DNA of 64,000 bases, taken from contig NZ_JALJXF010000001.1 of assembly GCF_024169925.1 (NCBI RefSeq), positions 4,408,001 to 4,472,000 of the forward strand. Direction: 5' to 3'. The DNA comes from Methylorubrum extorquens (GTDB taxonomy: Bacteria > Pseudomonadota > Alphaproteobacteria > Rhizobiales > Beijerinckiaceae). Shown in pieces: positions 1 to 64,000 of this stretch. Each line of letters begins with the position of its first letter. Positions within the stretch are counted from its first letter, which is position 1. Made by a program: the position numbers and the translations under genes. The notes beneath the pieces are model-generated. The model saw only the letters and a list, made by a program, of their open reading frames with translations. It made no database searches and was not told the origin of the DNA.

Positions 1-2262
1 GCGCTGATGCTCGGCCTCGTAATGAAGCCCGGCTTCAACGGCTTGACCCTCGGCCAGGCCCTGAACGCCGAGGAAGTCGCCATCCACCACGAGACACCCG
101 TCGGCATCACCTTCACCAAGATCACCGACCAAGCGAAGGTCATCGACGACGCCATCCATGAGTTCATGGTGAAGTTCTTCACCGCGCTCGGCGTGGTGAT
201 CCTCGTGTCCCTGGTGGCGCTGGGCTTCCGGGTCGGCATCGTTGTGGCGCTGGCCGTGCCGCTGACGCTCTCGGCGGTGTTCGTCGTGATGATGCTCACC
301 GGCCGCGACTTCGACCGCATCACGCTCGGCGCCCTCATCATCTCGCTCGGCCTCCTCGTCGACGACGCCATCATCGCCATCGAGATGATGGTGGTGCGCA
401 TGGAGGAGGGCTACGACCGCATCGAGGCGGCGACCTATGCCTGGAGCTCGACCGCCGCGCCGATGCTCACCGGCACGCTGGTCACCATCGCCGGCTTCCT
501 GCCCGTGGGCTTCGCCGCCTCGACGGCGGGCGAGTATGCCGGCAACATCTTCTGGGTGGTCTCGTTCTCGCTCATCATCTCGTGGATCGTGGCGGTGACC
601 TTCACGCCCTATCTCGGCGTCAAGCTCCTGCCCAACATCAGACGAGTCGAGGGCGGCCACGACGCGATCTACGCCACGAAGAACTACGAGCGCCTGCGCC
701 GGATCGTGCGGATGTCGGTCGACCATAAATGGTGGGCCGCCGGCATCACCGTGGCGCTGTTCGCGGGTGCGGTGGTCGCCATGGGCAAGGTCGAGCAGCA
801 GTTCTTCCCGAACTCCGAGCGCCCCGAACTCATCGTCGAGGTCACCCTTCCGGCGGGCTCGGCCTTCGCCACGACGGAAGCCAGCGTCAAGCGGGTCGAG
901 GCGGCCGTACGCGAGCTTCCCGAGGCCAGGGAGATCACGAGCTACATCGGGCAGGGCATGCCGCGCTTCGTGCTCTCGTTCGACCCCGAACTGCCCGATC
1001 CCGCCTTCGCGCAGATCGTGGTGCAGACCGCCGACGCGGCGGCCCGCGACGCCCTGCGGGTCAAGGTGCGCGGGCTCGTCGACGCGGGCCGCTTCCCCGA
1101 GGCGCGGGTGCGGGTACTGCAGATCGTGTTCGGGCCGCCGGTGCGCTTCCCCGTCGCCTTCCGGGTGGTCGGACCCGACCTCGATGTGATCCGCGGCATC
1201 GCCGCCGAGGTGTCCGAGGCGATGGCCTCCAACCCGAACATGCGGATGGTCCACCTCGATTGGGGCGACAAGACTCCGAGCCTGCGCCTCGCCCTCGACC
1301 AGGAGCGCCTGCGCCTGATCGGCCTGACCCCCAAGGAGGCCGGCCAGCAGTTGCAGAACTACCTCAACGGCACGCCCGCCACCCAGGTGCGCGAGAACCT
1401 GCGCTCGGTCGACGTACTCCTGCGCAGCCCCGGACCCGAGCGGCGCTCACTCGGCGACATCGGCGACCTGACGCTTGCGACGAAGGACGGGCGCCAGGTG
1501 CCGGTCTCGCAGGTTGCCCGGCTGGAAAGCCGCTACGAGGACGCAGTGCTCAAGCGCTACAACCGCGAGACCTACATCCGCGTGCAGGGCGACGTGCTCG
1601 ACGGCAAGCAGCCGCCGGACATTCACGCCCAGGTCTTCCCACTGCTCGACCCGATCAAGGCCAAGCTGCCGCCGGGGTATCGCATCGACACGGCCGGCTC
1701 GGTCGAGGAGAGCGTGAAGGCGCAACTGTCGCTGGCAGCCGTATTCCCGGTCATGCTGTTCGTCACGCTGACGGTCATCATGATCCAGGTCCGGTCGTTC
1801 TCCGCCATGTTCATGGTGTTCGCGACCGCCCCGCTCGGGCTGGTGGGGGCCGCGCCGACGCTGCTGATCTTCGGGCAACCCTTCGGCTTCAACGCGATCC
1901 TCGGCCTGATCGCGCTGTCGGGCATCCTGATGCGCAACACCCTGATCCTCGTGGACCAGATCCACCACGATCAGGCCGCGGGGCTGTCGGACTACGACGC
2001 CATCGTCGAATCGACCGTGCGGCGGGCGCGCCCCGTCATCCTGACGGCGGCGGCCGCGATGCTGGCCTTCATCCCGCTCACCCACTCGGTGTTCTGGGGA
2101 GCGCTCGCCTACGTGCTGATCGGCGGCGTCGGCGTCGGCACGCTGCTGACCCTGCTGTTCCTGCCCGCGCTTTACGCCCTCTGGTTCCGCGTCGTGCGGG
2201 AACCGCGCAGGGACGAGGCTGCCTCTCGCGCAGGCTCGGTGCCGATGCCCGCCAAACCCTGA
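1..2262 (+). CDS. RND-family efflux transporter permease subunit (5' truncated by window)
   Basis: Inner-membrane proton-driven efflux pump of the AcrB/RND superfamily. The frame is open from base 1, so about 750 residues of a roughly 1000-residue protein are visible and the first TM segment and part of the first porter domain lie upstream. Visible are the TM2-TM6 block beginning near residue 55 (FFTALGVVILVSLVALGF), the hallmark paired acidic residues of the proton relay (LLVDDAIIAIE), the second periplasmic porter/docking region (about residues 275-560) and the C-terminal TM block ending in LFLPALYALWFRVVREP. The substrate cannot be read from sequence. A membrane-fusion partner would be expected upstream. 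A TetR regulator follows downstream on the same strand. Confidence 0.93.
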   Translation, partial: ALMLGLVMKPGFNGLTLGQALNAEEVAIHHETPVGITFTKITDQAKVIDDAIHEFMVKFFTALGVVILVSLVALGFRVGIVVALAVPLTLSAVFVVMMLTGRDFDRITLGALIISLGLLVDDAIIAIEMMVVRMEEGYDRIEAATYAWSSTAAPMLTGTLVTIAGFLPVGFAASTAGEYAGNIFWVVSFSLIISWIVAVTFTPYLGVKLLPNIRRVEGGHDAIYATKNYERLRRIVRMSVDHKWWAAGITVALFAGAVVAMGKVEQQFFPNSERPELIVEVTLPAGSAFATTEASVKRVEAAVRELPEAREITSYIGQGMPRFVLSFDPELPDPAFAQIVVQTADAAARDALRVKVRGLVDAGRFPEARVRVLQIVFGPPVRFPVAFRVVGPDLDVIRGIAAEVSEAMASNPNMRMVHLDWGDKTPSLRLALDQERLRLIGLTPKEAGQQLQNYLNGTPATQVRENLRSVDVLLRSPGPERRSLGDIGDLTLATKDGRQVPVSQVARLESRYEDAVLKRYNRETYIRVQGDVLDGKQPPDIHAQVFPLLDPIKAKLPPGYRIDTAGSVEESVKAQLSLAAVFPVMLFVTLTVIMIQVRSFSAMFMVFATAPLGLVGAAPTLLIFGQPFGFNAILGLIALSGILMRNTLILVDQIHHDQAAGLSDYDAIVESTVRRARPVILTAAAAMLAFIPLTHSVFWGALAYVLIGGVGVGTLLTLLFLPALYALWFRVVREPRRDEAASRAGSVPMPAKP

Positions 2263-2279
2263 TACGGGCCGCCCCCTTC

Positions 2280-2301
2280 GATGCCCCGTCTTCGGGGCAT
2301 C
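2280..2301 (+). terminator. Hairpin downstream of RND gene
   Basis: Perfect 9-bp stem GATGCCCCG / CGGGGCATC around a TCTT loop, 17 nt after the RND stop codon. There is no strong T-run after it, so intrinsic termination is likely but not certain. Confidence 0.55.
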
Positions 2302-2493
2302 CCGAGATCGCGCGTTCGTCCGTCGAGCGTGCGATGCGTCGACCGGCCTGCGCTTCCGCTCACCTCGCGTAGGCCGGTCGATCAGCTTTCTTCACAGCAT
2401 TGGAGCGCTCCGGGGAAGCTCAACACCCATCGCCACTTCAATACATGACTCATTGCATCTATATGATCATCTTCAACGGCGAAGGACGGTAGG

Positions 2494-3036
2494 ATGCCCA
2501 GGGTCTCGCAGGAGCAAGCCAAGCTCAACCGAGAGCGTGTCGTCGAGGTCGCGTCCGCCCTGTTCCGGGAGCGTGGCCTGCACGGGATCGGCGTCGTGGA
2601 CATCATGGCGGCCGCCGGCCTGACCCATGGCGGCTTCTACGGCCAGTTCGCCAACAAGGAAGCCCTTGCGGCCGAGGCGTTCGACGCGGCGATCGGCAAC
2701 GAATACCGGGCGAACCTCGACACCTTCATCGAGAACTACCTCTCCCTCGGACACGTCCGGACACCCGGGAAAGGCTGCCCCGTCGCGGCCCTGGTGAACG
2801 ACGTGGGGCGCGAGCCTGCCGGCAGCGCCTTACGGTCGCGGTTCACCCATGCGGTCAAGGGGCTCGCCGGCCTCATCGCGGACAGGCTGCCCAAGAGCTC
2901 CAAGGAGCGTCGTCGGCAGCGCTCCCTCGTGGCGCTGTCGACCATGGTCGGGGCGGTAGTGCTGGCGCGAGGCGTCGACGACGAGGCGTTGGCCGACGAG
3001 TTGCTCAAGGCGGCGCGCACCACCGTCACCGGCTGA
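2494..3036 (+). CDS. TetR/AcrR family transcriptional regulator
   Basis: A 180-residue protein with an N-terminal TetR helix-turn-helix (residues about 14-58; IMAAAGLTHGGFYGQFANKEALA is the recognition helix region) and an all-helical ligand domain containing GKGCPVAALVNDVGRE, typical of the AcrR-like group near efflux and detoxification genes. The leader (2400-2490) is noticeably AT-richer than the flanks, fitting its own promoter. A palindrome at 3094-3115 downstream is a candidate binding site. Its target could be the RND pump, the SMP-30-like gene, or both; the effector is unknown. Confidence 0.88.
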   Translation: MPRVSQEQAKLNRERVVEVASALFRERGLHGIGVVDIMAAAGLTHGGFYGQFANKEALAAEAFDAAIGNEYRANLDTFIENYLSLGHVRTPGKGCPVAALVNDVGREPAGSALRSRFTHAVKGLAGLIADRLPKSSKERRRQRSLVALSTMVGAVVLARGVDDEALADELLKAARTTVTG

Positions 3037-3093
3037 AGCGTTCCGGGACCCCGCTTTTCGAAGCGGGTCATCCCAACCAAAGCGGAATCCGCG

Positions 3094-3115
3094 TTGACCG
3101 GTTCAACGCGGTCAA
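3094..3115. promoter_or_regulatory. Candidate TetR-type operator upstream of SMP-30-like gene
   Basis: Inverted repeat of TTGACCG and CGGTCAA separated by 8 nt, followed directly by an AT-rich stretch (AAATAGATTAATATCATAAT) that could hold the promoter of the gene starting at 3213. Placement between a TetR gene and the next gene suggests an operator; which protein binds is inference. Confidence 0.4.
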
Positions 3116-3212
3116 ATAGATTAATATCATAATTTTTACTGATGCTGATTCCCAGGTGGATCGGGCCGTCACGGGACGATGGCCCGTCTCGGTCACCTCA
3201 GAGGAGCTGACG

Positions 3213-4184
3213 ATGATGAACCCAAGTCGCTCGGCGCGTCGCAGAGGGCATTTCAGGCGCGCAGTGAGGCTTTCGCTCGCCGTCGCCTCCTTGAGCTTTC
3301 CTGCCCTCGCCTCCGACGGTTCGACGAGCGTGCGGCTGCCGGAGAGCACTCGTTTCCCGGAGAGCGTGACGTCGGACGCGAACGGCACGATCTTTGTGAG
3401 CAGCATCGCGGATGGCGGGGTTCTCAAGCTCGCCGCGGACGGGGCCGTCACGTCGCAGTTCCTGAAGCCGGGCGACCATGGCACCCGGTCGACCTTCGGC
3501 CTGCTCGCCGATCCCCAGCGTGGCGTGCTTTGGGTCGCCTCGAACGACGCCACGGCCCTCGGAGCGAAGGGGCCGACCGGCACGGAAGGCGCGTGGGTCA
3601 AGGCCTTCGATGTCGCGACGGGGGCCATGAAGACGAGTGTCAGGCTGCCCGGCGCCAAGGCGCTCGCGAACGACTTCGCCCTCGACGGCGACGGCTCGCT
3701 CTACGTCACCAACACGTTCGCGCCCCAGATCCTGCGGCTCAAACCCGGCGCCACGGAGTTCGAGGTCTTCATCGAGGACCCGGCCCTGAGCAAGGGGCTC
3801 GACGGCATTGCCTTCGGCCCCGACGGGAACCTCTACGTCAACACCTTCATGGGCGGCGAGCTGTTTCGCATCGAGGTGAAGCAGGGCGCGGCCGGTCAGG
3901 TCACGCAGCTCGAAACGCCGCGTCCGCTGAAGTTCCCGGACGGGCTGCGGGCCTTCAAGGACGGGTTCCTGATGGTCGAGGGCAGCGGCGCCCTGAGCCG
4001 TGTCACGGTCTCCGGAAACAGTGCCAGGATCGAGCCGATCGGGCAGTTCGCGGGCCCCACCGGCGTAGCGGTTTCCGGCGACAGGATCTGGGTCTGCGAG
4101 GGCCAATTGGGGCTCATGTCCAAGCCGCCCGAGGCCGGAGGTGACGCACCGAGCTTCCATCTCCGCTCCGTGAACGTCCAATAA
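3213..4184 (+). CDS. Secreted SMP-30/gluconolactonase-like beta-propeller protein
   Basis: A 323-residue protein. I chose the ATG at 3213 because GAGGAG lies 7 nt upstream at 3201-3206; an in-frame start at 3156 would add 19 residues ahead of an otherwise clean signal peptide. N-terminus is basic (NPSRSARRRGHFRR) followed by a hydrophobic stretch ending in SFPALAS, so it is probably exported. The body has repeated blades with D-G-[ST]-[LI]-Y-V-[ST]-N motifs (DGSLYVTNTF, DGNLYVNTFM) and LDGIAFGPDGN, as in the SMP-30/strictosidine-synthase-like six-bladed propellers. Such proteins are often lactonases or metal-dependent hydrolases; the substrate is unknown. Confidence 0.75.
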   Translation: MMNPSRSARRRGHFRRAVRLSLAVASLSFPALASDGSTSVRLPESTRFPESVTSDANGTIFVSSIADGGVLKLAADGAVTSQFLKPGDHGTRSTFGLLADPQRGVLWVASNDATALGAKGPTGTEGAWVKAFDVATGAMKTSVRLPGAKALANDFALDGDGSLYVTNTFAPQILRLKPGATEFEVFIEDPALSKGLDGIAFGPDGNLYVNTFMGGELFRIEVKQGAAGQVTQLETPRPLKFPDGLRAFKDGFLMVEGSGALSRVTVSGNSARIEPIGQFAGPTGVAVSGDRIWVCEGQLGLMSKPPEAGGDAPSFHLRSVNVQ

Positions 4185-4357
4185 CGCGGCGACCGACGGC
4201 CACCAAGAAGGCTCGCCCCGGTCTCAAAGCCAGAGTTCGGTTCCGGCAGCCCATCGGAAGCGGGCCGCCGACATGGCTCGCCCTTGGGCCGACGGTCTCG
4301 CTCCTCGGTCGTGGAGCCGCGGCTCCAAGACCGGCAGATCCCCACGAAGGTTCATCG

Positions 4358-4906
4358 ATGACGGGCGAAGCGCATCCTGAAACGCACGCACCTTCGCGGC
4401 GCAGGGTCGTCGAGTGGGCCGATCCTCGTTCCATCGCCGCGGCGGGACAAGCCCTGGCAGGGATCGACTTCCTGCGCGCGCTCCTAGCGGGGGAGATCGC
4501 GCCACCGCCCGTGATCCAATTGCTCGGTATCGAGTTCGTGTCCGCCGATCCTGGCACGGCCACCATGCGCATGCCGGCCGCGGAGTACCTCTTCAATCCG
4601 TTGGGCTCCGTCCATGGCGGATCCCTTGCCACGCTTCTCGACAGCGTCATGGGGTGTGCCGTGCACTCCACCTTGCCGGTCGGACGCGGCTACACGACGC
4701 TCGAGTTCAAGTTGAATTTCCTGCGCGCGGCCACCGATCGGTCCGGCCTTCTGACGGCCGTCGGGCAAGTCATCCACGCCGGTCGGCAACAAGCCGTGGC
4801 CGAAGGTCGCCTCAGCGACGAGTCCGGCCGCCTCGTCGCGACCGCAAGCACGACCTGCCTCCTGTTCGATCTGCCTACCGCCGGGACGCATCCCGCCGTC
4901 GGCTGA
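4358..4906 (+). CDS. PaaI-family hotdog thioesterase
   Basis: A 182-residue hotdog-fold protein. Residues about 60-175 contain the PaaI-type core NPLGSVHGGSLATLLDSVMG, where the HGG loop and following Asp/Ser contribute to acyl-CoA thioester hydrolysis, then TTLEFKLNFLRAA and ATASTTCLLFDL. It lies 46 nt upstream of a thiolase on the same strand, suggesting a role in acyl-CoA turnover (removing dead-end thioesters or working on a beta-ketothiolase product). Substrate not deducible. Confidence 0.85.
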   Translation: MTGEAHPETHAPSRRRVVEWADPRSIAAAGQALAGIDFLRALLAGEIAPPPVIQLLGIEFVSADPGTATMRMPAAEYLFNPLGSVHGGSLATLLDSVMGCAVHSTLPVGRGYTTLEFKLNFLRAATDRSGLLTAVGQVIHAGRQQAVAEGRLSDESGRLVATASTTCLLFDLPTAGTHPAVG

Positions 4907-4952
4907 CCGCGCAGGAATTTCGCCGCCCCCCCTGCTGACCCGAGTTTCGCCG

Positions 4953-6137
4953 ATGTCGACCCGCCAGATCGTGCTTTGCCATCCTGTCCGCACCGCCATC
5001 GGCGGTTACGGCGGCAGCCTCAAGGACGTCGCAGCGACCGAACTCGGCGCGGTCGCGGTCCGTGAGACCCTGCGCCGCGCCGGCCTCGACGCCAGCCGGC
5101 TCGGCAGCGTGACGATGGGCAACGTCGTGCAGGCCGGCAACCGCATGAACCCGGCCCGACAGGCCGCAGTGAACGGCGGTGTGCCCGTTTCCGTGCCGGC
5201 GCTGACCGTCAACCGCGTCTGCGGCTCGGGAGCCCAGGCCATCGCCACGGCGGCCGACGAGATCCGGCTCGGCCATCACGACGTCGCGGTCGCGGGCGGC
5301 ATGGAGAACATGGACCGGGCGCCGTACCTGATGGGGAGTGGGCGCTGGGGTCATCGGATGGGCCACGCCCAGCTCCTCGACAGCATGCTCGCCGACGGCC
5401 TCGTCGATGCCTTCTCGGGCGAGCATTCCGGCTGGCACACCGAGGCCGTGGCCGCCCACTCGGAGATCGGCCGGGAGGCGCAGGACGCCTGGGCGGCCCG
5501 CTCCCAGCAGCGGTTCGAGAGGGCTCGGTCCGCGGGCGCCTTCGACGGGGAGATCGTTCCAGTCGAGATCAAGGGCCGCAGAGGCGTAGAGATCTTCACG
5601 CGCGACGAGGCTCCCCGTCCCGAGACCAACGTCGAGACGCTGGCGAGGCTGAAGCCGGCGTTCCGGAAGGACGGCACCATCACGGCCGGCAACGCGCCGG
5701 GCCTGAACTCGGGCGCTTCCGCGATGATCGTGGCCGAACGGGCCTTCGCGGAAACCAAGGGCCTCGACGCGTTCGGTCGCCTCGTCGCGTACGGCGTCGG
5801 CGCCTGCGAGCCGGGCCTGTTCGGCCTTGGTCCGATACCGGCCGTGCGCCAGGCGCTGGAACGGGCCGGATGGTCGCTCGGCGACCTGGAGCGCGTCGAG
5901 ATCAACGAGGCCTTCGCGGTGGTGCCGCTCGCCGTGGCCAAGGAGCTTGGCCTGCCCGAGGACATCGTCAACGTCGAGGGCGGAGCCATCGCGCACGGCC
6001 ATCCGATCGGGGCGACCGGCGCGGTCCTGACGACCCGCCTGCTCCATTCCATGCGCCGGGACGGCATCCGGCGCGGGCTGGTCACGCTCTGCATCGGCGG
6101 CGGCCAGGGCATCGCCCTCGCCGTCGAGGCCGCCTGA
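4953..6137 (+). CDS. Acetyl-CoA C-acyltransferase (thiolase family)
   Basis: A 394-residue thiolase of normal length. The acylated nucleophile is Cys90 in VNRVCGSGAQAIATAADE. NEAFAVVPLA, GGAIAHGHPIGATGA (active-site His) and LCIGGGQGIALAVE (second catalytic Cys near residue 382) complete the signature. It catalyses condensation or thiolytic cleavage of beta-ketoacyl-CoA. Degradative versus biosynthetic (PhaA-like) use cannot be separated here; the adjacent thioesterase suggests a small acyl-CoA module rather than a PHB operon, since no phaB or phaC is nearby. Confidence 0.93.
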   Translation: MSTRQIVLCHPVRTAIGGYGGSLKDVAATELGAVAVRETLRRAGLDASRLGSVTMGNVVQAGNRMNPARQAAVNGGVPVSVPALTVNRVCGSGAQAIATAADEIRLGHHDVAVAGGMENMDRAPYLMGSGRWGHRMGHAQLLDSMLADGLVDAFSGEHSGWHTEAVAAHSEIGREAQDAWAARSQQRFERARSAGAFDGEIVPVEIKGRRGVEIFTRDEAPRPETNVETLARLKPAFRKDGTITAGNAPGLNSGASAMIVAERAFAETKGLDAFGRLVAYGVGACEPGLFGLGPIPAVRQALERAGWSLGDLERVEINEAFAVVPLAVAKELGLPEDIVNVEGGAIAHGHPIGATGAVLTTRLLHSMRRDGIRRGLVTLCIGGGQGIALAVEAA

Positions 6138-6213
6138 GCCGGAGCGCTCGGCGGGGATCCCGCCGATTCCAGGCGTCTGGGCTCGCAATCCATGACTTCG
6201 TGAGGGTTCCGCC

Positions 6214-7617
6214 ATGGACACACGCACGCGCCGCCTGCTGGAAGCGCCTCTCGTGCCGACCCTGGCCCGGATGGCCGCGCCCAACATTCTGGTGATGGCG
6301 GTCCAGACCTCCGTCGGCCTGATCGAGACGTATTTCGTGTCGATGCTCGGGACCGACGCGTTGGCCGGCATGGCCATCGTCTTCCCGGTGGTGATGCTGG
6401 TCCAGATGCTCTCCGCCGGCGGGATGGGGGGCGCCATCCAGTCGGCGGTCTCCCGCACGCTGGGTGCGGACCGACGGGCGGATGCGGGAATCCTGGCTTG
6501 GCACGCGACGGCGCTCGGCCTGGGGCTCGGCATCGCGACGAGCGTCGTTGCCCTTCCCCTGGGGCCCACTCTCTACGCACTGATGGGTGGGGCCGGAGGC
6601 TCGCTCCGGGCCGCGACCACCTACGCGAGCATCGTTTTGGGCGGGGCAGTCCTGATTTGGCTGTTCAACGCGCTGTCGGCGGTGATCCGCGGCACCGGCA
6701 ACATGGCGCTCCCGGCCATCGTCACCTGCGTCGGGGCCGTCGTGCTGGTGCCGCTCTCGCCCGCGCTGATCTTCGGCTGGGGACCGTTCCCCGAGCTTGG
6801 GGTCGCGGGCGGCGGCGTGGCGTTCGCGGCCTACTACGCCGTGGGGTCCGCGGTCTTCGCCGCCTACATCTGGTCGGGCCGCGGCGTGTTGCGCCCGAGC
6901 CGGCGCTTGCCGAAACTGACCTGGGCCCCGTCCCGGGAGATCCTCCGCATCGGGGTGCTCTCGGGCATCGCCAGCGTGACCTCCAACGTCACGGTCATCG
7001 CCGCCACTGTCTTCGTAGGGGCAGCCGGGCCGGCGGCCGTGGCCGGGTACGGCACCGGTGCGCGGCTGGAATATCTCTTGGTTCCCCTCGTCTTCGGTCT
7101 GGGCTCGCCCATCGCGGCCATCGTCGGTACGGCCTTGGGAGCCGGGGACCATGCCCGCGCCCGTCGGGCAGCCCTGACCGGCGCAGCCGCCGCCGGCGTC
7201 CTGACGGAATGCATCGGGATCGCGGCCGCCCTGCATCCGGTCGCCTGGCTTGGCCTGTTCGGGGACGACCCGGCGATGCTCGACACGGGCTCGCTCTATC
7301 TGCGTGTGGTCGGCCCGTTCTACGGGTTCTTCGGGTTCGGGCTGGCCCTCTACTTCGCAGCCCAGGGCGCGGGTCGCGTCGGCTGGCCGCTCGCTGCCAG
7401 CCTGCTCCGGATGGGGGTGGCGCTGGGCGGAGCCTGGACTGCCTCGGCGCTCGGGTTCGGGTCGGGTGGCACCTTCCTCGCCGTCTCGGCCGGGTTCGTC
7501 GTCATGGGCCTCGTCAACGCAGCGGCCTTCGCGACGGGCCGCATGTTCTCGCGCGATCCCACCGACCTCCCGTCCGTGACGCCCTTGCCCGCCGCGGCTG
7601 CGGTCGCCAGGCGCTGA
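6214..7617 (+). CDS. MATE family efflux transporter
   Basis: A 467-residue polytopic protein with about 12 hydrophobic segments in two similar halves (MAAPNILVMAVQTSVGLIETYFVSMLGTDALAGMA is the conserved first half-repeat start; AAGPAAVAGYGTGARLEYLLVPLVFGLGSPIAAIVG the second). MATE proteins export cationic drugs or metabolites using Na+ or H+ gradients across the inner membrane. The start follows GAGGG upstream. DoxX follows after 27 nt, so the two may be co-transcribed. Confidence 0.92.
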   Translation: MDTRTRRLLEAPLVPTLARMAAPNILVMAVQTSVGLIETYFVSMLGTDALAGMAIVFPVVMLVQMLSAGGMGGAIQSAVSRTLGADRRADAGILAWHATALGLGLGIATSVVALPLGPTLYALMGGAGGSLRAATTYASIVLGGAVLIWLFNALSAVIRGTGNMALPAIVTCVGAVVLVPLSPALIFGWGPFPELGVAGGGVAFAAYYAVGSAVFAAYIWSGRGVLRPSRRLPKLTWAPSREILRIGVLSGIASVTSNVTVIAATVFVGAAGPAAVAGYGTGARLEYLLVPLVFGLGSPIAAIVGTALGAGDHARARRAALTGAAAAGVLTECIGIAAALHPVAWLGLFGDDPAMLDTGSLYLRVVGPFYGFFGFGLALYFAAQGAGRVGWPLAASLLRMGVALGGAWTASALGFGSGGTFLAVSAGFVVMGLVNAAAFATGRMFSRDPTDLPSVTPLPAAAAVARR

Positions 7618-7644
7618 CCGTCCCGTCTTGAGGAGACGCCCCCG

Positions 7645-8022
7645 ATGATTGTCACATCCAATGGGCGACGCCTCGGCGAGTGGGCGCTCCGACTCCTGCT
7701 CACGGTGGTCTTCGTCGTCGCGGCCGGGATGAAGCTCACGGCGTCCGAGTTCGAGGTCTCGAATTTCGGGCGCTTCGGCTACCCGTCCTGGTTCATGTAC
7801 GCGGTCGGCATCGCCCAGTTGCTCGGCGCGGGCTCGCTCTGGGTCCGGGGTTCCGTCGCCTACGGGGCGCTGTTGCTGGCCGCGCTGATGGCCGGCGGTG
7901 TCTTCAGTCACCTTCGCGCCGGTGACCCGGTCGTGATGGCCGCTCCGGCGCTGGGGCTGCTGGTGCTTCTGTGCGGCCTCGCCTTCGCCCGGCGAGGTGA
8001 GCTTCTACCTCGACGGGGCTGA
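7645..8022 (+). CDS. DoxX family membrane protein
   Basis: A 125-residue protein with four predicted TM helices. The DoxX-type start WALRLLLTVVFVVAAGMKLTASEFEV carries the conserved G-x-K-L after TM1; further helices are WFMYAVGIAQLLGAGSLWV, GALLLAALMAGGVFSHL and PALGLLVLLCGLAF. GAGGAG at 7629-7634 supports the start. DoxX-like proteins are linked to quinone or thiol redox stress, but the exact reaction is unsettled. The adjacent exporter and dehydrogenase fit a detoxification neighbourhood. Confidence 0.85.
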   Translation: MIVTSNGRRLGEWALRLLLTVVFVVAAGMKLTASEFEVSNFGRFGYPSWFMYAVGIAQLLGAGSLWVRGSVAYGALLLAALMAGGVFSHLRAGDPVVMAAPALGLLVLLCGLAFARRGELLPRRG

Positions 8023-8110
8023 ACCACGAACCGGTACGCGGCTCTACGGGCCATTCTCCATTCCCGATGCGGCAAGCCGCCACGACACCGTCGCAGCGGC
8101 TTGCCAATTA

Positions 8111-8130
8111 AAATTATGCACGTAATTTAT
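8111..8130. promoter_or_regulatory. AT-rich operator-like palindrome A (AAATT-N8-AATTTAT)
   Basis: Near-palindromic AT-rich 20-mer 44 nt before the short-chain dehydrogenase start, in an otherwise very GC-rich region. The same architecture occurs at 10219-10238 between two divergent redox-type genes, suggesting a shared regulator (HxlR or MarR type would fit the symmetry); no such regulator is encoded nearby. Confidence 0.45.
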
Positions 8131-8174
8131 TAAGCCGTGCGGCGGGTGGCCTGTCGCGACAACGGGAGGGCATC

Positions 8175-8996
8175 GTGGCTCAGGGAAGCATCAAGACCGC
8201 AATCGTCACCGGCGCAGCCGGTGGCATCGGGTTATCGACCGCAACGGCCTTGCAGGCCGCGGGCTATCGTGTGTTCGGGACGAGCCGGAAGCCCGCTCCG
8301 AATGGGGGCGGCGGGACCAGGATGCTGGTGTGCGACGTCACCGACGAGGCATCCGTCGCCGACATGGTCGAGACGGTCTTCGGCGAGACCGGACGCATCG
8401 ATCTCCTGGTGAACAATGCCGGCTTCGGTATCAGCGGCCCTGCCGAGGAGACCTCAGTCGCGCAAGCCCAGGCCATGTTCGACGTGAACCTGTTCGGCGT
8501 CATCCGGACGACCCAGGCGGTTCTGCCCCTGATGCGCGCCCAGAGAGGCGGTCGCATCGTCAACGTCAGCTCGGTGCAGGGCTTCATACCGGCCCCCTAC
8601 ATGGCGCTGTACGGCGCCAGCAAGCACGCGGTCGAGGGCTACTCGGAGTCGCTCGACCACGAGGTTCGCGGCCAGGGCATCCGGGTCGTGCTCGTCGAGC
8701 CCGCCTTCACGCGGACTGCCTTCGACGAGAACCTGGTCCGGCCCGATAAGCCCCTGGCCATCTACGAGGCGGACCGGGCCGGGCGCGGCAAGTTCTGGAG
8801 CGAGGTCATGAAGACCGCCGATGCGCCCGAGGTCGTGGCGAAGGTCATCCTGAAGGCCGCGACCGCGGAGGCGCCGAAGCGCCGTTACGCGGCGGGACCG
8901 AAGGCGCGGCAGGTCAGCCTCCTGCGCCGGTTCGTCCCGGCGGGCGCCTTCGACAAGGCCCTTCGTAAGGAAATGCAGCTTCCGCCGATGTCCTGA
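8175..8996 (+). CDS. Short-chain dehydrogenase/reductase (SDR family)
   Basis: A 273-residue classical SDR. The Rossmann motif TGAAGGIG lies at residues 12-19, LLVNNAGFG is the NNAG motif, and catalytic Ser and Tyr-x3-Lys appear in NVSSVQG and YGASK. It oxidises or reduces an unknown alcohol/carbonyl with NAD(P)H in the cytoplasm. GTG is used as start, with GGGAGGG at 8163-8169 as ribosome-binding site. The AT-rich palindrome upstream probably controls it. Confidence 0.9.
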   Translation: MAQGSIKTAIVTGAAGGIGLSTATALQAAGYRVFGTSRKPAPNGGGGTRMLVCDVTDEASVADMVETVFGETGRIDLLVNNAGFGISGPAEETSVAQAQAMFDVNLFGVIRTTQAVLPLMRAQRGGRIVNVSSVQGFIPAPYMALYGASKHAVEGYSESLDHEVRGQGIRVVLVEPAFTRTAFDENLVRPDKPLAIYEADRAGRGKFWSEVMKTADAPEVVAKVILKAATAEAPKRRYAAGPKARQVSLLRRFVPAGAFDKALRKEMQLPPMS

Positions 8997-9333
8997 ATAC
9001 TCGCAACGGTCAGGCTCACGTTCGACAGGCGGGCACCCGTCCTCGGACTTGAATTGCCTCTGCGGCGCCTCTTGTTCGTGGTCGAAACGAAGCTCAGTGC
9101 CACTGAGGCGCTCGGAAACTCCAGATCAAGCCGATTCAGGTGCGGATGAACGTGCGTCTGTACGAGGCGTCCGGCCCGACCACCTCAACGCAGGGGATCG
9201 ATGCCTGCCGAGGAACGCTGGTCCTGGCGCAGGGCAAGCGCGAACGGGGTGAACGACGGACTGACCGTGCCCACCCCGTTCCCATAGCTGACGCCGAGCC
9301 ATCGAGAGGGGCGTCTTCCCTGGTGCCCCCCAG
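8997..9333. other. Intergenic stretch without recognisable gene
   Basis: About 340 nt between the SDR and the convergent methyltransferase. Short open frames exist on both strands, but none shows a ribosome-binding site, a domain or coding-like composition. I see no clear hairpin terminator. Confidence 0.5.
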
Positions 9334-10197
9334 TCAGCTTGCCGGATTGCGCGCCGTGACGATCCACGCGGCGGCGTCCATCATCACTGACCGCTCGCTG
9401 GCGCGGCCCGCGAAGGCGGCACGAACCGCGGCCAAGGCGCGGGCGCGGATGTCGTCGGGCTGATCAGCGAGTGCGCGTGCCAGCGGGCCGACCTCGAACG
9501 TCATCTCCACCGCGTCGTCGATTGCCGCGTCCCGCGTCTCGCCCTCGCCGAACGGGACGGAAGCATCGAAGGGCGCGATATCGATATCGGTGAAGCCGGC
9601 CGCCGACAGGATGCGCTCCACCCGCCCGCGGTCGCCGAACGCGAAAGGGCTAGGTGCCTCGGGATCGGGCCGCGCAGTCGGCGGGACGATGTCGTTGATC
9701 GCGCTCATCGGGAGGCGCACCCAATCGTTCTCGGCCGCGCCGCGCCAACAGACGAAGGCGACCCGGCCGCCCGGCCGGAGCGCGCGGCGCAGATGCTCGA
9801 ACGTCCCTATCGGATCGTCGAAGAACATCACCCCGAACCGCGAGAACAGGATGTCGAACGCGCCCTCGGGCAGCGCGACGCTGCCGGCGTCGGCCAGCTG
9901 GAACATGGCCGGCATATCCCTTGGCGCGAGGGCGCGAGCTCTGCCGATCAGCGGTTCGGATATGTCCACGCCCAGCACGTGCCCCTTCGCGCCGACACGG
10001 GCGGCCAGAGCGAAACTCGATGCGCCAGCGCCGCAGCCGACGTCGAGCACGTGCTCGCCCGCCGCGGGCGCGGCGGCTTCGAGAGCGGCCTTACCGAACG
10101 GAGCCAGCATGGCTTCGAGCCGGGCTTGGTAAGCGACCCAGCGCCCCCCGTCCTGACCCTTCCAATCGGCGGCCTGAACGGCATCTCGCTCCGCCAT
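9334..10197 (-). CDS. Class I SAM-dependent methyltransferase
   Basis: A 287-residue protein with the class I motif I HVLDVGCGAGASSFALA (residues about 48-64), acidic motif LGVDIS and post-I/II segments GAFDILFSRFGVMFF, resembling UbiE/COQ5-type Methyltransf_25 proteins. Substrate unknown. It is transcribed divergently from the flavoprotein at 10341 across a shared 143-nt AT-rich control region, so the two are probably co-regulated. Confidence 0.87.
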   Translation of the reverse strand: MAERDAVQAADWKGQDGGRWVAYQARLEAMLAPFGKAALEAAAPAAGEHVLDVGCGAGASSFALAARVGAKGHVLGVDISEPLIGRARALAPRDMPAMFQLADAGSVALPEGAFDILFSRFGVMFFDDPIGTFEHLRRALRPGGRVAFVCWRGAAENDWVRLPMSAINDIVPPTARPDPEAPSPFAFGDRGRVERILSAAGFTDIDIAPFDASVPFGEGETRDAAIDDAVEMTFEVGPLARALADQPDDIRARALAAVRAAFAGRASERSVMMDAAAWIVTARNPAS

Positions 10198-10218
10198 GTC
10201 AAACCCTTCTCGAAAAAT

Positions 10219-10238
10219 AAATTGCGTTCAAAATTTAT
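10219..10238. promoter_or_regulatory. AT-rich operator-like palindrome B (AAATT-N8-AATTTAT)
   Basis: Same 5+8+7 layout as the site at 8111-8130, placed in the divergent promoter region 22 nt upstream of the methyltransferase start. The half-sites are identical while the 8-nt spacer differs, as expected of a protein-binding site rather than a copied segment. Confidence 0.45.
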
Positions 10239-10340
10239 ATTCTTATAAAGTCGGCGAACGCAAGCCAAAGGGGAAGGCCGCCGAAGCGGTCGCGCGCCAG
10301 ACTTGGCCCCCCCGCCATTCGCGACGCGGAGCTCATCACC

Positions 10341-11234
10341 ATGGATGATGTGATCATCATCGGCGGCAGCTTTGCCGGCCTCGCCGGCGCCCTGCAGCTC
10401 GGCCGTGCCCGCCGCAAGGTCACCGTTCTCGACACCGGCCTGCCGCGTAACCGCTTCGCTGGCCATTCGCACGGCCTGCTCGGCCACGACCACAAGCCAC
10501 CATCGGACATCCTGGCCGAGGCGCGCCGGCAGTTGGCGCGCTACCCCACGATCAGGCTGGTCAGCGCGCGGGCCGACAGCGTTTCCGGAGCCATCGACGA
10601 TTTTTCCGTCCTGACCGGCGATGGCGAAAGCCTCGGGGCGCGCCGCCTGATCCTGAGCTATGGCGTCGCCGATCAAATGCCCGCTGTCCCGGGCTTTGCC
10701 GAAGGCTGGGGCAAGTCCATCGTGCCATGCCCCTATTGCGACGGCTTCGAGGTCGCGGGCCGGCACTGGGGCCTTGTCTGGTCCGGGCCCCAGTCGAACA
10801 ACTTTGCCAAGCTGTATCGCGATTGGACCGACACGTTGACGCTCTTCGCCGACGGTCACGACATCAAGCCCGACATCCGCGCCAGTCTGGCGAGCCGCAA
10901 CGTACCTGTCGTGGATGGCCGGATCGTCGAGGTCGTGAATCACGGGGGCGATGCTGCCGGCGTCATTGTCGACACCGGCCTCCATGTCCCGGTCGACATC
11001 CTGTTCGCGCATCCTCGCAACAAGCCCTCGGCACGCCTGCATGAAACACTGGGCCTCGCCACGGTCGACACGCCCGGCGGCATCGCCCTCAAGGTCGACG
11101 AGCGCCGCGAAACCAACGTGCCCGGCATCTACGCCGCCGGTGACCTCGCCACCCCCGGAATGCCCTCAGTCACCCAGGCATCATCGCAAGGTGCGATGGC
11201 GGGCATCTTCGCCCAGCAATCGATGGTGGTTTGA
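10341..11234 (+). CDS. NAD(P)/FAD-dependent oxidoreductase, thioredoxin-reductase-like
   Basis: A 297-residue flavoprotein of the small TrxR-like group. FAD motif GGSFAGLAGALQLGRA (residues 7-22), redox-type CPYC followed by DGFEVAG near residue 132, and the C-terminal FAD motif IYAAGDLATPGMPSVTQASSQG. CPYC replaces the CATC/CAVC typical of true TrxB, and I see no clear NADPH-binding GGGDSA motif (WSGPQSNN is in its place), so disulfide or another electron donor/acceptor pair is uncertain. It is divergent from the methyltransferase. Confidence 0.82.
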   Translation: MDDVIIIGGSFAGLAGALQLGRARRKVTVLDTGLPRNRFAGHSHGLLGHDHKPPSDILAEARRQLARYPTIRLVSARADSVSGAIDDFSVLTGDGESLGARRLILSYGVADQMPAVPGFAEGWGKSIVPCPYCDGFEVAGRHWGLVWSGPQSNNFAKLYRDWTDTLTLFADGHDIKPDIRASLASRNVPVVDGRIVEVVNHGGDAAGVIVDTGLHVPVDILFAHPRNKPSARLHETLGLATVDTPGGIALKVDERRETNVPGIYAAGDLATPGMPSVTQASSQGAMAGIFAQQSMVV

Positions 11235-11497
11235 GAGCGGCGGTGGATGCCGCTTAAACCCCGCTGCCCACCCGAAGCCTGTTGCCAAACTCCAGGAGTC
11301 TCGCACCGCTTCCTGCGACCGGGTGGTGTGCGCCGCCATCCACCGCGGCAGCAGCTTTCGATGCGTGCGGCTACTCTTCTTGTGTAAGCAGACCTTCGTG
11401 AGATCGGATGCAGAGGTCCGCCAATGGCGCGAAGCCGTCGTTCAGCGGGTGGATGCTGTTCGGCACGAAGACGGAGGAAGTCCGGGCTTCGATTTCA
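11235..11497. other. Intergenic stretch before the B12 promoter
   Basis: About 260 nt with no supported gene. Reading frames overlapping it from the flavoprotein are shadows. No obvious terminator for the flavoprotein gene was found. Confidence 0.45.
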
Positions 11498-11525
11498 TTG
11501 ACTCGACGCGCGGCCCTGAAATAAC
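11498..11525 (+). promoter_or_regulatory. Predicted sigma-70 promoter of the B12 operon
   Basis: TTGACT at 11498-11503, a 16-nt spacer, and AATAAC at 11520-11525 (5/6 and 4/6 consensus matches). It sits just upstream of the cobalamin riboswitch, as expected for the leader promoter. Confidence 0.45.
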
Positions 11526-11534
11526 ACTCGCTTG

Positions 11535-11706
11535 ACGGTTCCCCTCGGGGATCAAAAGGGAACGCGGTGAGGGCGAAAGCTCAATGCCGCGGCTGCCCCC
11601 GCAACTGTAAGCGGCGAGCCTTCCGCCACCATGTCACTGGGCAGCCTCGCCCGGGAAGACGGTGAGAGGGCAGCGACCCGCGAGCCAGGAGACCTGCCGT
11701 CAGTCG
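11535..11706 (+). promoter_or_regulatory. Cobalamin (AdoCbl) riboswitch
   Basis: Conserved blocks appear in order: GGGAACGCGGTGAGGGC near 11558, AATGCCGCGGCTGCCCC near 11583, GCCCCCGCAACTGTAA at 11595-11610, GGGAAGAC near 11653 and the B12 box AGCCAGGAGACCTGCC at 11683-11698. These define the standard class I cobalamin aptamer. It lies 130 nt ahead of btuB, so it is expected to switch off the whole uptake operon when adenosylcobalamin is abundant. Exact ends depend on the outer helix and are approximate. Confidence 0.96.
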
Positions 11707-11836
11707 TGGTCACACGCGAAACGCGTCGGGCGGGGTGTCCTGGCGGGTGTCGAAGCGGCGTGATCCCATCGGGACGCGAGCGCCGAGGCCTCGTTCGCGG
11801 TGACGTGCCACTGCCGTTGCCCGAGGCCCTGTCGCC

Positions 11837-13816
11837 GTGCCCCATCTCTGCCGATCCGCGCTTCGCGGAGCGCTGGCTTTGTCCTGCGCCCTTCCCATCC
11901 TCGCCTGCGCTCCCGCCGCGGCCCAGCAAACCGCCGCCCCCTTCGCTGCCGCCCCGGCCGGCGTCGAGACCACCCTCGACGAAATCTCGGTCGCGGCGAC
12001 CGGCGTGCCGACACCGACCGCCCAGGTGGGATCGAGCGTGACCGTGCTGACCGAGCGGACACTCGAACAGCAGCAGCGCCGCACCGTGCCGGACGCGCTC
12101 CAGCAGGTGCCGGGCCTCAACGTCGTTCAGACGGGTGGTCCCGGCGGCCAGACCTCCGTCTTCATCCGAGGCGCCAACTCCAACCACACCAAGGTGCTGA
12201 TCGATGGCATCGACGCGACCGACCCGTCGAACGGCAACGGGTCGTTCGACTTCGGCCAACTCCTGACGGACGACCTCGCGCGCATCGAGGTGCTGCGCGG
12301 CCCCCAGAGCGGCCTCTACGGCTCGGACGCCATCGGCGGCGTGATTTCCTTCACGACCAAGCGCGGCGAGGGGCCGGCGCGGGCGTCGCTGCGCCTGGAG
12401 GGCGGCTCGTTCGGGACCTTCAACCAGTCGGGTCGGATCAGCGGTGCCGAGAACGGCTTCGACTACTCGGTCTCGGTCGCCCATTTCCGGGCGGCCGCAA
12501 CCCCCGTCACGCCGCCCGACCTCGTGCCGTTCGGGCGCCCGATCCATCCGAACTTCTACGACAACGAGACCGTCTCGGCGAAGTTCGGCTACCAGTTCAC
12601 CGACACGTTCCGCATCAACTCGGTCACGCGCTTCATCAACTCACGGCTGCTGCTGACCGGCGACGACTTCAGCACCTTCCCGGCGGCACCCGCGGCCTTC
12701 CGCAGCGAGGCGGCGGTCCAGCAAATCTTCACCCGCAACGAGGCCGAGTGGACGCCGTTCGCCGGCTTCCACAACATCCTCGCCATCAACTACTCGAACC
12801 TGTTCAACCGGCAGCAGGGGCCTCTCGATCCGCTGGCGACACCCGACGGGACCACGGGCTTGGGCGAACGGACACGCTTTGAGTATCGCGGCGACTATCT
12901 GCTCTCACCCGGCAACATCGTGTTGTTCGGCGCCCAGCGGGACGAGGAGAGCCTGTTCACGACCTCGCCGGGCTCCGTTCCCGACTCCTTGCGGGCGAGG
13001 AACGGCAACACCGCGGGTTACGGCGAGGTGCAGCTCACGCCGTTCAACCGCGCCTTCCTCGTCGCCAATCTCCGCCATGACGAGAACGACCAGTTCGGCC
13101 CGGCCACCACATTCCGGGTCGCACCGAGTTACATCTTGCCGTTCACGGACACGCGCCTGAAGGGCAGCGTCGGGACGGGCTTCAAGGCGCCGACGCTGAG
13201 CCAACTCTACCAGAGCTTCCCGGCGTTCAACTTCTTCGCCAACCCGAACCTCAAGCCCGAGGAGAGCCTCGGCTACGATGCGGGCTTCGAGCAGCCGCTC
13301 GGCGACCGGGTTCTGGTCGGAGCCACCTATTACCGCAACGACTTCACCAACCTCATCAACACCAACGCGAGCTTCACCTCGAACGAGAACGTCGGCAAGG
13401 CCGTATCCTACGGTGCGGAGGCGTTCGCCTCGGTCCGGTTCACGGAGACGCTGTCGGGCCGCGTCGATTACACCAACACGGTCACCAAGAACGAGATCAC
13501 CAACCAGGAGCTTCTGCGCCGACCGCGACACAAGGGCAGCGCCACGGCGTTCTGGAACCCTTCGCCGGGCCTGAGCTTCAGCGGCACGGTGATCGTGCTC
13601 GGTTCCTTCGTCGACGGCAACCGGGACTTCTCCGTTCCACGCCTGAAGAACCCTGGCTTCACCCTCGTCAACCTCGCGGTCAACTACGATGTCAGCGAGA
13701 CGGTCAGCGTGTTCGGGCGCATCGATAACCTGTTCGACCGTCGCTACGAGAATCCGACGGGGTTCCTCGGGCCGGGGCTCGCCGTCTACGGCGGCGTGCG
13801 CCTGACCAGCTTCTGA
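11837..13816 (+). CDS. btuB: TonB-dependent vitamin B12 receptor
   Basis: A 659-residue outer-membrane receptor. The signal peptide ends near LACAPAAAQQ, followed by a TonB-box-like TTLDEISVAATG, a plug domain (about residues 60-170; VPDALQQVPGLNVVQTGGPGGQTSVFIRGANSNHTKVLIDGIDATDPS is its core) and a 22-strand barrel ending in a terminal aromatic residue (YGGVRLTSF). GTG start at 11837 has only a weak ribosome-binding site, consistent with riboswitch control of initiation. It captures cobalamin and passes it, with TonB energy, to the periplasmic BtuF encoded next. Confidence 0.93.
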   Translation: MPHLCRSALRGALALSCALPILACAPAAAQQTAAPFAAAPAGVETTLDEISVAATGVPTPTAQVGSSVTVLTERTLEQQQRRTVPDALQQVPGLNVVQTGGPGGQTSVFIRGANSNHTKVLIDGIDATDPSNGNGSFDFGQLLTDDLARIEVLRGPQSGLYGSDAIGGVISFTTKRGEGPARASLRLEGGSFGTFNQSGRISGAENGFDYSVSVAHFRAAATPVTPPDLVPFGRPIHPNFYDNETVSAKFGYQFTDTFRINSVTRFINSRLLLTGDDFSTFPAAPAAFRSEAAVQQIFTRNEAEWTPFAGFHNILAINYSNLFNRQQGPLDPLATPDGTTGLGERTRFEYRGDYLLSPGNIVLFGAQRDEESLFTTSPGSVPDSLRARNGNTAGYGEVQLTPFNRAFLVANLRHDENDQFGPATTFRVAPSYILPFTDTRLKGSVGTGFKAPTLSQLYQSFPAFNFFANPNLKPEESLGYDAGFEQPLGDRVLVGATYYRNDFTNLINTNASFTSNENVGKAVSYGAEAFASVRFTETLSGRVDYTNTVTKNEITNQELLRRPRHKGSATAFWNPSPGLSFSGTVIVLGSFVDGNRDFSVPRLKNPGFTLVNLAVNYDVSETVSVFGRIDNLFDRRYENPTGFLGPGLAVYGGVRLTSF

Positions 13817-13823
13817 GGTGACG

Positions 13824-14669
13824 ATGCCGTCACGAGCCGTGACCTTTCTGTCGGCGGTCCTGGCCGCCGTGCCCGCGGCCCAGGCCGCCGGCATGGCCGA
13901 GGCGCCGGTGCGCGTGGTCTCGATGAACCTGTGCGCGGACGAGCTCGTCCTGCGGCTCGCCGACCGCGACCAGGTGCTGGCCGTCACCTATCTCGCCGGC
14001 GACCCACGCGGATCGACGGTCTCAGCCGAGGCCGCCGGAGTTCCGGTGACGCGCGGCCTTACCGAGGAGGTTGTCGCGCTCCGGCCAGACCTCGTCATCG
14101 CGGGCGCCTTCACGACGCGCGCGACCGTCGGCATGCTCAAGCGCGTCGGCTCGCCCGTGCTCGAACTCGGCGTGCCGACCGACCTCGACGGCGTGCGTTC
14201 CCAGATCCGGCAGGTCGCGCGAGCGCTCGGGCACCCCGAGCGGGGGGAGGCCTTGGTCGCAGACCTCGATGCCAGGCTCGCGTCGGTTACCCCATCGACA
14301 CGGCCGTTGCGGGCCCTCGTCATGCGCCCGAACGCCTTCACGGTCGCGCCCGGCGGCCTTGGCGACGCGCTCATCCGCGCCGCCGGCCTCGTGAACATGG
14401 CTGCCGAGATGGGCCGCGACCGGTTCGGGCAGGTGCCGCTCGAAGCCGCCGCGCTCGCGAACGCCGACCTGATCGTGACCGACGAGGGAACGCCGGGCAT
14501 GCCTTCGCTCGCCGACACGCTTCTGCACCATCCCGTCTTCCGGGCTCTCGCGCGCAGGGGTCGGACCGTCTCCATCCCGAACCGCTTCTGGACCTGTCCG
14601 GGCCCTCAGGTCGCCGAGGTCGTGGCGCAGCTGGCGGCCGCCGCGAACGCGCGGGCGCCTCGGCCATGA
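13824..14669 (+). CDS. btuF: Cobalamin ABC transporter substrate-binding protein
   Basis: A 281-residue periplasmic binding protein of the BtuF/FecB-like (helical backbone) class. It has a signal peptide with hydrophobic core FLSAVLAAVPAAQAAG, then VRVVSMNLCADELVLRLAD, a beginning typical of BtuF homologues, and a central GVPTDLDGVRSQIRQVARALG helix. I chose ATG 13824 over the GTG at 13818 because GAGG at 13815-13818, overlapping the btuB stop, is then correctly spaced. The stop overlaps btuC by 4 nt. Confidence 0.87.
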   Translation: MPSRAVTFLSAVLAAVPAAQAAGMAEAPVRVVSMNLCADELVLRLADRDQVLAVTYLAGDPRGSTVSAEAAGVPVTRGLTEEVVALRPDLVIAGAFTTRATVGMLKRVGSPVLELGVPTDLDGVRSQIRQVARALGHPERGEALVADLDARLASVTPSTRPLRALVMRPNAFTVAPGGLGDALIRAAGLVNMAAEMGRDRFGQVPLEAAALANADLIVTDEGTPGMPSLADTLLHHPVFRALARRGRTVSIPNRFWTCPGPQVAEVVAQLAAAANARAPRP

Positions 14670-15712
14670 ACGCGCCCGTTCGGACCATCGCCGATCCCGT
14701 CTCGCGACGCCCGGACACGCTGCGCGTCCGCGGTGCCGTCGTCGCCGTCCTCGGCGTCGCGATCCTCACCCTGACGCTCGCCTCGGTCGCGATCGGCTAT
14801 GCACCCTTCGACGTGCCGGCCGCGTTCGCGGACCTCGTTGCCGGTCAGACCACACTGCCCGCGATGGTGCTGTGGGAATTGCGTGTCCCGCGAGCGCTTC
14901 TCGGTGGCCTCGTCGGGTTCAGCCTCGGCCTGACCGGCGCGGCGATGCAGGGCTACCTGCGCAACCCGCTGGCCGACCCCGGCATCCTCGGGATCTCCTC
15001 GGCTGCCGCCTTGGGGGCCGTGCTGGTCTTCTACAGCGGGCTTGCCGCCTCGCTGAGCCTGGCCCTGCCGCTCGGCGGCATTGCCGGCGCGGCAGTGGCG
15101 GCGCTGCTCCTCAACGTGCTCGCCGCCCGCGGCAGTTCCACGCTCGGGCTGATCCTGGCCGGCGTCGGCTTGTCGAGCCTGGCAGGCGCCCTGACCGCGC
15201 TGGCGCTCAACCTGTCGCCGAACCCCTACGCGGCCCTGGAGATCGTGTTCTGGCTGATGGGCTCGCTTGCCGACCGCAGCCTCGACCACGTCCTCCTCTG
15301 CCTGCCGCTGATGGTGGTGGGCTGGGGCCTGATGCTCTCGACCGGTTCCGCACTCGACGCTCTCACGCTCGGGGAGGACACCGCGGCGAGCCTCGGGATC
15401 GGCCTCGTCTCAGTCCGCCTGCGCCTCGTCACCGGCGCGGCGCTCGCCGTCGGCAGCGGGGTGGCGGTCTCCGGCGCCATCGGCTTCGTCGGCCTCGTCG
15501 TGCCGCACCTGATGCGTCCGCTCGTCGGGGCCCGGCCCGGCGCCAACCTGTTGCCGAGCGGCCTCGCCGGCGCTGTCCTCGTGCTCGCCGCCGACATCGG
15601 CGTGCGCCTGCTCGCCACCCGGCCCGAGCTGAAGCTCGGCGTGGTGACCGCGCTCGTCGGGGCGCCATTCCTGATCGTCCTTCTGCTGCGCAACCGCGGG
15701 AGGCCGGCATGA
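14666..15712 (+). CDS. btuC: Cobalamin/iron-type ABC transporter permease (FecCD family)
   Basis: A 348-residue inner-membrane permease with about 10 TM helices. FecCD signatures include VLWELRVPRALLGGLVGFSLGLTGAAMQGYLRNPLADPGILGISSAAALGAV and GAIGFVGLVVPHLMRP. The start is the ATGA overlap with btuF, and btuD begins in the same way at the 3' end. With BtuD it forms the type II importer for cobalamin. Confidence 0.92.
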   Translation: MNAPVRTIADPVSRRPDTLRVRGAVVAVLGVAILTLTLASVAIGYAPFDVPAAFADLVAGQTTLPAMVLWELRVPRALLGGLVGFSLGLTGAAMQGYLRNPLADPGILGISSAAALGAVLVFYSGLAASLSLALPLGGIAGAAVAALLLNVLAARGSSTLGLILAGVGLSSLAGALTALALNLSPNPYAALEIVFWLMGSLADRSLDHVLLCLPLMVVGWGLMLSTGSALDALTLGEDTAASLGIGLVSVRLRLVTGAALAVGSGVAVSGAIGFVGLVVPHLMRPLVGARPGANLLPSGLAGAVLVLAADIGVRLLATRPELKLGVVTALVGAPFLIVLLLRNRGRPA

Positions 15713-16524
15713 GCCTCGGTCTCCACGACGTCCGGGTCACGCTGGATGGCCGGACGATCCTGTCGGACATCGACCTTGTGCTGGAGCGCGGCCGCTTCGT
15801 CGGGCTGGTCGGGCCGAACGGCGCCGGCAAGACCACGCTCCTGCGCGTCCTGGCGGCGCTGGTCGCGCCGGCCCGAGGCCGCGTCATCCTCGAAGGCCGA
15901 GCGCTGTCCAGCCTGAACCGCGACGAACGGGCCCGCCGCGTCGCCGCCCTGTTCCAGGGTGCCGGCATCGGCTGGCCGATGCGCGTGCGCGAGATCGTGG
16001 CGCTCGGCCGCCTGCCGCACCGCCGTGCCTTCGCGGGGTTCTCGGACGCCGACGCGGTCGCCGTTGCGCGGGCGATGGAGCGTACCGACATCGGGCACCT
16101 CGCCGACCGGACCGAGCCGACCCTGTCGTCGGGCGAGCGCATGCGCGCGCTGCTCGCCCGGGCGCTCGCGGTCGAGGCCGATTGGTTGCTGGCCGACGAA
16201 CCGGTCACGGCCCTCGACCCCGCCCACCAGCTCGACGCCATGGCCCTGCTGCGCGCTGCGTCGCGCGACGGCGTCGGGGTCGTCGCCGTCTTACACGACC
16301 TCGCCCTCGCGGCCCGGTTCTGCGACCGGATCGTCGTGCTGTCCGGCGGCCGGCTGGTCGCGGACGGGCGGCCGGAGGAGGCGTTGACCGATTCCTTGCT
16401 TGCCCGCGTGTTCGGCGTCACGGCGGAGCGGGGCGAGGCCGCGGACGGAACCCGATACATCCTGCCCTGGGCGCGTTCCGGGGCGACGAAGGAGAAGAGC
16501 GATGGCGCCATCATCCCAGGCTGA
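15709..16524 (+). CDS. btuD: Cobalamin ABC transporter ATP-binding protein
   Basis: A 271-residue ABC ATPase: Walker A GPNGAGKTT (residues about 37-45), Q-loop FQGAGIGW, signature LSSGERMRALLARALA, Walker B WLLADEP and switch His in AVLHDLALAARF. It energises BtuC. The start overlaps the btuC stop (ATGA). The 3' end overlaps the next gene by 23 nt. Confidence 0.92.
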   Translation: MSLGLHDVRVTLDGRTILSDIDLVLERGRFVGLVGPNGAGKTTLLRVLAALVAPARGRVILEGRALSSLNRDERARRVAALFQGAGIGWPMRVREIVALGRLPHRRAFAGFSDADAVAVARAMERTDIGHLADRTEPTLSSGERMRALLARALAVEADWLLADEPVTALDPAHQLDAMALLRAASRDGVGVVAVLHDLALAARFCDRIVVLSGGRLVADGRPEEALTDSLLARVFGVTAERGEAADGTRYILPWARSGATKEKSDGAIIPG

Positions 16525-17482
16525 TGCGGTCACGGACCTGCTGCGTGAAGCCTTGGCGGCCCCCGGCACCGCCTGGAGCCTCGGCAGCTTCGGCGCCATC
16601 GCCGAGTTCATGCGCGATCCGGACGAGGCGGTCTCGGCCCTGCCGGACGACCGTCTCGGCATGGCGACCGAACGCGGCGCCATCGCCTTGAGCGCCTGTC
16701 CCGACCTGCGCCCCGTCGCCTACGAGACCTCGGTCGCGTCCGGCTGGAACCACGCCGTCGCTCTATGTCTGCCGGAGGCGACCTGCGCCATGACCCGGCG
16801 CGGCGTGGTGACGGAGCTCGGTCCCGACCGGGAGGCCGCCCGCGAAACGGACCGGAATGCCATCCTGTTCGACCTGGGCCTGGATTTGCTCGCGGTCGAC
16901 GCCTGCGTGCGCACGAGCGACCCGGAGGCCATCTCCTGCCTTCGGTCGGGGGCCGGGCGGCCCCTGTTCGATCCCGCCAACCCCATCGGTCGGCATCTCG
17001 TCGCCATGAGTCCGCATCGCGTTTTCCTCGCGCGGCTCGGGCGCATCGAGGTCTACGCCCCGATCCCGGGACCTGGCGGCACGAGCCCGGAGGGTCCGCA
17101 CACCCACGTCCTGCCCAAGCTCCTGCGCAGCGGGCGCACGCATGCGGCGACGACGCCGATCCCGGCGGGCTGGGTGCCCTGCGCTGCCCTCCACCCAGCC
17201 CACCCCTACAAGGACATGATGGGCCAGCGGATCGCCTTCGACGCCAGCCGGCATGCGGACTTCCAGGAGTTGCTCGACCGCTGGGGCGATCCGGACCTGC
17301 TCGCGGTCAAGCGTGGCGGGGAGCATCATCCGGACAGCCAAGTGTCGAGCCGTCACGCCCAAGCGGCCCGTCGCGTGGCCGAGATCCAGGCCCGCTTCCT
17401 CCGCGGCGAGGTCATCGAGGCCGATCCCGAGGCCGATGAGGACGAGGCCGATGAGGACGAGGCCGCCGCCGACCATGCCTGA
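16502..17482 (+). CDS. Conserved protein of unknown function in B12 operon
   Basis: A 326-residue soluble protein that I do not assign to a characterised family (it resembles DUF6925-type proteins of alphaproteobacteria from memory). Conserved-looking stretches are GTAWSLGSFGAIAEFMRDPDE, GRPLFDPANPIGRHLVAMSPHRVFLARLGRIEVYAPIPGPGG, GPHTHVLPKLL and HPAHPYKD; several His/Asp clusters could bind metal or a corrinoid-like ligand. The extreme C-terminus is a strongly acidic Ala-Asp-Glu tail encoded by a short direct repeat near 17430-17465. GAAGGAGAAGAG precedes ATG 16502, inside btuD. Tight coupling implies a role in B12 use or handling; that is inference. Confidence 0.8.
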   Translation: MAPSSQADAVTDLLREALAAPGTAWSLGSFGAIAEFMRDPDEAVSALPDDRLGMATERGAIALSACPDLRPVAYETSVASGWNHAVALCLPEATCAMTRRGVVTELGPDREAARETDRNAILFDLGLDLLAVDACVRTSDPEAISCLRSGAGRPLFDPANPIGRHLVAMSPHRVFLARLGRIEVYAPIPGPGGTSPEGPHTHVLPKLLRSGRTHAATTPIPAGWVPCAALHPAHPYKDMMGQRIAFDASRHADFQELLDRWGDPDLLAVKRGGEHHPDSQVSSRHAQAARRVAEIQARFLRGEVIEADPEADEDEADEDEAAADHA

Positions 17483-18059
17483 CCCTGGCCGTCAGCGGGT
17501 GGTCGGACTGATCGGCTGTCCCGGAGCGGGCAAGACGACCTACGCGCGTCGGTTCGACCCGCTGGATGGCTGGGTGCACCTGACGCTGGACGACCTTCGG
17601 CAGGCGCTCTGGCCACCGGACCGACAGGTCTACTGGGCGGTGCGCGGCGGCGGCCGGGACCGGCAGGCCCAGCGGCTCCTCCATGCGGTGAAGGTCGCCG
17701 CTCTCGACACCGCCCTCGCTCAGGGCTTCAGCGTGGTGATGGCGGACACCCACCTGACCCGCTCCGTGTTCGAGGACGAGCTTGATGTCGTCGAACGACA
17801 CGGCCTTGCCGTCGAGTGGAAGGTGTTCGACGTGCCCTGGGAGGTGCTTCTCGCTCGGAACGCGGCGCGCGGCGCTGTCGACCCGTCGCACCTGCAGCCC
17901 GAGGCCGTGCTGCGGTTCGCCTACGACGCCTTCAACGCGCCTGATGCGTGGTGGCGGACTCTTCCCCCTGCCCAGGTCGAGTACATCGAGCTTTCACTGG
18001 CGGAAGCCGAAGCCCGGCACGGTCTGGCACCTGGGACCCGGACGTCTCCCGCGAGCTGA
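17475..18059 (+). CDS. P-loop kinase/ATPase (polynucleotide-kinase-like)
   Basis: A 194-residue single-domain P-loop protein. Walker A is GCPGAGKTTYARRF at the very N-terminus, followed by the DDLR segment and VVMADTHLTRSVFEDEL, then an Arg-rich lid (LLARNAARGAVDPSHL), the pattern of the T4 Pnk/zeta-like small-molecule or nucleic-acid 5'-kinases. It overlaps the preceding gene by 8 nt and is the last gene of the B12 operon. Substrate unknown; cobinamide-type kinases belong to a different family, so a direct salvage role should not be assumed. Confidence 0.75.
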   Translation: MPDPGRQRVVGLIGCPGAGKTTYARRFDPLDGWVHLTLDDLRQALWPPDRQVYWAVRGGGRDRQAQRLLHAVKVAALDTALAQGFSVVMADTHLTRSVFEDELDVVERHGLAVEWKVFDVPWEVLLARNAARGAVDPSHLQPEAVLRFAYDAFNAPDAWWRTLPPAQVEYIELSLAEAEARHGLAPGTRTSPAS

Positions 18060-18192
18060 CCGGCTGCGTTCCCTTGCTTTCACCTTTGGAACCGGTTTCC
18101 ACTTCGCCGGAATGCGCTCTAGCCACTCCGTCGAGGACGCGGCCCGGCACTTGGCCGTCGAGGCGTCGGCTGGAGCACCCCTTCCTTCCTGA

Positions 18193-18495
18193 CGAAACAG
18201 ACTGAAGGTGGCACGGCGCATCAATGGTCGCGGCGTGATCGAGGCGCTGGCTGACGCGATGTGCCTGGGCGGCATCCCCGAGCACATCCGCTGCGACGAT
18301 GATCCTGAGACGATCGCGAAGGCGCTGCGCAAGTCGGCCGCTCAGACTCGGCCGCAGATCCACGACACCGCGCCGGGCTTGCCGCGGGAGAGCGGGTCTT
18401 GCGAGAGCTTCAACCTCGCACGGCACGACGAGTGTCTACGAAAGGAGGTCTTCCGCCCGTCGAAGGAGGCACCGGCCGTGATCGCTTTTGGCATG
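18193..18495 (+). pseudogene. IS3-family transposase (OrfB) C-terminal relic
   Basis: The frame reads VARRINGRGVIEALADAM, GIPEHIRCDDDPETIAKALRK, ESGSCESFN and RHDECLRKEVF, which follows the integrase core of IS3-type OrfB (usual form RSDNGPE..., ENGYCESFN..., LRDE). Several invariant positions are changed and both the N-terminal half and the ends are missing, so it is a dead fragment. It lies exactly between the B12 operon and the purine block and may mark an old insertion or recombination junction. Confidence 0.75.
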
Positions 18496-18535
18496 ACACC
18501 TGCAGGCGTGACCGGATATTCGGAGCCGGTCTCCC

Positions 18536-19936
18536 ATGGTGTCAATGGCGTCTTCCCCGCCGGCTTCCGCGGCCGGGACCGAGCATCGCGTGCCCCTTGA
18601 GCCCGAGGAACGGGTTCCCCGCGCGGCCCTCGGTCTGCTCGGTTTGCAGCATGTGCTCGTGATGTATGCGGGCGCCGTGGCGATCCCGCTCATCATCGGC
18701 CGCGCGCTCAAGCTGCCGCCCGAGCAGGTGGCCATGCTGGTCAGCGCCGACCTGTTCGCCTGCGGGATCGTTACGCTGATCCAGAGCTGGGGCCTGCCCG
18801 GCATCGGCATCCGCATGCCGGTGATGATGGGCGTGACGTTCGCGGCCGTCGGCCCGATGCTCTCCATGGGGGCGAATCCGGCGATCGGCCTCACCGGCAT
18901 CTACGGCGCCGTCATCGCCTCCGGCCTGTTCGGCCTCGTCGTCGCCCCGCTGATCGGGCGTCTCCTGCCGCTGTTCCCGCCGGTCGTGACCGGCACCATC
19001 ATCCTCGTCATCGGCATCTCGCTGATGCGGGTCGGGGTGAACTGGGCCGCCGGCGGCGTCGGCAACCCGAATTACGGCGCCCCCGTCTATCTCGGCATCG
19101 CCGCCTTCGTGCTCTGCGCGATCCTCGCCATCACCCGCTACGCCACGGGTTTCGTCGCCTCGGCCTCGGTGCTGATCGGGATTGCGCTCGGCATGGTCCT
19201 GGCCGGTTTTGCCGGTCTGGTGGAACTCGACCGCGTCGCCGCGGCACCCTGGTTCGACCTCGTGCGCCCCTTCGCCTTCGGCTGGCCGAGCTTCGACCCG
19301 GTCTCGATCGTCACCCTGTGCCTCGTGATGATCGTCGTGATGATCGAATCGACCGGCATGTTCCTGGCGCTGTCGCAGATCACCGCCGATCCGGTCGATG
19401 AGCGGCGGCTGACGCGAGGCCTGCGCGCGGACGGGCTCGGCACCGTCATCGGCGGCATCTTCAACACATTTCCCTACACCTCGTTCTCGCAGAACATCGG
19501 GCTCGTCGGCGTCACCGGCGTCCGCTCGCGCTGGGTGACGGTGGCCGCAGGCTTCATCATGCTCGGCCTCGGTCTGGTGCCGAAGCTCGCGGCTCTGGTC
19601 GAGGCCGTGCCGCAATGCGTTCTCGGCGGGGCCGGCCTCGTGATGTTCGGCATGGTCGGCGCGACCGGCACGCGCATCCTCGGCGGCGTCGATTTCGCGC
19701 GCAACCGCAACAATCTGTTCGTCGTCGCGGTCTCGGTCGGTTTCGGCCTGATCCCGCTCGTCGCGCCGAACTTTTTCAAGCAGATGCCGCATGCGCTGCA
19801 TCCGCTGCTGGAATCAGGCATCCTGCTCGCCGCGATCGCGGCGGTGGGGCTGAACCTGTTCTTCAACGGATTCGGCGACAAGGCGGCATCCCGTGAGGCG
19901 GCGATCCGTCAGGCCGAGGTCGCGCAGGCCCACTGA
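18536..19936 (+). CDS. NCS2-family urate/xanthine permease
   Basis: A 466-residue proton symporter with about 14 TM segments. The NCS2 signature FNTFPYTSFSQNIGLVGVTGVRSRWV and the preceding ESTG motif (VVMIESTGMFLALSQIT) are those of the UacT/YgfU-PucJK purine permeases for uric acid and xanthine. GGAG at 18522-18525 supports ATG 18536. Its neighbours (oxalurate/urea-derivative hydrolases, 8-oxoguanine deaminase) point to urate as a likely substrate; xanthine is the alternative. Confidence 0.9.
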   Translation: MVSMASSPPASAAGTEHRVPLEPEERVPRAALGLLGLQHVLVMYAGAVAIPLIIGRALKLPPEQVAMLVSADLFACGIVTLIQSWGLPGIGIRMPVMMGVTFAAVGPMLSMGANPAIGLTGIYGAVIASGLFGLVVAPLIGRLLPLFPPVVTGTIILVIGISLMRVGVNWAAGGVGNPNYGAPVYLGIAAFVLCAILAITRYATGFVASASVLIGIALGMVLAGFAGLVELDRVAAAPWFDLVRPFAFGWPSFDPVSIVTLCLVMIVVMIESTGMFLALSQITADPVDERRLTRGLRADGLGTVIGGIFNTFPYTSFSQNIGLVGVTGVRSRWVTVAAGFIMLGLGLVPKLAALVEAVPQCVLGGAGLVMFGMVGATGTRILGGVDFARNRNNLFVVAVSVGFGLIPLVAPNFFKQMPHALHPLLESGILLAAIAAVGLNLFFNGFGDKAASREAAIRQAEVAQAH

Positions 19937-20062
19937 CGTCACCGCGGGCCGGCGGCGAGCCGTCAGACCCCTGACCGCCGCGCGGGGGCCGAGCCGCCTG
20001 TCGCCGGCATGGATCGGAGGGCCTGAAACGGCCGCCCGGCCTGCACCGCGCGCGGTGACGCG

Positions 20063-20473
20063 TCAGGCGCCGCTCGCGCCCTCACCGGGAGCGTCGTCGA
20101 TGACGCTGACATGGGCCGCCACCACTTTCCAACCGTCGGGAAAGCGCAGCCAGGTCTGGCTCTGGCGTCCGACTCGGCCGGGGGCGCCCTCGCGCCGGAA
20201 CAGCGTCATCGCCACGGCGCAGTCGCGGCCGAAGGTGGTGATAACGGTGCCCGAGAGGTCGCGGGCGAGGCCCTGCGCGGGCCGCACCCGGCGGAAGGCG
20301 CGGATCGCGTCCATGCCGTAGAGGTTCTCCGCCGCACCGTAGCGGATCGTGCGGGGATCGTCGTGGAACAGGCGTTCGAGCGTCGCGACGTCGTTGTTGA
20401 CGAGCGCCGCCTCGTAGGTCGCGAAGACCTGCTCGACCTCGGCCTTCACCGCGGGATCGTCGATGAACATCAC
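20063..20473 (-). CDS. hpxZ: AtzH/HpxZ-like SnoaL-fold protein (DUF3225)
   Basis: A 136-residue NTF2-like protein: DDPAVKAEVEQVFATYEAALVNNDVATLERLFHDDPRTIRYGAAENLYGMDAIRAFRR is the diagnostic N-terminal half. The family is called HpxZ in oxalurate utilisation and AtzH in triazine-type clusters, where it is made with the AtzE amidase and AtzG. Its ATG overlaps the amidase stop by 4 nt, so it is the last gene of an AtzG-AtzE-AtzH operon. Catalytic role in the family is weakly defined; it may be a small amidohydrolase helper. Confidence 0.82.
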   Translation of the reverse strand: MMFIDDPAVKAEVEQVFATYEAALVNNDVATLERLFHDDPRTIRYGAAENLYGMDAIRAFRRVRPAQGLARDLSGTVITTFGRDCAVAMTLFRREGAPGRVGRQSQTWLRFPDGWKVVAAHVSVIDDAPGEGASGA

Positions 20474-21882
20474 GTGTCCTTCAAGGTCGCGACCGGCGCC
20501 CGGACCGCGCCCTCGCGTTCGAGGTGATGCGCCACCCGCAGGCAGAGCGCCTCGTTCCAGGGCGCGGCGATGACCTGCACGCCGAGCGGCAGGCCGCCGT
20601 CGAGCCAGACCGGCACCGCGGCCACGGGCAGGCCGATGAAGGAGATCGGCTGCGTGAACACGCCGATATTGGGCCGCACCGGCAACGCGACGCCGTCCAG
20701 CACAAAGGTCGTCTGGCCGGAGCGCGGCGCCCGGACCGGCGTGCTCGGCGCGAGGATCACGTCGACCCCGCGGAAGAGTTCCAGCACGGCGTCGCGATAC
20801 CAGCGGCGGAAAATCTGCGCCCGTTCCACGAAGGGGGCGGGCAGCATCGCCCCGGCGATGAGCCGGTCGCGCACCGCCGGATCGAAGTCGCCGGCGCGGG
20901 CACGCAGCCGGTCGAGATGCAGCGCGGCGCCCTCGGCCGCGGTGATGAGGTACGCCGCCGCCCGCGCCCGGGCCGCCTCCGGGATCGTGACGCTGCGGGT
21001 CACGCCCAGGGCACGGGCGACATGCGCGACGGCGGCGAAGGCCTCCGGGTCGCCCCCTTGCGCGAAGTAGTCGCCGGCCACCGCGATGCGCAGATCCGCG
21101 ACGCCCCGGTCGAGGTCCGGAACCGCGGGTTCGACCGGGCGAGGCGCCACGGCGGGGTCCTCGGGATCGGGCCCCTGCATGGCGTCGTAGGCCAGGGCGA
21201 GATCGTGGCTCGAGCGTGCCATCGGGCCGAGATGGTCGAGGCTGCCGACGAAGGGGAAGCTCCCGGCCCGGCTCAACCGGCCATAGGTGGGCTTGAGCCC
21301 GAAGCAGCCGCAGAAGGCGGCGGGCACGCGGATCGAGCCGTTGGTGTCCGAAGCCAACGCGACCGGCACCAGCCCCGCCGTCACCGCCGCACCCGACCCG
21401 CCGGACGAGCCGCCGGACATGTGGTCGAGGGCGTGCGGGTTGCGGGTGTTGCCGTCGTGAATGTTCTCTCCGGTGAAATCGTAGGCGTACTCACCCATGC
21501 CGAGGGTCCCGACCAGGACGGCGCCCGCCGCCTCCAGCCGCCGGACCAGGGCGGCGTCGCGGGTGGCCGGCGCCCGCTCGCGGTTGATCCGCGAGCCCGC
21601 CCGCGTCGGAAGCCCGGCGACGTCGAACAGGTTCTTGACCGCGAACGGCACTCCGGCGAGGGGGCCGAGAGCGTCCCCGCGGGCCCGCGCGGCGTCGAGG
21701 TCCGTGGCGCGGGCGATGGCGCGGGCGGCCAGGCGGTCGGTGAAGCTGTTCACCGCCGGATCGATGCGGGCGATGCGGTCGAACGCGGCGGCGACCACGT
21801 CGCGGGCGCCCACCCTCCCCGTCGAAACGGCCCCGGCGATGTCGGAGGCCGAGGCGAGGCTCCAATCCGTCGTCGCGCTCAC
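20470..21882 (-). CDS. atzE: AtzE/HpxY-family amidase (amidase signature)
   Basis: A 470-residue amidase-signature enzyme. Catalytic Lys83 in VPFAVKNLFDVAG, the cis-Ser in MSGGSSGGSG (residues 159-160) and nucleophile Ser183 in DTNGSIRVPAAFCG are all present. AtzE with AtzG hydrolyses 1-carboxybiuret in cyanurate degradation, and the orthologue HpxY takes part in oxalurate breakdown in Klebsiella. The flanking urate genes favour oxalurate here, but the biuret-hydrolase-like gene at 34035 keeps carboxybiuret possible. Four-base overlaps on both sides show translational coupling. Confidence 0.87.
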   Translation of the reverse strand: MSATTDWSLASASDIAGAVSTGRVGARDVVAAAFDRIARIDPAVNSFTDRLAARAIARATDLDAARARGDALGPLAGVPFAVKNLFDVAGLPTRAGSRINRERAPATRDAALVRRLEAAGAVLVGTLGMGEYAYDFTGENIHDGNTRNPHALDHMSGGSSGGSGAAVTAGLVPVALASDTNGSIRVPAAFCGCFGLKPTYGRLSRAGSFPFVGSLDHLGPMARSSHDLALAYDAMQGPDPEDPAVAPRPVEPAVPDLDRGVADLRIAVAGDYFAQGGDPEAFAAVAHVARALGVTRSVTIPEAARARAAAYLITAAEGAALHLDRLRARAGDFDPAVRDRLIAGAMLPAPFVERAQIFRRWYRDAVLELFRGVDVILAPSTPVRAPRSGQTTFVLDGVALPVRPNIGVFTQPISFIGLPVAAVPVWLDGGLPLGVQVIAAPWNEALCLRVAHHLEREGAVRAPVATLKDT

Positions 21883-22082
21883 GCCGTGTAGACCGGGGCC
21901 GCCTCGGCGGTGTCGGGCAGCGGGAACCCGCCGACGAGGGCTGCCGCCGCGTGGAGCACCCGAAGGTTGGCGACGATCGCCCCGGTCCAGGCCGGATCGA
22001 GGGCGAGGCCCAGCAGGGCGGCCGCCGCCGCGGCATAGGCGTCGAGATCGGGCATCGGCGTGGGCGCAGCGTGATCGGTCAT
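21879..22082 (-). CDS. atzG: AtzG/HpxX-like small subunit (DUF4089)
   Basis: A 67-residue helical protein with DLDAYAAAAAALLGLALDPAWTGAIVANLRVLHAAAALVGGFPLP, the DUF4089 pattern. AtzG is structurally like GatC and stabilises and activates the AtzE amidase. Its stop overlaps the atzE start by 4 nt, matching the stoichiometric complex. This is the first gene of the trio. Confidence 0.87.
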   Translation of the reverse strand: MTDHAAPTPMPDLDAYAAAAAALLGLALDPAWTGAIVANLRVLHAAAALVGGFPLPDTAEAAPVYTA

Positions 22083-22175
22083 CGGTTCCCCCCTGAGGAT
22101 CGGGCGCTTGGCAGCCGCTGCAATGGCCGCGCCACGGCCGGCCCGCCCGCGGCCGTTCCGCCCTTCAGGCGCGCC

Positions 22176-22856
22176 TCACGCCCGACCGAGGGCAGCGATC
22201 ACCGCGGCGGAGTGCGAGACCCAGCCGAAGATGCCGCCCTGGGCCTTGATCATGGCAAGGCCCGCCTCGTGGAAGGCCGGGATGTACGAGCCGCAGGCAT
22301 CGCCGACGACGACGCAGCGATAGCCGCGGTCGTTGGCCTCGCGCACGGTGGTGTGAACGCAGACCTCCGTCGTCACACCGCAGACGATCAGGGTCTCGAT
22401 GGCGCGCGCCTCCAGCAGGGCCGCGAGGCCGGTCGCGTAGAAGGCGCCCTTGCCCGGCTTGTCGATCACCGGCTCGCCGTGGAGGGGGGCGAGTTCGGGA
22501 ACGATGTCGTGGCCGGGCTCGCCACGGATCAGGATGCGGCCCATGGGGCCCGGCTCGCCGATGCGCGCCGTCGGCGCGCCGCGCTCCAGCTTGGCCGGCG
22601 GGGCGTCCGAGAGATCGGGTGCGTGTCCCTCGCGGGTGTGGACGACGAGGAGGCCGGCCGCACGCGCGGCGGCCAGCAGGGCGCGGGCGGCCGGCACCGC
22701 GGCGGCGAGGAGCGAGACGTCGTTGCCCAGGCTCTCGCCGAAGCCGCCGGGTTCGAGGAAGTCGCGCTGCATGTCGATGACGACGAGGGCCGTCCGGGCC
22801 GGATCGAACGGCAGGGGCGCAGGCTCGGCGTCGAGAAGGGGCTGCGGGGCGGGCAT
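22176..22856 (-). CDS. Cysteine hydrolase, isochorismatase superfamily
   Basis: A 226-residue enzyme with the D-K-C catalytic triad of the family: Asp in [15 protein letters not shown], Lys in DKPGKGAF and Cys in [20 protein letters not shown]. Members hydrolyse amides such as ureidoacrylate, biuret or carbamoyl compounds. It is clearly paralogous to the biuret-hydrolase-like protein at 34035 (shared [15 protein letters not shown] and RGEPG segments) but lacks the longer N-terminus and the extra cysteines of that protein. Located upstream of atzGEH on the same strand (gap 93 nt), so probably the first gene of that operon. Exact substrate unknown. Confidence 0.85.
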
Positions 22857-23362
22857 GGGCTACCTCGAAGCGATCGCACGGGGCCGGAGCCCGGAGAGCG
22901 TCCGGGCCGCCGCGATGATGGCGGCCGGCTTCCGAAAAATCGTGCCCGATCATCGTCTTCGATGCACGAAGTGTCGTCAGGCTGGCGCCGGCCTGGGCAT
23001 CCGGCGGTGGCACGCAGCCGGCGTCGGTCGCGCGGCGCGAGCCGCTAGGCCCGCAAACTTCTCCCGCACCGGGTTCTTGCCGGCATCATGTCCATTCCGT
23101 GCGCAGGATGACCGGGCGGCAAGCCGACGGGATACGGTTTCCACTCCTCACCTCGGAGCGACGAAGGCGCGCCCTCCCACGTCTGCCGATCTCAAAAGGA
23201 GCCTTGCTCCCGCCATACACGGGCGATCCGGCCGGCGGCCGCGCGAAAGTGTTGCGTATTTGTGACTTATGCCGCCGCGCAGGCACCCGGAGGACGCAGT
23301 CTGTTGAGCGTTGGCACCCCCGTTGCTGCCGTCCGACCAACGGAAGGACGAGGAGAACAAGA
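22857..23362. other. Divergent control region between cysteine hydrolase and Tsx-like gene
   Basis: About 500 nt without a supported gene. It must carry promoters for both directions. A weak imperfect inverted repeat lies near 22930-22975 (TCGTGC ... GCACGA). I could not define promoter hexamers or an operator with confidence. Confidence 0.45.
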
Positions 23363-24358
23363 ATGTCGGTTCGGGGGTTCGCGGCCGTTGCGCTGTCGCT
23401 CTTCACGGTCGGTACGGCGGTCGCGGCGGATCTCGGGGAGAAGCGGGCCCCCGAGGCGGTGGCCGCGAAGGAAGTGCCGTTCTTCCTCTTCGCGGACACG
23501 CAGGTCAGTTACCGCTGGCAATTCCCGACCGTCACGCCCGGCATCCAGATCCAGCGCCCCGACGGCAGTTTCCGCTCGCGCGAGGCGCCCAAGCACATCC
23601 TCAACATCTCGCACGCCGATGCCTGGGCCTACGGCACGAACTTCTTCTCCCTCGACATCCTCAAGTCCGGGTCGCAGTTCCCCGCCGGCACGACCAACAC
23701 CCCCGGTGGCGTTCCGACCTTCGCCGATTACGGCAACACCGAAGCCTACGGCCTCTACCGCGGCACGCTCAGCCTGAACGCCCTGACCGGCACCAAGGCC
23801 TTCGCCTTCCCAGGCATCGTCAAGGAAGTCTCGCTCTCCTTCGGCTTCGACGCCAATTCGCAGAACGACGCCTTCGGCTCGAAGAAGCGCGACGTCGTCG
23901 GCGGCCTGAACTTCGCCTTCGACGTGCCGGCCGGCTTCCTGAACCTGTCGGTCCACGCCTACAAGGAATGGAACCGCAACGGCTTCAACACCCAGCCCGA
24001 CCGCGACCAGAGCTTCAACACGGTCCCCGAATTCGAGATCGTCTATAACCTGCCGCTGACCTTCACCGGCCTGCCGCTGACGCTGGCCGGATTCAACAAC
24101 ATCGTCCTGCCCAAGGGCCGCGGAATCAGCAACAACCCCGCCGCCTTCGCCTTCAACCCGCCGCGCGGGCTGGAATTCCTGTCGCGCACCAACCTCGTGC
24201 TCGATCTCGGCAAGCTCGTTTACGATCAGCCCAACAAGGTCGATGTCTTCATCGGCTTCCAGTACTGGCTGAACAAGTTCGGCAACCAGGAGACGGCGAC
24301 CTTCAAGGGCACCGAGGAGAAGAGCTTCCTCGCCGGCGTCGCCTTCCACATCTTCTGA
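23363..24358 (+). CDS. Tsx-like outer-membrane channel protein
   Basis: A 331-residue exported beta-barrel protein. AGGAG at 23351-23355 precedes ATG 23363; the signal peptide ends near GTAVAAD. The body alternates aromatic amphipathic strands (VSYRWQF, HADAWAYGTNFFSLDIL, LNLSVHAYKEWNRNGFN, VDVFIGFQYWLNKFGN) and ends in a terminal Phe (AFHIF), the outer-membrane sorting signal. The HADAWAYGTNFFSLDI segment recalls the Tsx nucleoside channel family. Immediately upstream of 8-oxoguanine deaminase and the ABC importer, so it likely admits purines or nucleosides to the periplasm. Confidence 0.72.
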   Translation: MSVRGFAAVALSLFTVGTAVAADLGEKRAPEAVAAKEVPFFLFADTQVSYRWQFPTVTPGIQIQRPDGSFRSREAPKHILNISHADAWAYGTNFFSLDILKSGSQFPAGTTNTPGGVPTFADYGNTEAYGLYRGTLSLNALTGTKAFAFPGIVKEVSLSFGFDANSQNDAFGSKKRDVVGGLNFAFDVPAGFLNLSVHAYKEWNRNGFNTQPDRDQSFNTVPEFEIVYNLPLTFTGLPLTLAGFNNIVLPKGRGISNNPAAFAFNPPRGLEFLSRTNLVLDLGKLVYDQPNKVDVFIGFQYWLNKFGNQETATFKGTEEKSFLAGVAFHIF

Positions 24359-24381
24359 TCTCCGACAGGAAGCGAAGCCGG

Positions 24382-25746
24382 ATGATGGAATCGAGCCCTC
24401 GCCCCCGCCGTCTCTGGCTGCGCGATCCGCTGGCGATCCTCGCAACAGGGGCCGGCGGCGGGCTCGTGGTGGAGGGCACCCGCATCGCCGAAGTCGTGGC
24501 CGCGGGCGCCCGGCCCGCGAGCCCGGTCGACGAGATCGTCGATGCCTCGCGCCACGTCGTCATCCCCGGCCTCGTCAACACGCACCACCACTTCTTCCAG
24601 ACGCTGACACGCGCCCATCCGGTCGCGATCAACAAGCCGCTCTTCCCCTGGCTCAAGGCGCTCTCGACGGTCTGGCCGAGGCTGACCCCGGACGCCTTCC
24701 GGCTGGCGACGCGGCTCGCTTACACGGAACTGCTGCTCTCGGGCTGCACCACGGCGGGCGACCATCACTACTTGTTCCCGAAGGGCTTGGAGAGCGCCGT
24801 CGACATCCAAGTCGAGGAGGCGCGCTCCCTCGGCATCCGCGCCTTCGTCACCCGCGGCTCGATGAGCCTGTCGGAGAAGGACGGCGGCCTGCCGCCCGAG
24901 TCGCTGGTGCAGGACGACGACACGATCCTGGCCGACAGCGAGCGGGTGCTGCGCCTGTTCCACGATCCCGCGCCCGGCGCGATGGTGCAGATCGGGCTCG
25001 CGCCGTGCTCGCCGTTCAACGTCACCAAGCGCCTGATGCGCGAGAGCGCGGCGCTCGCCGAGCGCCACGATTGCCGCCTGCACACCCATCTCGGCGAGAC
25101 GCTCGACGAGAACGCCTTCTGCCTGGAGGCCTTCGGACAGCGCCCGGTGGACTATCTCGAAGAGGTCGGCTGGATGACCTCGCGGGCCTGGCTCGCCCAC
25201 GGAATCCATTTCAACGACGACGAGGTGAGGCGCCTCGGCGCGGCCGGCGTCGGCGTGTGCCACTGCCCGACCTCGAACATGGTGCTGGCCTCGGGCCAGT
25301 GCCGGACCTGCGAGCTGGAGGCGGCGGGCTCGCCCGTGGGCCTCGGCGTCGACGGCTCGGCCTCCAACGACAATTCCAACCTGATCGAGGGCGTGCGCCA
25401 CGCCCTGATGATGAATAGGCTCACCTACGGCGCGGAGGCCGTGACCCATCTCGACGCCCTGCGCTGGGCAACGGAAGGCTCCGCCGCCTGCCTCGGGCGC
25501 GACGACATCGGCCGGATCGAGCCGGGCCGGGAGGCGGATCTGGCGCTGTTCACCCTCGACGAACTGCGCTTCTCCGGCGCCCACGACCCGCTCGCGGCGC
25601 TGGTCCTTTGCGGCGCCCACCGGGCCGACCGGGTCATGGTCGCGGGCGCATGGCGGGTGATCGACGGGCAGCCGCTCGGCCTCGAGACCAGGCGCCTGCG
25701 CGAGGAACATTCGCGGCTGGCCCGCAGCCTGTTCGGGACGGCGTGA
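24382..25746 (+). CDS. 8-oxoguanine deaminase (amidohydrolase superfamily)
   Basis: A 454-residue metallo-hydrolase. The metal ligands appear in GLVNTHHHFFQ, HTHLGET and AHGIHF, with the Asp ligand in VGLGVDGSASND. RRLWLRDPLAILATGAGGGLVVEGTRI and the N-S-D motif spacing match the Pseudomonas aeruginosa PA0142-type 8-oxoguanine deaminase, which yields uric acid; the related AtzB/TrzA triazine hydrolases are the alternative. Its stop codon shares a base with the start of the ABC ATPase (TGATG), so uptake and deamination are coupled. The product feeds the urate pathway encoded elsewhere in the window. Confidence 0.83.
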   Translation: MMESSPRPRRLWLRDPLAILATGAGGGLVVEGTRIAEVVAAGARPASPVDEIVDASRHVVIPGLVNTHHHFFQTLTRAHPVAINKPLFPWLKALSTVWPRLTPDAFRLATRLAYTELLLSGCTTAGDHHYLFPKGLESAVDIQVEEARSLGIRAFVTRGSMSLSEKDGGLPPESLVQDDDTILADSERVLRLFHDPAPGAMVQIGLAPCSPFNVTKRLMRESAALAERHDCRLHTHLGETLDENAFCLEAFGQRPVDYLEEVGWMTSRAWLAHGIHFNDDEVRRLGAAGVGVCHCPTSNMVLASGQCRTCELEAAGSPVGLGVDGSASNDNSNLIEGVRHALMMNRLTYGAEAVTHLDALRWATEGSAACLGRDDIGRIEPGREADLALFTLDELRFSGAHDPLAALVLCGAHRADRVMVAGAWRVIDGQPLGLETRRLREEHSRLARSLFGTA

Positions 25747-27350
25747 TGGCTACCGCATCCGCTGCGCCGGGTCCGCGGGGAGGCCCAACCCCGCTCTTCG
25801 GGGCCTACGGCATCGTCAAGCGCTTCGGCGCCTTCACCGCCAATGACGGCATCGATCTGGAGATTCGCGCCGGCGAAATCCACGCCCTGCTCGGCGAGAA
25901 CGGCGCCGGCAAATCGACCCTGATGAAGATCCTTTACGGCCTCCTGGAGCCGAGCGAGGGCGTCGTCACGCATCAGGGCGACATCGTGCGGCTGGCGAAC
26001 CCCGAGGCCGCGCGGGCGCTCGGCATCGGCATGGTGTTCCAGCACTTCTCGCTGTGCGAGAACCTGACGGTCGCCGAGAACATCGCCCTCGTCATGCCCG
26101 CCGGGCTGACGGGCCGGGCGCTGGCGGAGCGGATCGCCCGGCTCGGGGCGGATTACGGCCTGCATCTCGATCCCGCGCGGCCGGTCTGGTCGCTCTCGGC
26201 GGGCGAGCGCCAGCGCATCGAGATCGTGCGCTGCCTGCTCCAGAACCCGAAGCTCGTGATCCTCGACGAGCCGACCTCGGTGCTGACACCGGGCGAGGCG
26301 GAGGTGCTGTTCTCGGTGCTGGAACGCCTGCGCGACGAGGGTCGCGCCCTGCTCTACATCTCCCACCGGCTCGACGAGGTGCGCCGCCTCTGCACCCGGG
26401 CCACGATCCTGCGGGGTGGCCGGGTCGTCGGCACCTGCAATCCGCAGGCGGAGACCGCCCGCTCGCTTGCCGCGATGATGGTCGGCGCGGGGGTGAGCGA
26501 GGTGCGGCCGAAGGCGGCCCGCGCGGGCCGCCCCGAGCGCCTGGTGCTGGAGCGCCTGTCACTGCCCGCGCCCGGCCTGCACGGGACGCCGCTGCGGGAC
26601 ATCGCGCTCCGCGTCGCGGGCGGCGAGATCCTCGGCATCGCCGGGATCGCCGGCAACGGGCAGGCGGAGCTGTTCGACGCCCTGTCCGGCGAGAGCCGGG
26701 CCCCGGCGGCCGGGGCCGTGCGCCTCGACGGCCGGGCGGCGGGTCATCTCGGCATCAATGCCCGGCGCCGGCTCGGGGCCGCCTTCGTGCCCGAGGAGCG
26801 CAACGGCCACGCCGCCGTCCCGTCGATGACACTGTCGGAGAACGCGCTGCTCTCCCGCCACGCCACGGCGTCGCTCACTTGGCTGGGCCTGCTGCGACTC
26901 GTCGCGGCGCGGGCGCTCGCCCGGCGGGTGATCGACGCCTTCGACGTCCGCGGGGCCGGACCGGACCCGGCGGCCGGCACGCTCTCGGGCGGCAACCTGC
27001 AGAAATTCGTGGTCGGGCGCGAGATCCTGGCCGAGCCGGGCATCCTCGTCATCAACCAGCCGACCTGGGGCGTCGATGCCGCCGCCGCCGCCCATATCCG
27101 GCAGGCCGTGCTCGATCTCGCCGGCCGAGGGTGCGCGGTGATCGTGATCAGCCAGGATCTCGACGAGTTGTTCGAGATCGCCGATTCCATCGCCGTGCTG
27201 CATGCCGGCGCGCTCTCGCGGCCCGTCCCGGCCGCTGCGACCAGCCGCGCGGCCCTGGGGCTGCTGATGGGCGGGGCCGGCGAGCCGGAGCCGCAGACCG
27301 GCGAGCCTCCGGCGGTGCCCGCGGCCCGAGCCGTCGCGCCCGTGTCCTGA
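25746..27350 (+). CDS. BMP/nucleoside-type ABC transporter ATP-binding protein, system 1
   Basis: A 534-residue double ABC ATPase. Domain 1 is canonical (GENGAGKST, LSAGERQRIEI, LVILDEPTS). Domain 2 is degenerate in Walker A (GIAGNGQAE) and Walker B (VINQPTWGVD) but keeps LSGGNLQKF, as in sugar/nucleoside RbsA-NupO type importers. The start at 25746 is the shared A of TGATG with the deaminase. Two permeases and a BMP-type binding protein follow on the same strand, completing importer 1, probably for purines or nucleosides. Confidence 0.92.
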   Translation: MATASAAPGPRGGPTPLFGAYGIVKRFGAFTANDGIDLEIRAGEIHALLGENGAGKSTLMKILYGLLEPSEGVVTHQGDIVRLANPEAARALGIGMVFQHFSLCENLTVAENIALVMPAGLTGRALAERIARLGADYGLHLDPARPVWSLSAGERQRIEIVRCLLQNPKLVILDEPTSVLTPGEAEVLFSVLERLRDEGRALLYISHRLDEVRRLCTRATILRGGRVVGTCNPQAETARSLAAMMVGAGVSEVRPKAARAGRPERLVLERLSLPAPGLHGTPLRDIALRVAGGEILGIAGIAGNGQAELFDALSGESRAPAAGAVRLDGRAAGHLGINARRRLGAAFVPEERNGHAAVPSMTLSENALLSRHATASLTWLGLLRLVAARALARRVIDAFDVRGAGPDPAAGTLSGGNLQKFVVGREILAEPGILVINQPTWGVDAAAAAHIRQAVLDLAGRGCAVIVISQDLDELFEIADSIAVLHAGALSRPVPAAATSRAALGLLMGGAGEPEPQTGEPPAVPAARAVAPVS

Positions 27351-27409
27351 ACCCACCCTGATCCGCCCCGCAAGCGTGAGAAGCCAGCCAGGAATGAACG
27401 GGATGCGCG

Positions 27410-28501
27410 ATGCGCCTTGATCTCCTCCCCCGCGCGCGCCGGTCGCCCTGGCTCGACCTGGTCGCGCCCGCGCTCGCCTTCCTCGCCGCGGTCCTGATCG
27501 GCGGGATCGCGGTCGCGGCCCTCGGCGTGGCGCCGGAACAGGCCTTCCTCACCTACTTCGTCGCGCCCCTGAGCGAGGTCTGGTCGCTGCAGGAGGTCGC
27601 GCTGAAGGCCGCGCCGCTCGCCCTGATCGCGACCGGTCTCGCCTTCTGCTACCGCGCCAACCTGTGGAACATCGGGGCGGAGGGCCAGTACGTAGCCGGC
27701 GGCCTCGCGGGGGGCTGGGTCGCGGTTGCCGCGCACGGTTTCCAGGGGCCCACCGTCTGGATCCTGCCCGCGATGCTGATCGCCGGCACGTGTGCCGGCA
27801 TCGCCTACGCGATGATACCGGCGCTGCTGCGGGTCAGGCTCGGCGTCTCGGAGATCCTGACCAGCCTGATGCTCGTCTACGTCGCGCAGTTGCTGCTCGA
27901 CTACATGGTGCGCGGGCCCTTGCGCGATCCGCAGGGCTACAACTTCCCGCAGAGCGTCAGCTTCGCCGACGCCGCCCGGTTGCCTCTGCTGATGGAGGGC
28001 GAGTCGCTCCACGCGGGCGTGCTCATCGGGCTTCTGGGAATCGTGCTGGCGGCCCTCGTCCTGGCGCGGACCCTGTTCGGCTTCGAGGTGCGCGCCGTCG
28101 GCGCGAGTCCGCGGGCAGCCCGCTTTGCCGGCTTCTCGGACGCGCGGCTGACGCTCTCGGTCTTCGCGATCTCCGGCGGCGCGGCGGGGCTCGCCGGCAT
28201 CTGCGAGGTGGCCGGACGGATCGGCCAGCTTCAGCCGGAGATCTCACCGGGCTACGGCTTCACCGCCATCATCGTCGCCTTCCTGGGGCGTCTCAGCCCG
28301 CCGGGCATCCTGCTCGCAGCGCTCGTCATCGCCCTGACGACGATCGGCGGGGAGGGGGCTCAGATCGACCTGAAACTGCCGCTTGACCTGACTCGCGCCT
28401 TCCAGGGGCTGCTGCTCTGCCTCGTGCTCGGGGCCGACGTGCTTACGCGCTACCACGTTCGGATCGTGCCGGGCGGCGCGAGCACACGGGTGACACCATG
28501 A
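27410..28501 (+). CDS. BMP-type ABC transporter permease A, system 1
   Basis: A 363-residue integral membrane protein of the branched-chain/RbsC-like permease family (BPD_transp_2). It contains LWNIGAEGQYVAGGLAGGWVA and VGASPRAARFAGFSDARLTLSVFAISGGAAGLAGICEVAGRIGQL, the coupling-loop region of NupP-type permeases. The ATGA overlap with the next gene (28498-28501) shows translational coupling of the two permease subunits. Confidence 0.9.
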   Translation: MRLDLLPRARRSPWLDLVAPALAFLAAVLIGGIAVAALGVAPEQAFLTYFVAPLSEVWSLQEVALKAAPLALIATGLAFCYRANLWNIGAEGQYVAGGLAGGWVAVAAHGFQGPTVWILPAMLIAGTCAGIAYAMIPALLRVRLGVSEILTSLMLVYVAQLLLDYMVRGPLRDPQGYNFPQSVSFADAARLPLLMEGESLHAGVLIGLLGIVLAALVLARTLFGFEVRAVGASPRAARFAGFSDARLTLSVFAISGGAAGLAGICEVAGRIGQLQPEISPGYGFTAIIVAFLGRLSPPGILLAALVIALTTIGGEGAQIDLKLPLDLTRAFQGLLLCLVLGADVLTRYHVRIVPGGASTRVTP

Positions 28502-29424
28502 GCCTCGACATCGTCCAGATGGTGCTCGTCACGGTGCTGACGGCGGCGACCCCGTTGATCCTGGCCGCCATCGGTGAACTCGTCGTGGAGCGCGCCGGCG
28601 TGCTCAACCTCGGCGTCGAGGGCATGATGGTGCTGGGCGCGGCCGCCGGCTTCGCCGTCGCGACCGAGACCGGATCGACCGGGCTCGGTGCCCTTGGCGG
28701 GGCCGGGGCGGGCCTGCTGCTTGCCGCGCTCTTCGGCATTCTCACCGTGGGGCTGGCGGCCAATCAAGTCGCCTCGGGACTGGCGCTGACGATCCTCGGG
28801 TTGGGGCTCTCCGGCCTCGTCGGCGCCGGCTATGTCGGGATGAAGCGCGATCCGGCGCCCCATCTTCATCTGCCCGGCCTCACCGACCTCCCCGGGATCG
28901 GCCGGCTGCTGTTCGGACACGACGCCTTCGTCTACGCAGCCCTCCTCATTGTTGCGGGGGTGTGGTGGTTTCTCTGGCGCACCCGCGCCGGGTTGACCCT
29001 GCGCGCCATCGGCGACGATCACACCGCGACCCACGCCCTCGGGCTCAAGGTGCGCAAGGTCCGCTTCCTCGCGGTGCTGTTCGGCGGTGCCTGCGCGGGG
29101 CTGGCGGGCGCCTACCTGTCGCTGGCCTACACGCCGTTCTGGGCGCCGGCGATGACGGCCGGACGGGGCTGGATCGCCCTGGCACTCGTGGTTTTCGCCT
29201 CCTGGCAGCCGCTGCGGGTGGCCGCGGGGGCACTGCTCTTCGGCGGGGCGACCGTGCTCCAACTCCACGCCCAGGCCGCGGGTCTCGGCCTGCCGGGCCA
29301 GTTGCTCTCGGCGGCCCCCTATCTCGCCACCATCCTGGCCCTCGTCCTGCTGTCGCTCGGCCGGCGTCGGGGCGGCTCGCTGGCACCGGCGGCGCTCGGC
29401 CGCGTCTTCGCCCCGAGTCGATGA
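28498..29424 (+). CDS. BMP-type ABC transporter permease B, system 1
   Basis: A 308-residue partner permease, with AAIGELVVERAGVLNLGVEGMMVLGA near the N-terminus and AIGDDHTATHALGLKVRKVRFLAVLFGGACAGLAGAYLSLAYTP as the conserved coupling region, as in NupQ-type subunits. About eight TM helices. Its start overlaps the preceding permease stop by 4 nt. The substrate-binding protein follows after 147 nt. Confidence 0.9.
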   Translation: MSLDIVQMVLVTVLTAATPLILAAIGELVVERAGVLNLGVEGMMVLGAAAGFAVATETGSTGLGALGGAGAGLLLAALFGILTVGLAANQVASGLALTILGLGLSGLVGAGYVGMKRDPAPHLHLPGLTDLPGIGRLLFGHDAFVYAALLIVAGVWWFLWRTRAGLTLRAIGDDHTATHALGLKVRKVRFLAVLFGGACAGLAGAYLSLAYTPFWAPAMTAGRGWIALALVVFASWQPLRVAAGALLFGGATVLQLHAQAAGLGLPGQLLSAAPYLATILALVLLSLGRRRGGSLAPAALGRVFAPSR

Positions 29425-29571
29425 GGCGTCTCCGGAGGAAGGCTGGCGCGAAAGCAAGCATCCGCAGATATGTTTTTAGGCGTGCCATCCAATTCGACAG
29501 GGTTTTCCCTGCCAGCTGACCAGCGTTCCGATGCTGAAACTTTGCTCTTTTCTCTGCACGGAACAGGATCG

Positions 29572-30726
29572 ATGCTTGCCAAGCTTGTGCAGACGGCCTG
29601 GAAAGACGGATCGCGCCTCGTGTCAGCCCATCCTTTCTCCCGCAGACATCTGCTCGGCGGAGCGGCCGCCCTCTCGCTCGGCGCGCTGCCCTTCGGCCGC
29701 GCCCGGGCCGCCGGCCCGCTCACCATCGGCTTCATCTATGTCGGGCCGAAGGACGATTACGGCTACAACCAAGCCCACGCCCAAGGGGCGGCCGCCCTCA
29801 AGGCGCTCCCCGGCCTCCAGGTCGTCGAGGAGGAGAACGTCCGCGAGACCACCGACGTCCAGAAGACCATGGAGAGCATGATCAACCTGGACGGCGCGAG
29901 CCTCGTCTTCCCGACCTCGTTCGGCTACTTCGATCCGCATGTCCTGATCGAGGCCAAGAAGAACCCGAAGGTGCAGTTCCGCCATTGCGGCGGCCTCTGG
30001 ACCGAGGCGAACCCGAAGAACGCCGGCTCGTATTTCGGCTACATCGCGCAGGGACAGTACCTGAACGGCATCGTCGCCGCCCACGCCTCGAAGTCGAAGC
30101 GGCTCGGCTTCGTCGCGGCCAAGCCGGTCCCCCAGGTGCTCAACAACGTCAACGGCTTCCTGCTCGGCGCGCGCAGCGTCGACCCGTCCATCACCCTGCA
30201 GGTGATCTTCACCGGCGAGTGGTCGCTCGCGGTCAAGGAGGCGGAGGCGACCAACGCACTCATCGACGCCGGGGCCGACGTGATCACCTGCCACGTCGAC
30301 GGCCCCAAGGTCGTGGTCGAGACCGCCGCGCGGCGCGGGGCCTTCGTCTGCGGCTACCACGCCGACCAGTCGGCGCTGGCCAAGGACAAGTACCTCACCG
30401 GCGCCGAGTGGAACTGGGCCTCGATCTACAAGGGCTTCGTCGCCGACATGCAGGCGGGCAAGGCGCCCCCGAACTTCGTGCGCGGCGGCTTGCCGGACGG
30501 GTTCGTGAAGATGAGCCCCTACGGACCCGCCGTGTCCGAGGCGGCGCGCAAGAACGCCGACGCGGTCAAGGCGGAGATGATGAAGGGGGGCTTTGCCATC
30601 ATCAAGGGGCCGCTCAAGGACAACAAGGGCAACGAGATCGCCGGCCCCGGCAAGGCGTTCGCCGAGAACGCGATCGAGCTGGAGAAGACCAACTACCTCG
30701 TCGAGGGCGTGAAAGGCTCGGCCTGA
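29572..30726 (+). CDS. BMP-family ABC substrate-binding protein, system 1
   Basis: A 384-residue periplasmic protein. I chose ATG 29572 (AGGA at 29564) rather than the upstream 29470 start, because the downstream sequence is a clean twin-arginine signal: HPFSRRHLLGGAAALSLGALPFGRARAAG. Tat export suggests the protein folds before secretion. The BMP domain begins PLTIGFIYVGPKDDYGYNQAHAQGAAALK, with the usual ligand-facing aromatic/Asp residues, and has LVFPTSFGYFD and ICHVDGPKVV-like segments. Family members bind purine nucleosides (PnrA, BmpA) or nucleobases; the operon context favours purines such as 8-oxoguanine. It pairs with the ATPase and permeases just upstream. Confidence 0.88.
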   Translation: MLAKLVQTAWKDGSRLVSAHPFSRRHLLGGAAALSLGALPFGRARAAGPLTIGFIYVGPKDDYGYNQAHAQGAAALKALPGLQVVEEENVRETTDVQKTMESMINLDGASLVFPTSFGYFDPHVLIEAKKNPKVQFRHCGGLWTEANPKNAGSYFGYIAQGQYLNGIVAAHASKSKRLGFVAAKPVPQVLNNVNGFLLGARSVDPSITLQVIFTGEWSLAVKEAEATNALIDAGADVITCHVDGPKVVVETAARRGAFVCGYHADQSALAKDKYLTGAEWNWASIYKGFVADMQAGKAPPNFVRGGLPDGFVKMSPYGPAVSEAARKNADAVKAEMMKGGFAIIKGPLKDNKGNEIAGPGKAFAENAIELEKTNYLVEGVKGSA

Positions 30727-30742
30727 TGCGGCCCCCGCCATC

Positions 30743-30759
30743 CCGCCGGATGCCGGCGG
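30743..30759 (+). terminator. Short GC hairpin after BMP protein gene
   Basis: Perfect 7-bp stem CCGCCGG / CCGGCGG with a 3-nt loop, 17 nt after the stop, without a T-tract. Could be a weak terminator or an mRNA 3'-end stabiliser between the two transporter operons. Confidence 0.35.
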
Positions 30760-30899
30760 ATCCTGGGCTCCACCCGAGAGCGGCTGCCGCGCACCATCCG
30801 CCCTGCCGTCGCACGGCGCGGGCGGGCCTGCGCTTCGGGGCGGGGCGGTGAGGGACGGCTTGGCACGGTTTCTGCCGCTCGGCGGGCGAGGACTGAGCG

Positions 30900-32057
30900 A
30901 TGGCCGCTGACACCACTGCCCCCGCACGGCCGCTCGTGGAGAGCGCCGTGATCGGCCCGGACCATCCGCCGGCCTCGCTCCAGGCCCGGGCCTGGCTCGC
31001 GCGCCGGGCCGAGGCCCTGGCGATCCCGGCCGGTGCGGTCATTGCCGGCTTCCTGCTGTTCTCCCTCTTCCTGCTCGCCCTCGGAAAGAGCCCGCTCGCC
31101 TTCCTCGACCTCGTCTGGCGCGGCGGCTTCGGCTCGCCCTTCGCCATCCAGAACAGCCTGCAGCGCGCCGCGCCCCTGCTGCTCGCCGCGCTCTGCGTGG
31201 CTCTGCCCGCCCGGCTCGGCCTCGTGGTGATCGGCGGCGAGGGCGCGATCGTGCTGGGAGGCGTAGCCGCGGCGGCCGCAGCGCAGCCGCTCCAGGGCTT
31301 CTCCCCGATGCTCGCGGTGCCGCTGATGGCGCTTGCCGCAGCAGGGGCCGGAGCGGCCTGGATCGGCGCCGTCGGCGCGCTGCGCGCCTATCGCGGCGTC
31401 AACGAGACTATCGCCAGCCTGCTGATGTCCTACATCGCCATCGCGCTCTCGAACCACCTGATCGAGGGTCTGCTGCGCGATCCGGGCAGCCTCAACAAGC
31501 CCTCCACATGGCCGATCGGCGAGGCGTTCGCGGTCGGCCTCCTACCGGGCCTGGAGGTTCACTGGGGCCTCGGCATCGGCATTCTCGCCTGCCTGGCCGC
31601 CTACGGGCTCACCGAGCGCACGACGATCGGCTTCGCTGCGCGCATCGCGGGCGGCAATGTGCGGGCCGCGCAGATCCAGGGATTGCCGGTCGGGCGGCTC
31701 GTCGTCGGCTTCACGGCGCTCGGCGGCGCCTGCGCGGCGCTGGCCGGCTTCTTCGAGGTCGCGGCGGTGCACGGCAACGCCAACGCCTCGCTCAATGCGG
31801 GCTTCGGCTATACCGGCATCCTCGTCGCCTTCCTCGCCCGCCACAATCCCCTGGCGATCCTGCCGGTGGCCTTCCTGCTCGGCGGCATCGAAGCCTCCAA
31901 CGGGCTGATCCAGCGCCGGATGCAGCTGCCCGACGCCACGGTCCTCGTGCTCGAAGGACTGCTCTTCCTCGTCGTGCTCGTCAGCGAGACGCTCTACGGG
32001 CGCTTCAAGCCCTTCAGCCCGCATCTCTGGGCGGGAAAGCGCGGGGTGGCCCCGTGA
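30900..32057 (+). CDS. BMP-type ABC transporter permease A, system 2
   Basis: A 385-residue permease paralogous to the one at 27410. It has a longer cytoplasmic N-terminus (about 45 residues), then LARRAEALAIPAGAVIAGFLLFSLFLLALG, LGLVVIGGEGAIVLGGVAAAAAAQPLQG and IAGGNVRAAQIQGLPVGRLVVGFTALGGACAALAGFFEVAA. It opens a second importer operon with the permease at 32080, two hydrolases and the ATPase at 34762. Confidence 0.88.
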   Translation: MAADTTAPARPLVESAVIGPDHPPASLQARAWLARRAEALAIPAGAVIAGFLLFSLFLLALGKSPLAFLDLVWRGGFGSPFAIQNSLQRAAPLLLAALCVALPARLGLVVIGGEGAIVLGGVAAAAAAQPLQGFSPMLAVPLMALAAAGAGAAWIGAVGALRAYRGVNETIASLLMSYIAIALSNHLIEGLLRDPGSLNKPSTWPIGEAFAVGLLPGLEVHWGLGIGILACLAAYGLTERTTIGFAARIAGGNVRAAQIQGLPVGRLVVGFTALGGACAALAGFFEVAAVHGNANASLNAGFGYTGILVAFLARHNPLAILPVAFLLGGIEASNGLIQRRMQLPDATVLVLEGLLFLVVLVSETLYGRFKPFSPHLWAGKRGVAP

Positions 32058-32079
32058 GAGCCGGTATCGAGGACGGGCG

Positions 32080-33000
32080 ATGAGCGACGATCTCGGACTG
32101 GGAACCGTGCTGCTCGCCGTGATCGGCGGGGCGATCCGCGTCTCGACGCCGTTCCTGTTCGTGAGCCTCGGCGAGACCATCACCGAGCGCTCGGGGCGGA
32201 TCAATCTCGGGCTGGAGGGTACCCTCGTCTTCGGGGCGATGTCGGCCTACGCCACCGCCGTGCAGACGGGCAGTCCCTGGGCCGGCGTGGCGGTCGCGGG
32301 GCTCGCGGGCGGCGCCTTCGGCGGGCTGCACGGCTTCATCTGCCGCTTCCCCCGGGTCAACGACGTGGCGATCGGCATCGCACTGATGCTGTTCGGATCG
32401 GGCCTCGCCTTCTTTCTCGGCAAGCCCTTCATCCAACCCTCGGCCCCGCCGCTGCCGGCGATCCCTCTCGGCTTCTGGTCCGACCTGCCACAGGTCCAGG
32501 CGGCGCTCCGCGTCAACGTGCTGTTCCTGGCCGGCGCGGCGCTGGCGCTGTTCCTGTGGTGGGCGTTCCGCAACACCAAGGCGGGTCTGATCGTGCGCGT
32601 GGTCGGCGACAGCGCGGAGGCGGCGCGCGCCATGGGCTACGACGTCGACCGCGTGCGGCTCCTGGCGACCGCCGCGGGCGGCGTGCTCGCCGGGATCGGC
32701 GGCGCCTATCTCTCGCTCTACTATCCCGGCTCGTGGAACGAGGGCATCTCGTCCGGACAGGGTCTGATGGCGGTGGCGCTCGTCATCTTCGCCCGCTGGA
32801 ACCCGCTCGCCTGCTTCGGGGCGGCCCTGCTGTTCGGGGGCGCCGGGGCACTCGGACCCGCCCTGCAATCCGTCGGCATCTCTCAGGGCTACTACCTGTT
32901 CTACGCCGCGCCCTACGTCCTCACCCTGGCGCTTCTGATCGCCACCTCCTCGCCGGACCGGGCGCTGACCGGCGCGCCGGGCGAATTGTCCCTCAAGTAA
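32080..33000 (+). CDS. BMP-type ABC transporter permease B, system 2
   Basis: A 306-residue permease with [32 protein letters not shown] near the start and [46 protein letters not shown] as the coupling loop, both characteristic of the NupQ-like subunit. It follows permease A after 22 nt and precedes the formamidase by 9 nt, so these genes are one transcription unit. Confidence 0.9.
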
Positions 33001-33009
33001 GGTCGCTTC

Positions 33010-34038
33010 ATGAATGGTCTCGGTGGGCTGAACAAATCCCCGAACGGCGTCGTCATCGGCCTCGTCCAGCTTCAATTGCCGACCATCGCCACGCGGGCCG
33101 ACGTGGCCGCGCAGACCGAGCGCATCGTCGCGATGGTCGCCAAGGCGCGCGCCAACATGGCGAGCATGGATCTGGTCGTCTTCCCCGAATACGCCCTGCA
33201 CGGCCTGTCGATGGACACGCGTCCCGAGATCCTGTGCACCCTCGACGGCCCGGAGGTCGCGGCCTTCAAACAGGCCTGCCGCGACAACCGGATCTGGGGC
33301 TGCTTCTCGATCATGGAGGCCAACCCGAACGGCAACCCGTTCAATTCCGGTCTCATCATCGACGAGACCGGCGAACTCAAGCTCTACTATCGCAAGATGC
33401 ACCCCTGGGTACCGGTCGAGCCCTGGGAACCGGGCGATCTCGGCATCCCGGTGATCGAGGGGCCGAAGGGAGCCAAGATCGGCCTCATCATCTGCCACGA
33501 CGGCATGTTCCCGGAGATGGCGCGCGAATGCGCCTACAAGGGCGCCGAGATCATGATCCGCACGGCCGGCTACACCGCGCCGATCCGCGAATCCTGGCGC
33601 TTCACCAACCAGGGAAACGCCTTCTGCAACCTGATGGTGACCGCCAACGTCTGCATGTGCGGCTCGGACGGCACCTTCGACTCGATGGGCGAAGGCATGA
33701 TCGTCAACTTCGACGGCACCATCATCGCCCACGGCACCACCGGCCGCGTCGACGAGATCATCACCGCCGAGGTGCGGCCGGACCTCGTGCGCGAGGCGCG
33801 GGCGCATTGGGGCGTCGAGAACAACATCTACCAGCTCGGTCACCGCGGCTACACGGCGGTGAAGGGCGGCGCGGGGGACTGCCCCTACACCTACATGCAC
33901 GACCTCGCCGCGGGCCGTTACCGCCTGCCGTGGGAGGAGACGGTGAAGGTGACGGACGGCACCTCGTGCGGCTTTCCGGCCCCGACCCGCGCCTATGGCG
34001 AGGGCCAGACGTCGGCGGTTCGGGAGGCGGCGGAGTGA
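33010..34038 (+). CDS. amiF: Formamidase (nitrilase superfamily)
   Basis: A 342-residue nitrilase-fold amidase, the length of AmiF. The catalytic triad is Glu60 ([10 protein letters not shown]), Lys129 (YYRKMHPW) and Cys162 ([15 protein letters not shown]), and EPWEPGD supplies the fourth conserved Glu. It hydrolyses formamide, or a close short-chain amide, to ammonia and the acid. Position inside an ABC import operon and GTGA-coupled to a biuret-hydrolase-like enzyme suggests it releases ammonia from an imported urea- or formamide-like compound. Aliphatic amidase AmiE is the main alternative, as it shares the same triad. Confidence 0.85.
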
Positions 34039-34754
34039 GCGTCATCCCCTTCCCCTCGGCCGAGTCGGCCGGGGGCGGGCGCTTCGTCGCCGCCGAGCCC
34101 TATCCCTGGCCCTACGACGGCTCGCTCGACCCGAAGACCACGGCGCTCGTCATCATCGACATGCAGACCGACTTCTGCGGCAAGGGCGGCTACGTCGATG
34201 CCATGGGCTACGACCTTGCCCTCACCCGCGCGCCGATTGAACCGATCGCGCGGCTTCTCGCCGCCGCGCGGACGGGCGGCTACGCCGTGATCCACACCCG
34301 CGAGGGCCATCGGCCGGATCTCGCGGATCTCCCCGCCAACAAGCGCTGGCGCTCGCGCCGGATCGGGGCGGGCATCGGCGATCCCGGTCCCTGCGGGCGG
34401 GTGCTGGTGCGCGGCGAGCCGGGCTGGGAGATCATCCCCGAGCTGGCGCCGCGTCCAGACGAGCCGGTGATCGACAAGCCGGGCAAGGGCTCGTTTTGCG
34501 CCACCGACCTCGAACTGATCCTGACGACGCGGGGCATCCGCAACCTGATCCTCACCGGCATCACCACGGATGTCTGCGTCCACACCACCATGCGCGAGGC
34601 CAACGACCGCGGCTTCGAATGCGTGATCGTCTCCGACGGCACCGCCGCCACCGATCCCGGCAACCACGAGGCGGCGTTGAAGATGGTGACGATGCAGGGC
34701 GGCGTGTTCGGCGCGGTCGCCGCGTCCGAGGCGATCCTGGCGGCGATGGGCTGA
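34035..34754 (+). CDS. biuH: Biuret amidohydrolase-like cysteine hydrolase
   Basis: A 239-residue isochorismatase-superfamily enzyme starting with GTG that overlaps the formamidase stop by 4 nt. Triad: Asp in [16 protein letters not shown], Lys in DKPGKGSF, Cys in [20 protein letters not shown]. The extended segments [28 protein letters not shown] and [19 protein letters not shown] follow, as I recall them, the Rhizobium leguminosarum biuret amidohydrolase BiuH almost residue for residue, so biuret to allophanate plus ammonia is the best guess. An allophanate hydrolase is not in the window. Confidence 0.8.
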
Positions 34755-34761
34755 GATCATC

Positions 34762-36324
34762 ATGGCGGCTTCCGCGCACGCTGTCCTGTCCGACGCCCGT
34801 TCCGGCGCCCTCGCTGTCGAGACCATCGGCATGACGAAGCGCTTCGGCGGCTTCACCGCCCTCGACGACGTCTCGATGAAGATCGAGGCCGGCGGCTTCC
34901 ACGCCCTGCTCGGCGAGAACGGGGCGGGCAAGTCGACCTTCGTCAAATGCGTGATGGGCTTCTACGCCCCCACCGCCGGCTCGGTCCTCATCGACGGACG
35001 CGAGGCCGAGATCATCGGGCCGAAGGGCGCGCAAGGACGCGGCCTCGGCATGGTCTACCAGCACTTCACCCTGGTGCCTTCGCTGACCGGCGCCGAGAAC
35101 CTCGTCATCGGCCGGGCCGACGCGCCCGCGATCCTCGATTGGAAGGCCGAGCGGGCGGCGCTCGCCGACTTCATGGCGCGGATGCCGTTCCGGCTGAACC
35201 TCGATCGGCCGGTGGCGGAACTCGCGGCGGGCGAGCGGCAGAAGCTCGAGATCGTCAAGCAGCTCTACCTCAAGGCCCGCTTCCTGATCCTCGACGAGCC
35301 AACCTCCGTGCTGACCCCGGCCGAGGCCGAGGAGATGTTGGGCCTGTTGCGGGACATGGCCGATGCGGGTGCGCTCACGGTGCTGATGATCAGCCACAAG
35401 TTCCGCGAGGTCGAAGCCTTCGCCCACAGCCTCAGCGTCCTGCGGCGCGGGCGGCTCGTCGGCGGCGGCGCGGTCGGCGCGCTGTCGCGGGACGACATGG
35501 CAGCGATGATGGTAGGCGAGCGCACGGTGCGGACGGTCGCCGCGCGGGTCGGCGAGCCCGACCCGGCGCGCGAGATCCTGCGAGTGGAGGGCCTGACCGC
35601 CACCGACGTCTCCGGCCTGCGGCGGATCGATGTCGCGGATCTGCGGGTGCGCGCCCATGAGATCGTCGGCATCGCCGGCGTCTCCGGCAACGGGCAGAAG
35701 GAACTCGCCGACGTGCTCGGAGGCCAGATCCGCGCGACGGGCGGGCGGGTCGCGGTGCAGGGCCAGCCCTACGCCGGCACGCGGGCGCAGAGCCGCCGGC
35801 ACCGGGTGCGCTTCATCCCCGAGGAGCCCCTGCGCAACGCCTGCGCGCCGCGGATGTCGGTGGCCGAGAACCTCGCCTTCCGCGCTTTCGACCGGCGCGG
35901 CGACGATCCTGCCGCCCCGCCGACCCTCTGGCTCGACCGGGGCGCCATGAGCCGGCGAGCCAAGGATCTGATCGCCCGCTTCAAGGTCAAGACCGCCTCC
36001 TCGGAGGCGCCGATCGCCACGCTCTCGGGCGGCAACGTGCAGCGCGCCGTGCTCGCGCGCGAACTCACCGACCCGGTCGATCTCCTGATCGTCGTCAATC
36101 CCTGTTTCGGCCTCGATTTCGCGGCGGTCGCCGAGATCCGCTCCCGCATCGTGGCGGCGCGCAACAGCGGCGCCGCCGTGCTGTTGATTAGCGAGGATCT
36201 CGACGAGATTTTGGAGTTGTCCGACCGCATCTGCGTGATGTCGGACGGGCGGCTCGTCTACGAGACCCCGGCCGCCGCGGCGGAGGCCGGGGTGATCGGC
36301 CGCCACATGGCTGGGCATCACTAG
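34762..36324 (+). CDS. BMP/nucleoside-type ABC transporter ATP-binding protein, system 2
   Basis: A 520-residue double ABC ATPase. Domain 1 has GENGAGKST, an altered signature LAAGERQKLEI and LILDEPTSVLTP. Domain 2 has the degenerate GVSGNGQKE, LSGGNVQRAVLAREL and VVNPCFGLD in place of Walker B, so only domain 1 is likely to hydrolyse ATP fully. It starts 7 nt after the biuH-like gene and ends the operon at a strong hairpin. Partner permeases are at 30900 and 32080; the probable binding protein is at 38746, beyond a regulator. Confidence 0.9.
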   Translation: MAASAHAVLSDARSGALAVETIGMTKRFGGFTALDDVSMKIEAGGFHALLGENGAGKSTFVKCVMGFYAPTAGSVLIDGREAEIIGPKGAQGRGLGMVYQHFTLVPSLTGAENLVIGRADAPAILDWKAERAALADFMARMPFRLNLDRPVAELAAGERQKLEIVKQLYLKARFLILDEPTSVLTPAEAEEMLGLLRDMADAGALTVLMISHKFREVEAFAHSLSVLRRGRLVGGGAVGALSRDDMAAMMVGERTVRTVAARVGEPDPAREILRVEGLTATDVSGLRRIDVADLRVRAHEIVGIAGVSGNGQKELADVLGGQIRATGGRVAVQGQPYAGTRAQSRRHRVRFIPEEPLRNACAPRMSVAENLAFRAFDRRGDDPAAPPTLWLDRGAMSRRAKDLIARFKVKTASSEAPIATLSGGNVQRAVLARELTDPVDLLIVVNPCFGLDFAAVAEIRSRIVAARNSGAAVLLISEDLDEILELSDRICVMSDGRLVYETPAAAAEAGVIGRHMAGHH

Positions 36325-36359
36325 AGCATCGTCCTGGACATCGGATCCAGGACGATGCT
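36325..36359 (+). terminator. 14-bp-stem hairpin ending the system 2 operon
   Basis: Perfect inverted repeat AGCATCGTCCTGGA / TCCAGGACGATGCT around a 7-nt loop, immediately after the ATPase stop codon and followed by TTTG. It works as a terminator on sequence grounds; its form also resembles repeated intergenic palindromes of this bacterial group. Confidence 0.65.
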
Positions 36360-36375
36360 TTGAACTCTTATCTTT

Positions 36376-36420
36376 GCATCGTCTTTTCCGAAAGCCGGCA
36401 ATCAGCTTTCGGGATGATGC
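36376..36420. repeat. Two-part intergenic palindrome
   Basis: Outer arms GCATC / GATGC and inner perfect arms CCGAAAGC / GCTTTCGG around a 9-nt loop. The GCATCGTC...CCGAAA...TTTCGG...GATGC layout looks like a dispersed REP-like element; a degraded relative seems to lie at about 18085-18125. The remaining bases up to 36542 show nothing else. Confidence 0.5.
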
Positions 36421-36542
36421 TCGAGGTCGGGGGGCATCCTACCTCGCGTCGTGGTGGATCCTGGCCGGAAACCCGACGACAGCTCCGGCGATCCGTGCTT
36501 GCCGACTGTGGATGTTCGGGGCGGTGCTCGACAGCAAAGCGC

Positions 36543-37415
36543 TCACCTGACGGAGACGGTTCGAAGCTCCGCCGTGCTGCCCAGGATCGTCTCCTGTAAC
36601 GCCATCGCAACGGGATGCTGGCGGCCTGAGCCGAGCACCACGAACTCGACATCGCCGATCGCAGGCAATCCGGCCGTCTTCGGGACAGGGGTCAGTCCCG
36701 GCGGCATCACTCTGGCCGAGTGCGGCGCGATGCCCAGGCCCGCTTCGACGGCTGCGCGCAGCCCCATCAGGCTGCCGCTGGTGCAGGCGATCCGCCAAGA
36801 GCGGCCCGCCGCTTCGAGGGCATCGAGCGCCAGGGTGCGCGTCATCGACGGTGGCGGATAGAGGACCAACGGCAACGGCAGCGCCGGATCGGGAACGAAG
36901 CCGGGCCGGCCCGCCCAGATCAGCTCTTCGGCCCATGCCAGCTCGCCGCGCGGATCGCCGCGTCGGCGTTTGCAGAAGATCACGTCCAGTTCGCCCGCGT
37001 CGTAGCCCTGGTAGAGGACCCGGCTGAGCCCGACGGTCAGTTGCAGATCCACGGACGGGTGGCGATCCGCGAAACGCGCCAGAACCTGTGCCAGGGCTGT
37101 CAGGGTGTAGTCTTCGGAGACGCCGAGGCGGATGCGGCCGCGTAGGCCACTGGGCGAGAAGAAGGCGCGAAGCCGGTCGTGCGCCTCCAGCACGTCGCGC
37201 GCAAAGCCGATCATGGCTTGGCCGTCCGGCGTCGGGGCGACCCTATGAGTATCCCGCATGAGGAGGGAACGGTCGAGCGCCTGTTCCAGCCGCGCGATGT
37301 GTCCGCTGATCGTGGATTGCCGCACGCCGAGCGTCTGCGCTGCGGCCGTGAAGCTGCCGCTCTCGAGCACGACTAGGAAGGAGCGGATTTGATCGACGCT
37401 CAGGCTGCTCATCAT
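36543..37415 (-). CDS. LysR family transcriptional regulator
   Basis: A 290-residue LTTR. N-terminal winged HTH (residues 5-64: LSVDQIRSFLVVLESGSFTAAAQTLGVRQSTISGHIARLEQAL) and a periplasmic-binding-like effector domain. Two adjacent ATGs (37415 and 37412) are possible starts. It is divergent from the small membrane protein and DUF1275 gene and convergent with the transporter operon. Target unknown; divergent orientation points to 37511-38477. Confidence 0.87.
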   Translation of the reverse strand: MMSSLSVDQIRSFLVVLESGSFTAAAQTLGVRQSTISGHIARLEQALDRSLLMRDTHRVAPTPDGQAMIGFARDVLEAHDRLRAFFSPSGLRGRIRLGVSEDYTLTALAQVLARFADRHPSVDLQLTVGLSRVLYQGYDAGELDVIFCKRRRGDPRGELAWAEELIWAGRPGFVPDPALPLPLVLYPPPSMTRTLALDALEAAGRSWRIACTSGSLMGLRAAVEAGLGIAPHSARVMPPGLTPVPKTAGLPAIGDVEFVVLGSGRQHPVAMALQETILGSTAELRTVSVR

Positions 37416-37510
37416 GCTTCGTGATAGCCGATATCCTTCCCGTTCTGGAGCCCGGCAGGCCTAGGGTTCAGGCCGACCCTCCTCACGAGCCTTTTCGTCG
37501 AGCTTTCCCG

Positions 37511-37729
37511 ATGACCGCTCCCGTTGCCATAGCCATGATCTTCATCAGCGGCTTCGTCGCGATCCCGACATTCGGGAGATGGGCGCATCAGATCACGGAA
37601 GGGCTCGTCTTCCTTCTGACGACCCTGCTGCTGGTCACTGGGATCATGTTCCTTTGCGATCACTGGCCAGATTACTACACCAGCCCCCAAATATCGATCG
37701 CCATGACTGAAACATCGCCCGAAAATTGA
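37511..37729 (+). CDS. Small two-helix membrane protein (hypothetical)
   Basis: A 72-residue frame with two hydrophobic segments, VAIAMIFISGFVAIPTF and EGLVFLLTTLLLVTGIMFL, then a polar tail. The ribosome-binding site is weak. It sits between the LysR gene and the DUF1275 gene with good spacing. Unrecognised; real but uncharacterised is plausible. Confidence 0.4.
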   Translation: MTAPVAIAMIFISGFVAIPTFGRWAHQITEGLVFLLTTLLLVTGIMFLCDHWPDYYTSPQISIAMTETSPEN

Positions 37730-37772
37730 TGCATCGCAGCAACCTACTCGCCACCAACCTAGAGAAAGCCTC

Positions 37773-38477
37773 GTGAAGCTGAAGATCACAAGGGGCGGTA
37801 CGTCCGCTGGAAACGCCCTCGCCTTTGTCGCAGGCTTCGTCGATGCCGCGGCCTTCATCGCGCTGACAGGTCTGTTCACGGCGCATGTCACCGGAAACTT
37901 CGTCCTGATCGGTGCCGAATTGGTTGCGAGTTCGACGGGTGTGCTGGCGAAGCTTCTTGCGCTGCCCGTCTTCATGGGGGCGGTCGCAGGGGCCCGCATC
38001 CTCGTGCTGCTCTTGGAGCAAGGGGATGCCGACCCGCTGCCCTGGCTGCTCGCCGTTGAGGCGGCCTTCCTCGTGGGTTTCGGCCTGTGCGGGTCTCTGT
38101 TGTCGCCGCTGGATGCGCCGGACGGTGCCCCGGCTCTGGTCGTCGGCATGCTCGCCGTCGCGGCCATGGGTGTGCAGAACGCGATCGGTCGTCTCTCGCT
38201 CGGCCATCTCGCCCCGACCACGGTGATGACCGTGAGCGTAAGCCAGGCCGTCATCGATGCAACGGATCTCGCCCTCAGAACATCCGGCAACCCCGCTCAG
38301 ACGCGCGCGCGTCTGCTGCGTGTGCTGCCTGCCATTCTGACCTTCGCCGCGGGTGCCCTGTGCGGAGCCTTCGGGATCGCCTATCTGGCCTTCGGCTGTA
38401 TCACGCTGCCGATCATGGTCCTCATCAGCTTGATCGTCCTGGCCATGATGCCCGCCGAAGCGGACGCCGTGACGTGA
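37773..38477 (+). CDS. DUF1275 (YoaK-type) membrane protein
   Basis: A 234-residue protein with six or so TM helices. GNALAFVAGFVDAAAFIALTGLFTAHVTGNFVLIGA at the N-terminus is the DUF1275 signature (GFVDA, HxTGN) and GMLAVAAMGVQNAIGRLSL the second conserved block. GTG start at 37773. Function is unknown; family members are often divergent from LysR genes, as here. Confidence 0.88.
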   Translation: MKLKITRGGTSAGNALAFVAGFVDAAAFIALTGLFTAHVTGNFVLIGAELVASSTGVLAKLLALPVFMGAVAGARILVLLLEQGDADPLPWLLAVEAAFLVGFGLCGSLLSPLDAPDGAPALVVGMLAVAAMGVQNAIGRLSLGHLAPTTVMTVSVSQAVIDATDLALRTSGNPAQTRARLLRVLPAILTFAAGALCGAFGIAYLAFGCITLPIMVLISLIVLAMMPAEADAVT

Positions 38478-38745
38478 GCCACGCCAGCGATATCTCGAAT
38501 CGCGGTCGACCAGGAAGGCTGCGCAATCGAACGGCCTCTCTTGAGCGATGAGGGAACTGCCGCCTTCCACGCTCAGCAACCTGTCACATGGTCGATCTGG
38601 TCAGGTTCCGAACCCAGAACCGGTCTGACGCTTCCTGCTCCCGCGGCCCTCCTGGCCCTGGTCTTGCTCTGAAATCCCCTCGGGCGCCCATGCGCGGCGT
38701 CGGCAAGCCGCGGCGGACAACGCCGTCGAAAAGGGGCAGACACTC

Positions 38746-39819
38746 ATGATGGGCAACATCGTCACGCGCGTGGCCGCGGCACTCCTGTGCGCGGCCGTCG
38801 CGGCGGCTCCGGCGCGGGCGGCGGACAAGCTCAAGGTGGGCTTCGTCTATGTCGGCCCGGTCGCCGATTACGGCTATTCCTACCAGCACGATCTGAGCCG
38901 GAAGGCGCTGGCCGAGGCGTTGCCCGGCCAAGTCGAGACGACCTTCCTCGAAAACGTGCCCGAAGCCGACAGCGAGCGCTCGATCGAGAAGCTCGCCCGC
39001 TCGGGCGCCAGCCTGATCTTCACGACCTCCTTCGGCTTCATGGAGCCGACCCTGAAGGTCGCCAGGAAATTCCCCAAGGTGAAGTTCGCCCATGCCACCG
39101 GCTACAAGCGGGCCGACAACGTTTCCACCTACTCGGCCCGCTTCTACGAGGGCCGCTACATCTGCGGGAAGATTGCCGGCAAGCTGTCGAAATCGGGCAC
39201 CGTCGGCTACATCGCCTCCTTTCCGATCCCCGAAGTCGTGAGCGGCATCAACGCCTTCATGCTCGGCGCGCAATCGGTCAACCCGGACATCAAGATCAAG
39301 ATCGTCTGGGTGAACACGTGGTTCGACCCCGGCAAGGAGGCGGAGGCCGCCAAGGCATTGCTGGCGCAGGGCGCCGACATCCTGACCCAGCACACCGATT
39401 CCGCCGCGCCGCTTCAGGAAGCGGAGAAGGCCGGCAAGCTCGCCTTCGGCCAATCCTCCGACCAGTACCGCTTCGCCCCGAAGGCGCAGCTCACCTCGAT
39501 CGTCGACGATTGGAACGGCTACGTCATCGCGGAGGCCAAGGCCGTTCTCGATGGCACCTGGAAGAGCGGGGACACCTGGGCCGGCATCAAGGACGGCATG
39601 GTCGTGCTGGCACCCTTCACCAACATGCCCGACGACGTGAAGGCGCTGGCCGAGGAGACGAAAAAAGGGATCGTCGAGGGCAGGATCCACCCGTTCCAGG
39701 GGCCGGTGCTCAAGCAGGACGGCTCGGTCGCGGTAAAGGAGGGCGAGCACGCCCCCGATCCGATGATCCTCGGCATGAATTGGTACGTGAAGGGGATCGA
39801 CGACCGGCTGACGCAGTAG
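38746..39819 (+). CDS. BMP-family ABC substrate-binding protein, probably for system 2
   Basis: A 357-residue exported protein. The Sec signal ends at AAPARAAD, then the BMP domain KLKVGFVYVGPVADYGYSYQHDLSRKALAEAL with LIFTTSFGFMEPTLKVARKFPKVKFAHATGYK and GFMLGAQS-like segments. It lacks a Tat motif, unlike the paralogue at 29572. System 2 (30900-36324) has no binding protein of its own, so this separated gene is the natural partner. AAAAGGGG upstream is a possible ribosome-binding site. A strong bidirectional terminator follows. Confidence 0.86.
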   Translation: MMGNIVTRVAAALLCAAVAAAPARAADKLKVGFVYVGPVADYGYSYQHDLSRKALAEALPGQVETTFLENVPEADSERSIEKLARSGASLIFTTSFGFMEPTLKVARKFPKVKFAHATGYKRADNVSTYSARFYEGRYICGKIAGKLSKSGTVGYIASFPIPEVVSGINAFMLGAQSVNPDIKIKIVWVNTWFDPGKEAEAAKALLAQGADILTQHTDSAAPLQEAEKAGKLAFGQSSDQYRFAPKAQLTSIVDDWNGYVIAEAKAVLDGTWKSGDTWAGIKDGMVVLAPFTNMPDDVKALAEETKKGIVEGRIHPFQGPVLKQDGSVAVKEGEHAPDPMILGMNWYVKGIDDRLTQ

Positions 39820-39839
39820 GGGTGGGCACCCCGGAAATG

Positions 39840-39871
39840 GAGGCGCCGCCGGAGCGATCCGGCGGCGCCTC
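39840..39871. terminator. Bidirectional terminator between convergent genes
   Basis: Perfect 13-bp stem GAGGCGCCGCCGG / CCGGCGGCGCCTC with a 6-nt loop, between the BMP gene stop (39819) and the stop of the convergent small secreted protein (39890). A short T-run follows on the + strand. Confidence 0.75.
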
Positions 39872-39889
39872 TTCGCGTTTCGATGCCGG

Positions 39890-40159
39890 TCAGGGACGTG
39901 GCGGGGGCGGCAGGCGGCGCTCTCCGGCCGGGTGCGGGGCGGTCTCCACCGGCACGCCTGTGCCGGGCGCTGCCGGGATCGCCTCGCCCGAACGGAACGC
40001 CTCCCGCTCGTTCGGGAGGGCCGCCGCTCCCTCCGTGCCGCCTGGCGCGGTCGCCCCTGGGCTGCCGGCCGGGGCGCCGGTCGACCCTTGGGCCAAGGCC
40101 GCACCGCCCAGGCCCGCGAGGACGCTCAGAGCGAGCGTGGCTGTCGTGATGAGACGCAT
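39890..40159 (-). CDS. Small secreted TAPGG-motif protein 1
   Basis: An 89-residue protein. The signal peptide is MRLITTATLALSVLAGLGGAALAQ, followed by GAPAGSPGATAPGG and a low-complexity Pro/Ala/Gly-rich tail ending RRLPPPPRP. The 14-residue motif aligns without gaps to three other small secreted proteins at 40231, 41235 and 41894. Start chosen for the signal peptide; longer upstream in-frame extensions would spoil it. Function unknown. Confidence 0.62.
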   Translation of the reverse strand: MRLITTATLALSVLAGLGGAALAQGSTGAPAGSPGATAPGGTEGAAALPNEREAFRSGEAIPAAPGTGVPVETAPHPAGERRLPPPPRP

Positions 40160-40230
40160 GGGACGGACTTTCCGGTTGCGGAGAAGAGGGCGCGCGATGT
40201 CGCCGGGCGGCAGGGATCCTGGCTTGCGTC

Positions 40231-40437
40231 TCACCGATGACGCTTCCGGTGCGAACGGGCGGCCTTGCCGCGCCGTCCGCCCGGAGCGGTGACGCGCGAT
40301 TGGCCGGCCGGCGGCGTCACCGTGCCCTGCGCACGGGCGCCGGGAGCCGTGGCGACGCCGCTGCCGAGGCAGAAGGCTGCGACGAACCAAGCGAGGAGAG
40401 GTAGGCTGAGGCCGAGAAAGGCCCGTTTCGCGCGCAT
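40231..40437 (-). CDS. Small secreted TAPGG-motif protein 2
   Basis: A 68-residue protein with a GGGAG ribosome-binding site before ATG 40437, a hydrophobic signal (LGLSLPLLAWFVAAFCLGSG ending near GARAQ), the motif TPPAGQSRVTAPGG and a strongly basic tail (KAARSHRKRHR). It lies 71 nt upstream of protein 1 on the same strand. The basic tail suggests binding to an acidic polymer or surface; that is speculation. Confidence 0.58.
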   Translation of the reverse strand: MRAKRAFLGLSLPLLAWFVAAFCLGSGVATAPGARAQGTVTPPAGQSRVTAPGGRRGKAARSHRKRHR

Positions 40438-40658
40438 CGTCGAGGCTCCCGTCGGGCCGTGCCGGCCACCGTTTGCACGGCTGGCTTCAGCAAGGGCCGT
40501 GCCGCCGGGACCGATCGAACGGCTCGCCCGAGCACCGGCAGCAGTTGCCGCAACGGTCGCTCGGTGCCGTTGCGGAAGGCGCACCCGATCCCCTGCGCCT
40601 GCATCGCCGCGGTCGCCCCCCGTCTCCGGATTGAGGGCGGCAGCAAAGGTAAAGAATG

Positions 40659-40674
40659 CGTTTCACGTGAAACA
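40659..40674. other. parS-like ParB-binding site
   Basis: CGTTTCACGTGAAACA matches the universal chromosomal parS consensus TGTTTCACGTGAAACA at 15 of 16 positions, with the complete 14-bp palindrome GTTTCACGTGAAAC intact. It is intergenic. ParB sites mark the origin-proximal centromere region of bacterial chromosomes and are also found on chromids and plasmids. No parA, parB or obvious oriC is in the window. Confidence 0.65.
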
Positions 40675-40719
40675 AGCCGCTCAGGTCGCAGCGTCGATGG
40701 GCGTGAAGGTCCGCGCCTT

Positions 40720-40872
40720 TCACGGGTTCATCGGGCCGACGGGATCGATGAGTCGCTCGAAGCCGAGTTGGTCGGTCTCTGCCCGCTTGTGCCGGGGGCC
40801 GTCCTCCAGCGTGTCGATATGTGGGTTGGCGCACGAGACGCCGCGCGCCTCGTGCGTCTCGACAATGGGGGT
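40720..40872 (-). pseudogene. Possible 3' remnant of a coding gene
   Basis: A 50-codon open frame without start codon, bounded upstream by a stop, reads like the end of a real protein: VETHEARGVSCANPHIDTLE, RAETDQLGFERLIDPVGPMN, stop. Its residue mix is more protein-like than neighbouring frames, which are Arg/Pro-rich. Not recognised; it may be a decayed fragment. Confidence 0.3.
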
Positions 40873-41234
40873 TTAGCCCGTCGCGACGCATCTGCTGCCC
40901 TACGACGCCCTGACCGATGAGGCCGCCGCGCCCTCGTAGACGGGCGCGGGAAGCGGGGATTGGTGCGCAACAGCACTCGCGGAGAAAGAGGCGTGCCAGA
41001 AGACGCACTCTGTCAAAAAAATCTGCAATCTCATGCTAACACTCAGTCGAAACTGGTCTTTTCGGGCGAGATCGACCAAACGGCGTTGAGCCTTCATCTC
41101 GGCTGTGCCGTATCTATGTGCACAAGCCCAAAGCAGTTCATGTTGTTTTACAAGGCATCGGTGCTCAGTTTGTGGGACATGCGACGTCGCTTGGTCTGAT
41201 CGCGACGCCGAAACCAATCTCGGAGATTGACGAC

Positions 41235-41483
41235 ATGATCTCACGCATCGTTGCAGGCGCGGCCCTTACCCTCGCCCTCACCACCGCCGCCTCGGCCCAG
41301 AGCTACAACGCCCCGGCCGGCATCCCCGCCGTCACCGCTCCGGGCGGCCTCGTCGGCATCGCCGGTCCGGGCAATGTCGAGCGCTACCTGGACCGTGACG
41401 GCCGCCACGGCACCGTGTCCGTCGATGGCGTCTACACCACCGGCTCCACTGTCCGGGGCACCCACACCGTTCGCGGGCGCTGA
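41235..41483 (+). CDS. Small secreted TAPGG-motif protein 3
   Basis: An 82-residue protein: signal peptide MISRIVAGAALTLALTTAAS-AQ, then SYNAPAGIPAVTAPGG, GNVERYLDRDGRHGTVSVDG and a basic end (GTHTVRGR). Bases 41274-41355 are 80/82 identical to 41930-42011 in protein 4, so the two arose by recent duplication, or are held alike by conversion. Upstream sequence is AT-richer than average. Function unknown. Confidence 0.7.
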   Translation: MISRIVAGAALTLALTTAASAQSYNAPAGIPAVTAPGGLVGIAGPGNVERYLDRDGRHGTVSVDGVYTTGSTVRGTHTVRGR

Positions 41484-41485
41484 TC

Positions 41486-41514
41486 CGGTTTCCGCTTGAT
41501 CCAAGCGGGGACCG
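41486..41514 (+). terminator. Hairpin after small secreted protein 3
   Basis: CGGTTTCCGCTTG / CAAGCGGGGACCG with a 3-nt loop (two G-U pairs), starting 2 nt after the stop codon. Probable terminator. Confidence 0.5.
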
Positions 41515-41584
41515 TATCGCTCAGCCCACGCGGCGCCTGAGGAGAGTCCCCATCGCGCCAGCGCGAGGGGATCCCGCCGAGGCC

Positions 41585-41619
41585 CAAATCCGTCATCCCG
41601 AAGGGATCAACCGGATTTG
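41585..41619. repeat. Nested intergenic palindrome
   Basis: Outer arms CAAATCCG / CGGATTTG enclose an inner ATCCC-GAA-GGGAT hairpin. It lies in a roughly 410-nt gap (41484-41893) with no supported gene, and resembles a dispersed intergenic repeat. Confidence 0.45.
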
Positions 41620-41893
41620 GCATGACGCATCCGGATGGTCCGACAACCGCCGTTTCAAGGGTCCGAAGGGCTGGCCGCGCATTACCGCAGCCGGCCCTTT
41701 TCCATGGAATCCAGGCCAGGGCACGAACGGGCCCTGCCTCATGCCGGCCGGAAGCTCATCTCCAGCTTTTCGACTTTCTCGAACGTTTCGTTCGATCTTA
41801 TTCCAGTTTTCGGAAAGCTCGTGCAGGTCCATCTTCGCTTCATCAGATGACGGACGAACCGGCCGTCACCGCCGCCCATTGATGGAGTGTCCC

Positions 41894-42124
41894 ATGTCCC
41901 GCATCTTCGCCGCTTCCGTCCTCGCCCTTGCCCTCACCACCGCCGCCTCGGCCCAGAGCTACAACGCCCCGGCCGGCATCCCCACCGTCACCGCCCCGGG
42001 CGGCCTCGTCGACGATGTCGGCGGCGTGCAGCGCCCGACGGTGCGCGACACCCGCCTCGGAACCCTGCCGGCGGACGCCAACCTGACCACCGGCTCGGTG
42101 GGGCGGACGCATCACGCGCGCTGA
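41894..42124 (+). CDS. Small secreted TAPGG-motif protein 4
   Basis: A 76-residue protein: signal MSRIFAASVLALALTTAAS-AQ, then SYNAPAGIPTVTAPGG and a variable tail ending GSVGRTHHAR. ATG 41894 is preferred over 41882 because GGAG at 41884-41887 is correctly spaced for it. The N-terminal half is nearly identical to protein 3, while the C-terminal halves differ completely apart from a basic end. Confidence 0.7.
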   Translation: MSRIFAASVLALALTTAASAQSYNAPAGIPTVTAPGGLVDDVGGVQRPTVRDTRLGTLPADANLTTGSVGRTHHAR

Positions 42125-42150
42125 CGGTCCCAAAATCCGCGCGCATCCCG

Positions 42151-42178
42151 AAGCCGGCCCTCGCGAGGGGGCCGGCTT
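42151..42178 (+). terminator. Rho-independent terminator after protein 4
   Basis: 10-bp stem AAGCCGGCCC / GGGCCGGCTT with an 8-nt loop, followed by TCGGTCGTTTT, 26 nt downstream of the stop. Confidence 0.7.
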
Positions 42179-42260
42179 TCGGTCGTTTTCGGCTGCGGCT
42201 TCGCGCTTGCTTGTCGGGTGTTCTCGCCGCGGCGGGAGGCCGGGTTGGGGGCATAAGCGC

Positions 42261-43184
42261 ATGCAGGGACCGGGGACGCCGACACTCGACCAGCTCCGGG
42301 TGTTCCTCACCGTGGTCGAGACCGGCAGCTTCGCCGCGGCCGGGCGCCGTCTCAACCGCGCGACTTCGGTCATCAGCTACGCGATCGCCAATCTGGAGCT
42401 TCAGCTCGGTCTGCCGCTGTTCGATCGCGAGGCGACGCGCCGGCCCCAGCTCACCGAAGGCGGCCGGGCCGTGCTGGCGGAGGCCCGCACCGTCGCCCAC
42501 GGCATCGACACGCTGCGAGCCAAGGTGAGCGGCCTGCTCGGCGGTCTCGAAGCCGAACTCGGCTTCGTGTCGAGCGTGCTGATGCCCGGCGCCCGGCTCG
42601 TCGATGCGCTCACCGCGTTCCAGGTAGCCTTCCCGACCGTGTCCTTGCGCCTCAACGTCGAGGCGCTCGGGGCAGCCCAGCAACTCGTCACGGATGGCCG
42701 GGCCGATCTCGGGATCACCGTGGAACTGTGGACCCGCGACAGCGATCCGCTCGAACTGATCTCCGTGGGCGAGGTCGAGATGCTGCCCGTCGCTGCGCCG
42801 AACCATCCGCTTGCCGGGGCGGCCGGCCTGATGCCGGGGGCGGCGCGCGATCATGTCCAGCTCGTCATCACCGACCGCTCGCCGCTGTCGCAGGATCAGG
42901 AATTCGGGGTGGTCGCCAACCGCACATGGCGGCTGTCGGACCTCAGCACCAAGCACACGCTGCTGCTCGCCGGAATCGGATGGGGCAGCATGCCCGCGCA
43001 CATGGTCGAGGCGGACATCGCCGCCGGCCGCCTCGTCGAGCTGGATCTACCCGACGTCCGGCGCCGCCGGCTGCCGCTCACGGTGATCTACCGCACCGGC
43101 CATCCCCCGGGACCGGCCGGGCGCTGGCTGATCCGCCGCTTCGTCGAGCAGGCGGAGCGCGAGGCCGCGGCGCGGGCGGCCTGA
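42261..43184 (+). CDS. LysR family transcriptional regulator
   Basis: A 307-residue LTTR: HTH in residues 8-67 (PTLDQLRVFLTVVETGSFAAAGRRLNRATSVISYAIANLELQLG) and an effector-binding domain. It is convergent with the guanine deaminase (stops 13 nt apart), so it does not share a promoter with it, but may still control the purine oxidation genes. Effector unknown. Confidence 0.87.
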   Translation: MQGPGTPTLDQLRVFLTVVETGSFAAAGRRLNRATSVISYAIANLELQLGLPLFDREATRRPQLTEGGRAVLAEARTVAHGIDTLRAKVSGLLGGLEAELGFVSSVLMPGARLVDALTAFQVAFPTVSLRLNVEALGAAQQLVTDGRADLGITVELWTRDSDPLELISVGEVEMLPVAAPNHPLAGAAGLMPGAARDHVQLVITDRSPLSQDQEFGVVANRTWRLSDLSTKHTLLLAGIGWGSMPAHMVEADIAAGRLVELDLPDVRRRRLPLTVIYRTGHPPGPAGRWLIRRFVEQAEREAAARAA

Positions 43185-43197
43185 CGAGCGAAGAGGT

Positions 43198-44571
43198 TCA
43201 GGCGCCCGAGCGGACCGCCCCATCCGTCGCCGGATAGACCAGCGGGTCACCCGCGCGCCGGTTGTCGTAGACGGCCTCGCCCGCGATCCAGGTCGCGCGC
43301 ACCGTGCGGTGGTCGCCGAGCGTCATCAGCACGAACAGCAACTCCTCGATGCTGGAGCAGGTGCCGGTGCGAAAGCCCAGGAGCGGCGTCGCGGCGAGGT
43401 CGAGGACGCAGAGATCCGCATCGTGCCCCGGCGCGATCCGCCCGATCCGGTCGTCCAACCGCAGCGCTTCGGCGCCGCCGAGCGTCGCGAGCCAGAACGC
43501 CCGGACCGCGTCGAGCCGGGTGCCGCGCAACGCGGCGACCTTGTAGGACTCGCCGAGCGTCTTCAGCAGCGACAGGGTGGTGCCGGCGCCGACATCGGTG
43601 CCGAGCCCGACCCGCACCGGGCGGCGCGGATCGAGGGCGTCGAACAGCCGGAACAGGCCGCTGCCGAGGAAGCCGTTCGAGGTCGGGCAATGGGCGATCG
43701 CCGCGCCGCTGGCGTGGCAGGTGCAGAAATCCTCCTCCGAGAGGTGGATCGCATGGCCGAGCACCGTGCGCGGGCCGACGAGGCCGGACTGCACGTAGAC
43801 GTCGAGATAGCTCGCCCGGTCGGGGAACAGCTCGCGCACCCAGGCGATCTCGTCAGTGTTCTCGCACAGATGGGTCTGGAGGAAGAGGTCGTCGTGCTCC
43901 CGCATCAAGGTGCCGGCGGCATCGAGCTGGGCCTGCGTGCAGGAGGGGGCAAAGCGCGGCGTGACGCAGTAATGCTGGCGCCCGCGCCCGTGCCAGCGGG
44001 CGATCAGGGCCCGGCTCTCGTCGTAACCCCGCTGCGCCGTGTCGAGGAGCCCGGCCGGGGCGTTGCGGTCCATCAGGACCTTGCCGGCGATCATCCGGGT
44101 GTTGAAGCGGGCCGATTCAGCGAAGAACGCCTCGACCGAGCCGGGATGGACCGTGCAGTAGACCACCGCCGTGGTGGTGCCCGCGCCCAGGATCTCGCGG
44201 AAGAACAGCTTGGCCACCCGCTCGGCATGGGCCTGATCCGCGAACTGCAACTCGGCGGGGAAGGTGTATTTCTCGAGCCAGGCCAGCAGCTGCTCGCCGT
44301 AGGAGGCGATCATCTGCAGCTGCGGATAATGGACGTGGGTATCGATCAGGCCGGGCAGGATCAGGGCGTTCTCGTAGGTCGTGACCGCGACGCCCGCCGG
44401 GATGCGGTCCGACAGGTCGGAAAAGTCGCCGAAGGCGGTGATACGCCCGTCCTCGATCAGGATCAGGGCATCGGCCACGTGCTGGAGACAGCCCTCGCTC
44501 AGGAAGGGGTTGCCGGTCAGGCTCACCGCCTGTCCGCGGATCGCCCGCATCCGGGCCGGTGCCGCCGTCAT
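43198..44571 (-). CDS. guaD: Guanine deaminase
   Basis: A 457-residue amidohydrolase of normal GuaD length. Metal ligands: PGLIDTHVHYPQ, QTHLCENTDEI, GHAIHLSEED and LGTDVGAGTTLSLLKT; the SYGEQLLAWLEKYTFPAE segment is the guanine-specific signature. It converts guanine to xanthine and ammonia. The ATG overlaps the stop of the molybdenum hydroxylase by 4 nt, so xanthine production and oxidation are co-translated. Start chosen at that overlap; the longer upstream frame is a shadow of the preceding gene. Confidence 0.93.
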   Translation of the reverse strand: MTAAPARMRAIRGQAVSLTGNPFLSEGCLQHVADALILIEDGRITAFGDFSDLSDRIPAGVAVTTYENALILPGLIDTHVHYPQLQMIASYGEQLLAWLEKYTFPAELQFADQAHAERVAKLFFREILGAGTTTAVVYCTVHPGSVEAFFAESARFNTRMIAGKVLMDRNAPAGLLDTAQRGYDESRALIARWHGRGRQHYCVTPRFAPSCTQAQLDAAGTLMREHDDLFLQTHLCENTDEIAWVRELFPDRASYLDVYVQSGLVGPRTVLGHAIHLSEEDFCTCHASGAAIAHCPTSNGFLGSGLFRLFDALDPRRPVRVGLGTDVGAGTTLSLLKTLGESYKVAALRGTRLDAVRAFWLATLGGAEALRLDDRIGRIAPGHDADLCVLDLAATPLLGFRTGTCSSIEELLFVLMTLGDHRTVRATWIAGEAVYDNRRAGDPLVYPATDGAVRSGA

Positions 44572-47342
44572 GCGTCTTCGGTCTCCCGTTCCGCATCCTC
44601 CGTTGCCGCCATGACCTGTCGGAAAATTCGGTCGGGGGCGAACGGCGTCGCGGTCAGCCGCACGCCGGTAGCGTCGCGGATCGCGTTGCCCAGGGCGGCG
44701 GCGACGGGGTTGTAGGGGGCCTCGCTCATCGATTTGGCGCCCAGCGGCCCGACCGTGTCGTGGGTGTCGGCGAACAGAACCTCGGTCACCGGAACGTCTG
44801 CCATCGCCGGGATGTGGTAGTTGCGCAAGGTCCGCGTGACGACCGCGCCCGCCGCGTCGAAGCGATAGTCCTCGTAGAGGGCCGCGCCGAGCGCCTGCGC
44901 CACCCCGCCCTCGATCTGCCCGCGGCACTGCATCGGGTTGATGACCCGGCCGGCATCCGCCGCCTGGACGCTTCTGAGAATGCGGATCTCGCCGGTCTGC
45001 GGATGCACCGCCACGCGAAAGGCCTGGACGTTGAAGGCGACCGAGCGCGGCGTCCCGTCCGCCTCCCCCGCGGCCTCAAAAGCGGCGCCTTGCGCGAGGG
45101 TGGTGAGGGCGATGCGGCCGGCGGGTGTCTCGACGCCGTCGGGCGTCAGGCGGCAATCGGCCGGGGCGACGCCGGCCCGCTCGGCGGCGGCCGTGCGAAG
45201 CCGATCTGCAAGCGCCGTGGCCGCGCGGAAATTCGCTTGGCCCGCGACCACGGTGCCCGTGCTGCCGTAGGCACCGGTATCGTGCCGGACGGCGTCGGTG
45301 TCGGCCTGGGTCAGGCGGATGCGTTCGGGCGTGGTGCCGAGCACCTCGGCGGCGATCTGCCCGTGCACGGTGCTGGTGCCGTTGCCGAACTCGGCGGTGC
45401 CGACCGCAAGGGCATAGGTTCCGTCCGGCTCGAGGCGGATGCGGGCATGGGCGACGTGGCCACGCGGCGGAATCGTGTCGATCATGGCCATCGCCATGCC
45501 CTCGCCGACGCGCCAGTCCGGTCCCGGCACCGCCTCGCCGCCGCCGTCCGCCAGGGCGGCCTGGACGCGGTCGAGACACTGGTCGAGGCCGTAGGAGCCG
45601 TAGACGACGTCGTGCGGCTCCAGGCTCGTCGATACCATCGGGTCGCCGGGCCGCACCGCGTTGAGGCGGCGCATCGCGAACGGGTCGATGCCAAGATCGC
45701 GGGCGAGTTCGTCCAGCGCCGATTCCACGGCAAAGATGGTCTGGCTCAGGCCGTACCCGCGAAAGGCCCCGGACGGCAGGGTGTGGGTGTAGGCGGCGTA
45801 GCCCTCCACCCGCTTGTTCGGACAGGCATAGGCGGCGATGCTCTCGTTGCAGCCGTGGTGCAGCACGCCGCCGGCATGGTTGCCGTAGGCGCCGGTGTTC
45901 GAGAGCACGTTCAGCGAGAGCGCGGTGAGACGCCCGTCGGCCCGCGCGCCGACCTTGACCCGCACCCGCATCGGATGGCGCGTCGTCGCCGCGCAAAAGT
46001 TCTCCTCGCGGGTCATCTCGTAGGAGACCGGGCGACCGGTCCGCAGCACGGCGAGCGCCACGAGATCCTCGGTCAGCATCTCCTGCTTGCCGCCGAAGCC
46101 GCCGCCGACCCGGCCGCAGAGCACGCGCACCCGGTCCCGGTCGAGATCGAACAGGCGGCACAGGGCATCGCGGGTCAGGAAGGGCACCTGCGTCGAGGAG
46201 CGCAGGGTCAGCCGGCCCTCAGCGTCGAGCCAGCCGAGCGCGCCGTGCGTTTCGAGATGCACGTGCTGCACCCGCTGCGAGACGTACTCCGCCTCGTGGA
46301 TCAGGTCAGCTTGGCCAAAGCCCGCCTCGACATCGCCGATCGCCCCGTGCGCCTCGGCGGCGAGGTTCGGGTGCGCGAGGAGCGGCGGCGCATCGTCGCC
46401 GGGCCGCGGCGGGTCGCGGTCGGCCGGATCGTGAACGAGGGGCGCGTCCGGGCGCAAAGCCGCCTCCGGGTCGAAGACGGCGGGCCGCACGTCGTACGCC
46501 ACCCGCAGCGCCCGCACGCCCATGGCGGCCGCCGCCGCACTCTCGGCGACCACCGCCGCGACACGCTGGCCGTGGAATCGGATCACGGAATCGAGCACGC
46601 CCGTGTCGGCGGCGTCGTCCAGGGGGTTCTCGTGCCGCCCGGTCGAGAAGCGGCGGCGCGGCGCGTCCTCGTGGGTGAGCACCGCGACCACGCCGGGCAC
46701 CGCCAGCGCCGCCGTCCGGTCGATGCTGCGGATACGGGCATGGGCGTGGGGGGCGCGCAGCACCTTCAGGTGCAGCAGGCCCGGCACGGCGGTGTCGAAG
46801 GTGTAGGCGGCCCGGCCGGAGACGAGGGCGCGGCTCACCGGAGCCGGAAGGGAGCGGCCGACCGGGCCGACCGCGCTGCCCGCATCGACATGCGCGAGGC
46901 CGGCCACGGCGTCACGGATCGCCCGGTAGCCGGTGCAGCGGCAGAGATTGCCCTTGAGCGCGGTGCCGAGATCCTGCCGCTGGCCCTGGTCGAGGGCAGC
47001 CGCCGTCATGATCATGCCCGGCGTGCAGAAGCCGCACTGGAAGCCCTGTGCATCGCAGAACGCGTCCTGCATCGGGTGGAGGTGCTCGGGCGGCCCGTCG
47101 CCCGGCGCGCAGGGGCCGGCGAGGCCTTCGATCGTGGTGATGCCACGCCCCTCCGCCTGGAAGGCGGGCAGAAGGCAGGAATGGACCGGCTCGCCGTCGA
47201 GATGGACGGTGCAGGCCCCGCAATCGCCCGCATCGCAGCCCTTCTTGACCCCGAACCAGCCGAGATCCCGCAGCAGCGTGCGCAGGCACTGGCCGGGACG
47301 CGGCGCGGCTTTCTGGACCTGCCCGTTGACGGTGAGCCTCAT
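44568..47342 (-). CDS. xdhD: XdhD-type xanthine/hypoxanthine oxidase, fused [2Fe-2S] and molybdopterin subunits
   Basis: A 924-residue fusion. Residues 1-150 form the ferredoxin-like [2Fe-2S] part with Cys36/41/44/56 and the second cluster Cys103/106/134/136. Residues about 165-924 form the molybdopterin-binding part (GRVGGGFGGKQE, GAFRGYGLSQ, and the SMSEAPYNP region where the catalytic Glu lies near the C-terminus). This layout is that of E. coli XdhD (956 aa), not the separate XdhA/B/C form. The FAD subunit is encoded just upstream with a 4-nt overlap and guaD just downstream. Product is likely urate from xanthine or hypoxanthine. No XdhC-type insertion factor is in the window. Confidence 0.88.
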   Translation of the reverse strand: MRLTVNGQVQKAAPRPGQCLRTLLRDLGWFGVKKGCDAGDCGACTVHLDGEPVHSCLLPAFQAEGRGITTIEGLAGPCAPGDGPPEHLHPMQDAFCDAQGFQCGFCTPGMIMTAAALDQGQRQDLGTALKGNLCRCTGYRAIRDAVAGLAHVDAGSAVGPVGRSLPAPVSRALVSGRAAYTFDTAVPGLLHLKVLRAPHAHARIRSIDRTAALAVPGVVAVLTHEDAPRRRFSTGRHENPLDDAADTGVLDSVIRFHGQRVAAVVAESAAAAAMGVRALRVAYDVRPAVFDPEAALRPDAPLVHDPADRDPPRPGDDAPPLLAHPNLAAEAHGAIGDVEAGFGQADLIHEAEYVSQRVQHVHLETHGALGWLDAEGRLTLRSSTQVPFLTRDALCRLFDLDRDRVRVLCGRVGGGFGGKQEMLTEDLVALAVLRTGRPVSYEMTREENFCAATTRHPMRVRVKVGARADGRLTALSLNVLSNTGAYGNHAGGVLHHGCNESIAAYACPNKRVEGYAAYTHTLPSGAFRGYGLSQTIFAVESALDELARDLGIDPFAMRRLNAVRPGDPMVSTSLEPHDVVYGSYGLDQCLDRVQAALADGGGEAVPGPDWRVGEGMAMAMIDTIPPRGHVAHARIRLEPDGTYALAVGTAEFGNGTSTVHGQIAAEVLGTTPERIRLTQADTDAVRHDTGAYGSTGTVVAGQANFRAATALADRLRTAAAERAGVAPADCRLTPDGVETPAGRIALTTLAQGAAFEAAGEADGTPRSVAFNVQAFRVAVHPQTGEIRILRSVQAADAGRVINPMQCRGQIEGGVAQALGAALYEDYRFDAAGAVVTRTLRNYHIPAMADVPVTEVLFADTHDTVGPLGAKSMSEAPYNPVAAALGNAIRDATGVRLTATPFAPDRIFRQVMAATEDAERETEDA

Positions 47343-48154
47343 CGGGCGAGTTCCTCCCGGATCTCTTCGGCAAGCAGCCCGGTGACGTGCCGGCGCCAAT
47401 CCGGCGCGCCGTGGACGTCGTCGTACCAGCCGTCCTCGGGGATCGCCGTCGCGATCGCCTCCTGCAGCACGGCCGCCGCCGGAAGCGCATCGAAGCGGAG
47501 CTGGATCGGCCGCGGCGTCGAGGCCGTCACGGTGATCGCGAAGGCGCCGGCCCGGTCGCGCGTTCCGATCACCAGGGCCCCGGAGCGGCCCTCGGGGGAG
47601 AGGGCGATGCGCCGGAAGGCCGTGCGCCGCCGCAACGCGGTGGCGGGCAGGTCGATGCCGCGCAGGATCTCTCCGGGGGAAAGCGCCGTGCGCTGCGGCC
47701 CGAGGATGAACTCCGTGACGGGCAGCCGCCGCTCGCCGCCGCCGGGCCGGGTCAGCAGGCAGGTGCCGTCGAGCGCCGCGGTGAGCGCGATCATCGGCCC
47801 GGCGGGCAGGGCCGTGCAGAGGTTGCCGCCGACGCTCGCCCGGTTCCAGATCTTGAACGAGCCGAGCAGCGCCCGGCAGCATTGCCCGACGAGGGGCGCC
47901 GCGATCCAGTCCAGCGGCAGGGCGAGCCGGTCGAGTTCGGCGATGGTGCCGGTCGCCGACAGGCGAAGGCCCGCCTCGGACAGCTCGGCCGCCGGCCATC
48001 CGAGGGCGGACAGGTCGATCAGCCGGGCGAGCGCCGGCTGCGGCTCGGAGAACAGCCACGTCCCGCCCGCGAGCCAGGCATCGCCCTTGCGCCAGGGGGG
48101 CAGCTCATCGAGGCGCGCCGGTCTCAGGACGGCGGTGATCGTGTCGAGATCCAT
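47339..48154 (-). CDS. FAD-binding subunit of molybdenum hydroxylase (YgfM-like)
   Basis: A 271-residue protein with the FAD-binding motifs AWLAGGTWLFSEPQP (near residue 28) and ASVGGNLCTALPAGP (near residue 110), typical of the CoxM/YgfM subunits that pass electrons from the iron-sulfur clusters to acceptor. It is the first gene of the block and overlaps xdhD by 4 nt, matching the E. coli ygfM-xdhD pairing. Confidence 0.86.
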   Translation of the reverse strand: MDLDTITAVLRPARLDELPPWRKGDAWLAGGTWLFSEPQPALARLIDLSALGWPAAELSEAGLRLSATGTIAELDRLALPLDWIAAPLVGQCCRALLGSFKIWNRASVGGNLCTALPAGPMIALTAALDGTCLLTRPGGGERRLPVTEFILGPQRTALSPGEILRGIDLPATALRRRTAFRRIALSPEGRSGALVIGTRDRAGAFAITVTASTPRPIQLRFDALPAAAVLQEAIATAIPEDGWYDDVHGAPDWRRHVTGLLAEEIREELAR

Positions 48155-48230
48155 CGGAGGCCGGCTCGCAAGTTCCTATCCAACGGCGGGCGCCGGAGCT
48201 TACACGGTTTCCGGATGGTCGTTTCCGGGT

Positions 48231-48276
48231 CCGATGGATCCCCTCTCCCCGCAGGCGGGGAGAGGGGATCCATCGG
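48231..48276 (-). terminator. Strong bidirectional hairpin, 20-bp perfect arms
   Basis: Arm CCGATGGATCCCCTCTCCCC at 48231-48250, a 6-nt loop GCAGGC, and the exact complement at 48257-48276. It lies 18 nt beyond the stop of the ABC binding-protein gene and before the xdh operon, so it likely ends the rut/ABC transcript. The arms are long enough to form a dispersed REP-like repeat too. Confidence 0.7.
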
Positions 48277-48293
48277 CAACCACTGCGCCGGGC

Positions 48294-49310
48294 CTACTGC
48301 CCCACGGTCGCGGTCACCGCATGCGTCCAGGCCCCCTCGGGCTTGCGGGTGATGACGGGCTGGTCGGTGCCGCCGGCGAGCAGGATGGCGACGGTGCGCT
48401 CGTAATCGGCGGGGTCGAGCCGGCCGCCGGACGTGTCGAGCAGCTTGGCGACCGCGCGCATCATCCGCTTCTGGTGCGTCTCGGTCTGGGCGCCGCTGGC
48501 GTCGTTCTCCAGCACGATCTCCGCCGCCTCGTCCGGATGCGCGGCGGCATAGGCCCAGCCCTTCTCGGAGGCGGCCACGAACTTCGCCAGCCGGGCGACG
48601 AAGGCCTTGTCCTTCAGCTTGGGTTCGAGGGCGTAGAGCCCGTCCTCCAGCGCGGCGACGCCCTGATCCTCGTAGCGGAACACGACGAGCTGCTCCGGCT
48701 TGAAGCCGGCATCGATCACCTGCCAGTACTCGTTGTAGCTCATGGTCGAGACGCAATCGGCCTGTTTCTGGATCAGGGGGTCGACGTTGAAGCCCTGCTT
48801 CAGCACCGTCACGCCGCCGGGCGAGCCGTCGGTCTTGAGGCCGAGCTTGGCCATCCAGGCCAGGAACGGGTACTCGTTGCCCGCGTACCAGACCCCGAGC
48901 GTCCGGCCCTTCAGGTCGGCGGGCGACTTGATGCCGGTATCCGCCCGGCAGGTCAGCATCAGGCCCGACTTCTTGAAGGGCTGCGCGATGTTGACGAGGG
49001 GCACGCCCTTCTCGCGCGAGGCGAGCGCCGAGGGCATCCAATCGACGACGACATCGGCGCCGCCGCCCGCGATGACCTGGGGCGGGGCCACGTCGGGCCC
49101 GCCCGGCTTGATCGTAACCTCGAGCCCGGCTTGGCTGTAGAAGCCCTTGGCCTGCGCGACATAGTAGCCGGCAAACTGCGCCTGGGGCACCCATTTGAGC
49201 TGGAGCGTCACCCGCTCCGCCGCCCGCGCGCCGCCCGCGGCGAGCCCGACCAGCGCCGCTCCGGCGCAGAGGAGCGCTCTTACCGTTTCCCTCGCCGTTT
49301 TCCCCGCCAT
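48294..49310 (-). CDS. NMT1/THI5-like ABC substrate-binding protein
   Basis: A 338-residue periplasmic protein with a signal peptide ending GGARAAE and the NMT1 core RVTLQLKWVPQAQFAGYYVAQAKGFYSQAGLEVTI and DVVVDWMPSALASREKG. The family binds pyrimidine precursors of thiamine, pyrimidines, sulfonates or riboflavin-like compounds. It is last in a run rutA-rutB-rutC-rutD-rutF-ATPase-permease-permease-SBP, so a pyrimidine nucleobase such as uracil or thymine is the likely ligand. Confidence 0.85.
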   Translation of the reverse strand: MAGKTARETVRALLCAGAALVGLAAGGARAAERVTLQLKWVPQAQFAGYYVAQAKGFYSQAGLEVTIKPGGPDVAPPQVIAGGGADVVVDWMPSALASREKGVPLVNIAQPFKKSGLMLTCRADTGIKSPADLKGRTLGVWYAGNEYPFLAWMAKLGLKTDGSPGGVTVLKQGFNVDPLIQKQADCVSTMSYNEYWQVIDAGFKPEQLVVFRYEDQGVAALEDGLYALEPKLKDKAFVARLAKFVAASEKGWAYAAAHPDEAAEIVLENDASGAQTETHQKRMMRAVAKLLDTSGGRLDPADYERTVAILLAGGTDQPVITRKPEGAWTHAVTATVGQ

Positions 49311-49413
49311 CTCAGCCTCCTTCAGCCTGTCCCCTTCGGGACTTTCCCCTGCGGCCTTCCCCTGTGACCGCCGGGCCGTGGTTGTTCGAACGGATGCGAG
49401 CGGACCCTGCCCG

Positions 49414-50379
49414 TCAGCCGGCGCGCACCGACGGGTGCCAGCCGGTCGCGGCGCGCTCGGCCAGGGCGATGAGGCCGTAGAAGGCCGACCCCGCCAGGGC
49501 CGCCAGCACGATCTCGGCCCAGACCATGTCGAGGGAGAGCCGCGCCGCCTCGATCGAGATGCGGAAGCCCATGCCGACGATCGGCGTACCGAAGAACTCG
49601 GCCACGAGCGCCCCGATCAGCGCCAGCGTCGCGTTGACCTTCAGGGCGGTGAACAGGAAGGGCAGGGCCATGGGCAGGCGCAGGCTCAGGAGCGTGCGCG
49701 AGTAGCCCGCCGCGTAGGTGCGCATCAGGTCGCGCTCGATTCCGCCCGTGGCGGCAAGACCGGCGCCGGCCTGCACCAGCATCGGGAAGAAGGTCATCAC
49801 GGCGACGACCGCGGCCTTCGACGGCCAATCGAAGCCGAACCACATCACCATGATCGGGGCGATGCCGACGATCGGCAGCGCCGAGGCGACGTTCGCCACC
49901 GGCAGGAGCCCGCGCCCGAGGACGGGCAGCCGGTCGGCCAGGATCGCGACGCCGAGGCCCGACAGGCAGCCGATGACGTAGCCCGGCAGGGCTGATTTCA
50001 GGCAGGTCTGGACGAAATCCGCCCCGAGGACCGGCAGCGCCGTGGCGAAGCGCATGGCGATCGCCGAGGGCGGCGGCATCAGGACGGCGGGCACTCCCGC
50101 GCCCACGACGACGACCTCCCACAGCACCAGCACGAGGGCACCGAACAGCAGCGGCACGGCGAGCCGCACGAGGCGACGGACGGCCGGATGGCCCGGCTCC
50201 AGGGCGGCGAGGTCGCGCGCGGCCAGCGTGGCGGCGAGCCAGACCAGGAATGCAGCGAGCCAGAAGCCCGGCCCCGCTGCGCCGGCCAGACCGGGCCGGT
50301 GGGCGGCGATGGCGAGTGCTGCCCCGCCGATCAGTGCGGCGGGCGTGAGCAGGCCGATCCGTGCGGCGCGATGCGTCAT
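49414..50379 (-). CDS. SsuC/TauC-type ABC transporter permease
   Basis: A 321-residue permease with about eight hydrophobic segments, including an N-terminal extension, and the binding-protein-dependent motif ERDLMRTYAAGYSRTLLSLRLPMALPFLFTALKVNATLALIGALVAE (coupling helix region). It overlaps the next permease by 4 nt and precedes the binding-protein gene by 103 nt. Part of the presumed pyrimidine importer. Confidence 0.88.
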   Translation of the reverse strand: MTHRAARIGLLTPAALIGGAALAIAAHRPGLAGAAGPGFWLAAFLVWLAATLAARDLAALEPGHPAVRRLVRLAVPLLFGALVLVLWEVVVVGAGVPAVLMPPPSAIAMRFATALPVLGADFVQTCLKSALPGYVIGCLSGLGVAILADRLPVLGRGLLPVANVASALPIVGIAPIMVMWFGFDWPSKAAVVAVMTFFPMLVQAGAGLAATGGIERDLMRTYAAGYSRTLLSLRLPMALPFLFTALKVNATLALIGALVAEFFGTPIVGMGFRISIEAARLSLDMVWAEIVLAALAGSAFYGLIALAERAATGWHPSVRAG

Positions 50380-51281
50380 CGGGAGCCCCCCGCGGGCCGG
50401 GCGCCGAGGGCGCGGGCGGTCGCACTTTCCGCAAGGCCGATCCCCTGGACGAGGAGCGACGAGAGCGCCGCCGCCGCGAACAGGGCCGCCCAGATCTGGA
50501 TCGTCTGGCCGTAATAGGAGCCGGCGAGAAGCCGCGCCCCGAGCCCGGCCTGCGCCCCGGTCGGCAGTTCGGCGACGATGGTGCCGACGAGGCTCGCCGC
50601 CACCGCGATCTTCAGGCTCGCGAACAGGTAGGGCAGGGCGGCCGGCCAGCGCAGCCGCGCCAGGATCTGGCCGCGCGAGGCCGAATAGGTCCGCATCAGG
50701 TCGCGGTGGATCCGGTCGGGGGCGTTCAGCCCCTTCACCATGCCGACCGTGACGGGGAAGAAGCAGAGATAGGCCGCGATTACCGCCTTCGGCAGCAGGC
50801 CGGTCAGGCCGGCCGCCCCCAGGGCCACGATGATGATCGGCGCCACCGCCAGGATCGGCACGGTCTGTGAGGCGATGATCCACGGCATCAGGCTCGCATC
50901 GACGCTGCGCAGGTGCACGACCGCGACCGCCAGCGCGATGCCGAGCAGCGAGCCGAGGGCGAAGCCCGTCAGCGTCGCCGAGAGGGTGACCCAGGCGTGG
51001 TAGACGAGGCTGCGCTTCGAACTCAGCGGCACGCCGAGGACGCTGCGCGACAGTTCCGAGGCCACCTGATGCGGTGCCGGAACGACGGGCCGTTCCTGCG
51101 CCATCGTCGCCGCCGCGATGCTCATGGCGTCGGGCGCCGCGCCGGCCCGCACGAGCGTATCCGCGGCGCCGTTCCAGTTGCCGAGCAGGGCGGCGAGATA
51201 CCACCCAACGAGAAGCGCCAGCACGACGCCGGCCACCGGCAGCGCCCGGCCGCGGGGAAAGGACGCCGCCTTACGCGTCAT
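50376..51281 (-). CDS. SsuC/TauC-type ABC transporter permease
   Basis: A 301-residue permease with the coupling region HRDLMRTYSASRGQILARLRWPAALPYLFASLKIAVAASLVGTIVAELP. It overlaps the ATPase gene by 11 nt and the second permease by 4 nt. Two distinct permeases imply a heterodimeric transmembrane domain, as in ThiX/HmpAB-like importers of NMT1-type systems. Confidence 0.88.
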   Translation of the reverse strand: MTRKAASFPRGRALPVAGVVLALLVGWYLAALLGNWNGAADTLVRAGAAPDAMSIAAATMAQERPVVPAPHQVASELSRSVLGVPLSSKRSLVYHAWVTLSATLTGFALGSLLGIALAVAVVHLRSVDASLMPWIIASQTVPILAVAPIIIVALGAAGLTGLLPKAVIAAYLCFFPVTVGMVKGLNAPDRIHRDLMRTYSASRGQILARLRWPAALPYLFASLKIAVAASLVGTIVAELPTGAQAGLGARLLAGSYYGQTIQIWAALFAAAALSSLLVQGIGLAESATARALGARPAGGSR

Positions 51282-52125
51282 AGGCGTGACCGGCGCGCAG
51301 ACCCTCGCGCACCCGCTGGCCGAGACGCAGGAACTCGGGCGTCTCGCGGATCTCCAGCGGACGCTCCCGCCCGAGCGCGGTGCAATCGACGATGTCGATG
51401 ATCCGCCCCGGGCGCGGCGACATCACCACGACGCGGGTCGAGAGGTAGACCGCCTCGGGGATCGAGTGGGTGACGAACAGGACCGTCTTGGCGGTCTTGC
51501 GCCACAGCGCGAGCAGCTCGGCGTTGAGGTGATCGCGGACGATCTCGTCCAGCGCCCCAAAGGGCTCGTCCATCAAGAGCAGCTTCGGATCGAAGCAGAG
51601 GGCGCGGGCGATCGAGGCCCGCTGCTGCATGCCGCCGGAGAGCTGCCAGGGGTACTTGTTGGCAAAGCCTGTGAGCTGGACGAGGTCGAGGTGATGCGCC
51701 ACGCGCTCCCGCCGCTCGGCGCGCGGCACGCCGAAGATCTCGAGCGGCAGGGCGACGTTCCTCGCGATGGTCCGCCAGGGATAGAGCGCGGGCGCCTGGA
51801 ACACGAAGCCGTAGTCGCGCCGCAGCCGCGCCGCCTCGGCGCCGACCCCGTTGACGGTCAGTTCGCCGCCGGTCGGCTGTTCGAGGTCGGCGACGCAGCG
51901 CAGCAGCGTGGTCTTGCCGCAGCCGGACGGGCCGATGAAGGAGACGAATTCGCCCGGCGCCACCGCGAGATCGACGTCGGCAAGCGCGTGAACCGGCCCG
52001 TCGGCGGTGGTGTAGGTGAGAGACAGCCCGCGCGCGGCGATGACGGGGGCCACCGGCACCGCGCGGGGCGCCGGTTGCTCGAACTCGGGCGGCTGTTTGA
52101 GGGCGAGGGCGCCGGCACGCGACAT
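51271..52125 (-). CDS. ABC transporter ATP-binding protein (SsuB/TauB type)
   Basis: A 284-residue ATPase: Walker A GPSGCGKTT, Q-loop FQAPALYPW, signature LSGGMQQRASIARAL, Walker B LLLMDEPFGALD and switch His in FVTHSIPEA. ATG 52125 starts the protein about 28 residues before the ABC core. It lies 188 nt downstream of rutF with no terminator evident, so it may be co-transcribed with the rut genes. Confidence 0.9.
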   Translation of the reverse strand: MSRAGALALKQPPEFEQPAPRAVPVAPVIAARGLSLTYTTADGPVHALADVDLAVAPGEFVSFIGPSGCGKTTLLRCVADLEQPTGGELTVNGVGAEAARLRRDYGFVFQAPALYPWRTIARNVALPLEIFGVPRAERRERVAHHLDLVQLTGFANKYPWQLSGGMQQRASIARALCFDPKLLLMDEPFGALDEIVRDHLNAELLALWRKTAKTVLFVTHSIPEAVYLSTRVVVMSPRPGRIIDIVDCTALGRERPLEIRETPEFLRLGQRVREGLRAGHAYDA

Positions 52126-52313
52126 GGCAGGCTTTCGTTCCGTGGGTTGCGGGTCGGCGCGCGATCGGTCGTCCGGGAACCGGTGGCGGGCCGAGGGAAG
52201 GGCGGGCCCGCCGCCGGACCTCTTCGCAGCACCGGATCGAGCATTTTCCGTGCCGTCCGTGCCGAACGGCGCGAAGGCGTCCGGCGGCGGGGATTCGATG
52301 GGCTGGTCCCGGC

Positions 52314-52925
52314 TCAGGCGCTCCTCAGGGCCAGCCTCGGCCCTTCGGCGGGCCGGGCTCCGACCGCGCGCGCCGGCTCGGGCGGGGCGGATCCGCTCCG
52401 CGGCGCGCGGGGAAGCGTGCGGTAGCGGCGCTCGCTGTAGAGCAGCGCGTCGGCCTGCCCCGAAGCGGCGAGGGCTTCGACCGCGCAGTAGAACACGTCG
52501 TGGCTGCCGACGGCGTGGCGCCCGACGATGCGGCAATCGAAGCTGACGAGGGCGTCGGCCAGTGCGGGCGCCCCGCTGCGCAACTGCTGCCACGTCCCAG
52601 CCGCGAAGCGCTCGTCCATCGGGGTGCGGCCCCCGAACAGGGCCGCCACCGTCTCGTGGCCCTCGCCGAGGGTGTTCACGCACAGCGTTCCGTTGTGGGT
52701 GAGGGCGGCGTAGGCGGAGGAGGCGCGGTTGACGCAGACGAGCAGCGTCGGCGGCGCGTCGCTGACGCTGCACACGGCCGAGGCGGTGAAGCCGGCCCGC
52801 CCGCCCGGACCGTCGGTGGTGATCAGATGCACCGCGCTCGCGAGCCGGGACATCGCTTCGCGGTAGGCGGCCGCATCGACGGGGATGGCTGCGACGCTCT
52901 CGGACTCGGTCTCGAATTCGGTCAT
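52314..52925 (-). CDS. rutF: FMN reductase of the uracil degradation pathway
   Basis: A 203-residue flavin reductase-like protein: [55 protein letters not shown] is the RutF/HpaC pattern. It supplies reduced FMN to the RutA monooxygenase. The C-terminal 35 residues are Pro/Arg-rich and variable. It follows rutD after 31 nt. Confidence 0.9.
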
Positions 52926-52956
52926 CGGCGGCGGCCTTTCGTGAGATCGGGTCGCT

Positions 52957-54136
<1,180 letters not shown>

Positions 54137-54148
54137 GGGGGTCTCCGG

Positions 54149-54894
54149 TCAGGCGGGGATGCGGCGGGCCTCGTCGGAGCTGAGCGCCGCCTCGAAGGCG
54201 GCGACGTCCGACACCCAGCCGAAGAAGGTCTCGATGTTGCGGAGCGCGCCCTCCTGCAGGGCGGGCGGGCCGGCCTGATGGGTGGCGTCGGCGAGCACGA
54301 TCCCGAAATACTCGCGGTGGTAGCCGTCGCGCAGGGTCGATTCCACGCAGACATTCGTGGCGATGCCGGTGAAGACAAGGGTGCGGATGCCGCGCGCCCG
54401 CAGCATGCTATCGAGCGGCGTGTTGTAGAAGCCGCTGTAGCGGGGCTTGCCCAGGACGATGTCGCCGGGCTCGGGCGTCAGCGCATCGACGAGGGCGTAG
54501 TCCCACGTGCCCTTGGCGAGCAGCCGCTCGTTCATCTCCGGCCGGCGGCGCATGGTCTTGAGCGCGTTCGACTTGTGCCAGTTCGGCGAGCCCGGTCCCC
54601 CGGCCTCGACGTAGTCCGGGTCCCAGCCGTTCTGGAACCAGATCACACGGATGCCGGCCGCGCGGGCCGCCGCCACGGCCCGGGCGATCCGCTCGATCAC
54701 CGGCCCGGTCGCCGAGACGTCGAAGCCGGCGAGATTGAGATAGCCCCCTTTGGTCGCGTAGGCGTTCTGCATGTCGACGACGATCAGCGCGGTCGTGTCC
54801 GCGTCGAAGGCGATCGGCTCGGGCCGCGCCGGCAGCGTGACCGCGCCGTGGCGGCCGGACGGGTCGCGGTAGCCCGCGGGGGCATCGGCCGCCA

Positions 54895-54895
<1 letters not shown>
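54149..54895 (-). CDS. rutB: Ureidoacrylate amidohydrolase RutB
   Basis: A 248-residue isochorismatase-fold hydrolase: Asp in [18 protein letters not shown], Lys in LGKPRYSGF and Cys in [49 protein letters not shown] is characteristic of RutB. It releases carbamate and aminoacrylate from ureidoacrylate. Its ATG overlaps the rutA stop by one base (TGATG), so the two are co-translated. Confidence 0.94.
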
Positions 54896-56025
<1,130 letters not shown>

Positions 56026-56094
56026 GACAAACCCTCGCTCGCTCGTCCGGCCGGCGCCCTGAAGGGCCGGCGACAGGTTTGGACGGTAGCGAGT

Positions 56095-56110
56095 CGGACC
56101 ATTTGGTCAA
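56095..56110. promoter_or_regulatory. RutR operator match 1, upstream of rutA
   Basis: CGGACCATTTGGTCAA against the RutR consensus TTGACCAnnTGGTCAA: the right half is perfect and 5 of 7 positions of the left half match. It lies about 70 nt upstream of the rutA start and 130 nt from the rutR stop. Confidence 0.7.
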
Positions 56111-56127
56111 ACTCTGAGAGCCGTTAT

Positions 56128-56143
56128 TTGACCGTTTGCACAA
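56128..56143. promoter_or_regulatory. RutR operator match 2, upstream of rutA
   Basis: TTGACCGTTTGCACAA keeps TTGACC and TG..CAA of the RutR consensus. Its centre is 33 bp (about three helical turns) from that of operator 1, so two dimers could bind the same face of the DNA. Confidence 0.5.
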
Positions 56144-56239
56144 ACTCTCCGCGCGATGCCCGCGCGGCGGGCCGCTTCTGCTTACGGCCGATGCGGTTTC
56201 ATCCGGTTCTCTTCGGTCTTGGCACGGGGCCGGGGCGAA

Positions 56240-56881
56240 TCAGCTCAGTCCGAGGCTCGCCAGGATCAGCCTCTGGGTGCTCTCCACCGTCTGCTCGAAG
56301 AAGGCCTCGTCGCCGAGGTCGCGCCCGGTGATGGCCTCCACCTGCACCGCGAAGTCGGCATAGTGCTGGGTGACCGCCCAGATCGCGAAGACGAGGTGGC
56401 GGGGATCGTGCGGGGCGATGCGCCCCTCCGCGATCCAGCCGCGCAGCACCGCGGCCTTGGCCTCGACCAAGTCCCGAAGGGGGCCTTCGAGTTCGGCGCG
56501 CAGCAGCGGCGCGCCCTGCACGATCTCCAGGCAGAACAGCCGCGAGGCCCGCGGCGCATCCCGCGACAGGGTGATCTTCGAGCGGATGTAGCGCTTGAGC
56601 GCCTCGGCCGGCTCGGATTCCGCATCGAGCGCCTGGAGCGGGTCGAGCCAGACATCGAGCACGCGCCGCAGCACGGCGACGTAGAGGTCTTCCTTGGTGC
56701 GGAAGTAGTAGAGCAGGTTCGTCTTCGAGAGCCCGGCGCGCAGGGCGATCTGGTCGAGGCTGGCGCCGTGCAGGCCGACGGTCGAGAAGATCTCCAGCCC
56801 GGCATCGAGCACGGCTTCCCGTCGCAGGGCGCCGTCGCGTCGCTGTCGGCGCGCGGGGGCCCCGATCTCGCTTCCGACCAC
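56240..56881 (-). CDS. rutR: RutR, uracil/thymine-responsive TetR regulator
   Basis: A 213-residue TetR protein whose whole length follows RutR: GLHGASLDQIALRAGLSKTNLLYYFRTKEDLYVAVLRRVLDVWLDPLQAL, SRLFCLEIVQGAPLLRAELEGPLRDLVEAKAAVLRGWIAEGRIAPHDPRHLVFAIWAVTQHYADFAVQVEAITG. It binds uracil or thymine and then leaves TTGACCA-type operators. It lies upstream of rutA on the same strand, 214 nt away, with the two operator matches in between. Confidence 0.93.
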   Translation of the reverse strand: MVGSEIGAPARRQRRDGALRREAVLDAGLEIFSTVGLHGASLDQIALRAGLSKTNLLYYFRTKEDLYVAVLRRVLDVWLDPLQALDAESEPAEALKRYIRSKITLSRDAPRASRLFCLEIVQGAPLLRAELEGPLRDLVEAKAAVLRGWIAEGRIAPHDPRHLVFAIWAVTQHYADFAVQVEAITGRDLGDEAFFEQTVESTQRLILASLGLS

Positions 56882-57024
56882 GCCAGAGTCTCCCGATCCG
56901 TCACCGCCCCTCGCGCGGCCTCCGGATCACGTATCCGATCCCGCGCGCGCGACCAATCGGCGACGCCGCGAGCCGTGCCGCCTTCGCGCCGGTCCCCCCG
57001 CACGACGAGGCCGGTCGATGGCTC

Positions 57025-57522
57025 TCACCCGCGTGTGATGATCCAGGGCTCGTCGAAGGAATGCTCCTCCAGGTTCACCCCGGGGCCGCCCCGGTCGATC
57101 ACCCAGAAATCCTGGGGCCGGTCGAGCGGCGTGAGGACGCCGTGCCACGTGCCGAGCGCGTAGCAGACGCCCTGGCCGGGGGCGGAGACGAAGGCCCGCG
57201 GCCGGCCGGGCCGGCCGCCCTCGTCCGGGCAGACGACGACGAGGAACGGCGCGGCGTTCAGGGGGATGAAGGCCTGGGCTCCGAGCGGGTGGCGCTCGAC
57301 GAGGCTCAGGCGGAGCGGCAGCGTATAGGGATCGGCCTCGACGAAGCCGATCACCACACCCCCGTCCGCACCCGCGACAGCCACCCGCGCAAGGTCGTGG
57401 AAGCGGCGGGCCTTGCCGGCGTTCATCGGCCGCGGGGCGACGTCCGCCCTGTCGATCACCGTGCCGAACGGGGCGAAGGCCTCCCGCGTCAGCGGCTCGA
57501 CCGGGATCCGCCGTTCGCTCAT
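57025..57522 (-). CDS. allA: Ureidoglycolate lyase
   Basis: A 165-residue cupin-like enzyme of AllA length: LTREAFAPFGTVIDR, ARRFHDLARV, LVERHPLGAQAFIPLNAAPFLVVV (the His and neighbouring residues of the metal/active site) and GTWHGVLTPL. It splits ureidoglycolate to glyoxylate and urea, the last purine-ring step. Start chosen at the ATGA overlap with the gene upstream; the longer frame is a shadow. Confidence 0.92.
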   Translation of the reverse strand: MSERRIPVEPLTREAFAPFGTVIDRADVAPRPMNAGKARRFHDLARVAVAGADGGVVIGFVEADPYTLPLRLSLVERHPLGAQAFIPLNAAPFLVVVCPDEGGRPGRPRAFVSAPGQGVCYALGTWHGVLTPLDRPQDFWVIDRGGPGVNLEEHSFDEPWIITRG

Positions 57523-58358
57523 CGGGAGGCGCCGAACGGCGCGAGCGCCGCGTGCCGGTTCACGTCCTTGTAGAGCAGGTAGCGGAAGGGGCCGGGGCCG
57601 CCCGCGTAGCAGGCCTGCGGGCAGAAGGCGCGCAGCCACAGGAAGTCGCCGGCCTCGACCTCGACCCAGTCGCGGTTGAGCCGATAGACCGCCTTGCCCT
57701 CCAGCACGAACAGGCCGTGCTCCATCACATGCGTCTCCTCGAACGGGATCGAGGCGCCGGGCTGGAGCGTGACGATGTTGACGTGCATGTCGTGGCGCAC
57801 ATCCTCGGGCGAGACGAAGCGGGTGGTGGCCCAGGCGCCGTCGGTGCCCGGCATCGCCGCCGGGGCGATCTCGGATTCGTGGGTGATGAGGGCCGGCGGA
57901 CAGGCGAGTCCCTCGACGCGCTCGTAGGCCTTGCGGATCCAGTGGAAGCGCGCCGGCTCGGCCCCCTCGCCGTGCAGGCTCCAGGCCGCCCCCGGCGGCA
58001 GATAGACGTAGCTGCCGGGGCGCAGGGCGTGCGCTTGGCCTTCGAGGACGAGGCGGAGGCGGCCGCCAACCACGAACAGCACGCCCTCGGCGCGGGCATC
58101 GGGCTCCGGCCGCTCGCTGCCGCCGCCGGGCGCCACCTCCATCAGGTACTGGGCGAAGGTCTCGGAGAAGCCCGACAGGGGCCGCGCCAGCATCCAGGCC
58201 CGCGTTCCCGTCCAGAACGGCAGCACGCTCGTGACGATGTCGCGCATCACCCCCTTCGGAATGACGGCGTAGGCCTCGGTCAACACGGCCCGGCCCGTCA
58301 TCAGCGCCGTCTGGGGAGGCAGGCCGCCGCAGGGCGGATTGTAGGGAGAAGCGGTCAT
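57519..58358 (-). CDS. allE: (S)-ureidoglycine aminohydrolase
   Basis: A 279-residue bicupin: YAVIPKGVMRDIVTSVLPFWTGTRAWMLARPLSGFSETFAQYLMEVAPGG opens the first cupin and VNIVTLQPGASIPFEETHVMEHGLFVLEGKAVYRLN the second, with the Glu/His Mn ligands in FEETHVMEHG. It deaminates ureidoglycine to ureidoglycolate, feeding AllA encoded immediately downstream with a 4-nt overlap. The allantoate amidohydrolase that makes ureidoglycine is not in the window. Confidence 0.93.
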   Translation of the reverse strand: MTASPYNPPCGGLPPQTALMTGRAVLTEAYAVIPKGVMRDIVTSVLPFWTGTRAWMLARPLSGFSETFAQYLMEVAPGGGSERPEPDARAEGVLFVVGGRLRLVLEGQAHALRPGSYVYLPPGAAWSLHGEGAEPARFHWIRKAYERVEGLACPPALITHESEIAPAAMPGTDGAWATTRFVSPEDVRHDMHVNIVTLQPGASIPFEETHVMEHGLFVLEGKAVYRLNRDWVEVEAGDFLWLRAFCPQACYAGGPGPFRYLLYKDVNRHAALAPFGASR

Positions 58359-58404
58359 TCGGAGGCGTTCCGTTGTCGCGAATGGCGAAGTCGGGGCGGA
58401 GATC

Positions 58405-59655
58405 TCAGCGCGCGGCGTCCGCGAGCCAGGCCGCGATCACGCCGCGCTCCGCATCGGTCATCTCGGTGACGTTGTTGGGCGGCATGTTGTGCGTCAGCAC
58501 GACCTGCAGGCGGATCGCCTCGGCCTGGCGGCCGATGGCCTCGGCGGTGTCGAGACGAACGCCCTTCGGCGCCACTGCGATCCCGTCCCAGACCGGCTCG
58601 GCCGCGTGGCACATGCCGCAGCGCCCCGCGACGAGTTCGACGATGGGGTCCGGCGGCACGGCGCGCCCGTGACCGGCCGAGGCCAGGGCGGTGGCCGGCG
58701 GGCCTTCGGCCTGCGGCGGCAGGCCCAGCACCGAACGGCCCCCGGCGCTGCCGGCGACGGCGAGGACGAAGGCGGCGGCCAGCCCCGCCGAGGCCACGGC
58801 CCAGGCCCACCAGGGCGAGCGGGCGTGGTCGGCATGGCGCACGTTGTAGAAGAAGCGGATCACCGCGCCCGAGGCGGTGACCAGGGCGACGATGAGCGGG
58901 ATCGTCGCCTTCGAGGCGAACAGCATCGGGTAGTGGTTGGCGATCATCATGAGGACGACCGGTAGGGTCAGGTAGTTGTTCTGCGCCGAGCGCTGCTTGG
59001 CCTGCTTGCCAAGACTTGGGTCCGGCCTCTCCCCCTTCAGCAGTGCGGCGACGACCTTGCGCTGGTTCGGGATGATGATGAAAAAGACGTTGCCGGCCAT
59101 CCAGGTCGCCATCAGGGCGCCGGTATGGATCAGGGCGCCGCGGCCGCTGAACACTTGCGAGAAGCCGAAGGCGGCGAGCGTGATGGCGAGCAGGCCGACC
59201 GCCGCGAGGCCGGTCTCGCTCTCGCCGAGCTTCGAGCGGCAGATGCGGTCGTAGACCAGCCAGCCGAGCGCCAGCGCCCCGACGCCGAGCGCCGCCGCGA
59301 CGGGGGCCGACAGGTCCATCACCGCCGGATCGACGAGATAGAGCCGCGACTGCGCGTAGTAGATCCAGGCCAGCAGCACGAAGCCCGACAGCCACGTCGT
59401 GTAGGCCTGCCACTTGTGCCAGGTGAGGTCCGGGGAGAGATGCTCCGGCGCGACGAAATACTTGCGCATCTCGTAGAAGCCGCCGCCATGCACCTGCCAG
59501 GCCGCGGCGCCTTCGCCGGCCGGGATGTCCGGCGTCCGCTTCAGCGAGGCGTCGAGATGCATGAAGAAGAACGACGAGCCGATCCAGGCCATCGCCGCGA
59601 CGATGTGGAGCCAGCGCAGCAGCAGGCTTCCCCATTCCCAGACGAAGCTTTCCAC
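58405..59655 (-). CDS. puuD: Membrane-bound urate hydroxylase with C-terminal cytochrome c
   Basis: A 416-residue protein. The N-terminal 290 residues hold about eight TM segments (WLHIVAAMAWIGSSFFFMHLD near the start, with conserved His) of the PuuD/urate-oxidase family, and the C-terminal 100 residues form a cytochrome c domain with the haem-binding site CGMCH (residues about 347-351; GRCGMCHAAEPVWDG) and distal Met in THNMPPNNVTEMT. It oxidises urate to 5-hydroxyisourate without making H2O2, passing electrons to the respiratory chain. It is first in an operon with allE and allA, and divergent from the LysR gene at 59786. Confidence 0.94.
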   Translation of the reverse strand: MESFVWEWGSLLLRWLHIVAAMAWIGSSFFFMHLDASLKRTPDIPAGEGAAAWQVHGGGFYEMRKYFVAPEHLSPDLTWHKWQAYTTWLSGFVLLAWIYYAQSRLYLVDPAVMDLSAPVAAALGVGALALGWLVYDRICRSKLGESETGLAAVGLLAITLAAFGFSQVFSGRGALIHTGALMATWMAGNVFFIIIPNQRKVVAALLKGERPDPSLGKQAKQRSAQNNYLTLPVVLMMIANHYPMLFASKATIPLIVALVTASGAVIRFFYNVRHADHARSPWWAWAVASAGLAAAFVLAVAGSAGGRSVLGLPPQAEGPPATALASAGHGRAVPPDPIVELVAGRCGMCHAAEPVWDGIAVAPKGVRLDTAEAIGRQAEAIRLQVVLTHNMPPNNVTEMTDAERGVIAAWLADAAR

Positions 59656-59785
59656 GGCCTCTCCCTCCCGTATCCGGCTGCAATTCTACCGCTGTCGGCA
59701 GGCCTGTATGCCCATCAAATTCCTTGCCAGTTTTCGAATTTTTCGCTCAATCGGGGGCAAGGCTCGGAAGGGGCTCGGAGGACGG

Positions 59786-60718
59786 ATGCTGTCCCTGGAG
59801 AGTATCCGCATCTTCATGCGCGCGGCGGAGACCGGCAGCTTCTCCGCCGCCGGCCGCTCACTGCGCCTGTCGCCCTCGGTGATCAGCTACCGCATCCAGA
59901 CGCTGGAGCAGCATCTCGGCTGCCTACTGCTCACCCGCACGACGCGGCGGATGAACCTGACGGAGGCCGGCCGCGTCTTCTACGACCGCTGCCTCGACAT
60001 CGCGGCCTCCGTGGAGCGCGCGGAGAAGAGCGTCGAGACCGAGGGCGCCGCGCCGCGCGGGACACTGAAGGTCACCGCCCCACTGACCCTGGGCCGGCGC
60101 GTCGTGGCGCCGCTGATCCCCGCCTTCCGCGAGCGCCACCCGGAGGCGGACGTCCACCTTCGGCTCTCCGATCATCTGCTCGACCTCGTGCAGGAGGCGG
60201 TCGACGTGGCGGTCCGTCTCGCGCAGTTGCGCGACTCGACCTTCACCCTGCGCAAGGTCGCAGATATCGAGCGGATCCTGTGTGCGTCACCGGCCTATCT
60301 CGCCGAGCATCCCGCCCCCGAGAGTCCGGCCGGGCTCATCGATCATGACTGCCTGCTGCTGCGGTTTCCCGGATCCGAGCAGTTCCGCTGGAGCTTGCGC
60401 GACGGCGACGAGGTCGTGACGCTGCCGGTCTCCGGGCCCATCGACGCGGATGACGGCGACGTGCTGACCGAATGGGCGCTCCAGGGGCAGGGCATCGTCC
60501 TCAAGCCCGTCTTCGAGGTGGCGCCCTACCTTGCCGACGGCCGCCTCGTGCCGGTCCTACCGGGCACGCCGCCGACACCGGTGACCCTCGGCGTCGTCTA
60601 CCTGTCGCGCAAGATGCTGCCCGCCCGCGCCAAGACCTTCGTCGAGATGACGACCGAGGCCCTGCGCGCCCATGTCGGCGCCGGGCTCGACCTGATCGGC
60701 CGGCGCCGGGCGCGGTAG
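59786..60718 (+). CDS. LysR family transcriptional regulator
   Basis: A 310-residue LTTR: HTH in residues 2-61 (SLESIRIFMRAAETGSFSAAGRSLRLSPSVISYRIQTLEQHLG). GGAGGACGG upstream supports ATG 59786. It is divergent from puuD across a 130-nt spacer, the classical LysR arrangement, so it is likely the activator of the puuD-allE-allA operon, and it is convergent with puuE-uraD. Effector could be urate or allantoin. Confidence 0.88.
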   Translation: MLSLESIRIFMRAAETGSFSAAGRSLRLSPSVISYRIQTLEQHLGCLLLTRTTRRMNLTEAGRVFYDRCLDIAASVERAEKSVETEGAAPRGTLKVTAPLTLGRRVVAPLIPAFRERHPEADVHLRLSDHLLDLVQEAVDVAVRLAQLRDSTFTLRKVADIERILCASPAYLAEHPAPESPAGLIDHDCLLLRFPGSEQFRWSLRDGDEVVTLPVSGPIDADDGDVLTEWALQGQGIVLKPVFEVAPYLADGRLVPVLPGTPPTPVTLGVVYLSRKMLPARAKTFVEMTTEALRAHVGAGLDLIGRRRAR

Positions 60719-60749
60719 GGACCGGTGCCGGGAGGCGGCTCGCGTGGGA

Positions 60750-62162
60750 TCAACCCTCCGAGGGCAGCCGGTCCTTCAGGCGGAGCCACGCGATCCGCTC
60801 GATCTGGCGCAACGCCTCCTGGAATTCCTGCTCGGGATCGTTGCGCAGCCGCTCCTCGAACGCCGTCAGGATCGCCTCGCGGCCGCTGCCCTTGATGGCC
60901 ATGACGAAGGGCAGGTCGAAGCGCGCGCGGTAGGCTGCGTTCAGCCGCTCGAACCGCGCCAACTCCTCGGGCGAGAGCGCGCCGAGGCCCGCACTGCCCT
61001 GCTCGGCGGTGGAGGCTTGCGTCAACTGCCCGGCCAGGGCGAGCCGGCCGGCGAGTTCGGGATGGGCGCGGATGAGGGCGCGCTGCCGCTCGGCGGGCAG
61101 GCCGCGCAGGGCGCCGACGAGGGCGGCATGAAGCCCCTCCGCGCTGTCTTCGCGGGCGGTGAGGCCGGCCTGCCACGCCCGGAGCGCGATCTCCGGCGTA
61201 TCCTCGAAGATGTCGCCGAACCGGGTGAGGAACTGCGCCGCGCTCATGGTGCTCGGGCGTAAGGCGTCGGCCGGGTGCCGCGCCGTCCAGTGCCGGGCGA
61301 TGTCGATGCGGCGCGCCAGCCAGACGCCGTCATGGGCGGCGACGTGGTCGAGGAAGCGCGCGATCGCGGCGATGCGGCCGGGCCGGCCGACCAGACGGCA
61401 GTGCAGCCCCACCGACATCATCTTCGGTGCGGCGGCGCCCTCCGCGTAGAGCGCGTCGAAGGTGTCGCGCAGGTAGGTGAAGAAGTGCTCGCCGGTGTTG
61501 AAGCCCTGCGCGGTGGCGAAGCGCATGTCGTTCGCATCGAGGGTGTAGGGCACCACGAGGCCGGTGCCGGCCCGCCCGTACAGCCAGTAGGGCAGGTCGT
61601 CGGCGTAGGAATCGGCGAGATAGGCAAAGCCCCGTTCCAGGCCGAGTTCCAGCGTGTTGACGGAGGAGCGGCCGGTATACCAGCCGAGGGGGCGCTCGCC
61701 CGTCACTTCCGCGTGCAGGCGGATCGCCGCATCCATCTGCGCCGCCTCCTCCGCGCGTGGCATGTCGCGGTAATCGATCCACTTCAGGCCGTGGCTGGCG
61801 ATCTCCCACGCCGCCTCCCGCATCGCGGCCACGACGTCCGGGTTGCGCGCGAGCGCGGTGGCGACGCCGAACACGGTCACCGGCACGCCGCGTTGCGTGA
61901 ACAGCTGCCACAGCCGCCAGAAGCCGGCGCGGGCGCCGTACTCGTAGATCGACTCCATGTTCATGTGGCGCATGCCCGGCCAGGGCGCGGCGCCGACGAT
62001 CTCGGACAGGAACGCCTCGGAGGCCGCATCCCCGTGCAGGATGCAGTTCTCAGCCCCCTCCTCGTAGTTGAGCACGATCTGCACGGCGATCCGGGCGCCG
62101 CCGGGCCAATCCGCCTGCGGAACGTTGCGGCCGTATCCGATCAGGTCGCGGGAGGTGTGCAT
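60750..62162 (-). CDS. puuE-uraD: Bifunctional allantoinase (PuuE) / OHCU decarboxylase (UraD) fusion
   Basis: A 470-residue fusion. Residues 1-300 are a PuuE-type allantoinase of the polysaccharide-deacetylase fold ([45 protein letters not shown]). Residues about 306-470 are 2-oxo-4-hydroxy-4-carboxy-5-ureidoimidazoline decarboxylase with [22 protein letters not shown] and [14 protein letters not shown]. One chain thus makes (S)-allantoin and opens it to allantoate. The start (ATG 62162) has AGGTG upstream; longer frames are not conserved. Confidence 0.93.
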
Positions 62163-62397
62163 CGATGACCCCGGGTCTGCCGCGCAGGCGCGCGGATCGT
62201 TCCGACTCGCTTCGGAAGGTTGCGAAGATGCAACGATAGCGCCGCGCGGATTCCTGATCTGTCGGACTTTTCGAAAGCTGCTCCCGAAAATCCGGGTTGG
62301 TGCATGGGACCCGATCTGCAAGGTTGCGGTGTCGGCAAAGCGCGGCCCTCGGGCAGCCGCGGATCGCCCGGCGACTCCGGAGGAGGAACCGCATCCC

Positions 62398-62796
62398 ATG
62401 GCCGTCGCAAACCCCGCCGCACCACCGGACGCCCGGCGGCTCACGACCCACGTGCTCGACACGTCCACCGGCCGCCCGGCGGCGGGACTGGCCCTTCAGC
62501 TTCTGCGCATCGAGGGTGCCTCCCGCACGCTCCTCAAGACGGTGGCGACCAATGCCGACGGCCGCTGCGACGCGCCCCTCCTCTCGGGCGAGGCGATGGA
62601 GCCCGGCACCTACGAGATCGCCTTCGAGGTCGGCGCCTACTTCGCCCGCACCGCCGCCGGCGGCGAACCGCCGTCCTTCCTCGACATCGTACCCGTGCGC
62701 TTCCGGATCGCGCAGGAGGGCCCGGACGTCCCCCCTCATCTCCACGTGCCGCTCCTGATCTCCCCCTATGGCTACAGCACCTATCGCGGAAGCTGA
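62398..62796 (+). CDS. uraH: 5-hydroxyisourate hydrolase
   Basis: A 132-residue transthyretin-like protein: [26 protein letters not shown] (His in TTHVLD), [34 protein letters not shown] with the HxH and the C-terminal YRGS signature. GGAGGAGG at 62379-62386 precedes the start. It hydrolyses 5-hydroxyisourate to OHCU, the substrate of the UraD domain. It is divergent from puuE-uraD, a likely shared promoter region (62163-62397). Confidence 0.95.
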
Positions 62797-63185
62797 GCCC
62801 TGGGCGGACGCAGCCCAGACGGCTCCGCCGCCGACGCCGATCGGCCCCACGCGGTGGTCCGAGTTCGAAGTGAGCGCTGGATTCAGGGTCAGGTGTCGTG
62901 CAGAAGGCCGATGCCGAGGCAGCCCGCAGGGTGAGCGCATCGAAGGGCGGCAGCCTCGTCCCGGCTCACGACCTCGACGCCTCAGCGATCCTCGATCAGG
63001 CACAGGGGGCGGAACGAGCCGCCCGACGCCTTCCCAGGGAACGGCTCCGCCGCCGCTCGCAGGAGCCCTCGTACGGGCTTCTGGCACCACCGGAGCGCAT
63101 CGCGACCGAGGAACGGCGGCGATCTGAGTCGGGTGGCAGCCGCGACGCCTGCGCCGGGGCGGCAGGCTGCGTTCGATCAGAGGAC

Positions 63186-63296
63186 TTATGCCGCCCAGGC
63201 CAAAATCAATACGCCGCTGAGGAACATGGCATAGGTCGCGAGCAGCGCGGAAATCTCACGGTGCTTCGAAACGACGGCGCGGGGGACGGACAGCAT
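63186..63296 (-). CDS. Possible 36-residue single-pass membrane protein
   Basis: The frame reads a short basic start (LSVPRAVVSKHRE) and one hydrophobic helix (ISALLATYAMFLSGVLILAW) ending at a TAA. Composition is protein-like compared with the surroundings. There is no clear ribosome-binding site; a TTG 12 nt upstream is an alternative start. Confidence 0.3.
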   Translation of the reverse strand: MLSVPRAVVSKHREISALLATYAMFLSGVLILAWAA

Positions 63297-63569
63297 GGCG
63301 GCGATCAATCACGAGGTGACCGGATCAGGCTGATAGCCAAACCTTGACGGATTTGGAGAGGCCAGGGCTCTGTTTCGCAAGAAAAGACGAAGTGTTGCGC
63401 GCTAGCGACTCTTTTCCGGGGCCGATCCTGCCCGCCACCGCCTGCCGTCCCATTTCCCCTTCGGCGTGCCGTGATGAGCGTGCCCCGCCCGACCCGGCCC
63501 GGCGGGTTTCCTGGCGATGAGCACAATCTTCTCGACCCCGCGCACTGGACGCCTCCCCACGAAACGCCG

Positions 63570-63605
63570 CGCGCACCGTATCCGGGACGGGGTGCGCGGT
63601 TTTTT
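63570..63605 (+). terminator. Rho-independent terminator without an upstream gene
   Basis: Stem CGCGCACC / GGTGCGCG (extending outward to nearby G-C pairs) followed by GTTTTTT. The nearest + strand gene ends 770 nt upstream (uraH), so it may end an unannotated small RNA or act as an attenuator for the gene at 63706. Confidence 0.55.
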
Positions 63606-63705
63606 GGCGTCAGTGCGATCCGCGCCCTGCCTCATGAGACGCATCCTCGCTTAACCGCTACGCTGCGCCATATGCTCGCCGAGTAGAGAACGGGATGAAG
63701 CGACT

Positions 63706-64000
63706 GTGAGCGTCGGACTGCTAGCCCTCTTGGATGACGTGGTCGCCCTGACAAAGGTTGCGGCCGCTTCGCTGGACGACGTGGCGGCCCAGGCCGCCAA
63801 AGCCGGGACCAAGGCGGCCGGCGTCGTGATCGACGACGCCGCGGTCACGCCGCGCTACGTCGTGGGCTTCTCGCCGGATCGCGAATTGCCGATCGTCTGG
63901 CGTATCGCCCGCGGCTCGCTCATCAACAAGTTGGTGTTCCTGCTGCCGGCCGCGCTGCTGCTCAGCGCCTTCGCGCCCTGGGCGATCACGCCGCTCCTGC
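63706..64000 (+). CDS. DUF808 (YedI) family membrane protein, 3' truncated by window
   Basis: GTG start at 63706; the frame is open to the window end (98 codons). SVGLLALLDDVVALTKVAAASLDDVAAQAAKAGTKAAGVVIDDAAVTPRYVVGFSPDRELPIVWRIARGSLINKLVFLLPAALLLSAFAPWAITPLL is the DUF808 N-terminal half. Function unknown. The ribosome-binding site is weak. Confidence 0.88.
   Translation, partial: MSVGLLALLDDVVALTKVAAASLDDVAAQAAKAGTKAAGVVIDDAAVTPRYVVGFSPDRELPIVWRIARGSLINKLVFLLPAALLLSAFAPWAITPLL

Follow-up and report, generated by a model that had tools for sequence, protein, structure and literature searches.

What are four tiny genes, two on each strand, doing within 2.3 kb of a Methylorubrum extorquens genome, and why do their products carry much the same segment behind a signal peptide? 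The preliminary description of the window (the whole stretch of 64,000 nucleotides that was analysed) had read them as secreted microproteins of one family with a shared anchor or recognition segment and diversifying tails. This reading is supported in part by the work described here: the proteins do form a family of predicted exported microproteins with an N-terminal segment in common, which may serve as an anchor or recognition element. The four reading frames, called A, B, C1 and C2, are present with the motifs described and lie two per strand (Table 1). The questions that follow are how far the family extends, how its genes may be controlled and what the proteins might do.

Table 1. The four genes and the features around them; positions are those of the window.
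Feature	Position	Strand	Description
Formamidase	33010-34038	+	NCBIfam 589 bits, cut-off 406
Biuret amidohydrolase BiuH	34065-34754	+	NCBIfam 422 bits, cut-off 370
BMP2	38746..39819	+	BMP/PnrA-type ABC substrate-binding protein; convergent with A
Inverted repeat	39840..39871	.	14-bp perfect repeat, terminator-like, between BMP2 and A
Gene A	39890..40159	-	89 aa; signal peptide, then mature QGSTGAPAGSPGATAPGGTEG...NEREAFRSGEAI...PPPPRP
A mature start (predicted) and shared segment	40037..40090	-	Q24-G41
Gene B	40231..40437	-	68 aa; signal peptide, then 32-aa mature QGTVTPPAGQSRVTAPGGRRGKAARSHRKRHR, strongly basic
B mature start (predicted) and shared segment	40276..40329	-	Q37-G54
Sigma-54 (-24/-12) promoter motif	40489..40504	-	CGGCACGGCCCTTGCT; 66 nt before B start
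C1 promoter-like block	41096..41181	+	ATGTGCACA, TGTTG, GGCATCGGTGCTCAGTTT
Gene C1	41235..41483	+	82 aa; signal peptide, mature QSYNAPAGIPAVTAPGGLVGIAG...TTGSTVRG...
C1 mature start (predicted) and shared segment	41298..41348	+	Q22-G38
Palindrome	41779..41795	+	TCGAACG-TTT-CGTTCGA; 115 nt before C2 start; sole window copy
C2 5' hairpin (predicted)	41826..41907	+	CTTCATC pairs with GATGGAG (Shine-Dalgarno), CAT with ATG start codon
Gene C2	41894..42124	+	76 aa; signal peptide, mature QSYNAPAGIPTVTAPGGLVDDVG...LTTGSVGRTHHAR
C2 mature start (predicted) and shared segment	41954..42004	+	Q21-G37
Stem and T run	42151..42189	+	terminator-like, 3' of C2; by eye
LysR regulator	42264-43184	+	
Guanine deaminase	43198-44574	-	NCBIfam 568 bits, cut-off 375
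Xanthine dehydrogenase genes (putative)			beyond guanine deaminase; read from ORFs

A common segment behind the signal peptide

The relatives of the four proteins, 105 distinct sequences, were sorted by simple tail patterns into types A (31), B (20), C (42) and D (12), a few D-like proteins ending up in C. The motif had been given as 14 residues long. It is present in all four window proteins, but the shared segment is longer: the predicted mature start reads Q[S/T]..[A/P]P[A/S]Gx4T[A/Q]PGGxxGxA across the family, also written QSxxAPAGxxxxTAPGGxxGxA, and a type-specific tail follows. The stretch P[AS]Gx4T[AQ]PGG is common to all types, some D and a few C members deviating inside TAPGG, and the motif begins 5 or 6 residues past the Q throughout. 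Random occurrence of such a motif elsewhere in the genome is not borne out by a family profile, which finds A, B, C1 and C2 at E 8e-25 to 3e-15 and no fifth clear member, the next E value being 0.001; the scores of the four follow by construction, because the profile contains them, and the absence of others does not. A six-frame scan with [PS][AT]Gx3-5[TA]APG covered the window and 57 fetched loci, 1,103,662 bases in all, and returned 108 matches, of which 107 sort into the family types and one is a stray. Because the loci had been fetched for holding relatives, this measures specificity, not density.

The cleavage site, read from sequence, is AxA↓Q (arrow, point of cleavage) in 100 of the 105 distinct relatives, VxA↓Q in three and PxA↓Q in two, so that a Sec-type [AV]xA↓Q site is found in 103; all four window proteins have AxA↓Q. 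Export through Sec-type signal peptides is thus a supported prediction. The mature chains lack cysteine in all 105 cases, and their hydrophobic residues average 12-19 percent per type. An AlphaFold2 model of C1 shows no confident fold (pLDDT 54.5, pTM 0.19), a result which could also stem from a shallow alignment. The four proteins are probably unfolded.

The tails had been called unrelated apart from a basic or Pro/Arg-rich end. This does not hold in general: each of the four types has its own conserved tail, C1 and C2 share TTGS, and the A and B tails recur genus-wide. The elements TEG (A), TGS-like (C), GRR/GLR (B) and GN with SGG (D) are conserved by construction, as they were used for the sorting. 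Not so in type A are Ala 16, Asn 20, Glu 21 and Gly 28, which are invariant in 30 proteins (L055 6004 excluded), and the stretch in these 30 is NExEAIRSGDAI. Arg, Lys and His make up the C-terminal end of the B proteins, and the mean net charge of the B chain is +9.3 (20 proteins). Variants exist in several types. An A' form, TVLAPSGDSAVTQPGGTEGRA, with TQPGG for TAPGG, was found in five of seven weaker matches that were read, and PGG is replaced by PGS in 6 of the 12 D proteins. At L055 6004-6228, a protein with an A-like core and a B-like basic tail sits in the B position, and this intermediate links A and B. Some loci have, upstream of A, B variants in which PGG replaces PAG, which the regular expression did not pick up. 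C1 and C2 can be recognised as duplicates, with 118 nt in common at 87 percent identity; the nearest named relatives of C1 come from Methylorubrum. Gene conversion between C1 and C2 was considered as the source of the common core and is unsupported (10 genomes; permutation 0.17, within-clade 0.58).

The ratio omega was obtained by counting synonymous and non-synonymous changes against four or five relatives per gene, with small numbers of sites. The whole-gene value is below 1 in 17 of 17 comparisons, spanning 0.12-0.49 for A, 0.08-0.39 for B and 0.50-0.82 for C2 (four comparisons each), and 0.28-0.62 for C1. The core gave at most 0.19 in 15 of the 17, the exceptions being A vs L038 (0.60) and C2 vs L031 (0.52); in C1 it is free of amino-acid change in all five comparisons. 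Signal peptides reach 1.61. The four frames look like real genes under purifying selection. The tails had also been described as diversifying, which fits C2 alone, where the tail is fast (0.46, 0.83, 1.14 and 1.55). Those of A and B are constrained (0 to 0.35), as mostly is that of C1 (0.18 to 0.38, once 0.86).

Taxonomic range and purine/urate neighbourhood

Conservation across the genus was seen for all family types. Single-sequence searches with A and B at E 0.01 gave matches in 52 and 35 of 59 genus genomes, weak cross-matches included, and the family profile at E 1e-5 in 44 of the 59. A genome scan yielded 57 loci, all in records of Methylobacterium or Methylorubrum except for one bin named Beijerinckiaceae. 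The search was extended to 149 genomes of the taxonomic family and 249 of the order, with at most 37 and 22 candidates scored per genome, respectively. The former gave eight matches at E 0.001, of which six belong to the genus; the two others, at E 9e-4, were judged by eye to be different proteins and were not accepted as members. The latter held no match outside the genus better than E 1.6e-4, and 17 order genomes match at that value or more weakly. A profile search of 5.8 billion proteins (7991 candidates scored) found 410 at E 0.1. None of the best 120 of these 410 has a Pfam domain, and the named ones among the 120 are annotated as hypothetical and come from Methylobacterium, Methylorubrum or a Methylobacteriaceae strain; exceptions in the same 120 are one labelled Parafilimonas and one with the automatic name 'IF-2'.

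The preliminary description knew no family with this motif, and the libraries searched contain none. Pfam gave no match for 18 members at E 0.1 nor for the window four at E 1, PADLOC gave none for the 18 at E 0.01, the PDB holds no match to family members, and no NCBIfam match of the window four passes its cut-off. No publication naming a PAG-TAPGG family was found in those portions of the literature that were accessible. At the sensitivity used, the family is undescribed and confined to Methylobacterium/Methylorubrum.

The nitrogen-scavenging context and the regulatory elements had no place in the preliminary description. Along with the other genes of Table 1, the window locus includes two BMP/PnrA binding proteins, one of them BMP2, as well as permeases and an ATPase. 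Context was counted in 40 named loci (L031-L070); because these loci are related, the counts are not independent and shared ancestry inflates them. Where an A gene is present (29 loci), uraD-hiuH adjoins A/B on the same strand in 22 and BMP2 is convergent with A in 20. A C gene is the next marked gene after uricase in 18 of the 25 loci with uricase. Thirteen of the 17 loci having both B and C separate them by a uraD-hiuH fusion, a xanthine permease and a urate oxidase, each of which scores above an NCBIfam cut-off in L039.

This arrangement is not universal. The source genome has no match to the urate oxidase of the relatives' loci and is one of 7 in 44 family-bearing genomes that miss it; a member lies within 6 kb of uricase in 21 of the 37 genomes with both (hand count). 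The family genes are kept in genomes without this uricase and so are not dependent on it. Of 59 genomes, 27 have BMP2 at 75 percent identity or more, and every one of these has the family, but a member is still found in 17 of the 32 genomes without close BMP2. Neither uricase nor BMP2 is therefore required, as members persist in genomes lacking either. Eight stretches around weaker or single members were also read: five have no marker gene, one has a C gene beside BMP2, and in two a distant xanthine dehydrogenase homologue is found some 2 and 5 kb away from the member. The 13 D-bearing loci contain none of the first 18 marker proteins, a set to which uricase, uraD-hiuH and xanthine permease do not belong. 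The purine/urate context is strong but not obligatory, and the shared location may be history. An assignment of C1 as the first gene of a BMP1 operon is disfavoured because terminator-like stems follow C1 in three or four of six loci (by eye); the reading frame that a program picked as the next one after C1 was mostly another than BMP1.

Predicted control of B and C2

Nitrogen-regulated promoters of the sigma-54 (RpoN) type have a standard -24/-12 consensus. Before B, the pattern GGC[AC][CT]-N5-[TC]TGC is found in 19 of 20 genes in its loose form and in 12 of 20 in the strict TTGC[AT] form, compared with a background of 0.023 (loose) and 0.002 (strict) per 200 nt elsewhere in the loci, B sites removed; the pattern was built after the sites had been seen, on the standard consensus, and some of the loci are close relatives. 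The motif lies 55-78 nt upstream of the start with variable spacer letters, except in L041, where the distance is 104 and the B start has probably been set too late. Its -24 GG and -12 GC elements keep a fixed spacing and are conserved among relatives above background. The strict pattern was found before none of the 31 A, 42 C and 12 D genes, and the loose one before 0, 2 and 0, respectively. Three of 12 A genes without a B found by the regular expression, all near-identical, have GGCCAAAGACTTGC 72 nt upstream. The whole window is not enriched in sigma-54 sites with at most two mismatches (24 vs 18.2). The rpoN gene is present in the source genome, and control of B by sigma-54 is a supported prediction. 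Similar sites occur elsewhere: 8 of the 12 loci examined have TGGCAC-N5-CTGC before the gene of a transporter permease, and TGGCCCTGGTCTTGCT stands before BMP2 at 38653 of the window, with strict matches before BMP2 in 12 relatives' loci. The BMP2 site is ambiguous and was left uncounted because, in relatives that have perm2 upstream, it falls within the last part of what was read as the permease frame.

The upstream region of C2 is of another kind. The palindrome TCGAACGTTTCGTTCGA, or a near form of it, lies 98-115 nt before 10 of 12 C2-type genes and has no other copy in the loci; in the alignment of the 12, the copies of L032 and L066 are degenerate and fall outside the pattern. The leader that follows may fold over the ribosome site. 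In relatives, CTCCATC would pair with the ribosome site, GATGGAG, and the start codon with CAT, and L050, which starts with GTG, has the matching partner CAC. In minimum-energy folds, the Shine-Dalgarno (SD) sequence is fully paired to an upstream CTCCATC or CTTCATC in 9 of 12 leaders; L038 and L066 pair five to six SD bases with another (T)CCATC, and in L033 the SD is unpaired with that arm. The 7-bp SD stem is wholly Watson-Crick in 8 of 12 relatives, and the copy in L131 keeps the stem with other letters (CTGTCAT with ATGACAG). For the stem, 96.3 percent of cells are paired, against 21-43 percent when the arms are slid. Two stem pairs have changed on both sides, a number reached by 23 of 500 shuffles, and the fold energy has z < -2 against shuffles in 4 of 12, the window value being -0.43.

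A model of this hairpin matched 14 times in 11 of 59 genomes: 11 matches precede C2-type genes, two precede 41-46-aa versions and one a degenerate frame. From where these matches fall, the hairpin marks no wider regulon under the filters used. A search of Rfam with window positions 38500-42600 gave nothing over the gathering score and three unconvincing hits below it. That the C2 leader hairpin occludes the ribosome site is a prediction which the pairing pattern supports. The block before C1 differs from that of C2; of 43 C records, C2-type and D-like ones included, 25 have a match to TGTTG-N12-22-TGCNCA at 88-107 nt upstream of the start, the pattern having been set post hoc.

Possible roles and comparison with known systems

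The explanation that we favour, though only tentatively and at somewhat less than even chances, is that these are disordered, nitrogen-linked accessory proteins of the periplasm that dock by their shared mature N-terminus and aid purine nitrogen use. They would remain in the periplasm or at the cell surface, and nitrogen shortage or the presence of purines would induce them. B would be transcribed through RpoN, probably together with A downstream of it, and C2 would be produced after its hairpin opens. The common segment would dock onto one common envelope partner, to which the tail (basic, Pro-rich or TTGS) would bring a second ligand or surface, and in this way the proteins would help the cell to take up or handle purines and related compounds of nitrogen. 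Docking and function are what we infer, the partner and the job being the least certain parts.

Nearly as likely are general envelope microproteins in an old slot, that is, lineage-specific proteins with a general (stress) function that accumulated in long gaps of the locus, the purine context being the incidental legacy of a single ancient insertion passed down in the genus. The persistence of the genes without this uricase and without BMP2, the missing marker genes in five of the eight stretches and in the D loci, and a palindrome and hairpin that are C2's own and not found before other genes all speak for such a history; the sigma-54 motif, however, points to nitrogen control of B, and A/B and C1 hold slots beside urate/purine genes in many species. 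It is unlikely that the proteins are instead precursor peptides, in which a conserved pro-region is cut at PGG to release a type-specific signal or antimicrobial peptide, a 14-residue polybasic one from B. A conserved segment followed by differing tails is what one would expect of precursors, and the B chain is very basic (mean net charge +9.3 in 20 proteins), but the likeness extends beyond the GG, position 16 being A in all 30 A-type proteins and in 33 of 42 C-type ones, and position 20 being N in all 30 and in 28 of the 42, respectively. Moreover, the would-be cutting site varies (PGS for PGG in 6 of 12 D proteins, TQPGG for TAPGG in A'), and the ORFs that were read and the genes marked show, by reading alone, no recognisable dedicated protease or exporter.

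A chance resemblance of the A/B motif to that of C in Pro/Gly/Ala-rich sequence, leaving only C1 and C2 related, seems very improbable. The motif is indeed short and of low complexity, the genome is high in GC, and a single-sequence search with A finds C1 of the source genome only weakly (E 0.008). Against this, the motif lies 5 or 6 residues past Q in every type, all types are conserved across the genus, L055 6004-6228 is an intermediate with an A-like core and a B-like tail, and all four reach E 3e-15 or better with the joint profile, though it contains them.

The nitrogen-linked accessory reading can be pushed further, to a dedicated extracytoplasmic microprotein system for purine/urate scavenging in Methylobacterium, with a common docking tag, interchangeable tails, and control by RpoN (B-A) and an RNA switch (C2), acting on poorly soluble purines or on BMP-type binding proteins. 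This bolder version we consider doubtful. What is new is the setting of the family genes in purine/urate loci, the sigma-54 motif of B, and the palindrome and predicted hairpin of C2. Methylobacterium is abundant on leaves, where purines and ureides may supply nitrogen. If true, the proposal would give a testable function to small 'hypothetical' proteins of a kind that usually goes unexplained, and the shared mature N-terminus offers a concrete handle for finding a partner.

Among known systems, the sigma-54/RpoN promoters resemble the predicted one before B in GGC[AC][CT]-N5-[TC]TGC. The alphaproteobacterial ROSE RNA thermometers are leader hairpins that sequester the SD. C2 is like them in a predicted hairpin over the ribosome site and start codon, and differs in having no Rfam match over the gathering score and an SD stem that is fully Watson-Crick in 8 of 12 relatives. 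Double-glycine leader bacteriocins carry a GG leader without a Sec signal and use a C39-peptidase exporter, whereas all PAG-TAPGG types have a signal peptide with an SPase I-type site, and a C39-type exporter was not recognised among the ORFs read. C1 and C2 touch the PRK13244 'protease inhibitor protein' model (NCBIfam NF009717) at E 0.037-0.038; with 14.2 bits against a cut-off of 292, this was taken as chance and the identity rejected. Further parallels are DUF680 and DUF4148, small exported Pfam families of under about 100 aa with a signal peptide, several paralogues and a narrow range. Although no Pfam profile matches the PAG-TAPGG members searched, they are like these families in signal peptide, size, paralogues and narrow range.

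The leader of C2 and its further copies

A 5' hairpin spans the ribosome site and start codon of C2, one of the two duplicate C-type genes of the exported microprotein family, and is also found upstream of C2-type genes in the genus. At the C2 locus, Rfam gave nothing above the gathering score for this hairpin, which is possibly a leader element so far undescribed. Two of the three extra leader copies precede proteins of 41–46 aa that keep QSYT[AS]PAG without TAPGG; the third precedes a degenerate frame.

Positions of the leader, its extra copies and the sigma-54-like site
Feature	Position	Remark
C2 5' hairpin across ribosome site and start codon	window 41826-41907	conserved
Extra C2 leader copy, L131	G024:C4:170066	
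Extra C2 leader copy, L130	G032:C6:329634	
Extra C2 leader copy, L132	G032:C9:50954	
Sigma-54-like TGGCAC-N5-CTGC	window 30861-30876	ahead of BMP1-cluster permease gene

D-type genes and possible mosaic proteins

D-type genes occupy other loci (L068 and most of L071-L087), with a conserved upstream sequence of their own and a tail ending in YGxTSGG.

P0003, P0005 and P0010 join the signal peptide of one C paralogue to the tail of the other, and are either real recombinants or assembly chimeras, via the shared core. The metagenome protein P0020, an aminomethyltransferase fragment fused to a C2-type tail, is perhaps an assembly chimera.

The purine-scavenging neighbourhood

The sigma-54-like sequence recurs in L044, L045, L050, L051, L054, L056, L065 and L066; in the window and these eight loci it lies 39–69 nt upstream of a permease gene in the BMP1 cluster. 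Distant xanthine dehydrogenase homologues (52–53 percent identity) lie about 2 kb (L137) and 5 kb (L139) from A' genes, and given their proximity, the purine link may extend to the A' branch.
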